Position numbers and translations under genes: made by a program. A DNA stretch of 33,792 bases, taken from assembly GCA_947379755.1 (NCBI GenBank), contig CANCOC010000035.1, positions 1 to 33,792 on the forward strand, written 5' to 3'. Below the pieces are notes generated by a model. The model was not told the DNA's origin. It searched no databases and saw only the letters and a program-made list of their open reading frames with translations. This document shows positions 1-33,792 of the stretch, one piece after another; the first letter of the stretch is position 1, and every line of letters starts with the position of its first letter. Source of the stretch: Alcaligenaceae bacterium. GTDB taxonomy: Bacteria; Pseudomonadota; Gammaproteobacteria; Burkholderiales; Burkholderiaceae_B.

Positions 1-640
1 CTTCGATATCTTCGGGTTCCTGAATCGCCTCTGCCGCCCATGCCTTCATCTCTGGCAAGTCCAGTATCCGGTCGCAATAGGCCTGGCAAAGTGGATCAAG
101 CTCAATACCGTACGTCAGAAAACGCGTCACAACCGGCGCAAACATCGCATCCGCTACCGTCAGGTTACCCCCAAATAGATAAGGACCGCTGTACGCCTGC
201 AGACACTCGCGCCAGATCACCACAATCCGGTCAATATCCATCTGTGCTTTTGACCAGACTTTAAAACCGCTGATGCGTGCCTTGATATTCATCGGAAGCG
301 CGGATCGCAGTGCTGAAAACCCGGAATGCATCTCGCCGCAAATGGATCGGCAATGTGCCCGATGCACCGGATTGGAAGGCAAAAGTCCCGCATTTGGTGC
401 AATCTCGTTGAGGTATTCACCGATCGCGAGTGTGTCCCAGACTTTGCTGCCCTGATGGCTCAGGCAAGGTCCCAGGATCGAAGGAGACAGCAACAAGAGC
501 TCTGCGCGCGCATCCAGATCCCCAGGCTCTACCAGAACCTCAGTGAAACGTACGCCAGACATCTTGAGCATCAACCAGCCGCGTAACGACCAGGATGAGT
601 AGTTTTTGCTGCTAATCGTAAGTGTGGTTTTGGTCGCCAT
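1..640 (-). CDS. Glutathione S-transferase family protein, cut off by the window edge
   Basis: Read on the minus strand from an ATG at 640, an open frame runs without a stop to base 1, so the C-terminus lies outside. About 213 residues are visible. The N-terminus (MATKTTLTISSKNYSSWSLR) has the NYSSWS-LR pattern of the thioredoxin-like domain in soluble GSTs, where the Ser/Tyr cluster contacts glutathione. Further on, a W-D-(S/T)-LAI-EYL motif ends the thioredoxin fold. An all-helical C-terminal domain follows, with the usual LFGG-LTVADAMFAPVV capping-box region. The likely role is glutathione conjugation or peroxide/isomerase chemistry in the cytoplasm; the substrate cannot be told. It is divergent from phaZ across a 134-base spacer. 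Confidence 0.85.
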   Translation of the reverse strand, partial: MATKTTLTISSKNYSSWSLRGWLMLKMSGVRFTEVLVEPGDLDARAELLLLSPSILGPCLSHQGSKVWDTLAIGEYLNEIAPNAGLLPSNPVHRAHCRSICGEMHSGFSALRSALPMNIKARISGFKVWSKAQMDIDRIVVIWRECLQAYSGPYLFGGNLTVADAMFAPVVTRFLTYGIELDPLCQAYCDRILDLPEMKAWAAEAIQEPEDIE

Positions 641-696
641 ATCGATGCATCCAGAATGTAGTTTGAACAACGGATAAAAAAATCCAATGCAAAAAC

Positions 697-713
697 CATG
701 CCAGTCTGGCATG
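697..713. promoter_or_regulatory. Perfect 7-bp inverted repeat in the GST/phaZ divergent spacer
   Basis: CATGCCA at 697-703 and TGGCATG at 707-713 are perfect inverted arms around GTC. The element sits between the divergent starts at 640 and 775. A second, weaker pair, GTCGGA (740-745) and TCCGAC (752-757), lies nearer phaZ. Such a compact palindrome in a divergent promoter region suits a dimeric regulator's operator. The regulator is unknown, and the assignment is inference. Confidence 0.45.
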
Positions 714-774
714 CGTCTTGCTTGAAAGCATACATTCCCGTCGGATATCTGTCCGACTCACAGGAGCTCAGCGT

Positions 775-1992
775 ATGCTTTATCAGTCATATCAAAGCTA
801 TTCAAACTGGATCGATTCCGTACGATCGATTGGGGATATCACCCAGAATGCCTCGAATCAATGGATGCAATCCATTGGTTTATCTGCACTCCCGCACATG
901 GATGCACAGTACGAACAGATTTCCCTGATGGGACTGACGCACGCGCGACCCGCTTTCAATATCCACGAGGTGACCTGCCCGCAGGGCCTGGTTCACCCGG
1001 TTCAAGAGTCAACCGTCCATACCACCCCATTTTGCGGCCTGCTGCAATTCAAAAGGGCAAGCAAAGTACCTTTACCAAAAATTCTGCTGGTGGCTCCGAT
1101 GTCGGGGCACTTTGCAACACTGCTGACTGGTACCGTTCGCACTCTGCTCAAAGACCACGAGGTCTATCTGACAGACTGGAAAAACATCCGTGATGTGCCG
1201 CTCAGCGATGGCGAGTTCAGTCTGGATACGTACATCAGCCATATTATTGAGTTCATACAATTCCTGGGGCCAAACATTCATCTGATGGGCGTCTGCCAAC
1301 CGACCGTGGCTTGTCTGGCTGCGACGGCCGTCATGGCAGAGCAAAAAGATCCATGTCAGCCTGTCAGCCTGATATTAATGGCAGGCCCCGTTGATGCGCG
1401 GATCAATCCAACTAAAGTCAACGAACTTGCCAATGACAAACCGTACGAATGGTTTGAGCAAAAACTCATTGATACTGTGCCAAGAGAATTTGCTGGCGGT
1501 GGACGTCGAGTCTATCCGGGGTTTTTGCAGCTCATTGCATTTATGAGCATGAATCCGGACCGTCATAAACAGTCTTTCAAAACATTGTATGAACACCGCA
1601 TCCAGGGTGAGCATCAGCAAGCAGATGTGATCCGTGATTTTTATGAAGAATATTTTGCCATCATGGATTTGTCGGCCGATTATTATCTGCAGACCATCAA
1701 GCAGGTCTTTCAGGAGTATGCCCTCGCAAAAGGCATGCTGACTTATCAGGGTCAGGCGTTGAACCTGAAGGCAATCAAACGTCCATTTCTGCTGACGGTA
1801 GAAGGCGAACGAGATGATATCTGTGGCATTGGCCAGACGCTAGCCGCCCAGGATCTGTGCACCGGCCTGGCTGCGTACAAAAAGTCTCATCATCTGCAGG
1901 CAGGCGTCGGGCATTACGGCGTATTTAACGGCAGACGCTGGGAAGCACAGATCTATCCCGTGGTGCGCAATCTGATTCAGTCCGTTAACTGA
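775..1992 (+). CDS. phaZ: Intracellular polyhydroxybutyrate (PHA) depolymerase
   Basis: The product of 405 residues hydrolyses stored polyhydroxybutyrate granules to hydroxybutyrate units in the cytoplasm. It is close to the usual length of PhaZ1-type intracellular depolymerases (about 410-420). The alpha/beta-hydrolase nucleophile is cysteine rather than serine, in MGVCQPTVA around Cys174. The likely acid is Asp347 or Asp348 in VEGERDDICG, and the likely catalytic base is His380 in AGVGHYGVF. No signal peptide is visible, consistent with an intracellular enzyme. I chose the ATG at 775 over the in-frame ATG at 718 because AGGAG lies 8 bases upstream and MLYQSYQ matches the family N-terminus. 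It overlaps the convergent DUF1653 gene by 8 bases at its 3' end. No other PHA gene lies in the window. Confidence 0.93.
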   Translation: MLYQSYQSYSNWIDSVRSIGDITQNASNQWMQSIGLSALPHMDAQYEQISLMGLTHARPAFNIHEVTCPQGLVHPVQESTVHTTPFCGLLQFKRASKVPLPKILLVAPMSGHFATLLTGTVRTLLKDHEVYLTDWKNIRDVPLSDGEFSLDTYISHIIEFIQFLGPNIHLMGVCQPTVACLAATAVMAEQKDPCQPVSLILMAGPVDARINPTKVNELANDKPYEWFEQKLIDTVPREFAGGGRRVYPGFLQLIAFMSMNPDRHKQSFKTLYEHRIQGEHQQADVIRDFYEEYFAIMDLSADYYLQTIKQVFQEYALAKGMLTYQGQALNLKAIKRPFLLTVEGERDDICGIGQTLAAQDLCTGLAAYKKSHHLQAGVGHYGVFNGRRWEAQIYPVVRNLIQSVN

Positions 1993-2194
1993 GCTCACTG
2001 TTCACAAGGATAAAGCGTCCATCCAGCATTTCAGACTGGGGTCTGGTCCAGTAAGTCATATTGCGTAACGCTTGATACACATAAACGTCTTCGAGTGTTG
2101 CCTCGACTTTTGCGAGACACACGATGCGGTAGAAACCGCCGGTTTTAACATGCTGAACTTTTTGGTCAGGCAGAAAGGGAACTTGTTGCATCAT
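1985..2194 (-). CDS. Small DUF1653-like protein
   Basis: This protein of 69 residues has the pattern of DUF1653: an initial K-VQH-K-GGFY, then IVCLAKVEATLEDVYVYQAL, an aromatic WTRP and a terminal GRF-LV. Its function is unknown; the fold is a small beta-rich domain by family. It starts ATG-ATG with only a weak upstream GAG. It lies 12 bases downstream of the EamA transporter gene in the same orientation, so it could be the last gene of that operon. Its stop codon (1985-1987) lies inside the last codons of convergent phaZ. Conservation of the family makes me trust this short gene more than its context alone would. Confidence 0.72.
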   Translation of the reverse strand: MMQQVPFLPDQKVQHVKTGGFYRIVCLAKVEATLEDVYVYQALRNMTYWTRPQSEMLDGRFILVNSELS

Positions 2195-2206
2195 GGTCTC
2201 GAATGC

Positions 2207-3115
2207 CTACCTGGATTGTTTGCGCAGGCCCAGTTTTATCACAGTCCCCACCACAATCAGCGCACCCAGCACCTGAATGAAAGCAATGGACTGGCCCAGG
2301 ATCAGCCACGCAAGAACCAGGGCAAAAATCGGTTCAACGTTCATGATCGCTGAATTTCCCACGACACCCAGCTTGGGCAGAACCGTAAACATGATGGTAA
2401 AACCCGTCCCATACAAGGCCGCCAGAGCAGCCAACCCCCACCAACCTGCGGTCGCATCTGGCCAGTGGAAATCTCCGGATAACTGCGTGCCACAGAAAGC
2501 GAGCACCCCGACCATCCACATTGTGGTTGCCGTGCGGATGCGCCCATCCAGATCGGCAGCTTCATGCTGTGTCAGCACCATCGCCAGACCAAACGTCGCG
2601 CCAGCAGTCAGGGCAAAGGCAACCCCCACACCCATCGCACTCCACTGCCCCTGCATTCCCAGTCCAGACGTTGCACCAAACACATCGAGGGCCAGCGCGA
2701 GACCAATGAGCAAAACAGGCATGGCACGCAAGACTTGAGGTTCGGGACGGTGGCCATAAAAAATGCGGGCCCACAGGGCAATCCAGAGTGGATACGTATT
2801 AAAGGAAAGTAAGGCCAGAGAGACCGGAAGCCTCATCACGGCGGAATAAAGGGTCAGACTTTGAACCGCCATCAACACTCCGATGACAGGAAGCACTTTC
2901 TTGTGTCGCGCGGTGAACTTCACCGGAACTCCCTGGATAAAAATCAGGAGGGTCACAACTAGCGCAGTCAGACAGCTGCGTACCGTCACAGCCGTGGCAA
3001 CATCAAGCCCGTGGTTAAACGCCACACGGGCTGCAACGTGATTCGCCCCCATCAGCAGGCCAACCAATAACAAGATGGCAAAAGCAGTCCGGGTCAGCTC
3101 ACTTTTAGCCTTCAC
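2207..3115 (-). CDS. EamA/DMT-superfamily membrane transporter
   Basis: The product of 302 residues has the two-repeat EamA layout of about ten hydrophobic helices. A short cytoplasmic N-terminus precedes TM1 (FAILLLVGLLMGANHVAARV), and PVSLALLSFNTYPLW shows the signature mid-repeat pattern. The second repeat begins near QWSAMGVGVAFALTAGATFG and ends with helices near NVEPIFALVLAWLILGQ. It closes with a basic tail, KLGLRKQSR. The start is a GTG at 3115 whose bases overlap the stop of the upstream TctC gene (GTGA), so translation is probably coupled. DMT proteins usually export or exchange metabolites and amino acids at the inner membrane. Beside two Bug proteins and CoA-ester enzymes it may move the carboxylate or a product of the pathway, but the substrate is not visible. 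Confidence 0.85.
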   Translation of the reverse strand: MKAKSELTRTAFAILLLVGLLMGANHVAARVAFNHGLDVATAVTVRSCLTALVVTLLIFIQGVPVKFTARHKKVLPVIGVLMAVQSLTLYSAVMRLPVSLALLSFNTYPLWIALWARIFYGHRPEPQVLRAMPVLLIGLALALDVFGATSGLGMQGQWSAMGVGVAFALTAGATFGLAMVLTQHEAADLDGRIRTATTMWMVGVLAFCGTQLSGDFHWPDATAGWWGLAALAALYGTGFTIMFTVLPKLGVVGNSAIMNVEPIFALVLAWLILGQSIAFIQVLGALIVVGTVIKLGLRKQSR

Positions 3116-4125
3116 TCAAGTTCAATCTTGGCATCGTGGATGATTTGCGCCCACTTGACGCGCTCCTGTCTGGCAAACGCATCAAAATGCGCAGCTGAGT
3201 CTCCGACCGTCACCGCACCTTGAGACAGCAGACGATCTTTGATCTCTGGATCATCCAGAATTTTGACACTTGCAGCATTGAGCTTTTCAATGATCTCGGG
3301 CGGTGTGCCCTTGCGTGCATAGAGTCCGAACCAGCCTTCCACTTCGTAACCAGCCAGGCCTGCTTCAGCGATGCTTGGCACATCTGGCAGCAGCGCAGAG
3401 CGTTTGACAGAAGTCACGCCGAGCGCGGTCAGTTTGCCTGAACGGATCAGTGGCAAACAGATCGGCAGATTACAAAACATCATGTCGACCCGACCGCCGA
3501 TCACATCGTTGACGACGGCAGGACTGCTTTTGTATGGCACATGAATCATGTCAGCATGCGCCATGCTTTTAAACATCTCACCGGACAGATGCATACTGCC
3601 GCCTGCCCCACTCGAACCAAAACTCATGCTTTGCGTTTTAAGCAAAGCCAATAACTCAGGCAGCGTCCTGGCCGGCACCTGCGGCCCGACCACCAGCACA
3701 TTGGTAACAGTTGCAATGTTTGTGATCGCAACAAAATCGCGCTGCGGATCGTACCTGGCATTTTTATGCAGCGTCACGTTGATCGCACCGATACTGGTGG
3801 GGCCCACCATCAAGGTATAACCGTTAGGCTGTGAGGCAAGCAAGAAGTTCGCACCAATGTTGCCATCGGCACCCGCCTTGTTTTCAGCAATGACGGGTTG
3901 ACCCAGATTTTCGGCTAACTTGTTGGCCAGTGTGCGGGCCAGGATATCCGTCAGCGTCCCCGCGGCAAAAGGCACCACCATGGTGATGGGCTTATTTGGA
4001 TAATCTGTCGTTTGCGCAGCCACGTTTACGTTGGCCAGCAGTGCTAAAAGTCCTGATATGCAGCACCCAAAAAAATATCGCCCGGACATCGCCCTGCGCA
4101 CACCCACAACAGATTGATTCAGCAT
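3112..4125 (-). CDS. Bug/TctC-family periplasmic solute-binding protein (copy 1)
   Basis: The product has 337 residues from the ATG at 4125. That ATG has an AAAGGGA Shine-Dalgarno and sits 14 bases after the dehydrogenase stop, so I rejected the longer in-frame extension to 4401. An N-terminal signal peptide runs through GCCISGLLALLANVNVAAQ. The mature start, DYPNKPITMVVPFAAGTLTD, is the Bug family signature, with the P-KPI-M-VPF ligand-loop motif. The family's second and third conserved blocks follow (VIAENKAGADGNIGAN and SFGSSGAGGSMHLSGEMF). Bug proteins bind small carboxylates in the periplasm and normally serve TctA/TctB. Neither membrane subunit is encoded here, as is common for the orphan Bugs of Alcaligenaceae. 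Confidence 0.92.
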   Translation of the reverse strand: MLNQSVVGVRRAMSGRYFFGCCISGLLALLANVNVAAQTTDYPNKPITMVVPFAAGTLTDILARTLANKLAENLGQPVIAENKAGADGNIGANFLLASQPNGYTLMVGPTSIGAINVTLHKNARYDPQRDFVAITNIATVTNVLVVGPQVPARTLPELLALLKTQSMSFGSSGAGGSMHLSGEMFKSMAHADMIHVPYKSSPAVVNDVIGGRVDMMFCNLPICLPLIRSGKLTALGVTSVKRSALLPDVPSIAEAGLAGYEVEGWFGLYARKGTPPEIIEKLNAASVKILDDPEIKDRLLSQGAVTVGDSAAHFDAFARQERVKWAQIIHDAKIELE

Positions 4126-4139
4126 GTAATCTGATCCCT

Positions 4140-4862
4140 TTAACCTGTCAGCCCAACTGAAAGTCCGCCACAGACGTATAGCAACTGTCCTGTAATAAAA
4201 CCAGCGCGACGGTCGATGAGCATGCACACGGCATGCGCGACTTCTTCGGGTGTGCCGAACCTGCCAACCGGAACCGATTCGCGAATCTTGATTGTTTGTG
4301 GAGCGTCGGGATGATTCGAGGCGGTAAATAATTCGGTTTCGATCGGCCCAGGGGCAATCGCATTGACAGTAATGCCCTGGGTCGCGGTTTCGAGCGCCCA
4401 CGTCCGAGTCATGCCAACCAGACCCGCCTTGGTGCCGCCGTATCCGGTGCGGCCCGACTTGCCTAAGCCTGCACGGCTACCAATATTGATAATCCGGCCA
4501 TACTTGTTGGCACGCATCGCTGGCAATACCGCCTGTGTCAGTAACAGAGGCGCAACCATATTTAGTGCCACCATCTGATCGATATCCTCAAGCTCGATAT
4601 CTTCAATTTTACCCACGTGAATCATGCCCGCGTTATTCACCAGATTCAGGATATCTTTTTTGGAGGCCCAGTCAGCGGCCGCCTCGCGTGTGCGTCTGGC
4701 ATCACTCAGATCGACTGATTCAAAAATCTCACCGGGCAACAGTTCTTTTGGTGCGGTACGGCTAAAGTTGATGACCTCATAGCCTTCATCGATGAGACGT
4801 TGCACCACAGCACGGCCAATGCCGCGACTGCCCCCGGTTACCAATGCAGTTGCGCCTTTCAT
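4140..4862 (-). CDS. Short-chain dehydrogenase/reductase (SDR, FabG-like)
   Basis: The product of 240 residues is a classical SDR of the Rossmann fold. The cofactor loop TGGSRGIG is at residues 8-15, NNAG is near 80, an active-site serine lies in INIGSRAG, and YGGTKAG supplies the Tyr and Lys. PG-IETELF follows in the substrate-lid region. It should oxidise a hydroxyl or reduce a keto group with NAD(P)(H). The start is the ATG at 4862, overlapping the upstream TctC stop (ATGA, 4859-4862), so I rejected the longer frame to 4901. Its place between two TctC genes is unusual and suggests it acts on the ligand the Bug proteins bind, or on its CoA derivative. That is inference. It is distinct from the housekeeping fabG at 23408-24145. 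Confidence 0.9.
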   Translation of the reverse strand: MKGATALVTGGSRGIGRAVVQRLIDEGYEVINFSRTAPKELLPGEIFESVDLSDARRTREAAADWASKKDILNLVNNAGMIHVGKIEDIELEDIDQMVALNMVAPLLLTQAVLPAMRANKYGRIINIGSRAGLGKSGRTGYGGTKAGLVGMTRTWALETATQGITVNAIAPGPIETELFTASNHPDAPQTIKIRESVPVGRFGTPEEVAHAVCMLIDRRAGFITGQLLYVCGGLSVGLTG

Positions 4863-5854
4863 TGTGCTTGAATCCCCCGTTCTTTCACAAGTTTTCCCCA
4901 TTTCTGGCGCTCTGTCTTTTCAAAAGCAGCCAGATCAGGACCAAATAAATTGCCAGGTGTTGCAGCAAGTCTCTCGTAAGCCTGCGCCACCTTCTCGGTC
5001 TTAAGTCCGATGCGGGCTGCTTCGATCAGTTTATCCACGATCGGTTGCGGAGTGCCTTTGGCTACGTAAATCGCAAACCACGCTGTCACATCAAAACCTG
5101 TTACACCAGACTCGGCAAAGGTAGGCAAATCTTTGGCAAACGGACTGCGCTCAGCTGATGTCACTGCAATCCCACGCACGCGCGAACCGTCCTTGATTTG
5201 ATTGATTGAACCTGGCAAATTATCAAATAACATATCTATCTGACCGCCAATCAACGCAGGCATGGATCCAGAGATGCCTTTGAACGGAACATGCAACAAC
5301 TCAACACCGGTCATCGCCTCGAAGTATGCGCCCGTCAAATGCGGCGACGAACCAATCCCAGGTGTTCCGTAAGTGAGCTTTTTGTCTTTGGCGTCCCGTG
5401 CCGCCTTGATCACATCACCCAGATTCTTCCAGGGCGAGGTCGCAGACACCACCAGCACGTTAGGCGTAGTGGAAACCAATGCGATTGGAATCAGGTCCTT
5501 CTCAGGATCGACCAGCATTTCTGGATATATAAACTGGTTGATCGTCTGGGTTCCAATTGTTCCCAGGCCAATGGTGTAGCCGTCTGGTTTGCTACGCGCC
5601 ACATAAGTCATCCCTAAATTGCCACCCGCACCGGGTCGGTTTTCAACCACCACGGTCTGCTTGAGCGCGTCTTCCATCGCGGCAGCAATTGAGCGACCAA
5701 AGATATCTGCTGCGCCGGCCGCAGGATATGGCACAACGACTGTCAGCGCCTTGTTTGGGAAATCCTGAGCCTGCGCAGCAGGAGATTGCGCCCAAAGACC
5801 ACCCATGACGGCGGCCAAAACCAGCGTGCGCATAAAAAAACGTCGTTGATGCAT
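4859..5854 (-). CDS. Bug/TctC-family periplasmic solute-binding protein (copy 2)
   Basis: The product has 331 residues from the ATG at 5854. That ATG is preceded by AGGAG (5860-5864) at good spacing; the frame stays open to 5962 but without a ribosome site. The signal peptide is MRTLVLAAVMGGLWAQSPAAQAQ with an AQA-type cleavage site. The mature protein opens DFPNKALTVVVPYPAAGAAD, then VVENRPGAGGNLG and TYGTPGIGSSPHLTGAYFE, the three conserved Bug blocks. It is the first gene of the leftward operon and its stop overlaps the dehydrogenase start. It is clearly diverged from copy 1, so the two probably bind different or differently modified ligands. No TctA/TctB genes are nearby. Confidence 0.92.
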   Translation of the reverse strand: MHQRRFFMRTLVLAAVMGGLWAQSPAAQAQDFPNKALTVVVPYPAAGAADIFGRSIAAAMEDALKQTVVVENRPGAGGNLGMTYVARSKPDGYTIGLGTIGTQTINQFIYPEMLVDPEKDLIPIALVSTTPNVLVVSATSPWKNLGDVIKAARDAKDKKLTYGTPGIGSSPHLTGAYFEAMTGVELLHVPFKGISGSMPALIGGQIDMLFDNLPGSINQIKDGSRVRGIAVTSAERSPFAKDLPTFAESGVTGFDVTAWFAIYVAKGTPQPIVDKLIEAARIGLKTEKVAQAYERLAATPGNLFGPDLAAFEKTERQKWGKLVKERGIQAQ

Positions 5855-5912
5855 ATGTTCTCCTGACGGTGCATGACCGCGATTGTTTTTAGTTTTATGA
5901 TCCGACTGATAA

Positions 5913-5930
5913 AGTACGTAAATAAGTACT
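5913..5930. promoter_or_regulatory. Candidate operator between the divergent carboxylate operons
   Basis: AGTAC (5913-5917) and GTACT (5926-5930) form an inverted repeat around 8 A/T-rich bases. AAGTAC also recurs as a direct repeat 12 bases apart (5912 and 5924). The site lies in the 146-base spacer between the starts at 5854 and 6001, next to the self-complementary ACTATAGT (5928-5935) that could supply -10 elements in either direction. A GntR-family regulator encoded in the rightward operon is the natural candidate to bind it. The match to any published GntR consensus is only loose. Confidence 0.4.
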
Positions 5931-6000
5931 ATAGTGCCATTCTGATTCAAACAATAGCACACGGCAAACGCTCTGGCACCCTATTTACTGGACGACCGCA

Positions 6001-7611
6001 ATGACATCAAACACTCCTTTTTTTGCAGCGCGGATGGCAAGCATTGCGCGTACACATGCCAGTCACCCTGCGTTGATCGACCGCAATATCGTCACGACGT
6101 TTAGCCAGCTCAATGAGCAGGTCAGCCAACTGGCGGGAAATCTGGCAAAACTGGGCATTCGAGCCAATGATCGTGTCGCCATCTGGCTGCCAAACTGTCT
6201 GGCCTGGGTTCAGGCATTTCTGGCCTGTGCGCACCTGGGTGCAACCGTACTGGCCGTCAACACACGGTTTCGCAGCAAAGAAGTCGCAGACATTATCGGT
6301 CGTGGCCATGCAGACTGGCTGATCATGTGGCCCGACTTCAAAGGCATTGCCTTTGCCGAGATCCTGGCAGATGTCGACCAGGAAGTACTTGGGCGCTTGC
6401 GTGGCGTCGTCACGCTGGGTGACAGCCGCAGTCCTGCAGTCCAGGCGATTGCCGCACGCGGCCATCATGTTCATGCGTTTGAAGATTTGCTCAACAGGCC
6501 TTGTGACACACCCGCGCCACATGGCAATGCGGGTGTGCTGTGCTTTACTACCTCCGGCACGACCTCGCTGCCCAAATTCGTACTGCATGACCACGCCAGC
6601 CTGCTTACACATGGAGATGGCATGCAGACAGCCTATGGCTACGACGCTGACAGCCGCATCTTTGCAAGCGCCCCCTTTTGTGGAGCCTTTGGTTTTTGCA
6701 CGCTGCTGGGCGGACTGGTGACAGGCTGTACGGTCGTCTGCGAACCTGTCACAGACACCCAGAGCACGCTTGAACAAATACGCCGTCATCAGGTCACGCA
6801 CACCTATGCCAATAACGAATCCATTCTTAAGGTGCTTGAAGCCTCAGCTTCGCCAACAGACTTCGCAAGTTGCAAGTTATTTGGCTTTGCCAATTTTTCT
6901 CCTGCCGTCACTAATCTGCTCGCACAAGCTGACCGTAACGGCTTGCCCCTCACCGGCCTGTATGGATCCAGCGAGTTGCAGGCGCTGGTGGCCGCACAAC
7001 CTACAGATCCTTCTCAGGGCGATGTCAGCGTGCGCTATCTGGCCGGAGGCCGACTGATTCATCCCACAGCCCTTGTGCGGGTCAGCGACCCCTCCACGGG
7101 CAAGACTCTGCCCCTCGGAGAGTCAGGTGAACTCGAAATCCTGTCTCCAAGCAGGATGCTGGGTTATCTGGACCAGCCCGAGGCCAGCGCAAAAGTGATG
7201 ACGGAAGATGGGTATTTTAAAACCGGAGACCTCGGATATTGCGTGAGCGACAGACAATTTGTCTTTCAGGCGCGCATGGGTGACTCAATGCGCCTTTCAG
7301 GATTTCTGGTCAACCCTGCCGAAATCGAACAAGCTGTTGAATCCTTACCAGGCGTGAAAGCTTGCCAGGTGGTCGGTGCCACGCTTGGCACAAAAACATT
7401 ACCGGTCGCTTTTGTCATTCTGGAACCCGGCGCCATACCGGACACCGTCGGATGGACCACAGAATGCAAGCGACGCATGGCGGGCTTTAAAGTGCCGGTC
7501 AGGTTTGAAGTACTGAGCGCCTTCCCTTCAATCGAAAGCGCCAATGCCGTCAAGATCCAGAAACACAAGATGCGCGAAATGGCAGATCAATTGCTGGCGG
7601 CTGACGCATGA
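6001..7611 (+). CDS. AMP-dependent acyl-CoA synthetase/ligase
   Basis: The product of 536 residues belongs to the ANL adenylating superfamily. It activates a carboxylic acid with ATP to an acyl-AMP and then to the CoA thioester in the cytoplasm. The phosphate-binding loop is FTTSGTTSLPK (182-192). The A5 motif is YGSSE (321-325), A7 is GYFKTGD (404-410), and the A8 hinge is near ARMGDSMRLSGF with Asp428. The A10 catalytic lysine is probably Lys518. The A8 hinge carries RL where many relatives have IK. The substrate-binding stretch FCGAFGFCTLL is small and hydrophobic, hinting at a short or medium-length acid, but this is weak evidence. It is the first gene of the rightward operon; its stop overlaps the regulator start (ATGA). 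Confidence 0.9.
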   Translation: MTSNTPFFAARMASIARTHASHPALIDRNIVTTFSQLNEQVSQLAGNLAKLGIRANDRVAIWLPNCLAWVQAFLACAHLGATVLAVNTRFRSKEVADIIGRGHADWLIMWPDFKGIAFAEILADVDQEVLGRLRGVVTLGDSRSPAVQAIAARGHHVHAFEDLLNRPCDTPAPHGNAGVLCFTTSGTTSLPKFVLHDHASLLTHGDGMQTAYGYDADSRIFASAPFCGAFGFCTLLGGLVTGCTVVCEPVTDTQSTLEQIRRHQVTHTYANNESILKVLEASASPTDFASCKLFGFANFSPAVTNLLAQADRNGLPLTGLYGSSELQALVAAQPTDPSQGDVSVRYLAGGRLIHPTALVRVSDPSTGKTLPLGESGELEILSPSRMLGYLDQPEASAKVMTEDGYFKTGDLGYCVSDRQFVFQARMGDSMRLSGFLVNPAEIEQAVESLPGVKACQVVGATLGTKTLPVAFVILEPGAIPDTVGWTTECKRRMAGFKVPVRFEVLSAFPSIESANAVKIQKHKMREMADQLLAADA

Positions 7612-8366
7612 CAGCCTCCAGCGGCCTGCTGTATTCGCGTAGTCCTCAGCCTCTGTATCTACAGGTCGCGACGATTTTCCGCCGCAACATTCAACGCGGG
7701 ATCTGGCCACCCGGCCAGCAAGTCCCGCCGCTCGAGTCATTGGTCGAGACACTGGGCGTCTCACGCGCGACCATCCGGCAGGCCTTTGGCCTGCTCGAAC
7801 GCGAAGGTCTGATTCACCGCTCACGCGGTTCCGGCACCTATGTTAATGATGAGTTACCTGAGACCTTCAGATTAACGCTGCCTAAAACATGGGCAGAAAC
7901 CGTAGCGCTTTCCAGTGCGTTGGGCACGACCACGATCATGGAGTCCAATGCAGACGTTGCCCTGCCCGCATCACTGGGCATGGAATGTCCTTACAGCACG
8001 CTCGGCAGCTTTCAATACCTGCGGCGCATTCACACCACCTCGGCAGGTCCATTTTGCTACACCGAAGTCTATCTGGACCGCGAACTCTACCGTCAGCATC
8101 CTGCCCGCTACCGTCACTCCACTGTTGCGCCGGTACTCGATGAGCTGCATGGCAAATCCCTGACCCATGCAGGCCAGCTGCTGACGATCATCGAAGCGGG
8201 TGCAGATTCCGCAGAAGCCCTGCACTTGCCGCTTGCGGCCCCCGTTGCAGAAATCCGGCGCTTTGCCTGCATAGCGGAAAGAGTCATCTACTTTGCCCGG
8301 CTGGAAATCCCCACCCGATACGTTCAAATGAAATTTGATTTGTTTGAGGATCATGTACATGTTTAA
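7608..8366 (+). CDS. GntR-family (HutC/UTRA type) transcriptional regulator
   Basis: The product has 252 residues. An N-terminal winged helix-turn-helix spans about residues 15-78; PLYLQVATIFRRNIQRG and SRATIRQAFGLLEREGLIHR fit the GntR signature, with the RGSGTYV wing. A UTRA effector-binding domain fills about residues 95-245, with FQYLRRIHTTSAGPFCYTEV-type strands. Such proteins usually repress a catabolic operon until a pathway metabolite binds. It starts inside the ligase stop codon and ends 8 bases inside the dehydrogenase gene, so it is made with the enzymes and is probably autoregulated. The likely target is the divergent spacer at 5855-6000. The effector is unknown but could be the acid or its CoA ester. 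Confidence 0.92.
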   Translation: MTASSGLLYSRSPQPLYLQVATIFRRNIQRGIWPPGQQVPPLESLVETLGVSRATIRQAFGLLEREGLIHRSRGSGTYVNDELPETFRLTLPKTWAETVALSSALGTTTIMESNADVALPASLGMECPYSTLGSFQYLRRIHTTSAGPFCYTEVYLDRELYRQHPARYRHSTVAPVLDELHGKSLTHAGQLLTIIEAGADSAEALHLPLAAPVAEIRRFACIAERVIYFARLEIPTRYVQMKFDLFEDHVHV

Positions 8367-9531
8367 TAACGATTCAATGCTGTTACCTTTTTTTGATGAT
8401 GCGCATCGTGCATTGCATCAGGATCTGCATGACTGGTCACGCGCCAACCTGCCGACACGGATTCACACAGGTAGCGTCGATCAGCGTTGCCAGCAGCTTG
8501 TGCGGATGCTAGGCGATGCGGGCTGGCTGCGTTATTGTGTCCCTGCCGAATACGGTGGCATTCTGCCCGGACTGGACTCTCGCAGCCTGTGTCTGATCCG
8601 CCAGACGCTCGGGTACTACGATGGCCTGGCAGATTTCGCTTTTGTCCTGCAAGGTCTGGGCAGTGGCCCCATCTCGCTCTTTGGCTCGGATTATCTGAAA
8701 CAAAAGTATTTACCCCACGTTGCCTCCGGCAAGATGCTAGCGGCCTTTGCACTGTCTGAACCAGATGCGGGCTCAGATGCGGCTGCGATGACCACGCGTG
8801 CGACACGCACCAGAGACGGCTATCGCATCAATGGTGTCAAGACCTGGATTTCGAATGCTGATATTGCAGATTTCTACACCGTCTTTGCCCGTACAGAAAA
8901 CGATGAGGTCGATGGTGTCACTGCCTTTGTCGTGGATGCCAATACGCCTGGCCTGAAGGTCACCGACCGGTTCGAGCTCTGTGCACCCCACCCGATTGGC
9001 ACACTTACATTTACCAACTGCGAGATTCCACTTTCGCAGCGTCTAACCGAGCCTGGCAAGGGTTTCAAGGTTGCCATGCAGAATCTCGATGTGTTCCGTG
9101 CCTCGGTCGGTGCGGCAGCGCTGGGCTTCGCAGAGGCCGCGCTGGACCTGGGCATTGCGCGCGCCAATACACGTCCGATGTTTGGCGGCATGCTGGGCGA
9201 TCTGCAAATCACACAGGCAGCCATCGGAGACATGAGCACAGAAGTCGATGCTGCTACGCTGCTGGTCTATCGCGCAGCCTGGGAACGTGATGTGCTGCAA
9301 AAGCGCACCACACGCTCAGCAGCCATGGCAAAGATGTTTGCAACAGAGTCAGCTCAAAGGGTGATCGACCGATGCGTGCAACTGCACGGTGGCCTGGGCG
9401 TCAAAGTCGGCCATCCACTCGAAATGTTGTATCGTGAAATTCGTGCATTACGAATATATGAAGGTGCGACTGAAATCCAGCAAGTTGTCATCGCACGCGA
9501 GACCATTAAAAACAAAACAGGAGCGGTATAA
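8359..9531 (+). CDS. Acyl-CoA dehydrogenase
   Basis: The product of 390 residues is an FAD-dependent enzyme that introduces an alpha,beta double bond into an acyl-CoA and passes electrons to ETF. Signature 1 is present as ALSEPDAGSDAAA (131-143). Signature 2 lies near QLHGGLGVKVGHPLEMLYRE, and the putative catalytic base is Glu368 in RIYEGATEIQ, the position used by medium- and short-chain enzymes. I chose the ATG at 8359 because GAGGA (8346-8350) is 8 bases upstream; ATGs at 8335 and 8353 are also in frame. The gene overlaps the regulator by 8 bases and is followed after 2 bases by the thiamine enzyme, so the set is one transcript. The acyl substrate is not evident. Confidence 0.92.
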   Translation: MFNNDSMLLPFFDDAHRALHQDLHDWSRANLPTRIHTGSVDQRCQQLVRMLGDAGWLRYCVPAEYGGILPGLDSRSLCLIRQTLGYYDGLADFAFVLQGLGSGPISLFGSDYLKQKYLPHVASGKMLAAFALSEPDAGSDAAAMTTRATRTRDGYRINGVKTWISNADIADFYTVFARTENDEVDGVTAFVVDANTPGLKVTDRFELCAPHPIGTLTFTNCEIPLSQRLTEPGKGFKVAMQNLDVFRASVGAAALGFAEAALDLGIARANTRPMFGGMLGDLQITQAAIGDMSTEVDAATLLVYRAAWERDVLQKRTTRSAAMAKMFATESAQRVIDRCVQLHGGLGVKVGHPLEMLYREIRALRIYEGATEIQQVVIARETIKNKTGAV

Positions 9532-9533
9532 AG

Positions 9534-11096
9534 ATGAACGGTTCAGAAGCAATGGTTCACACTTTGCTCGCAGGCGAGGTTGATGTATGTTTTGCCAATC
9601 CTGGCACCTCTGAGATGCACTTTGTATCTGCACTCGATCGTGCACCCAGGATGCGGTGTGTATTGGGCCTGTTCGAAGGTGTCGTGACCGGCGCTGCCGA
9701 TGGCTATTACCGGATGGCTGAAAAACCCGCTGCGACACTGCTGCATCTTGGACCTGGCCTGGGCAATGGCCTGGCTAATCTGCACAATGCCAAGCGCGCC
9801 TACTCCGGCATTGTGAACATTGTCGGTCAGCATGCACTCGATCACATCCATAACAATGCGCCTTTGAATTCCGATGTCGAAGCCGTTGCGCGCCCGATGT
9901 CGAACTGGGTCAAGACGACGATGTCTGCGACCGCTGCGCCGATCGATACCGCCGAAGCCATTTCACAAGCACGCAGCACACCAGGCCGCGTCGCCACGCT
10001 GGTGCTGCCTGCAAACTGCGCCTGGGAGCCCTCTGAGCCAGGACATTACTCGACAGCCCCAGCGCAGTCTGCTGCAGCCCCCCTGACAGAAACCGTACTG
10101 GCCCTGGCAAAATTACTGTCGAATCGCGCCCTCGCCGAACAAACGACCTTGCTACTGGGCGGGCCGGCTCTGCGCGCAAAGTCTGCAACACTGGCCGGCA
10201 GAATTGCCGCACACACGGGTTGCAAACTCGCCTCCGAGCCCCGGAATCCGCGCATGGAACGCGGCCGCGGACGTGTCAACGTTACATCGCTGCCCTTCCC
10301 CGTTGCAGGTGCGGTCGACATGCTCAAGGATACAAAGCATCTGGTGTTGGTCGGCAGTGCCACACCCGTCGCCTTTTTTGCCTATCCCGACAAACCCCGC
10401 ATGATCAAGCAGCCCGATTGCGAAGTGCATACGCTTGCCACGCTCACGCATGACATCGAGGCCTCGCTCCAGGCTTTAGTTGATGCACTGGGTGCAAACA
10501 ATGCCACTCCTGCACTGTTCTCTACAGAACCCGCGATCACGGACCTGCCAACTGGAGCGGCCACTGCCGACAACATCGGCTACATCATCGCCGCCGTCAT
10601 GCCTGAAAACGGCATCATGGTCGACGAAGCAGTGACCTCTGGCCGACAATTTGGCAAGGCCCTGCCCTTCGCTGCACCGCACGACTGCATCGACATCACT
10701 GGTGGGTCAATCGGCTTTGGCCTGCCCGCTGCTGTCGGTGCCGCCATTGCCTGCCCAGACCGTAAAGTGCTGGCGCTAATTGGCGATGGCAGCGCCATGT
10801 ACACCATCCAGTCATTGTGGACCATGGCACGCGAACAACTCGATGTCACAGTCGTGATTTTTGCCAATCGCTCTTACCGGATCCTGCGCGGCGAACTGGC
10901 CAACATGGGTGGTCCCGCGCCTGGCGTCAGTGCCGCTCGCATGCTCGACCTGGACAAACCCCATCTTGACTTTGTCTCGCTGGCCAAAGGCCATGGTGTT
11001 CCAGGCGTTCAAGTCAGCACACTTGAGGATCTGACCAGAGCATTGCGTGTGGCCATGAGTGAAAAAGGCCCACGACTGATTGAACTGGTGATGTAA
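9534..11096 (+). CDS. IlvX-like thiamine diphosphate-dependent enzyme (acetolactate synthase/benzoylformate decarboxylase family)
   Basis: The product of 520 residues has the three-domain TPP layout. VCFANPGTSEMHF and a thiazole-activating Glu48 (LFEGVVTG) lie in the PYR domain. His71 sits in LLHLGPGLGNG at the place of the active-site histidine of benzoylformate decarboxylase. A middle domain contains TPVAFFAYPDKP. The PP domain carries GDGS (417-420) and Asn445 for the metal and diphosphate. The N-terminus resembles the IlvX proteins often labelled acetolactate synthase large subunit, a label I doubt. No small subunit is present, and the neighbours suggest a 2-oxo-acid decarboxylase or a C-C lyase/ligase on an acyl-CoA-derived intermediate. 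GGAG lies 10 bases before the ATG. No terminator is obvious downstream. Confidence 0.85.
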   Translation: MNGSEAMVHTLLAGEVDVCFANPGTSEMHFVSALDRAPRMRCVLGLFEGVVTGAADGYYRMAEKPAATLLHLGPGLGNGLANLHNAKRAYSGIVNIVGQHALDHIHNNAPLNSDVEAVARPMSNWVKTTMSATAAPIDTAEAISQARSTPGRVATLVLPANCAWEPSEPGHYSTAPAQSAAAPLTETVLALAKLLSNRALAEQTTLLLGGPALRAKSATLAGRIAAHTGCKLASEPRNPRMERGRGRVNVTSLPFPVAGAVDMLKDTKHLVLVGSATPVAFFAYPDKPRMIKQPDCEVHTLATLTHDIEASLQALVDALGANNATPALFSTEPAITDLPTGAATADNIGYIIAAVMPENGIMVDEAVTSGRQFGKALPFAAPHDCIDITGGSIGFGLPAAVGAAIACPDRKVLALIGDGSAMYTIQSLWTMAREQLDVTVVIFANRSYRILRGELANMGGPAPGVSAARMLDLDKPHLDFVSLAKGHGVPGVQVSTLEDLTRALRVAMSEKGPRLIELVM

Positions 11097-11122
11097 GTTC
11101 CAGATTGAAAATCAGGGATTCC

Positions 11123-11161
11123 CCTAAGCCAGCCTTTGGGTATAGTGATGGCTTGCTTAGG
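11123..11161 (+). promoter_or_regulatory. Long imperfect inverted repeat upstream of the alcohol dehydrogenase
   Basis: CCTAAGCCAGCC (11123-11134) and GGCTTGCTTAGG (11150-11161) are inverted arms matching at 11 of 12 positions around a 15-base spacer. The element lies 27 bases after the thiamine-enzyme stop and 73 bases before the dehydrogenase start. No T-run follows on either strand, so it is not a standard intrinsic terminator. It could be an operator, or a hairpin that protects the upstream mRNA end. Confidence 0.5.
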
Positions 11162-11233
11162 AAATAACAAAACAACACATACAGATATTTTGTAAGCTAA
11201 CAATCTGATCTTTAGATCGAGGAGACTTTTATT

Positions 11234-12295
11234 ATGAAATGCTATTGCGTGGTCGATTTTAAAACCGCACTAAAAATGATGGACCAACCCACCCCTGAGC
11301 CCAAGGGAGCCGAGGTTCTGATTGAAGTACGTGCCGCAGGTGTTTGTCACAGTGACATTCACATCTGGGAAGGTGGCTATGATCTGGGCAATGGTCGCAC
11401 GCTCTCACTCAAAGAGCGCGGCATCAAACTGCCGATGACCATGGGTCACGAGACCGCTGGCACGGTCGTGGCGATGGGGCCAGATGCCAAAGGCATCGAA
11501 AAGGGTAAAAACTATCTGGTCTATCCCTGGATTGGCTGTGGCAAATGCCCTGCCTGCGTCGAGGATGATCTGGAAAACTATTGCGCCGCACCTCAATATC
11601 TTGGCGTGCACCGTGATGGCGGCTATGCCGATCATCTTCTGGTGCCAAACGCAAAATACCTGATCGACATCGGTGATCTGGATCCTGCCATGATCGCACC
11701 TTATGCGTGTTCTGGGATCACCACGTTTGGTGCACTCAACAAAGTCGGTGCAAAGACCTTCCAGAAACATCCTGTCGTCATCATGGGTGCAGGTGGTCTG
11801 GGCCTGATGTGTCTGGCACTGCTCAAGGCACAAAATGGTGCCGGTGCAATCGTGGTTGATATTGATCCCGCTAAACGCAAAGCCGCGATGGATGCAGGTG
11901 CGCTGGCTGCGATTGATGGTGCAGCACCTGACGCTGCGCAGCAAATCATTGCAGCCAATGGTGGCAAACTTGTGCATGCAGTGATTGATCTGGTGGGTGC
12001 CCCCTCAACGACCAGCCTGGGTTTTGACACATTGATCAAAGGTGGCAAACTGGTCATCGTTGGATTGTTTGGTGGTGCAGCACCCTGGCCGATCGCCTTC
12101 ATTCCAATGAAAGCCTTGCAGATCATCGGCAGCTACACAGGCTCACTAGCCGAGATGCGCGACCTGATGAAGCTGGTCAAAGATGGCAAGATTACGCCCA
12201 TTCCTGTTCACAAACATCCGCTTGCCGATGCAGACAAGGTCCTGACATCGCTACGCGAGGGCAAAGTGACAGGACGCGCAGTACTGACAGCTTAA
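11234..12295 (+). CDS. Zinc-dependent medium-chain alcohol dehydrogenase
   Basis: The product of 353 residues oxidises an alcohol with NAD in the cytoplasm. Catalytic zinc ligands are Cys38 (AGVCHSDIH) and the GHE motif at 71-73, with Cys159 as a possible third ligand. Structural zinc cysteines lie in GCGKCPACVEDDLENYC (Cys102, 105, 108 and the one near 117). The nucleotide loop is GAGGLG (185-190). An aspartate ends the second beta strand (VVDIDP), which favours NAD over NADP. GAGGAG precedes the ATG by about 9 bases. It has its own spacer of 137 bases and its own terminator, so it is probably a separate unit from the carboxylate operon, although both could serve the same pathway. The substrate is unknown. 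Confidence 0.92.
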   Translation: MKCYCVVDFKTALKMMDQPTPEPKGAEVLIEVRAAGVCHSDIHIWEGGYDLGNGRTLSLKERGIKLPMTMGHETAGTVVAMGPDAKGIEKGKNYLVYPWIGCGKCPACVEDDLENYCAAPQYLGVHRDGGYADHLLVPNAKYLIDIGDLDPAMIAPYACSGITTFGALNKVGAKTFQKHPVVIMGAGGLGLMCLALLKAQNGAGAIVVDIDPAKRKAAMDAGALAAIDGAAPDAAQQIIAANGGKLVHAVIDLVGAPSTTSLGFDTLIKGGKLVIVGLFGGAAPWPIAFIPMKALQIIGSYTGSLAEMRDLMKLVKDGKITPIPVHKHPLADADKVLTSLREGKVTGRAVLTA

Positions 12296-12314
12296 GTAAC
12301 AATTGAAGTCAGAC

Positions 12315-12346
12315 AATGCCCGGTGAATCTGCCGGGCATTTTTTTT
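12315..12346 (+). terminator. Intrinsic terminator after the alcohol dehydrogenase
   Basis: AATGCCCGG (12315-12323) pairs perfectly with CCGGGCATT (12332-12340) around an 8-base loop, followed by a T-run to 12346. It lies 20 bases after the stop codon. On the minus strand no T-run follows, so it should act mainly rightward; recO approaches from the other side. Confidence 0.93.
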
Positions 12347-12389
12347 GAATCAGCCTGACTGATGAATGTTGATGAATGAAGTTTGGCCC

Positions 12390-12992
12390 TCAAGTCTTTG
12401 CGGCCTGATAACGCTGCAAAGACATCAACACCTGGCGTGTCGCCAGCGGCTTACCGGCCAGATGCTCAGAGAGTCGTTCACGCAACCTGATGCGTAATTC
12501 AGGCTCTGTCTGCGCATTTTGAAAGTCTGGTTCCTCTTCATCCAGACCATACCCGGACTCCTGCAGCAGTGTCCATTCAAAGCGACGCAACTCCCCTGCG
12601 GCAGACTGCCCCGCTGCCAGTCGTTGCAAGGCAATCACGTACGCATCAAACAAGACGGGATGGGAGTCTTCGTGTGGCAACAAACGAAACAGCAATTCGT
12701 TCATGTACCAGCATGACATCATGGCTGGCCCTTGCAAGGGATGGACCCCTGCACATTCGGCACGCGTCAGTGTCTTGACCTCACCGGCCCCCGTCCAGGA
12801 CAGCAACAAAGGCTGAAAAACAGACAACGCAGGCCTGAGCAAGGAGTGCGGGCGCTTGGCGCCTTTGGCGACCATCGTCACCCAACCATGATCTCTGGAA
12901 AATACTTGAACAATCAGGGAAGTTTCGCGCCAGGCCGTTGTATGCAACACATAGCCCGGCGAATCGAGTACGCGTAATACGCGTCTACTCAT
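12390..12992 (-). CDS. recO: DNA repair protein RecO (short form)
   Basis: The product of 200 residues has the RecO N-terminal OB-fold pattern: GYVLHTTAWRETSLIVQVFSRDHGWV, then VAKGAKRPHSLLRPALSVF. A helical C-terminal domain contains CWYMNELLFRLLP and RRFEWTLLQESGYGLD. RecO loads RecA onto SSB-coated DNA with RecR. Typical RecO proteins are about 220-260 residues. Here the stretch after GYGLD leads almost directly to a final helix (RLRERLSEHLAGKPLATRQVL), so the segment that often carries zinc-binding cysteines is lacking. The start is the ATG at 12992, overlapping the Era stop by 8 bases; the longer frame to 13058 lies inside era and is not credible. Confidence 0.92.
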   Translation of the reverse strand: MSRRVLRVLDSPGYVLHTTAWRETSLIVQVFSRDHGWVTMVAKGAKRPHSLLRPALSVFQPLLLSWTGAGEVKTLTRAECAGVHPLQGPAMMSCWYMNELLFRLLPHEDSHPVLFDAYVIALQRLAAGQSAAGELRRFEWTLLQESGYGLDEEEPDFQNAQTEPELRIRLRERLSEHLAGKPLATRQVLMSLQRYQAAKT

Positions 12993-13875
12993 AACCCAGA
13001 TCACGCAGGCTGGCAGCCTTGTCGGCCCAACCTTTACGCACCTTGATGTAGACCTCAAGGTGAATCGGTTTATCGAGAAGCTTGGCCATGTCCTGGCGCG
13101 CCTCAGTCGCGATACGCTTCATGTGCGAGCCACCCACGCCGAGCAAAATCGGACGATGGCTTTCGCGCTCGACAATCACACACGCTGCAATCGCAACACC
13201 TTTCGCGCTCTCATCCCACTGCTCAATCATGACCGTACAACCGTAAGGCAACTCGTCGCCCACCAGCCGGAAGATTTTTTCACGGATCAGTTCAGCTGCG
13301 ATAAAGCGCATCGGTCGATCGGTAAGCGTATCCGCTTCAAAAAACGGCTCGTTTTCTGGCAGTCGTTTAGCAACCTCGTCCAGCAGCTGATCAAGCTGAT
13401 GACGCTTGGTCGAGCTGACAGGCACGATGGCAGCAAAGTTGTAGAGAGCCGTAATTTTAGAAACAAATGGATACAGCTCATCACGATTTTTAATTTGGTC
13501 GATCTTACTGATCACCAAAATCGTACGCTCCGGGTTGTGCAGCAAGGACAACAGCTTTGCATCGCCTGGCGACCATTTTCCTGCTTCAACCAAAAAAAGA
13601 ACCACATCAACATCGGCCAGCGTTTGTGTCACCACACGGTTCATCATGACGTTCATGGCGCCGCCATGACGCGTTTGAAAGCCCGGAGTATCCACGAACA
13701 CAAACTGCTCATCCTCTCGCGTCAGCACGCCCTGGATGCGATGACGCGTCGTCTGTGCTTTGCGTGAAACGATGGTAATTTTTGAACCGATCAGAGCGTT
13801 GGTCAACGTTGACTTGCCAACGTTAGGACGACCAACGACTGCGATATAACCGCAGCGGTGTACTTTTTCTGTCAT
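12985..13875 (-). CDS. era: GTPase Era, 16S rRNA/30S assembly factor
   Basis: The product of 296 residues matches the family's usual length. The GTPase domain shows G1 GRPNVGKST (15-23), G3 DTPGFQ, and a G4 motif reading SKID rather than the usual NKxD. The KH domain occupies the C-terminus ([17 protein letters not shown], then [17 protein letters not shown] and [12 protein letters not shown]). Era binds the 3' end of 16S rRNA and helps 30S maturation at the membrane-cytoplasm interface. Its ATG overlaps the rnc stop (ATGA, 13872-13875) and its own end overlaps recO. The order rnc-era-recO is classical and supports all three calls. Confidence 0.97.
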
Positions 13876-14630
13876 TTAAGCTCCTGGGCAACCGCAACCG
13901 GCAGCGTAAGTTGTGCCGTTTTGCGCGCCCGGGTCGAACGCTTTTTTGCAGGTGCAGGGCTGGCCGCCTCGGCACCTTCGAGCGCCAGCTTTGCTGCTGA
14001 CTGCTCTGCTGCGCGCCGGCTTGAACCGGCAGCAACGACTTTAATATCAAAAGTGGGAATCGAACACTCAACTTCGAATTGCTGGCTATGTGCCGCACCA
14101 TGCGTAGCCACCACGTTGTAGACGGGCAGCGCAAGCTTGCGACTTTGCAGGAATTCCTGCAAGAGTGTTTTTGCGTCTTTGCCAAGCGTCAGTGGATCAA
14201 CGTTTTCGAGAATGGGAATGTACAAGCGCTCAACCAAAGCCTGGGCTGCGCTAAAACCACCATCCAGATAGACTGCGGCCAACACCGCTTCAAAGGTATC
14301 AGCAAGAATTGAGGGGCGGCGAAAACCACCACTCTTGAGCTCGCCTTCTCCCAGACGCAAAAAGCGAGAAAGATCGAGTTTTTGTGCAATATCTGCCAAT
14401 GAGGACTGTTTGACCAGGTTGGCGCGCACACGCGAGAGGTCACCCTCATCGAGCGTGCCGTATTGATGGAAAAGCAAGGCCGCTACTGTGACACTCAGCA
14501 CTGAATCGCCCAGAAACTCCAGTCGTTCATTGTGACGCGCACCGTGGCTGCGATGTGTCAAGGCCTGCTCAAGCAAAGCAGGCTTTGAAAACTTATATGC
14601 GAGCGAGGTTTCTAGTGCGGCAAATGACAT
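13872..14630 (-). CDS. rnc: Ribonuclease III
   Basis: The product of 252 residues cleaves double-stranded RNA, including the rRNA precursor stems. The RNase III signature [12 protein letters not shown] (34-45) carries the metal-binding acids. A second acidic block ([15 protein letters not shown]) supplies the other ligands. The dsRNA-binding domain follows ([22 protein letters not shown] through [16 protein letters not shown]). A basic and alanine-rich tail (residues about 220-245, [11 protein letters not shown]) extends beyond the E. coli length of 226. The gene lies 31 bases after lepB with a weak ribosome site, and its stop overlaps era. Confidence 0.97.
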
Positions 14631-14661
14631 TAAACAGTGCAGTTAAAAAGGAGAAAAAAAA

Positions 14662-15549
14662 TTAATGAAAGCGACCAATACGTCCCAGGCTGCCAAAGTT
14701 CATCCAGATAAAGAATGCACGACCAACAATGTTGGCCTCTGGGACGAATCCCCAATAGCGGCTATCCAGACTATTGTCGCGGTTATCGCCCATCATAAAG
14801 TAAACACCGACCGGGACGTGACAACGAATGCCATTACGGAGATATTCACAATTTTCACGATACGGAAAACTCGTAATTGGCCCTAAGTCCTGCGATCTTC
14901 GCTCATCAAGCAGAATTTCATGGGATACATCACCAAGCTGTTCGGTAAACTGTGCCGTATATGCCACACGGTCTGGTTCAAAATACTCACCATCGCGCTT
15001 GCGTGGCACTTCTTTACCGTTAATAAACAGTTTTTTATCCAGATATGCGATTTCGTCGCCAGGCAAACCCACCACACGCTTGATGTAATCAACCGAAGGA
15101 TCAACGGGGTAACGGAACACCATCACATCACCGCGCTGGGGAGAACCCAGTGGGATCACTTTGGTATCGATAACAGGCAAACGTATACCGTAGGTGAATT
15201 TATTGACCAGAATCAGATCACCAGATTGCAAAGTCGGCAACATCGAGCCTGAAGGAATACGAAATGGCTCGACAATAAAAGAGCGCAGGACGAATACAAA
15301 CAGGATGACAGGAAAAAAACTAACCCCATACTCGATATACCAGGGCATGCGTCCCAGATCAAAACGGATCTGTTCCTGGCGCGACTGAATTTCTGTCGCA
15401 GACAATGAGGACCAGCTCGGACGGGCAAGCGCCAGCGCATCGGCCACACGCCTGGCGCGTGCCTGGCGCAACCAGAAGCGATCAATCGTCCAGACAATTC
15501 CGGTTATCACCAGCAGGACAAACAAAATCAGGGCAAAGTTCCAGCTCAT
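14662..15549 (-). CDS. lepB: Signal peptidase I
   Basis: The product of 295 residues cleaves signal peptides on the outer face of the inner membrane. Two N-terminal membrane segments (about residues 3-22 and 76-92) flank a cytoplasmic loop. The catalytic serine is near residue 102 in RIPSGSMLPTL, the general-base lysine near 158 in VDYIKRVVGLPGDE, and box E reads GDNRDNSLDSRYWG. I start at the ATG at 15549, with AAGG upstream; the preceding TTG codon is in frame. It lies 47 bases after lepA, the usual lepA-lepB pairing, so factor and protease are made together. The stop is followed on the minus strand by T-rich sequence but no clear stem. Confidence 0.97.
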   Translation of the reverse strand: MSWNFALILFVLLVITGIVWTIDRFWLRQARARRVADALALARPSWSSLSATEIQSRQEQIRFDLGRMPWYIEYGVSFFPVILFVFVLRSFIVEPFRIPSGSMLPTLQSGDLILVNKFTYGIRLPVIDTKVIPLGSPQRGDVMVFRYPVDPSVDYIKRVVGLPGDEIAYLDKKLFINGKEVPRKRDGEYFEPDRVAYTAQFTEQLGDVSHEILLDERRSQDLGPITSFPYRENCEYLRNGIRCHVPVGVYFMMGDNRDNSLDSRYWGFVPEANIVGRAFFIWMNFGSLGRIGRFH

Positions 15550-15596
15550 CAATTCAACCTTACATGCATGGGGTGCATCACGTCAGAGGACCGTGA

Positions 15597-17387
15597 TTAG
15601 CTATCTACTTTCAAGATGGCCAGGAAGGCCTCTTGCGGAATCTCTACACTGCCGACTTGCTTCATGCGTTTTTTGCCGGCCTTCTGCTTTTCAAGCAGTT
15701 TTTTCTTACGGCTGATATCGCCGCCATAGCACTTGGCAAGAACGTTCTTGCGCAGTGCCTTGACATTTTCACGGGCAATAATTTCGGCACCAATTGCAGC
15801 CTGAATCACCACGTCATACATCTGGCGCGGAATCAGTTCACGCATTTTTGTCACAACATCCCGTGCACGGTAACGCGCATTGGCACGGTGACAAATGACA
15901 GACAAGGCATCGACTTTGTCGGTGTTAATCAACAGATCAACCTTGACGACATCCGCAGCACGATATTCTTTGAATTCATAATCCATCGAGGCATAGCCAC
16001 GCGAAACGGATTTGAGCTTATCAAAGAAATCAAGCACGATTTCGGCCAGTGGGATTTCGTAGTGCAGATGAACCTGGCGGCCGTGATAGGTCATATCAAG
16101 CTGTGCACCACGCTTGTTGTTGCACAGCGTCATGACAGGGCCGACATATTCCTGAGGCATGAATAGCGTGACCGTGACGATAGGCTCGCGGACTTCAATA
16201 AACTGTCCGACCTCTGGCATGCGCGAAGGACTTTCAATCTGGATAACTGAATTGTCACGCAACACCACCTCGTAAACTACCGAAGGCGCCGTTGTAATGA
16301 TGTCCATGTCGAATTCGCGTTCGAGACGCTCTTGCACGATTTCCATGTGCAGGAGCCCAAGAAAACCGCAACGGAATCCAAACCCAAGTGCTTGCGAGAC
16401 TTCGGGCTCGAACATCAGCGCGGAGTCATTGAGCTTGAGCTTTGTCAGTGAGTCGCGCAGCTGATCGTACTCGCTGCTCTCAACAGGATAGAGGCCTGCG
16501 AACACCTGGGGCTGAACTTCTTTAAATCCTGGTAAGGCCGTGGCTGCTGGCTTTGCGGCAAGCGTGATGGTATCGCCGACCTTTGCATCAGCAAGCTCTT
16601 TAATGCCTGCCGTGACAAAGCCCACTTCACCAGCAGACAAGTGCGGACGTGGCACGGACTTAGGCGTGAACACACCGGTCTGCTCGCACAGATGGACAGC
16701 ACCGGTTGCCATGAACGAAATTTTATCTTTTGGTTTGAGTACACCGTTGACAATGCGCACCAACATCACGACGCCAACATAGTTGTCGAACCACGAGTCA
16801 ACAATCAGTGCCTGCAACTCTGCCGCTGGATCCCCTTTGGGTGCAGGAATACGCGCAACAATGGCTTCGAGAATTTCGTCAATGCCCAGACCTGTTTTTG
16901 CACTGGCAAGAATGGCGTCCGAGGCATCAATCCCGATCACGTCTTCGACTTCAGCCCGTGCACTTTCAGGGTCTGCCTGTGGCAAATCCATCTTGTTGAG
17001 GATTGGCACGACTTCGACGCCCAGCTCAATCGCGGTATAGCAGTTAGCCACAGTCTGTGCTTCAACACCCTGGGAGGCATCCACCACCAGCAAGGCACCT
17101 TCGCAGGCCGACAAGGACCGGCTGACTTCGTATGAAAAGTCAACGTGCCCAGGCGTATCGATCAGATTGAAAGCGTAAACCTGCCCGTCTGCAGCTTTAT
17201 ATTGCAGTGCGGCGGTCTGGGCCTTAATCGTGATTCCGCGCTCGCGCTCGATATCCATCGAGTCAAGCACCTGGGCGGACATTTCGCGTGCAGCCAGACC
17301 TCCGCAGCGCTGAATCAGCCGATCTGCGAGAGTCGATTTGCCGTGATCAATGTGGGCAATGATAGAAAAATTGCGAATATGCTGCAT
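15597..17387 (-). CDS. lepA: Elongation factor 4 (LepA), ribosomal back-translocase GTPase
   Basis: The product of 596 residues is nearly the E. coli length (599). The GTPase domain has [17 protein letters not shown] and NKMD. Domains II-III resemble EF-G but lack EF-G domain IV. The LepA-specific C-terminal domain closes the protein (about residues 490-596, with the basic [23 protein letters not shown]). I start at the ATG at 17387 because [19 protein letters not shown] matches the family. The frame open to 17411 would begin at the base of a terminator hairpin. It is separated from mucD by that hairpin, so lepA-lepB-rnc-era-recO probably has its own promoter or relies on read-through. Confidence 0.97.
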
Positions 17388-17414
17388 AACGCCTAATAAG
17401 TGAGCCAGCATGCA

Positions 17415-17437
17415 AAAGGGGCGCCCGGCGCCCCTTT
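17415..17437 (-). terminator. Hairpin terminator between mucD and lepA
   Basis: AAAGGGGCGC (17415-17424) and GCGCCCCTTT (17428-17437) form a perfect 10-bp stem with a CCG loop (CGG on the minus strand). On the minus strand the stem runs into a short T-tract of four. It lies 33 bases after the mucD stop. It fits a terminator for the sigma-E operon, possibly leaky because the T-tract is short. Confidence 0.7.
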
Positions 17438-17470
17438 ATGCGTCAAACCGCTATTCTAGCCGGTCTTGTC

Positions 17471-18967
17471 CTATTTAGCAGGCTGGACAGCGACCCACTG
17501 GGTTTGATCCCCGCGCCGGACCATCAATCCAACCGGACGGGTTTTATCCAGAGCGGCTACAACCTTGGCAAACTGCTCGGGGCTGGTGATGTCTGCGTCA
17601 TTGGCGGCAAGAATAATGTCGCCCTCTGCAACCCCTGCAGCTTCGGCCGGGGCTTCAACGTCAGTCACCTTTACACCACCCTTGATGCGCAATTTAGTCT
17701 GTAAATCTGCATCGACAGGCACCACACTCATACCCAAAACAGTGGTCTGAGGTGCATCAGGTTTGGTTTCAGCCTTGGCGACAACCTTGGCATCTGCCTT
17801 GATCTCAGCCACGGTCACTTTCAGCTTGACCACTTTACCCTTGCGCCAGACTTCAATCGGCGCACTGGTACCTGGCTTGACCTCACCGACCAGGCGGGGC
17901 AAATCAGAGAACTTGTTGATTGGTTTGCCAGCAAAAGAGGTAATGACATCCCCAGGAAGGATACCGGCCTTATCAGCAGGAGCATCCTGTTCGACGCCAC
18001 TGACCAGCGCACCCTCAGCTTTAGGCAAACCGATCGCCTGGGCCACGTCTTTGCTGACTTCGCCAATCTGCACACCAATACGACCGCGTGTCACTTTGCC
18101 TGTCGTGCGCAATTGCTCGACAACTGTCATGGCTTCATTGATCGGTATCGCAAGGGAAATTCCCATTGAGCCACCGCTGCGCGAAACGATCTGGGCATTG
18201 ATCCCCACGACTTCGCCTTTCAGATTGAGTAACGGTCCGCCCGAGTTGCCTGGGTTAACGGCCACATCCGTCTGGATAAAGGGCAAGTAATCACCTGTAT
18301 CACGCCCCAGCGCACTGACAATGCCCGAGGTGACAGTTGACTCAAGTCCAAAAGGTGAACCAATTGCCAGTACCCACTGACCTTTTTTCAATGCCTTCGG
18401 ATCTCCGATGGGCAAAAATGCCATCCCTTTTGCTTCAACTCTAAGCAGTGCAACATCCGTACGCTCATCACTGCCGATGACTTTAGCCTTGAATTCACGA
18501 CCATCGGTCAAGGTCACAAAAATATCTGTGGCATCGGCAACAACGTGATGGTTGGTCAGCAGATAACCATCTTCAGAAATGAAGAATCCCGAGCCGACAC
18601 CACGAGGAACTGTACGCTCTTCGGGATCGGCACGTTTACCGCGTGGCCCTTGCTGAGGACCGGGTTTGCCACCCTGGCCTGGAGGTTGAAAATCAGGACC
18701 AAAGAAATGCCTGAACATCTCGTAAGGATCCTGACCATTGGGCGCTTGACCACGCACTGCGATCTTGGCAGTGGTACGAATATTGACAACGGCAGGTTCT
18801 GCTTTTTCAACGATGGTGGTGAAATCAGGCAGCGCAATGGCTTGCGCATGCACCTGTGCTGTATGCAGGCCACCTGTGACCAGCACAGCGCCCAACATCA
18901 GCGCACACAGCATACGGCGCACCTGCGCAGCAGGCTGATACACATAAGACTGATACAAATTTTGCAT
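17471..18967 (-). CDS. mucD: DegP/MucD-type periplasmic serine protease
   Basis: The product of 498 residues degrades misfolded envelope proteins. The signal peptide is at residues 19-43 (MLCALMLGAVLVTGGLHTAQVHAQA). The trypsin-like domain carries the triad His141 (TNHHVV), Asp171 (RTDVALL) and Ser242 (NPGNSGGPL). Two PDZ domains follow (about 280-370 and 400-495). A Gly/Pro/Gln-rich LA-loop segment (residues 92-112) precedes the catalytic core. I chose the ATG at 18967 with GGAG upstream; the frame to 19030 would overlap rseB. It is the last gene of the rpoE-rseA-rseB-mucD set, as in Pseudomonas algT-mucABD, where MucD restrains the stress response by removing its inducers. Confidence 0.95.
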   Translation of the reverse strand: MQNLYQSYVYQPAAQVRRMLCALMLGAVLVTGGLHTAQVHAQAIALPDFTTIVEKAEPAVVNIRTTAKIAVRGQAPNGQDPYEMFRHFFGPDFQPPGQGGKPGPQQGPRGKRADPEERTVPRGVGSGFFISEDGYLLTNHHVVADATDIFVTLTDGREFKAKVIGSDERTDVALLRVEAKGMAFLPIGDPKALKKGQWVLAIGSPFGLESTVTSGIVSALGRDTGDYLPFIQTDVAVNPGNSGGPLLNLKGEVVGINAQIVSRSGGSMGISLAIPINEAMTVVEQLRTTGKVTRGRIGVQIGEVSKDVAQAIGLPKAEGALVSGVEQDAPADKAGILPGDVITSFAGKPINKFSDLPRLVGEVKPGTSAPIEVWRKGKVVKLKVTVAEIKADAKVVAKAETKPDAPQTTVLGMSVVPVDADLQTKLRIKGGVKVTDVEAPAEAAGVAEGDIILAANDADITSPEQFAKVVAALDKTRPVGLMVRRGDQTQWVAVQPAK

Positions 18968-19004
18968 CACGAACTCCGTTTTGAAATGCACCAGTTGCGA
19001 ATAT

Positions 19005-20054
19005 TTATTTTGACTTCGAAGCTGGCACATATTGAATGGACTGCGCTAACTGTTCAAGGGCGGAGGCCGGCACTTCTCCCAAAACAGTCAACCAGAAATT
19101 TGCAACTTTAATTCCGTAGATATTGACAGAACCGATCTGTGCAGCACCAACAGGTTTATATTCAGACCGCTCATTCAGATAAGGTTCAATAAATATTGAT
19201 ATCGTTGCCAACCCATCTGAAAGCACGAGCTGATGAACCAGTTTGTCGTGGTCAAATACTTGCTGTGATTGCGAGCTCGAGGTAAAGCCCGGAGGCGCAG
19301 AAATTTTCCAGCCCAGGGCCCCCAGATCAACCGACTGTTGCCTGGACTCAACCATTGTCCAGCCCTCAGTCGACCAAGAGGGGCGCAGCATTTTTTCGCT
19401 GATTTCCTGACCGATACTCACTTGTGTAAATGCGACCTGCTCGATCACCACACCATCAACATTTACGGTCTGCGCCTTGAGCAACAATTGAGTCTCGGTA
19501 TCGACGCACAACCGATATCCATAGCGATAAGGATCACGCGGTACAACATCAACAAGCTGGCACTGGCGCCCCGCCACACGCAATGGATTGGGCAGGACAC
19601 GCACACTGTAATTCGCATCGATCGATTCTGTATTGGCCAGCAACAACCCCGGGAACCGCGCTCCGCGCTCACGTTCACGAACGATTTTTTTCTCTTCGGG
19701 AATCAGGCATTGGACAGAATCATTTAAGCGCAGATATTCACGTGGTGAACCATTGAGCAATTCAATTCGCTCTTTTTCATTCGTTCCATCAAAGGTATGT
19801 GCGATTCGAGAAGACTCGATCTCTGCACCCTGCTGATATGCAAAAACGCCTGAATAATTTAGCGTGCGTGCAGCCTGCTGGATCTGTATCAGCAGTTTGG
19901 AATCGTACTGCGCGGGCACGCCAGACTGTGCCATGGCGGCTTGCCACGCACAGACGACAAGCAGCACCAGACAGACAAGTCCACGCATGAATAATGGCTG
20001 CATACCCACACGCGCGCCCATGGCAGAAAATGGTGAGTGGTGGATCGGCATCAT
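19005..20054 (-). CDS. rseB: Sigma-E regulator RseB/MucB, periplasmic
   Basis: The product of 349 residues binds the periplasmic part of RseA and blocks its cleavage until lipid or lipoprotein signals appear. A signal peptide (GLVCLVLLVVCAWQAAMAQ) starts at about residue 24. The LolA-like domain then begins with QQAARTLNYSGVFAYQQGAEIESSRI, a strong MucB signature. A smaller C-terminal domain includes GWKISAPPGF and SDGLATISIFIEP. The start at 20054 forms TAATG with the rseA stop, one shared base. The signal peptide would also allow a start at a later in-frame ATG, about 12-23 codons in. Gene order supports the call as much as the sequence does. Confidence 0.93.
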   Translation of the reverse strand: MMPIHHSPFSAMGARVGMQPLFMRGLVCLVLLVVCAWQAAMAQSGVPAQYDSKLLIQIQQAARTLNYSGVFAYQQGAEIESSRIAHTFDGTNEKERIELLNGSPREYLRLNDSVQCLIPEEKKIVRERERGARFPGLLLANTESIDANYSVRVLPNPLRVAGRQCQLVDVVPRDPYRYGYRLCVDTETQLLLKAQTVNVDGVVIEQVAFTQVSIGQEISEKMLRPSWSTEGWTMVESRQQSVDLGALGWKISAPPGFTSSSQSQQVFDHDKLVHQLVLSDGLATISIFIEPYLNERSEYKPVGAAQIGSVNIYGIKVANFWLTVLGEVPASALEQLAQSIQYVPASKSK

Positions 20055-20590
20055 TACCTGGAAGTTCCAAATGAGACTTGACGCACTGCAGTCGGGCCAG
20101 CGATCTGTCGATGGGCATTGATGTAGTTTTGAACCGAGGCCGTGTCATCGCGCGAGGCAAGCATGTTCAATGGCGCGCTCGAGGCGACCTGACTGTGTGT
20201 GGCAGACATTTCAGGAATAAAGAATGGACGCGCCACCCAGACAACAGAAGCAACTGCAGCAGCCATCGCAAAACTTGGCAAGCCATAGCGGCGCATCCAT
20301 GTCGCCGGACGGTTTGCGCGCGCAGCGGCGGGCGCAAGAATAGTTGGTTCATCAGCAATTGCATCAGACAGCCGCTTTGAGAATGCACTTGAAGGCAAAT
20401 GTGCAAGCTCAGGAGTGCGCAGCACATCACCAATCAAGTGATACATCTGCCAGGTTTCACGGCCATGCATTGTTTTAAGGCAGTCCGGCATCGACGACTG
20501 ATCATCGCCATCCATCCAGGCAGAAATTCCGACCGCATCTTCTCCGCTGGACACATCCTGGCCAACTAGGCCCTGTTTAGACTGTTGCAT
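20054..20590 (-). CDS. rseA: Anti-sigma-E factor RseA/MucA
   Basis: The product of 178 residues is an inner-membrane anti-sigma factor. The cytoplasmic N-terminal domain shows the RseA pattern: ISAWMDGDDQ, then WQMYHLIGDVLR. One membrane segment (YGLPSFAMAAAVASVVWVA, about residues 105-123) is followed by a short periplasmic tail of some 55 residues that RseB should bind. An AGGA site precedes the ATG, and the gene lies 12 bases after rpoE. It should hold RpoE inactive until cleaved by DegS- and RseP-type proteases. Confidence 0.93.
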   Translation of the reverse strand: MQQSKQGLVGQDVSSGEDAVGISAWMDGDDQSSMPDCLKTMHGRETWQMYHLIGDVLRTPELAHLPSSAFSKRLSDAIADEPTILAPAAARANRPATWMRRYGLPSFAMAAAVASVVWVARPFFIPEMSATHSQVASSAPLNMLASRDDTASVQNYINAHRQIAGPTAVRQVSFGTSR

Positions 20591-20602
20591 GGTTATTTAT
20601 CC

Positions 20603-21202
20603 TTACCAGCGCTTATCGCTGGTGTTGCCCAAAATGGGACGTAATTTTGTTGCAATGGCCTCTCGGGCTCTGAAAATCCTTGAACGAACGGTCCCAATCG
20701 GACAATTCATACTTTGTGCGATATCTTCGTAGCTCATCCCATCTATCTCGCGCATCACAATTGCATTGCGCAACTCCTCTGGCAAATCCTCTATCGCCTT
20801 GTTCACTGTCTGGGCAATTTCACGACTTGCAAGCTCAGATTCTGGAGTGCTATGGTCTGTTAGGTTCTCAGTTTCGTCAAAAGTTTCACCATCTTCGTTT
20901 TCAAATGAAGAAGAGCTCACTGGACGACGTTTATTTGTAGCTAACCAGTTGCGCGCAGTATTGATGGCGATCCGGTACAGCCAGGTATAAAAGGCGCTAT
21001 CGCCTCTGAATTGAGGCAAGGCCCGGTACGCTTTGATAAAAGCTTCCTGCGCAACGTCTTCGGTTTCCGCAGGATCACGAATCATGCGCGAGAGCAATCG
21101 CATGATTTTTCGCTGGTATTTCAGAACCAGAAGGTCAAATGCCTGTTTGTCGCCACTTTGCACACGGGCAACCAGTTCGGCATCTACATCACGTTCACTC
21201 AC
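20603..21202 (-). CDS. rpoE: RNA polymerase sigma factor RpoE (ECF, sigma-E/AlgU)
   Basis: The product of 199 residues directs the envelope stress response. Region 2 runs through FDLLVLKYQRKIMRLLSRMI and DVAQEAFIKAYRALPQFRGDSAFYTWLYRIAINTARN, the hallmark of the RpoE/AlgU clade. Region 4 has the HTH YEDIAQSMNCPIGTVRSRIFRAREAI. A Ser/Glu-rich linker (about 95-125) joins them. The start is a GTG at 21202 that overlaps the upstream stop (GTGA). So rpoE is translationally coupled to the YgfX-like gene and sits directly behind the fatty acid block. I saw no convincing sigma-E-type autoregulated promoter immediately upstream, but did not scan exhaustively. Confidence 0.97.
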   Translation of the reverse strand: MSERDVDAELVARVQSGDKQAFDLLVLKYQRKIMRLLSRMIRDPAETEDVAQEAFIKAYRALPQFRGDSAFYTWLYRIAINTARNWLATNKRRPVSSSSFENEDGETFDETENLTDHSTPESELASREIAQTVNKAIEDLPEELRNAIVMREIDGMSYEDIAQSMNCPIGTVRSRIFRAREAIATKLRPILGNTSDKRW

Positions 21203-21723
21203 ACAGTCTCCGGATCTTGTACTTTGTTAGGCTGATCAACTTGCCAAGCGACCATGACGCACAGCCGACGGTATGCATCGGCTGGCATATTGCAATGCCA
21301 AATCGTCGTCACAATGATTTCAGACTTGTTATGGGGCTGATTCTGGATTTTCAAACTCAACGTCAAGCCTAAAAAGTGCTGCCAGCGCTGGATCAGCCGA
21401 ACAGACTGCAACTGCTGTCCCTCATGACCTTGCACTGATTGTGCCTTGATTAGGGAGGTTTGAGCCGCATTTCCGGAAAAAGTGCCTAGTTTCCAGGTTT
21501 TTTCTGGATGAATGATCAGAAAATCAGGATTTAAATGACTTTTTCGATGATATTGATCAAGCAGGCTGACAAGCAGCGGCATGCCAGCAGCAATTAAGGC
21601 CAGCCATGTCGAGTCGGTCAGCCACAACACGGCACTCATCAACGCAAAGCCGGCTGCGCACAAAACAAAATATTCGACGGCGGCTACGCGTGCAGGACGC
21701 GATAGCCTGACCGTCATCGTCAT
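21199..21723 (-). CDS. Small membrane protein, possibly YgfX-like, between fabF and rpoE
   Basis: I do not recognise it firmly. The product of about 174 residues has two adjacent N-terminal membrane helices. They are roughly residues 14-34 and 38-56, including EYFVLCAAGFALMSAVLW and WLALIAAGMPLLVSLL. A soluble domain follows with a WKLGTFSG strand, paired strands (RLIQRWQHFLGLTLSLKIQ) and a final helix, DAYRRLCVMVAW. That layout resembles YgfX/CptA (PF07254), a membrane protein linked in E. coli to SdhE and cell-shape proteins; this is inference. The start is uncertain: ATG 21723 has GGA close upstream, but an in-frame TTG at 21741 would overlap the fabF stop (TTGA). Its end overlaps the rpoE GTG. 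Confidence 0.75.
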   Translation of the reverse strand: MTMTVRLSRPARVAAVEYFVLCAAGFALMSAVLWLTDSTWLALIAAGMPLLVSLLDQYHRKSHLNPDFLIIHPEKTWKLGTFSGNAAQTSLIKAQSVQGHEGQQLQSVRLIQRWQHFLGLTLSLKIQNQPHNKSEIIVTTIWHCNMPADAYRRLCVMVAWQVDQPNKVQDPETV

Positions 21724-21737
21724 ATTGTCCGTCAAAC

Positions 21738-22967
21738 TCAAATACGTTTAACGACCATCGATCCGTTGGTGCCACCGAACCCAAATGAGTTCGACATGGC
21801 CACATCGATTTTGATCTCACGCGCCGTGTTTGCACAGTAATCAAGATCGCAATCCGGATCCTGATTAAAGATATTAATCGTCGGTGGTGAAATCTGATGA
21901 TAGACAGCGAGCGCCGTGAATACCGCTTCGATTCCGCCAGCAGCACCCAGAAGATGTCCGGTCATTGACTTTGTCGAATTCACAACCAGCTTACTGGCAT
22001 GATCACCAAAAGCGAGTTTCAGCGCCTCAGTTTCATTGCGGTCGCCAAGCGGGGTCGATGTTCCATGGGCGTTCACATAGTTGACCTGATCGGCGTTGAT
22101 TCCACCGTTACGCAAGGCATTCACAATGCCTCGACGTGGACCATCACGATCAGGAGCTGTAATGTGATGCGCATCCGAACTCATGCCAAAGCCAGAGAAC
22201 TCACCATAAATGCGTGCGCCACGTTTTTTGGCGTGCTCATATTCTTCGAGCACCAGGACACCTGCCCCCTCGCCCAGAACAAAACCATCGCGATCACGAT
22301 CCCAGGGACGCGAAGCAGTCGTAGGGTCATCATTGCGCTGTGACAATGCACGCATCGCAGCAAACCCACCAATGCCTAGAGGAGAAACAGTTGACTCCGC
22401 ACCGCCTGCCACCATGACGTCGGCATCGCCGTACTCAATCATGCGTGCAGCATCACCGATGGAATGCAGACCTGTCGTGCAGGCTGAGACGACCGCGTAG
22501 GAAGGACCTTTGAGGCCGAGCATGATTGATAACTGACCAGAAATCAGATTAATCAGCGAAGCCGGAACAAAGAACGGAGAAATCCGGCGTGGACCACGCT
22601 CAAGATATTCAGTCTGTGTTTCTTCGATGCGTTGCAGGCCGCCGATGCCGGAACCCACGATAATCCCCACCCGCTCGGCGTTTGCTTCTGTAATTTCAAG
22701 GCCACAATCCTTCCAGGCCTGAACGCCGGCAGCAATGCCGTAATGGATAAATGTATCCATTGTGCGTGCTTCTTTGGCAGTAATCAGCTCGGTAATGTCA
22801 AAACCTTTGACCTCACCAGCAATTTGCGCATTGAAAGCACTTGGATCAAAGCGCGTAATCCGTCCGATACCGGACCGACCGTTAACGATATTGTCCCAGG
22901 CCGTTGCGATATCGTTACCTACCGGGGAAACAATCCCAAGACCTGTAATGACGACACGTCGTTTCAC
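21738..22967 (-). CDS. fabF: Beta-ketoacyl-ACP synthase II
   Basis: The product of 409 residues elongates acyl-ACP with malonyl-ACP. The thiolase fold carries the Cys163-His301-His338 triad, in VVSACTTGLHS, VNAHGTSTPLGD and SMTGHLLGAAGG. A glycine-rich C-terminus (SNSFGFGGTNGS) completes the active site. The start is a GTG at 22967 with a full AAGGAG 7 bases upstream. It follows acpP by 141 bases that contain several RNA structures, so its expression may be set apart from acpP. The stop may overlap the start of the next gene. Confidence 0.97.
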   Translation of the reverse strand: MKRRVVITGLGIVSPVGNDIATAWDNIVNGRSGIGRITRFDPSAFNAQIAGEVKGFDITELITAKEARTMDTFIHYGIAAGVQAWKDCGLEITEANAERVGIIVGSGIGGLQRIEETQTEYLERGPRRISPFFVPASLINLISGQLSIMLGLKGPSYAVVSACTTGLHSIGDAARMIEYGDADVMVAGGAESTVSPLGIGGFAAMRALSQRNDDPTTASRPWDRDRDGFVLGEGAGVLVLEEYEHAKKRGARIYGEFSGFGMSSDAHHITAPDRDGPRRGIVNALRNGGINADQVNYVNAHGTSTPLGDRNETEALKLAFGDHASKLVVNSTKSMTGHLLGAAGGIEAVFTALAVYHQISPPTINIFNQDPDCDLDYCANTAREIKIDVAMSNSFGFGGTNGSMVVKRI

Positions 22968-23020
22968 GGATCACTCCTTATATATATAAAAAGGCGGCAA
23001 AGACGACCAAAGCGGATACA

Positions 23021-23040
23021 CACGAGACCGAAGCCCCGTG
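23021..23040 (-). promoter_or_regulatory. cUUCGg tetraloop hairpin in the acpP-fabF spacer
   Basis: On the minus-strand RNA, 8 bases (23033-23040) pair with 23021-23028 with two G-U wobbles, closed by a C-(UUCG)-G loop. This is an exceptionally stable tetraloop. No T-run follows directly. A stable stem here could stop exonucleases on the acpP message or cause partial termination before fabF. Confidence 0.6.
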
Positions 23041-23042
23041 AT

Positions 23043-23054
23043 GCATTGCAATGC
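23043..23054. promoter_or_regulatory. Perfect 12-bp palindrome in the acpP-fabF spacer
   Basis: GCATTGCAATGC reads the same on both strands. It sits just upstream, in transcription sense, of the UUCG hairpin. It could be a protein-binding half-site pair or part of a larger RNA fold. No known regulator is assigned. Confidence 0.35.
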
Positions 23055-23075
23055 TCGCCTCAACCGCCCGACAGT

Positions 23076-23094
23076 CAAGCAGACAGGCTGCCTG
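23076..23094 (-). promoter_or_regulatory. Stem-loop immediately after acpP
   Basis: On the minus-strand RNA, CAGGCAG (23088-23094) pairs with CUGCUUG (23076-23082) including one G-U pair, around a 5-base loop. It starts about 15 bases after the acpP stop. No T-run follows. It may stabilise the short, abundant acpP message. Confidence 0.45.
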
Positions 23095-23108
23095 ATGCCG
23101 TGAATTGA

Positions 23109-23348
23109 TTATTGCTTGGAATGCGAAGTGATGTAATCCACTGCTTGCTGAACGGTCGTGATTTTCTCGGCCTCTTCATCAGGGATTTCAGTTTCGAACT
23201 CGTCTTCGAGTGCCATAACCAGCTCGACCATGTCGAGCGAATCGGCACCGAGGTCATCAAGAAAGGAAGATGCGTTCTTGATCTCGGCTTCATTAACGCC
23301 AAGTTGTTCAGCGACTATCTTCTTGACGCGCTGTTCGATGCTTTCCAT
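23109..23348 (-). CDS. acpP: Acyl carrier protein
   Basis: The product of 79 residues is one longer than E. coli ACP. The phosphopantetheine attachment serine is Ser37 in [13 protein letters not shown]. The protein is strongly acidic with the usual four-helix pattern ([15 protein letters not shown] at the start, [10 protein letters not shown] at the end). I start at the ATG at 23348 with GGAG upstream; the extra codons to 23360 begin with TTG. A consensus -10 lies in the spacer after fabG, and stable hairpins follow the gene. This fits the high separate expression expected of ACP, the carrier used by all the Fab enzymes here. Confidence 0.98.
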
Positions 23349-23378
23349 GCAGATCTCCAAAGGGGAAAAGTCCGGCGA

Positions 23379-23384
23379 ATTATA
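23379..23384 (-). promoter_or_regulatory. acpP: Probable internal promoter for acpP (-10 TATAAT)
   Basis: The minus strand reads a perfect TATAAT at 23379-23384, 31 bases upstream of the acpP ATG. The -35 is poor; a T9 tract (23395-23403) fills the spacer side. The same T9 tract follows an inverted repeat at the end of fabG, so termination and re-initiation may sit side by side. Confidence 0.5.
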
Positions 23385-23393
23385 GCTAACCGG

Positions 23394-23438
23394 TAAAAAA
23401 AAACCTATTACATGTACATGCCACCATTGACATGTAAT
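23394..23438 (-). terminator. Possible weak terminator overlapping the fabG stop
   Basis: ATTACATG (23407-23414) and CATGTAAT (23431-23438) are perfect 8-bp inverted arms with a 16-base loop. On the minus strand they are followed by three bases and nine T residues (23395-23403). The stem is AT-rich and includes the last fabG codons, so it is weak and perhaps usable only when ribosomes are absent. Confidence 0.35.
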
Positions 23439-24145
23439 GTTGTACCCGTAATATAACTAGCATTCGGCGATGCCAGGAAGGCCACCGCGTGTGCTATATC
23501 TGAGGCAGAACCCAGTCTTCCGAGCGGGATCTGCCCTAATAAGGCAGTAGTCTGGGATTCTTCCAGACCACTTGTCATGTCAGTTTCAATAAAACCTGGT
23601 GCCACGCAATTCACTGTCACTCCGCGGCTGCCTAGCTCACGCGCCAATGCACGCGACATGCCAGCCACACCAGCCTTGGCCGCCGCGTAATTGGCCTGCC
23701 CAGGGTTGCCGCTTGAACCAACCACGGACGTAATGTTGATGATGCGCCCCCAGCGTGCTTTCATCATGCCGCGCATCACTGCGCGTGACAAACGAAACAC
23801 GGAAGTCAGGTTGGTCTGCAACACAGCATCCCAGTCTTCGTCTTTCATGCGCATGGTGAGATTATCGCGCGTAATACCGGCATTATTCACCAAAATGTGC
23901 GGACCACCACCCTCTTGCTTGCTGAGGGTTTCAATCAGGGCATCACAGGACTGGGCGTCAGTCACATTCAGAACCACGCCACGACCACCGTAAGGAGCCA
24001 GCATATCAGTGACAGCCTGAGCACCAGACTCAGTTGTTGCAGTACCTACCACGACTGCACCCTGTGCAGCCAGTTCCAGTGCGATCGCACGGCCAATGCC
24101 GCGTGTGGCGCCCGTGACCAAAGCCACTTTGTCTTTTAAATTCAC
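23408..24145 (-). CDS. fabG: 3-oxoacyl-ACP reductase
   Basis: The product of 245 residues matches FabG length. The NADPH loop TGATRGIG is at 11-18, NNAG at 87-90, and the catalytic Ser140, Tyr153 and Lys157 are in ITSVVG and NYAAAKAG. The family C-terminus [14 protein letters not shown] is intact. The start is a GTG at 24145 with GAGGAA upstream, 10 bases after the fabD stop. An in-frame extension to 24289 runs into fabD and is rejected. It reduces 3-ketoacyl-ACP in each elongation round, and its position between fabD and acpP is the classical one. Confidence 0.97.
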
Positions 24146-24155
24146 AATATATTCC

Positions 24156-25094
24156 TCAAGCTTGTGCAGCCAGCATATCGAGGGCTGCCTGCATGGTTTC
24201 AGGGTCGGTAACGGACATGGCAACCATGTCAGGTTCGATGCGCTTGACCATGCCCGACAGTACCTTACCGGGGCCACACTCGACAACATGGGTTATACCC
24301 TGTTGCTTCATCGCCTGAACCAGCTCAACCCAACGCACAGCGTGCCATGCCTGGCGGACCAGGGCATCACGAATGGCATCAGGATCCTGCTGCACCAGCA
24401 CATCCACATTATTGATCACAGGCACTTTAGGTGCCTGTACGCCGATGCCTGCCAGCGCCCGTGAGAGCACTTCTGCGGCGGGCTTGAGCAGGCTTGAGTG
24501 AAATGGCGCAGACACTGGCAACAGCATTGCACGCTTGGCACCCAGAGCCTTGGCGGCCACCATCGCGCGCTGTACGGCTGTTGCATGGCCCGCAATGACC
24601 ACTTGTGCAGGCGCATTAAAATTTACCGCTTCGACGATTTCACCTTCGGCCGCCTGCGCGCAAGCGGCCACGACCAGATCATCATCCAGACCAAGGACGG
24701 CAGCCATCGCACCCGTCCCGACAGGCACGGCCGCCTGCATGGCATCCGCACGGATGCGCACCAGGCGCACTGCGTCAGCCAGCGCAAGCGATCCCGCAGC
24801 GGTCAGTGCCGAGTATTCACCCAGACTATGGCCTGCCATCATCGAAGCTGCCGGTCCACCTGCCGCACACCAGGCGGCATACATGGCCACACCAGCAGTC
24901 AGCATCGCTGGCTGTGTGTTGGTTGTCAGACTGAGCTGCTCAGCGGGCCCCTGGGCCATCAGCGCACCAAGGTCTTCACCGAGCGCTGCCGAAGCCTCGG
25001 CAATGACTTGCATTGCCGCAGGATGCGCCGACCAGGCATCCATCATGCCCACTGATTGAGATCCCTGCCCTGGAAATACAAATGCAAATTTCAT
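24156..25094 (-). CDS. fabD: Malonyl-CoA:ACP transacylase
   Basis: The product of 312 residues (309 in E. coli) loads malonyl groups onto ACP. GQGSQ at 9-13, the nucleophile Ser90 in AGHSLGEYSAL, and His199 in VSAPFHSSLLKPA are all present. VVECGPGKVLSGMVKR near the C-terminus is also typical. The start at 25094 (MKFAFVFPGQGSQ) is fixed by the family N-terminus. The ribosome site is weak, so expression may depend on the upstream fabH message. It lies 37 bases after fabH. Confidence 0.97.
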   Translation of the reverse strand: MKFAFVFPGQGSQSVGMMDAWSAHPAAMQVIAEASAALGEDLGALMAQGPAEQLSLTTNTQPAMLTAGVAMYAAWCAAGGPAASMMAGHSLGEYSALTAAGSLALADAVRLVRIRADAMQAAVPVGTGAMAAVLGLDDDLVVAACAQAAEGEIVEAVNFNAPAQVVIAGHATAVQRAMVAAKALGAKRAMLLPVSAPFHSSLLKPAAEVLSRALAGIGVQAPKVPVINNVDVLVQQDPDAIRDALVRQAWHAVRWVELVQAMKQQGITHVVECGPGKVLSGMVKRIEPDMVAMSVTDPETMQAALDMLAAQA

Positions 25095-25131
25095 ATGATC
25101 GACATTCAACTCAAAGCTGTTTAGGAAAAGG

Positions 25132-26118
25132 TTACATCCGAACCAACACAGAACCCCAGGTAAAACCACCCCCGACGCCCTGGAGCAACACAAGCTGCCC
25201 CGCCTGAACCCGACCATCGCGCCGCGCAACATCCAGCGCAAGCGGTACGCTCGCGGCCGAAGTGTTGGCATGCTGATCCACTGTAATCACAACCTTTTCG
25301 AGCGGCACATCAAGCTTGCGCGCAAGAAAAGTCAAAATGCGTAAATTAGCCTGGTGTGGAATCATCCAGTCGAGATCTGCAAGCGTCAGGCCGGCCTGTG
25401 CAACCACTGAGCGCGCCGAGCGATCCAGCACAGTGACAGCCTGTTTGAAAACAGCCTGGCCATCCATGCGCAGGAACGGATCACCCGTCACCTGTCCATA
25501 TGCCACATTGCCTGCTGCCGCCAGAATATGAGTCTGACTGCCATCAGCATGCAATTCGGAGGCCAGAATCCCAGGGGTATCACTGCCTTTGAGCACGACA
25601 GCACCTGCACCATCACCGAATAACACACAGGTCCCGCGGTCATTCCAGTCAAGGATACTGGAGAAGACCTCAGCGCCAATGACCAGTGCGCAACGCGCTT
25701 TTCCAGCACGAATAAAACACTCCGCCGTGGTCAGTGCATAGACAAAACCGCTGCACACTGCCTGCACGTCAAACGCCGCAGCACCCTTGTTACCCAGGTT
25801 TGCCTGCACCAGGCAAGCAGTGCTTGGAAAGACGAAATCGGGAGTGGAGGTGGCGAGGATGATCAGATCGACTTCGCTCGCATCGACGCCGGCATCTGCC
25901 AGCGCGCGCTGTGCAGCTTGCGTGGCAAGCGTACTGGTTTTAAAACCACGTTCTGCGATATAACGCTGGCGAATACCCGTGCGTTCAACGATCCACTGGT
26001 CCGAGGTTTCGATCTGGCGTGTTGCCATATCGGCAGCGAGGTCATCATTCGTGACCAGTTTGGGCGGCAAGGCGCTGCCTGTACCAACGATACGTGCAAA
26101 GGACATGGACGAACTCAT
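25132..26118 (-). CDS. fabH: Beta-ketoacyl-ACP synthase III
   Basis: The product of 328 residues starts fatty acid synthesis by condensing acetyl-CoA with malonyl-ACP. The Cys122-His255-Asn285 triad appears in [19 protein letters not shown] and [10 protein letters not shown] prefer the ATG at 26118, overlapping the plsX stop (ATGA), with GGAGA 8 bases upstream. A start at 26106 ([11 protein letters not shown]) would match E. coli more closely. The C-terminus ends with the expected GGGFTWGS loop. Confidence 0.97.
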
Positions 26119-27185
26119 AAAGAGTCTCCGAGACAATCGGTTTCGTGCATTGTATGGGCGAGAGTCAGTTCTGCAATGGCGGTGGTTGTGCGTTCCAGCA
26201 GGCCATTGGCAACTGCTTCGCGCGCACGCTGCAAGGCAAAGCCAAACGCAAAGACGTCTGCCGAGCCATGGCTTTTAATCACCACGCCCCGCAGACCCAA
26301 CAAGGCTGCGCCATTGTAGCGACGATTATCCAGACGCTGACGAAAACGATTCAGAACGGGCATGGCCAAAACAGCCATCACCCTGGTGAAAATATTACGC
26401 TTGAATTCTTCGCGCAGCATGTTGCCAAACAAACGCGAGATCCCTTCAGCGGTTTTAAGTGCAACATTACCGACAAAGCCGTCACAGACCACAACGTCCA
26501 CGGTACCTTTAAAGACATCGTCGCCTTCGACATTGCCATAAAAGTTCAGGGAACTATTGCGCAAGAGCTCACCGGCCTGCTTGACGATTTCGTTACCTTT
26601 GATAATTTCCTCACCGATGTTGAGCAAACCAACCGAAGGAGAGGCACCCGCCTTGCCGACCTGCGCAAGTGCTGTGCCCATTATGGCAAACTGCAACAAG
26701 TGCTCAGGCGTGCAATCAACGTTGGCGCCCAGATCCAGCACGGTGGTCGTGCCACCGCTCTGAGTCGGCAATGCTGAAGCAATCGCGGGACGATCGATAC
26801 CTGGAATGGTTTTCAGCACGTAGCGTGAGATTGCCATCCATGCACCGGTGTTACCTGCGGACACGCATGCATCTGCCAAACCATCCTTGACTGCCTGGGC
26901 AGCCACACGCATGGATGAGTCTTTTTTGCGGCGCAATGCAACCTCAACAGGATCATCCATGCTCACAACATCTGAGGCAGGAAGAATTCTGTAACGCGAC
27001 GGGGCTACATCAGAATATTGTTTGCTCACACGTGAGACAGCAGCTGCAAGCTGATCGGGCAAGCCGACAAGCAACAGTTCTGTGTCTGGAAAACGCCTCG
27101 CGAATTCGAAAGCAGACGGGACAGTGACAGGAATACCTGTATCACCGCCCATGCAGTCGATTGCGATGCGAATTACGGGAGCCAC
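26115..27185 (-). CDS. plsX: Phosphate acyltransferase
   Basis: The product of 356 residues converts acyl-ACP to acyl-phosphate for PlsY in phospholipid synthesis. The N-terminal [11 protein letters not shown] is the family signature, with [12 protein letters not shown] and [18 protein letters not shown] further on. No ATG begins the protein. I take the GTG at 27185 (giving APVIRIAID after Met), while a TTG at 27197 is in frame with about the same weak upstream sequence. It follows rpmF by 51 bases and its stop overlaps fabH. Weak initiation suggests coupling to rpmF translation or to mRNA abundance. Confidence 0.96.
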
Positions 27186-27236
27186 GTGCTCGAACAAAGC
27201 GGTGCGTGTGGGCGAAATCAGCCCGTCAACCGCGAG

Positions 27237-27419
27237 TTATTCGTCAGCTTTGGTCTTGAGGACCTTACGACCACGATAAAAGCCTGTTGGGCTGATATGG
27301 TGACGAATATGCTGCTCACCCGTGTTCGGCTCAATAGCCGTTGACGGATTCGTCAAAAAGTCGTGTGAACGGTGCATACCGCGCTTGGATGGTGATTTTT
27401 TGTTTTGCTGAACAGCCAT
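27237..27419 (-). CDS. rpmF: 50S ribosomal protein L32
   Basis: The product of 60 residues shows the L32 pattern [20 protein letters not shown] and the C-terminal [15 protein letters not shown]. The paired zinc cysteines found in some L32 proteins are absent, the common cysteine-free form. AGGAG lies 5 bases before the ATG. Its place between yceD and plsX is conserved from E. coli to betaproteobacteria and ties ribosome and lipid synthesis in one operon. Confidence 0.98.
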
Positions 27420-27472
27420 GACAACTCCTGTAGATCGGCGAATTGTACGCCAACCATCTTAATAACAATCAA

Positions 27473-28141
27473 CTAACCCTTTGTTTTGAGCTGACCCAGC
27501 ACCGCGAACGGCGATGGGGGCTCTTCCCCGCCAGCATCATCAGAAATTTCACTTTCTGTTTCTGCCATGTCCGTACACATTTCGTGTCTTGGGACATAGG
27601 GCACTTCCAAAATCAATTCATCTTCAATCAGATCCAGCATATCGAGCTGGCGGGATCCAACAATTTTTTCTGGCTGATCCAGGTTGACATCGTCAAGCAG
27701 GTCGCCATCCAGATCCGACTCTCGCTTGACGAGGTCAAAAACTGTTTGCCGGTCAATTGGCAACAAAAGCGGTCCCAGACAACGCTGACACTCAAGCAGC
27801 AAAGTAGCCTGTACAGTCAATATCAGCTGTAGCTTGCCGACGGCGCTGAGCCTGCCTTGCAAGATATAGCGTACTAAACCAGGCCCTTGCGGGGCACTGG
27901 ACAAAGCTGTTAATTCAACATCCGGCTGATCTGCCAGACCATCAAGTAAACGTTGCAAGCGATGCACACTCAACACACCCGTCTGGATGCGGCCGCGCCT
28001 CGCAAACTCAAATGCATCAATCAAACCCGGCACGCCAAGTACGCAGTGGGCAACAGAGTTTGCACCCTCCTGCCCAGTCGCGTGAGCCTGGACTGCGTTC
28101 TCGCCTGAGGTATGACCTGATTCTGGATGACTTGAGTTCAT
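27473..28141 (-). CDS. yceD: YceD/DUF177 family protein (23S rRNA accumulation)
   Basis: The product of 222 residues includes the DUF177 core: LTVQATLLLECQRCLGPLLLPID, with the paired cysteines of the family. An acidic region follows (LIEDELILEVPYVPRHE), and the C-terminal PSPFAVLGQLK motif is diagnostic. Bacterial YceD affects 23S rRNA levels; its biochemical role is not established. The N-terminus (residues 1-30, rich in Ser, His and Glu) is an extension with no recognised motif. The ATG at 28141 lacks a clear ribosome site and instead overlaps the stop of a 6-codon mini-ORF (28138-28158). It heads the leftward ribosomal-lipid operon and is divergent from maf. Confidence 0.93.
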   Translation of the reverse strand: MNSSHPESGHTSGENAVQAHATGQEGANSVAHCVLGVPGLIDAFEFARRGRIQTGVLSVHRLQRLLDGLADQPDVELTALSSAPQGPGLVRYILQGRLSAVGKLQLILTVQATLLLECQRCLGPLLLPIDRQTVFDLVKRESDLDGDLLDDVNLDQPEKIVGSRQLDMLDLIEDELILEVPYVPRHEMCTDMAETESEISDDAGGEEPPSPFAVLGQLKTKG

Positions 28142-28158
28142 TTTTTGCTTGGGTTCAT
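28138..28158 (-). CDS. Putative 6-codon leader ORF coupled to yceD
   Basis: The minus strand reads ATG-AAC-CCA-AGC-AAA-AAA-TGA. GAG lies 6 bases upstream of its ATG, a better site than yceD itself has. Its TGA overlaps the yceD ATG by 4 bases (ATGA). The surrounding sequence is a near-repeat: ATGAACCCAAGC and ATGAACTCAAGT lie 17 bases apart. It could serve to bring ribosomes to yceD; whether it is translated is unknown. Confidence 0.3.
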   Translation of the reverse strand: MNPSKK

Positions 28159-28198
28159 TATTTGCTCACCCGCTTTAATAAAAGCAGCAAAGCAAGAG

Positions 28199-28228
28199 AT
28201 AATAGCGTGTTTACCCTGTTTTCGTCAA
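28199..28228 (-). promoter_or_regulatory. Sigma-70-type promoter for the yceD-rpmF-plsX-fab operon
   Basis: On the minus strand TTGACG (28223-28228) and TATTAT (28199-28204) are separated by 18 bases. Initiation would fall near 28192, giving about a 50-base leader before yceD. The opposite strand carries GATAAT at 28198-28203, a possible -10 for maf, so the divergent promoters may overlap. Confidence 0.7.
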
Positions 28229-28242
28229 TTTCAAACACCACC

Positions 28243-28848
28243 ATGACTGTATCACCACCCCCTCTTATTCTTGCTTCAACGTCTGCCTACCGGCGCGAGC
28301 TCCTCGAAAGGCTAAGAATTTCATTTTCCGTGGTAGCTCCAGAAGTCGACGAAACACCCCTGCCACACGAACTCCCTGGGCAGCTTGCTCTGCGTCTGGC
28401 AATAGAAAAAGCTCGCGCAGTGGCCGCACGACACCCGGATTCGATTGTGATTGGCGCCGATCAGGCGGCCTGTCTGCACGACAAGCCGCTTGGCAAACCT
28501 GGAAACATCATCACCGCTCGGCAACAGTTGCGGCAGCTTTCCGGCCAGTCTGTGGTCTTCCATAGCGCAATGGCCGTCATCCTGGGGCCAGACATCGCGC
28601 ATGCGGACATCACCACCACATGTGTGTTCCGCACTTTGTCAGACGCAGCGATTGACCGCTACATCGCGATCGATCAGCCATTTGATACCGCTGGCAGTGC
28701 CAAGGCAGAATGCCTGGGCATCGCATTGATGCAAAGTATGCACAGCTCAGATCCAACCGCAATTATAGGTTTGCCACTGATCGAACTGACCCGCATGCTG
28801 ACCCATTTTGGTCTCGACCCCCTCCTGCACGCTCAGACACCCAAATGA
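28243..28848 (+). CDS. yceF: Maf-family nucleotide pyrophosphatase, YceF type
   Basis: The product of 201 residues hydrolyses non-canonical nucleoside triphosphates. YceF homologues prefer 7-methyl-GTP. The Maf signature begins at once (LILASTSAYRRELLERL, with the S-T-S-x-x-R motif), then APEVDETPLP and VIGADQAACL, with the catalytic aspartate in GADQ. GKP follows. The ATG at 28243 is set by the family N-terminus; no ribosome site is evident. It is divergent from yceD, the same partnership as in E. coli. Its stop overlaps the next gene (ATGA). Confidence 0.93.
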   Translation: MTVSPPPLILASTSAYRRELLERLRISFSVVAPEVDETPLPHELPGQLALRLAIEKARAVAARHPDSIVIGADQAACLHDKPLGKPGNIITARQQLRQLSGQSVVFHSAMAVILGPDIAHADITTTCVFRTLSDAAIDRYIAIDQPFDTAGSAKAECLGIALMQSMHSSDPTAIIGLPLIELTRMLTHFGLDPLLHAQTPK

Positions 28849-29576
28849 CCACATCCAGAACACCAGCCAAAGGCACCCTTCATCTCATCCCTGTCGGATT
28901 GGGCGATGCCCCGGTCAATGACTGGCTGCCTGCTCAGGTACAGTCCGTCGCTGGCGGACTCAGACTCTACATTGCCGAAAATGCAAAAACTGCCCGGGCT
29001 TTTTTGAAACTGACCCCACTGGCGCACGCACTGCAGGATGTCACCATTCATGAGCTCGGCCCCCGTGTCGATGACGCTGCGCTACAAGCCTGGATGCAGC
29101 CACTGCATGCCGGGCAAGATATTGGCCTGGTTTCCGAAGCTGGCTGCCCTGCGGTGGCTGATCCAGGTGCGCGCGCAGTTGAAATTGCTCATAAATGGGG
29201 AATCACAGTCAAACCATGGGTCGGCCCATCCTCGATCCTGCTGGGCCTGATGGCGAGCGGACTGGATGGGCAACGCTTTGCTTTTCACGGCTATGCGCCT
29301 GTCGACAGCGCTGAGCGTGTCAAACAGTTAAAAGTCTGGGAGCAGGTCTCTGCCAAACAGAAACAGACGCAATTACTGATCGAAACGCCCTATCGCAATC
29401 ACGCCATGTTTGCCAGCCTGACTGAACACCTCAAAGGCAACACACGCCTGTGCATTGCACGCGCACTCACCACGCCAGAGGAATGGATCCGCACCATGAC
29501 CGTCGCGCAATGGAAGGCACAGCCCGCACCGTTGCTTGATAAGCACCCCACTTTATTTTTATTTCTTGCCACATGA
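28845..29576 (+). CDS. RsmI-like SAM-dependent methyltransferase (tetrapyrrole methylase fold)
   Basis: The product of 243 residues has the TP-methylase fold seen in RsmI: LHLIPVGLGD at the start, GLVSEAGCPAVADPGA in the middle, and VGPSSILLGLMASGL in the second half. It is shorter than RsmI (about 285), and its N-terminus lacks the usual GNLGD loop. It is therefore probably the diverged RsmI paralogue rather than the 16S C1402 enzyme itself. The methylated target is not known. Overlaps of four bases with both yceF and the amidase gene (ATGA twice) imply one coupled message. Confidence 0.85.
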   Translation: MTTSRTPAKGTLHLIPVGLGDAPVNDWLPAQVQSVAGGLRLYIAENAKTARAFLKLTPLAHALQDVTIHELGPRVDDAALQAWMQPLHAGQDIGLVSEAGCPAVADPGARAVEIAHKWGITVKPWVGPSSILLGLMASGLDGQRFAFHGYAPVDSAERVKQLKVWEQVSAKQKQTQLLIETPYRNHAMFASLTEHLKGNTRLCIARALTTPEEWIRTMTVAQWKAQPAPLLDKHPTLFLFLAT

Positions 29577-30421
29577 AAACCTCTACGCTGATTCAACGCA
29601 TTGCCCTGAGTATTCTTGTCCTGATTCTTGCTGGATGCGCATCCAGCGGCCGCTACCCGGTCGACGATTCGCTTAAAGCTCAGGGTAAAAACAGCCGCAT
29701 TGACATGATCGTGCTGCACTACACAGCATCTTCAAAGCCAACCGCCCTGATGGTACTGACCAATCGTGATGTCAGCGCACATTACGTCGTCAGCGATGAC
29801 AAACGGCCTGTTGTTTACCGGCTGGTAGATGAGAACATGAGCGCCTGGCATGCGGGCGAAAGCAGCTGGTATGGCCGCACTTATATCAATCCGCGATCGA
29901 TTGGTATCGAGATTGTGCATCCTGGGTGGGAGCGCAATGCCAACGGGGCCATGGGCGCACCCTTCCCGCCCGCACAAATTGATACAGTGATTGCGCTGAC
30001 GCAGGACCTCGCCAGACGCTACGGTATAAACCCAGAAAATATTATCGGTCACAGCGATGTGGCACCCTTGCGCAAGCAGGATCCTGGCCCTTCATTCCCG
30101 TGGAAGCAACTCGCCCAGGCCGGTGTCGGAAGATGGTTTAACGAAACAGCGGCCGAGACGTACGAAGCGGACTTTATGAAAAAAGGTGTGCCTGATGCAA
30201 AATGGTGGCAAACCCAACTCAAGCGGGTGGGTTATAGCGTGCCAGAAACCGGCGTACTGGATACCAATACACGCCACATCATTTCAGCTTTTCAAATGCA
30301 CTACAGACCCGAGTTGGTCAATGGCAAGCCAGATGCACAAACTGCTGCGCGCCTGCTCGCACTGCCGACGAACGGCTCAGGACTGGCGGTATCAACCGGC
30401 ATGCAAGCTGGTCAGCGCTAG
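29573..30421 (+). CDS. amiD: AmiD-like N-acetylmuramoyl-L-alanine amidase lipoprotein
   Basis: The product of 282 residues is an outer-membrane-type lipoprotein: the lipobox LILAGC puts the lipidated Cys at residue 22. The Amidase_2 domain spans about 38-180. Zinc ligands are probably His49 (VLHYTAS), His160 (IIGHSDVAP) and Asp170 (RKQDPGPSFPW), with Glu113 and Lys168 catalytic. A peptidoglycan-binding domain follows at about 205-265 (TQLKRVGYSVPETGVLD through GKPDAQTAARLLAL). It cleaves the amide between MurNAc and the stem peptide from the periplasmic side. The layout matches E. coli AmiD rather than cytoplasmic AmpD. It ends the operon; the next gene is convergent. Confidence 0.9.
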   Translation: MKTSTLIQRIALSILVLILAGCASSGRYPVDDSLKAQGKNSRIDMIVLHYTASSKPTALMVLTNRDVSAHYVVSDDKRPVVYRLVDENMSAWHAGESSWYGRTYINPRSIGIEIVHPGWERNANGAMGAPFPPAQIDTVIALTQDLARRYGINPENIIGHSDVAPLRKQDPGPSFPWKQLAQAGVGRWFNETAAETYEADFMKKGVPDAKWWQTQLKRVGYSVPETGVLDTNTRHIISAFQMHYRPELVNGKPDAQTAARLLALPTNGSGLAVSTGMQAGQR

Positions 30422-30444
30422 CAAAGAAAGGCCGATATGAGGAC

Positions 30445-30468
30445 CTGGCTGCGACTGGCTGCGACTGG
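30445..30468. repeat. Short tandem repeat of 10 bp, 2.4 copies
   Basis: CTGGCTGCGA occurs at 30445-30454 and 30455-30464, with CTGG beginning a third copy. It lies in the 71-base spacer between convergent amiD and msrQ. No hairpin with a T-run is seen here, so neither gene has an evident intrinsic terminator in the spacer. Confidence 0.8.
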
Positions 30469-30492
30469 ACGTGGCGATGGGATGCGATGCGC

Positions 30493-31098
30493 TCAAGTCT
30501 TGCGTGACTTCCAGCGATACAGGCGCCAGCCCAGCAAGCCTGCCATACACAACGCATAGATCGAAACTGTTGAAAAGTCGCTTTTACCGGACTTATGCCA
30601 CCAGTAGTGCAGAATAGCGAGCAAGCCAATCAGATAAATCAGCCGGTGCACGCTTTGCCAACGGCTGCCGAGCCGACGCATCCAGCCGCGGGTCGAGGTC
30701 ACCGCCAATACCGACATTGTCAGAAAAGCAGCCATTCCGACCATAATGAATGGACGCTTCCAGACATCCGCAAGCATGGCCTGCAACTCAAAACCCTGAT
30801 CCCACCAGGACCAGGCCATGGCGTGCAGCACGGCATAAAAAAATGTAAATAAGCCGCACATGCGTCGCCAGCGCAACAGCGCGGGCTGCCTGAGCCATTG
30901 ACGCAGTGGCGAGATCGACAAGGTTACCAACAGACAGACAAGCGTCCAGGTCCCTGCTGAGCGCGTCAGGAACTCTGTCGGATTGGCAGTCAGTCCATTG
31001 TTCAGACCCAGCCAGATCCAGCGAAAAACAGGATACAGACCCAGAGTGAACAGCGCCAACTTGGCACGATCCACTGTTTGTACAGATAAAGATTTCAC
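30493..31098 (-). CDS. msrQ: MsrQ, haem-binding membrane subunit of periplasmic methionine sulfoxide reductase
   Basis: The product of 201 residues is a six-helix inner-membrane cytochrome b-type protein (FRD/YedZ family). Helices include WTLVCLLVTLSISPLRQWL and MCGLFTFFYAVLHAMAWSW. Haem ligands are expected among the His residues in AVLHAMAW, QSVHRLIYL and AILHYWWHK. It passes quinol electrons to MsrP. Start codons are non-ATG: I take GTG 31098 (VKSLSVQ, with GAG 7 bases upstream). A TTG at 31110 would overlap the msrP stop (TTGA). Coupling to msrP is likely either way. Confidence 0.92.
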   Translation of the reverse strand: MKSLSVQTVDRAKLALFTLGLYPVFRWIWLGLNNGLTANPTEFLTRSAGTWTLVCLLVTLSISPLRQWLRQPALLRWRRMCGLFTFFYAVLHAMAWSWWDQGFELQAMLADVWKRPFIMVGMAAFLTMSVLAVTSTRGWMRRLGSRWQSVHRLIYLIGLLAILHYWWHKSGKSDFSTVSIYALCMAGLLGWRLYRWKSRKT

Positions 31099-31106
31099 GC
31101 GCAATC

Positions 31107-32075
31107 TCAAAAGTTTTTACGCAGATCCATCCCCTGATAAAGCGAGGCCACCTCGTTGCCATATCCGTTAAACATCAGCGTCTTGCGCTTGGGCGCAAAC
31201 AGACCATCTTCACCGATCCGGCGCTCGGTCGCCTGACTCCAGCGCGGATGTGAAACCTCCGGATTCACGTTGGAATAGAAGCCATATTCGCTTGGAATCG
31301 ATTTCATCCAGCTGCTGGCAGGCTGTTTTTCAACAAAGCGAATCGCAACAATGGATTTTGCGGATTTAAAGCCATACTTCCACGGCACAACCAGGCGCAC
31401 AGGCGCACCATTCTGGTTGGGCAACACCTTGCCATACATCCCCATTGTCAGCATGGTCAAGGGGTGCATGGCCTCATCCAGGCGCAAACCTTCTACGTAG
31501 GGCCAATCAATGGAACGTGCCCCCAGGCCGGGCATATTGTTCGGCTGCACGTCGCTCACGAATTGAACATACTTGGCATTACCTGTGGGCTGGACTTGTT
31601 TAAGCAACTCAGACAAGGAATAGCCAACCCAGGGGATGACCATTGACCAGCCCTCCACACAGCGCATCCGGTAGACGCGTTCTTCGAGCGGTGCGAGTTT
31701 GCGCAAGGCGTCAATATCAAACGTTTTAGGTGCAACGACCTCGCCCTCGATTTTCACGGTCCACGGCGAGGTCTTGAGTGTGTGGGCGTAGTTGGAAGGA
31801 TCTGCCTTATCCATACCAAATTCGTAGTAGTTGTTGTAGGTGGTTGCGTCTTTTTCGGGAGTAGACGGATCCATGACAACATACTGAGCGGATCGCTTGG
31901 CTGCAAGCGCGGCAAGCGCTGGGGGACTGGCGGCAAGACCCAGAGCTGGCAGACCGCCCAGTGCGCCTGAGGCCATGGCGATCCCCGCTGTTTTCATCCA
32001 GTCGCGGCGACTCAGCCAGACTTCTTCAGGGGTAATTTCGGAGGCGCGAATGCGTGGATATCGATCGTTTGACAC
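31107..32075 (-). CDS. msrP: MsrP, periplasmic molybdopterin methionine sulfoxide reductase catalytic subunit
   Basis: The product of 322 residues repairs oxidised methionines in envelope proteins. A Tat signal has twin arginines at 23-24 (SRRDWMK) followed by a hydrophobic segment to about residue 50, fitting export of a folded molybdoenzyme. The molybdenum ligand is Cys139 in [27 protein letters not shown] and [17 protein letters not shown] are the conserved cofactor-binding blocks. The start is GTG at 32075 with GGAG 8 bases upstream. Its leader contains two alternative hairpins and a Fur-like sequence. It partners with msrQ directly downstream. Confidence 0.95.
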
Positions 32076-32102
32076 GGATAGCTCCAGATACAGACAAACA
32101 CA

Positions 32103-32132
32103 GCGGGTTCATAACCCGCACACGGTGCGGGT
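32103..32132 (-). promoter_or_regulatory. Two mutually exclusive hairpins upstream of msrP
   Basis: Three arms lie in a row: GCGGGT (32103-32108), ACCCGC extended to ACCCGCAC (32114-32121), and GTGCGGGT (32125-32132). The plus-strand middle arm can pair either with the left one (5-base loop) or with the right one (8 bp, 3-base loop). The site is about 28-57 bases upstream of the msrP GTG. It may be a switchable RNA leader, or repeated operator half-sites. Confidence 0.5.
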
Positions 32133-32151
32133 CAAATGAGAATCAATTTAA
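32133..32151. promoter_or_regulatory. Possible Fur-like box upstream of msrP
   Basis: The plus strand contains AAATGAGAATCAATTT, which agrees by eye with about 12 of 19 positions of the classical Fur consensus. It is A/T-rich and lies in the spacer between the phosphatase stop and msrP. The match is modest and could be chance in AT-rich DNA. Confidence 0.25.
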
Positions 32152-32186
32152 TACGATTTGATAAGAAAAGGCTATTGAATTCTGTG

Positions 32187-32843
32187 TCAGGTAACGCGAT
32201 CCATGAGCCATCGACGCAAGCCAGGAACATCCTGAACCATCCCGTGTGGAGCACAACTCAGTAATTCTTGCTCAGGGTGGGCGCCGTAAGTCACTCCAAG
32301 ACTATGAACCCCGGCATTAGTCGCCATATTCAGGTCATGTGAGGTGTCACCAACCATGACAACTTGCGAAGGTTCAACCATTAACTCATCCATCAGCTCA
32401 AGAAGCATCCCTGGATGGGGCTTACCAAAGGTTTCATCCGCCGTGCGGGTGGCCTTGAAACGATGATGCAGCGAGGTCGCCGTCAGGGCACGATTCAGAC
32501 CGACCCTGCTTTTACCTGTTGCAACGGCCAGGGTGACACCCGCAGAGTGAAGGTCATCCAGCATCTCTGGCACTCCGTCGAATAACTTGATCTGTGTGTC
32601 GCGAGATAAATAATGGTAGCGATAGCGCTCAAGGAATAAAGGCTCCAGCGAGGCTGTCAGATCCGGTACGGCGCGACGCAAAGCAGGTTCAAGTGACAAG
32701 CCAATGACCCAGGCTGCCTCTGAGACTGAAGGCACACGCAGTTCAAGATCGCGGCAGGCCCCCTGAATCGCCGACACAATGCTGTGCGTGGAATCCATCA
32801 GCGTGCCATCCCAATCAAAAATCACGACGGAATAAGCTTTCAT
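32187..32843 (-). CDS. HAD-family phosphatase (phosphoglycolate phosphatase-like)
   Basis: The product of 218 residues has all four HAD motifs. They are DWDGT with Asp10 and Asp12 (motif I), AVATGKSRVGLN (II), the lysine of FGKPHPG (III) and VMVGDTSHD (IV). A helical cap of the Gph type follows motif I. It hydrolyses a small phosphate ester in the cytoplasm; phosphoglycolate is a family guess. Its ATG overlaps the rluC stop (ATGA, 32840-32843). The rluC-HAD pair is common in Burkholderiales, but the functional link is not known. Confidence 0.92.
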   Translation of the reverse strand: MKAYSVVIFDWDGTLMDSTHSIVSAIQGACRDLELRVPSVSEAAWVIGLSLEPALRRAVPDLTASLEPLFLERYRYHYLSRDTQIKLFDGVPEMLDDLHSAGVTLAVATGKSRVGLNRALTATSLHHRFKATRTADETFGKPHPGMLLELMDELMVEPSQVVMVGDTSHDLNMATNAGVHSLGVTYGAHPEQELLSCAPHGMVQDVPGLRRWLMDRVT

Positions 32844-33792
32844 AGGGACTCCAGTTGTTGCAGGATTTTGGCACAGGCTGGTGGGAGCGGTGCCTCAAGA
32901 ATCATGGGCTCTTTAGTCAGAGGATGGGGCATTTCGAGTCGATGGGCGTGCAAAAACATACGCGAGAAACCCATCCGGGCAAATTGCGCGCGGGTTTCGT
33001 CCCGACCATATTTATCGTCGCCCACAATCGGAAAACCGCTGGAAGCCAGATGCACACGAATCTGGTGAGTGCGCCCGGTTCGGAGCTCGGCATCCACAAG
33101 ACTTACGCCTTTAAACCGCTTTTGCGCTGTCACGATCGTATGTGCAAGCTGTCCTTCGGCATCCACTTTGACCCGGCGCTCGCCAGACTGTGTCGTCCAT
33201 TTGGTCAGCGACAGGCGGATATGCTGGCGGTCGTTGACCCAGTCACCCTCAACCAGGGCAAAGTAATGCTTGCGTCCGCCGCCAGTACGGAACATTTCGT
33301 GCAGACTGAGCAAAACGTTACGCTTTTTGGCAATGATCAGCAGTCCCGAGGTATCACGATCAAGCCGGTGTGCCAGCTCTAGGAACTTTGCGTCGGGTCG
33401 TGCAGCCCTGAGGGCTTCGATTACCCCAAAGGACACCCCACTGCCACCATGCACGGCGACTCCGGCAGGCTTGTCGATCACCAACAGGCCGTCGTCTTCG
33501 TAAACAATCGGGAATTCGGTACCTGGCACGGGCCTTTTTTGGCCGGGCGCGGGCAGCCGCATCGGTGGCACCCTCACCCAGTCACCGATACTGATGCGTG
33601 CATCGGGTGACACCCGGCCTTTATTAATACGCACTTCACCGCTACGGACTGCTTTATAGATATGACTTTTGGGCACGCCCTTACACAGCCCCATCAGGAA
33701 ATTATCCAGACGCTGGCCGTCGTTTTCTTCGGTGACCTCCACCATCCGGACCGCCGGAGCGGGATTGGGGGGGGTATTGGGGGCGGGTATCG
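32840..33792 (-). CDS. rluC: 23S rRNA pseudouridine synthase RluC, 5' end beyond the window
   Basis: The protein makes pseudouridines at 23S positions 955, 2504 and 2580 in E. coli. An S4 domain at about 11-58 (numbering from the Met at 33745: QRLDNFLMGLCKGVPKSHIYKAV) is followed by the catalytic domain. HRLDRDTSG holds the catalytic Asp near 129, then RTGRTHQIRVHLA. From the Met at 33745 it would be 301 residues, but no ribosome site precedes that codon. The frame stays open to the window end through a Pro/Ala-rich stretch. E. coli RluC also has residues before this point, so the true start is probably outside. The edge carries a G8 run (C8 in the coding sense). Confidence 0.95.
   Translation of the reverse strand, partial: IPAPNTPPNPAPAVRMVEVTEENDGQRLDNFLMGLCKGVPKSHIYKAVRSGEVRINKGRVSPDARISIGDWVRVPPMRLPAPGQKRPVPGTEFPIVYEDDGLLVIDKPAGVAVHGGSGVSFGVIEALRAARPDAKFLELAHRLDRDTSGLLIIAKKRNVLLSLHEMFRTGGGRKHYFALVEGDWVNDRQHIRLSLTKWTTQSGERRVKVDAEGQLAHTIVTAQKRFKGVSLVDAELRTGRTHQIRVHLASSGFPIVGDDKYGRDETRAQFARMGFSRMFLHAHRLEMPHPLTKEPMILEAPLPPACAKILQQLESL
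33761..33787 (+). repeat. G-rich tract with G-quadruplex pattern near the rluC start
   Basis: Four G-runs of 3, 8, 5 and 3 bases are separated by spacers of 3, 4 and 1 bases on the plus strand. That meets the usual G-quadruplex pattern. It lies in, or just upstream of, the 5' end of rluC, on the template strand for that gene. The G8 run (33767-33774) is a potential slippage or assembly-error site. Confidence 0.6.

Follow-up and report, generated by a model that had tools for sequence, protein, structure and literature searches.

A divergent locus of an Alcaligenaceae bacterium with the appearance of a conserved, jointly controlled carboxylate-use unit

Analysis of a 33,792-nucleotide stretch of DNA from an Alcaligenaceae bacterium (contig CANCOC010000035.1; the whole stretch is referred to here as the window) identified a conserved locus that divides into a core and an add-on and, judged from its sequence, has the look of a carboxylate-use unit under joint control. 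The preliminary description of two divergent operons with eight genes and a 146-bp gap between them was confirmed by the open reading frames, the sequence and Pfam/NCBIfam matches. The features of the locus are as follows.

2207-3115, minus strand: EamA/DMT-type transporter (PF00892), with a GTG start
3112-4125, minus strand: TctC1, Bug-type periplasmic binder (PF03401)
4140-4862, minus strand: SDR oxidoreductase (Pfam/NCBIfam; best NCBIfam match PRK07577, under the cut-off of that model)
4859-5854, minus strand: TctC2, Bug-type periplasmic binder (PF03401; scanned from 5833)
5855-6000: divergent control region, 146 bp
5913-5930: predicted GntR operator AGTACGTAAATAAGTACT, differing at one position from the inverted repeat AGTACGTA-NN-TACGTACT
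5928-5935: self-complementary octamer ACTATAGT, overlapping a -10-like TATAGT at 5930-5935
6001-7611, plus strand: AMP-forming acyl-CoA ligase of the PRK06164/NF004814 family (NCBIfam 693.4 bits, cut-off 677)
7608-8366, plus strand: GntR/UTRA (HutC-type) regulator (PF00392 and PF07702)
8353, 8359 or 8377 (ambiguous start) to 9531, plus strand: acyl-CoA dehydrogenase (Pfam/NCBIfam)
9534-11096, plus strand: ThDP (TPP) enzyme of the PRK07586/'IlvX' family, benzoylformate-decarboxylase-like (713.2 bits, cut-off 363)
11234-12295, plus strand: Zn-dependent alcohol dehydrogenase (ADH; PF08240/PF00107), last gene of the rightward unit
12315-12340, plus strand: terminator-like hairpin with an 11-pair stem and a T run

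Overlaps of 4 bp were found at three junctions (EamA/TctC1, SDR/TctC2 and ligase/GntR), gaps of 14 bp and 2 bp separate SDR from TctC1 and the dehydrogenase from the TPP enzyme, and the GntR and dehydrogenase genes either overlap or lie 10 bp apart, depending on the dehydrogenase start chosen. The rightward unit extends past the TPP gene through the Zn-ADH gene, which belongs to it, to the hairpin, the sole plus-strand match of the terminator scan in 10900-12500 (four matches on both strands versus 1.5 in shuffles).

Related loci were sorted into three tiers, A (closest), B and C (most distant), and 52 loci had enough flanking sequence. The two halves proved to be kept together across genera, as the SDR accompanied the ligase more constantly than any other gene, in 51 of these 52 loci. 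GntR was present in 41 of the 52, and in 46 a TctC of any identity lay no more than 4.5 kb from the ligase gene, a weak criterion that one of five control loci (L107) also satisfied. In the distant loci the constant core consisted of the SDR, the PRK06164-type CoA ligase, a Bug/TctC binder and GntR, usually together with a PF04199 'cyclase' gene, which is absent from the window but present in most tier B and C loci, and whose protein lacks both metal-binding histidines in these loci. The acyl-CoA dehydrogenase, the TPP enzyme (6/23 and 3/15 loci of tiers B and C) and the ADH were less constant there than the core, and the Zn-ADH was found in all 14 closest-tier loci. Of the 14 closest-tier loci whose flanks were long enough, three had EamA (L119 at a distance of 8.6 kb) and one had TctC1 at a 50% identity cut; TctC1 was also present in L010, where the flank is too short. 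Both genes are local extras outside the conserved core. The original proposal that the eight genes constitute the unit did not hold, since EamA and TctC1 are local, the ADH gene had been overlooked and the PF04199 gene is part of the wider core.

The association of the core genes exceeds chance, because they stay joined in other genera despite changed gene order and are missing from loci of paralogous ligases (37-39% identity), where SDR, TctC2, GntR, dehydrogenase, TPP, ADH and cyclase were found in 0/5 at the same identity cuts, with a distant TctC (33 and 39%) present in two of the five. The closest-tier loci lie largely at one chromosomal site, beside recO-era-rnc, and conservation within that tier is therefore partly mere inheritance. 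Among 369 genomes sampled across the class, with at most three ligase candidates scored per genome, two besides the window's own had a ligase match at E <= 1e-110, both only 40-41% identical.

Shared control of both halves, also suggested in the preliminary description, gained a common predicted operator in the divergent gap. The 18-bp inverted repeat was present with at most three mismatches in 31 of 34 GntR-carrying versus 2 of 15 GntR-lacking loci of tiers A and B, with a summed shuffle expectation of about 0.05 loci, the motif having been derived from the very loci on which it was scored and these loci being related. The site at 5913-5930 is the only one with two or fewer mismatches in the genome of the window, and the regulator carries both HutC-type domains over cut-off. 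Exceptions were L025, L026 and L085, with a regulator gene and no good site, and conversely L087 and L119, with a site and no regulator gene. At the same threshold the repeat was found in 0/14 GntR-carrying and 0/4 other tier C loci, of which L088 and L089 had four and five mismatches and beat all 100 shuffles. The repeat is predicted to be the GntR operator that couples the two operon halves. Of 25 intergenic regions from the closest tier, 24 contain the octamer, and TATAGT, 18 bp after CTGATA, forms a rightward promoter-like match; the octamer is legible on both strands, yet the promoter scan gave no leftward promoter-like match.

Landmark catalytic residues were intact in the enzymes of the locus. 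The ligase passes the curated cut-off of the PRK06164 acyl-CoA synthetase family (NF004814), which names no substrate, and its Lys192 and Lys518, by motif the P-loop lysine and the C-terminal catalytic lysine, were present in 50/50 sequences. It matched no solved structure at E <= 1e-40, and its best matches were a fatty-acyl-CoA synthase and a feruloyl-CoA synthetase (about 5e-34). Ser, Tyr and Lys of the SDR were kept in 66/66 sequences and Glu370 of the YEG motif of the acyl-CoA dehydrogenase, whose nearest solved structures are 5jsc and 5idu, in 47/47. Solved relatives of TctC2 had similar scores (2dvz, BugD and terephthalate binders among them), none of them decisive, and the solved structures of relatives pointed to no substrate. 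TctA and TctB were absent among the ten genes scanned, so that the locus does not encode a complete tripartite tricarboxylate transporter; one TctA is encoded elsewhere in the genome. In this the locus resembles the orphan binders Bug27 and Bug69, which according to PMC11452294 are without adjoining TctA/TctB and next to genes for the use of their presumed ligands.

The TPP enzyme is well over the NF005760 (PRK07586/IlvX) cut-off, and among solved structures benzoylformate decarboxylases (BFD) are nearest to it. The active-site residues of BFD are Ser26, Glu47, His70 and His281. The window enzyme keeps Glu48 and His71, the equivalents of Glu47 and His70 were kept in 35/35 TPP sequences, and Ser26 was replaced by Thr and His281 by Phe in 35/35 TPP enzymes compared; because of these two replacements the enzyme was classed as BFD-like rather than BFD proper. 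'Acetolactate synthase' is only the label of its family.

From the gene content, the co-conservation, the intact residues and the association of the operator with the regulator gene, we infer the following order of reactions, repression and import. TctC2 would capture the acid, with a membrane partner presumably encoded elsewhere; in the core, the ligase would form the CoA thioester and the SDR would interconvert hydroxyl and keto group. Next, the thioester would be desaturated by the acyl-CoA dehydrogenase, and its breakdown would be completed by general hydratases and thiolases from other parts of the genome. The TPP enzyme and the Zn-ADH would form a separable add-on, in which a 2-oxo acid would most likely be decarboxylated to an aldehyde, which is then handled by the ADH. 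The GntR/UTRA regulator would repress both divergent operons from the repeat at 5913-5930, which falls between the two elements of the rightward promoter-like site, until the acid or one of its derivatives releases it. As a whole, this model of core acid activation, separable TPP-ADH add-on and GntR control for one class of organic acids is slightly more likely than not. The ADH product requires an aldehyde-oxidising step and none is encoded in the locus, which counts against the model; four of six annotated TPP-centred plasmid loci had an aldehyde dehydrogenase no more than 8 kb from the family member, a count without a base rate.

A rather improbable alternative, although the strongest one, is that two unrelated functions, acid activation by TctC2-SDR/ligase-GntR and a TPP-ADH unit for 2-oxo acids or aldehydes, came together by chance and were then passed on within one genus. 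The parts are separable, since L119 has lost the TPP enzyme and retains ligase, dehydrogenase, SDR, TctC2 and ADH, and L134 retains SDR, TPP and ADH without the ligase; the TPP loci L034 and L037 are without any core gene. The common site beside recO-era-rnc and the rarity of TPP and ADH in the more distant tiers point in the same direction, as does a hand count over 93 TPP-bearing family genomes, of which 19 have the best TPP match no more than 10 kb from a ligase match and 74 have it farther away. However, rearranged contexts (L038/L136, L079, L092, L093 and L135) also bring TPP to less than 10 kb from a core locus, and the terminator scan gave no plus-strand site between TPP and ADH.

Less probable still is a single linear route, with the ThDP enzyme taking over from hydratase and thiolase and cleaving the chain after its CoA activation, desaturation and re-oxidation. 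The TPP gene is directly behind the dehydrogenase gene in the window and close to ligase and dehydrogenase in several arrangements, and family members are beside acyl-CoA genes in Bradyrhizobium CB82, Pseudosulfitobacter pSMR1-3 and Variovorax paradoxus TBEA6. In the last, the only near literature lead, the IlvX gene VPARA_05550 adjoins the thiodipropionate cluster and its protein was more abundant on organic sulfur acids, according to PMC6370202; the likeness to the window enzyme is one of name and setting. The Variovorax cluster differs in containing hydratases, and deletion of VPARA_05550 left growth on thiodipropionate unchanged. The preliminary description had cast the TPP enzyme as the chain-breaking enzyme on the ground that hydratase and thiolase are absent. 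Both families were indeed absent among the ten genes scanned, which therefore do not form a full beta-oxidation operon, but the rest of the genome gave 21 matches over cut-off to the hydratase family and 7 to the thiolase family. Obligatory chain breaking by the TPP enzyme is not supported, because L119 keeps ligase and dehydrogenase without it and L134 keeps it without the ligase; its scarcity in tiers B and C and its structural proximity to benzoylformate decarboxylases also argue against the linear route.

It is doubtful, to a slightly greater degree, that the loci represent an undescribed Alcaligenaceae acid-degradation route of SDR, PRK06164 ligase, Bug binder and, in most tier B and C loci, PF04199, with close relatives swapping the PF04199 step for a dehydrogenase/ThDP/ADH branch that would cleave the activated acid by thiamine chemistry. 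Among the literature matches listed for gene and family names and their combinations, none describes this cluster, in agreement with the earlier view that it fits no described pathway. Ligase relatives in plasmid records reached only 38.4%, and the plasmid TPP and PF04199 relatives (eight matches opened) were in mixed contexts, with no common substrate named.

Very improbable is a relationship to the 3,3'-thiodipropionate/dithiodipropionate loci of Variovorax and Advenella, which would accord with the Variovorax IlvX gene (PMC6370202), with two TctC genes reported beside the Advenella acyl-CoA-dehydrogenase-family desulfinase and with a sub-cut-off match of the window dehydrogenase to 3-sulfinopropanoyl-CoA desulfinase; that match reached only 193.6 bits versus a cut-off of 600 and ranked under five other models, and no dioxygenase or CoA-transferase family was found among the ten genes scanned, which thereby lack the combination of 3-mercaptopropionate dioxygenase and desulfinase that marks such a locus. 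A word search of the main text of the Advenella paper found neither 'acetolactate' nor 'cyclase'. A CaiB/CaiC-type carnitine system was set aside, CoA-transferases having been seen in distant contexts alone, for example L038, and so was a glutaryl-CoA-type decarboxylating dehydrogenase, with only a sub-cut-off match.

In conclusion, the analysis adds the 18-bp inverted repeat as a predicted operator, the Zn-ADH as a member of the unit and a proposed division into core and add-on. Without a substrate, the locus is a well-delimited catabolic locus of ordinary enzyme kinds; if the substrate is found, it would help to assign function together to the ligase family, to a Bug binder of the orphan kind, to the enzymes filed under the label 'acetolactate synthase' and to the unusual PF04199 subfamily. 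A loose gene list becomes a testable unit made up of a core, an add-on and a single predicted operator, conserved in several genera of a bacterial family to which the freshwater lineages Zwartia and Jezberella, among others, belong.

Open reading frames, sequence comparison and Pfam/NCBIfam matches bore out the gene list and divergent layout of the preliminary description, including the 146-base gap between the first codon of TctC2 (5854) and the first codon of the ligase (6001). The features are:

Minus strand: genes for EamA, TctC1, SDR and TctC2 (ORFs, Pfam/NCBIfam)
5913-5930: predicted GntR operator, one mismatch to the inverted repeat AGTACGTA-NN-TACGTACT
Plus strand: genes for an AMP-forming ligase, a GntR/UTRA regulator, an acyl-CoA dehydrogenase and a ThDP enzyme (ORFs, Pfam/NCBIfam)
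11234-12295, plus strand: Zn-dependent alcohol dehydrogenase (ADH), continuing the rightward unit
12315-12340, plus strand: terminator-like 11-pair hairpin with a T run, 3' of ADH

Junctions within both operons were 4-base overlaps, one 14-base gap and a 2-base gap between the dehydrogenase and ThDP-enzyme genes; the dehydrogenase start is uncertain (8353, 8359 or 8377), placing this gene either in overlap with GntR or 10 bases behind it. The end of the rightward unit, previously placed at 11096, was not borne out, as ADH continues the unit. A hairpin scan found no terminator-like site on the plus strand ahead of ADH, and the scanned stretch contained four terminator-like matches on both strands, versus 1.5 in shuffles.

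Conservation was examined in 32 loci from named genome records, whose ThDP-enzyme counts lean high because they were retrieved with that protein, and in stretches around ligase matches in genomes of the family, 63 of 200 of which had a match at E <= 1e-80, some of them only paralogues of 34-41% identity. For the partner counts, duplicate ligases were dropped, and loci were required to have at least 44% ligase identity, at least 4.5 kb upstream and at least 5.2 kb downstream; the window itself was excluded. Two loci with a printed ligase identity of 44%, yet under the cut, were dropped: L100, which had SDR, GntR, dehydrogenase, TctC and PF04199 genes, and L098, which had none of these.

Partner genes in usable loci, by tier of ligase identity (cyclase, PF04199 protein)
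Tier A (at least 64%, closest; 14 of 27 loci usable): SDR 14, TctC2 14, dehydrogenase 14, ADH 14, ThDP enzyme 13, GntR 11, EamA 3, TctC1 1, cyclase 0
Tier B (54-64%; 23 of 24 usable): SDR 23, GntR 18, TctC2 16, cyclase 16, ThDP enzyme 6, dehydrogenase 5, ADH 4; any TctC within 4.5 kb, 17
Tier C (44-54%; 15 of 18 usable): SDR 14, cyclase 14, GntR 12, dehydrogenase 9, ThDP enzyme 3, ADH 0; TctC2 by its identity cut, 2; any TctC within 4.5 kb, 15

Among the tier-A members, those with G-handles belong to the window's own genus. The ligase was present in 10 of the 11 sampled genomes of this genus; the eleventh, G194, had neither ligase nor ThDP enzyme at E <= 1e-80. A PhaZ polyhydroxyalkanoate depolymerase gene (718-1992; TIGR01849, above cut-off) adjoins the locus in the window; among the 14 tier-A loci that were usable, one had PhaZ, and part of it was also seen at the edge of locus L010.

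The window locus and the nine loci examined in tier A (L009, L011, L013, L017, L023-L026 and L071, the last from the same genome as L025) adjoin one block, which we take from recognising its sequences to be recO-era-rnc, and L084-L086, from one neighbouring genus, occupy the same chromosomal place. Tier A alone is weak evidence because of this shared place, as the locus may simply descend with the block. In other genera, gene order and chromosomal place differ and the core (SDR, ligase, Bug/TctC binder and GntR, usually with the PF04199 gene) is still together. A negative control of five loci of paralogous ligases (37-39% identity), with the cuts unchanged, showed no SDR, TctC2, GntR, dehydrogenase, ThDP enzyme, ADH or cyclase. 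TctC was present in two of the five as a distant match (33 and 39%), in L107 within 4.5 kb, so that "any TctC" is a weak criterion. It is the other genera and the negative control that argue for a functional unit. The window's genome also carries a second ligase, 37-40% identical (L109, contig C89), which none of the partners accompanies at the cuts applied. Outside the window's own genome, a sample of 369 genomes from across the class (E <= 1e-110, with up to three candidates scored in each) yielded no ligase match exceeding 41% identity, so the locus appears bound to its lineage.

One count speaks against coupling of the ThDP enzyme to the core: it matched in 93 of 200 family genomes (E <= 1e-80), and in 19 of these 93, own genome included, the best match was no more than 10 kb from a ligase match by hand count. 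In L119, from own-genus genome G086, ADH, dehydrogenase, ligase, TctC2 and SDR are kept, the ThDP enzyme is absent and no GntR match is left; the sole ThDP-enzyme match of G086 lies on a different contig, at 44% identity. In L119 a periplasmic-binding-protein-like gene (L119:6342-7598) stands where the ThDP enzyme would be, between dehydrogenase and ADH, and resembles by eye the Peripla_BP_6 protein of L074. Conversely, L134 keeps SDR, ThDP enzyme and ADH, and its genome, G032, gave neither a ligase match at E <= 1e-80 nor a PF04199 match at E <= 1e-30. In other genera, where the surroundings are rearranged, the ThDP enzyme also lay no more than 10 kb from the core (L038/L136, one contig counted twice, L079, L092, L093 and L135); its neighbours in L038 were two CoA-transferases, a GH88-like protein, a second dehydrogenase and a second ligase. 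In L034 and L037 it had no core gene near it at the cuts applied, which likewise speaks against coupling. Thus, judged by gene context, the ThDP enzyme is a recurrent yet separable partner of the core. The argument that it must break the chain for want of hydratase and thiolase fails, since 21 enoyl-CoA-hydratase-family and seven thiolase C-terminal matches (three strong) exceed their cut-offs elsewhere in the genome.

A protein of about 347 residues matching PF04199, absent from the window locus, was found in 30 of the 38 usable tier B and C loci, as a rule adjoining the ligase. The copy at L086:7999-9042 scored 44 bits (cut-off 23.1). In this copy and 34 homologues, both metal-binding His of the presumed family motif, HxGTHxDxPxH, are Gln (35/35), and the Asp and last His are retained; copies that were inspected have QYSTQWDxLxH. 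The sole solved relative found, 5ibz, named "uncharacterized protein", likewise has STQWDALSH. The window's genome has a single PF04199 match; it is a paralogue of 53% identity, lies on a different contig and has neighbours of another kind. These (L138:4296-20000, contig C3) include genes for a Liv-type ABC transporter, an IclR-like regulator, TctC, an AtuA-like-looking protein and a thiolase-like gene, named mostly by eye, and L138 is apparently another acid-use locus.

When the tier-A divergent regions were aligned, a single island stood out as conserved, with drifting sequence around it; in 24 of 25 regions the island includes the self-complementary octamer ACTATAGT (5928-5935 in the window). 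Read on either strand, this octamer is also -10-like, and it occurs in tier-A regions without GntR, except L119. From tier-B k-mer counts the inverted repeat AGTACGTA-AA-TACGTACT was derived, and AGTACGTA-NN-TACGTACT was sought with at most three mismatches upstream of ligases, that of the window among them; for L030, L035 and L078 there was no sequence upstream of the ligase. With the motif learnt from the same, related loci in which it was counted, it was present in 14/16 tier-A loci with a GntR gene versus 1/10 without, and in 17/18 versus 1/5 in tier B; tier C had none (0/14 and 0/4). About 0.06 loci were expected over all tiers from first-order shuffles. Two tier-C loci, L088 and L089, had four and five mismatches, better than 100 of 100 shuffles, and the exceptions to the operator/regulator rule were L025, L026, L085, L087 and L119. 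In the window's genome, 5913-5930 is the sole site with at most two mismatches; two other places have three, and a reversed control pattern at that looseness gave 32 matches per strand. The site lies in the spacer of a rightward promoter-like match (CTGATA, 5906-5911; TATAGT, 5930-5935), one of two in that stretch versus 0.6 in shuffles; the scan reported no leftward match there. These caveats notwithstanding, the predicted site is best read as a local GntR operator, given its association with the GntR gene.

The ligase and the ThDP enzyme exceeded the NCBIfam cut-offs of PRK06164 and PRK07586 ("IlvX" label), respectively; SDR (best PRK07577), dehydrogenase and ADH exceeded Pfam cut-offs, and reached no NCBIfam cut-off among the matches listed. 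In the distinct homologues gathered, residues at positions that we assigned from presumed family motifs were invariant: SDR Ser/Tyr/Lys (66/66), the P-loop and C-terminal Lys of the ligase (50/50), the Glu of YEG in the dehydrogenase (47/47), and Glu48 and His71 of the ThDP enzyme (35/35). One of these 35 sequences has Ala for the first Gly of the ThDP motif. When aligned with benzoylformate decarboxylase (BFD), the ThDP enzyme has Thr25 at Ser26 and Phe282 at His281 (each 35/35), the BFD reference, chain 4k9p, itself having Tyr at the column taken for position 281. By the residues compared, the ThDP enzyme is therefore BFD-like, but no BFD.

Every part of the locus belongs to a known kind, and searches of open PMC papers gave no description of the combination among the results listed. 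The nearest relative in print is an IlvX gene of Variovorax TBEA6 that adjoins the thiodipropionate cluster; according to a passage in PMC6370202, deleting this gene gave no phenotype on thiodipropionate. The families suggest that TctC2 would capture an acid, to be imported via a membrane partner encoded elsewhere, as a passage in PMC11452294 suggests for orphan Bugs; the window's genome has one TctA. The ligase would activate the acid, SDR would adjust a hydroxy or oxo group, the dehydrogenase would make an enoyl-CoA, and general enzymes would finish. The ThDP enzyme and ADH would most likely process a 2-oxo acid via an aldehyde; at six annotated plasmid loci centred on members of the ThDP-enzyme family, aldehyde dehydrogenase lies within 8 kb in four and acyl-CoA synthetase in two, as bare counts with no base rate. 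Binding of the acid or a derivative would lift the repression of both operons by GntR. The eight-gene, single-acid route proposed for 2207-11096 was partly right: neither its end at 11096 nor the chain-breaking step argued from absent hydratase and thiolase is supported, and what stands is a real, conserved and probably jointly controlled locus.
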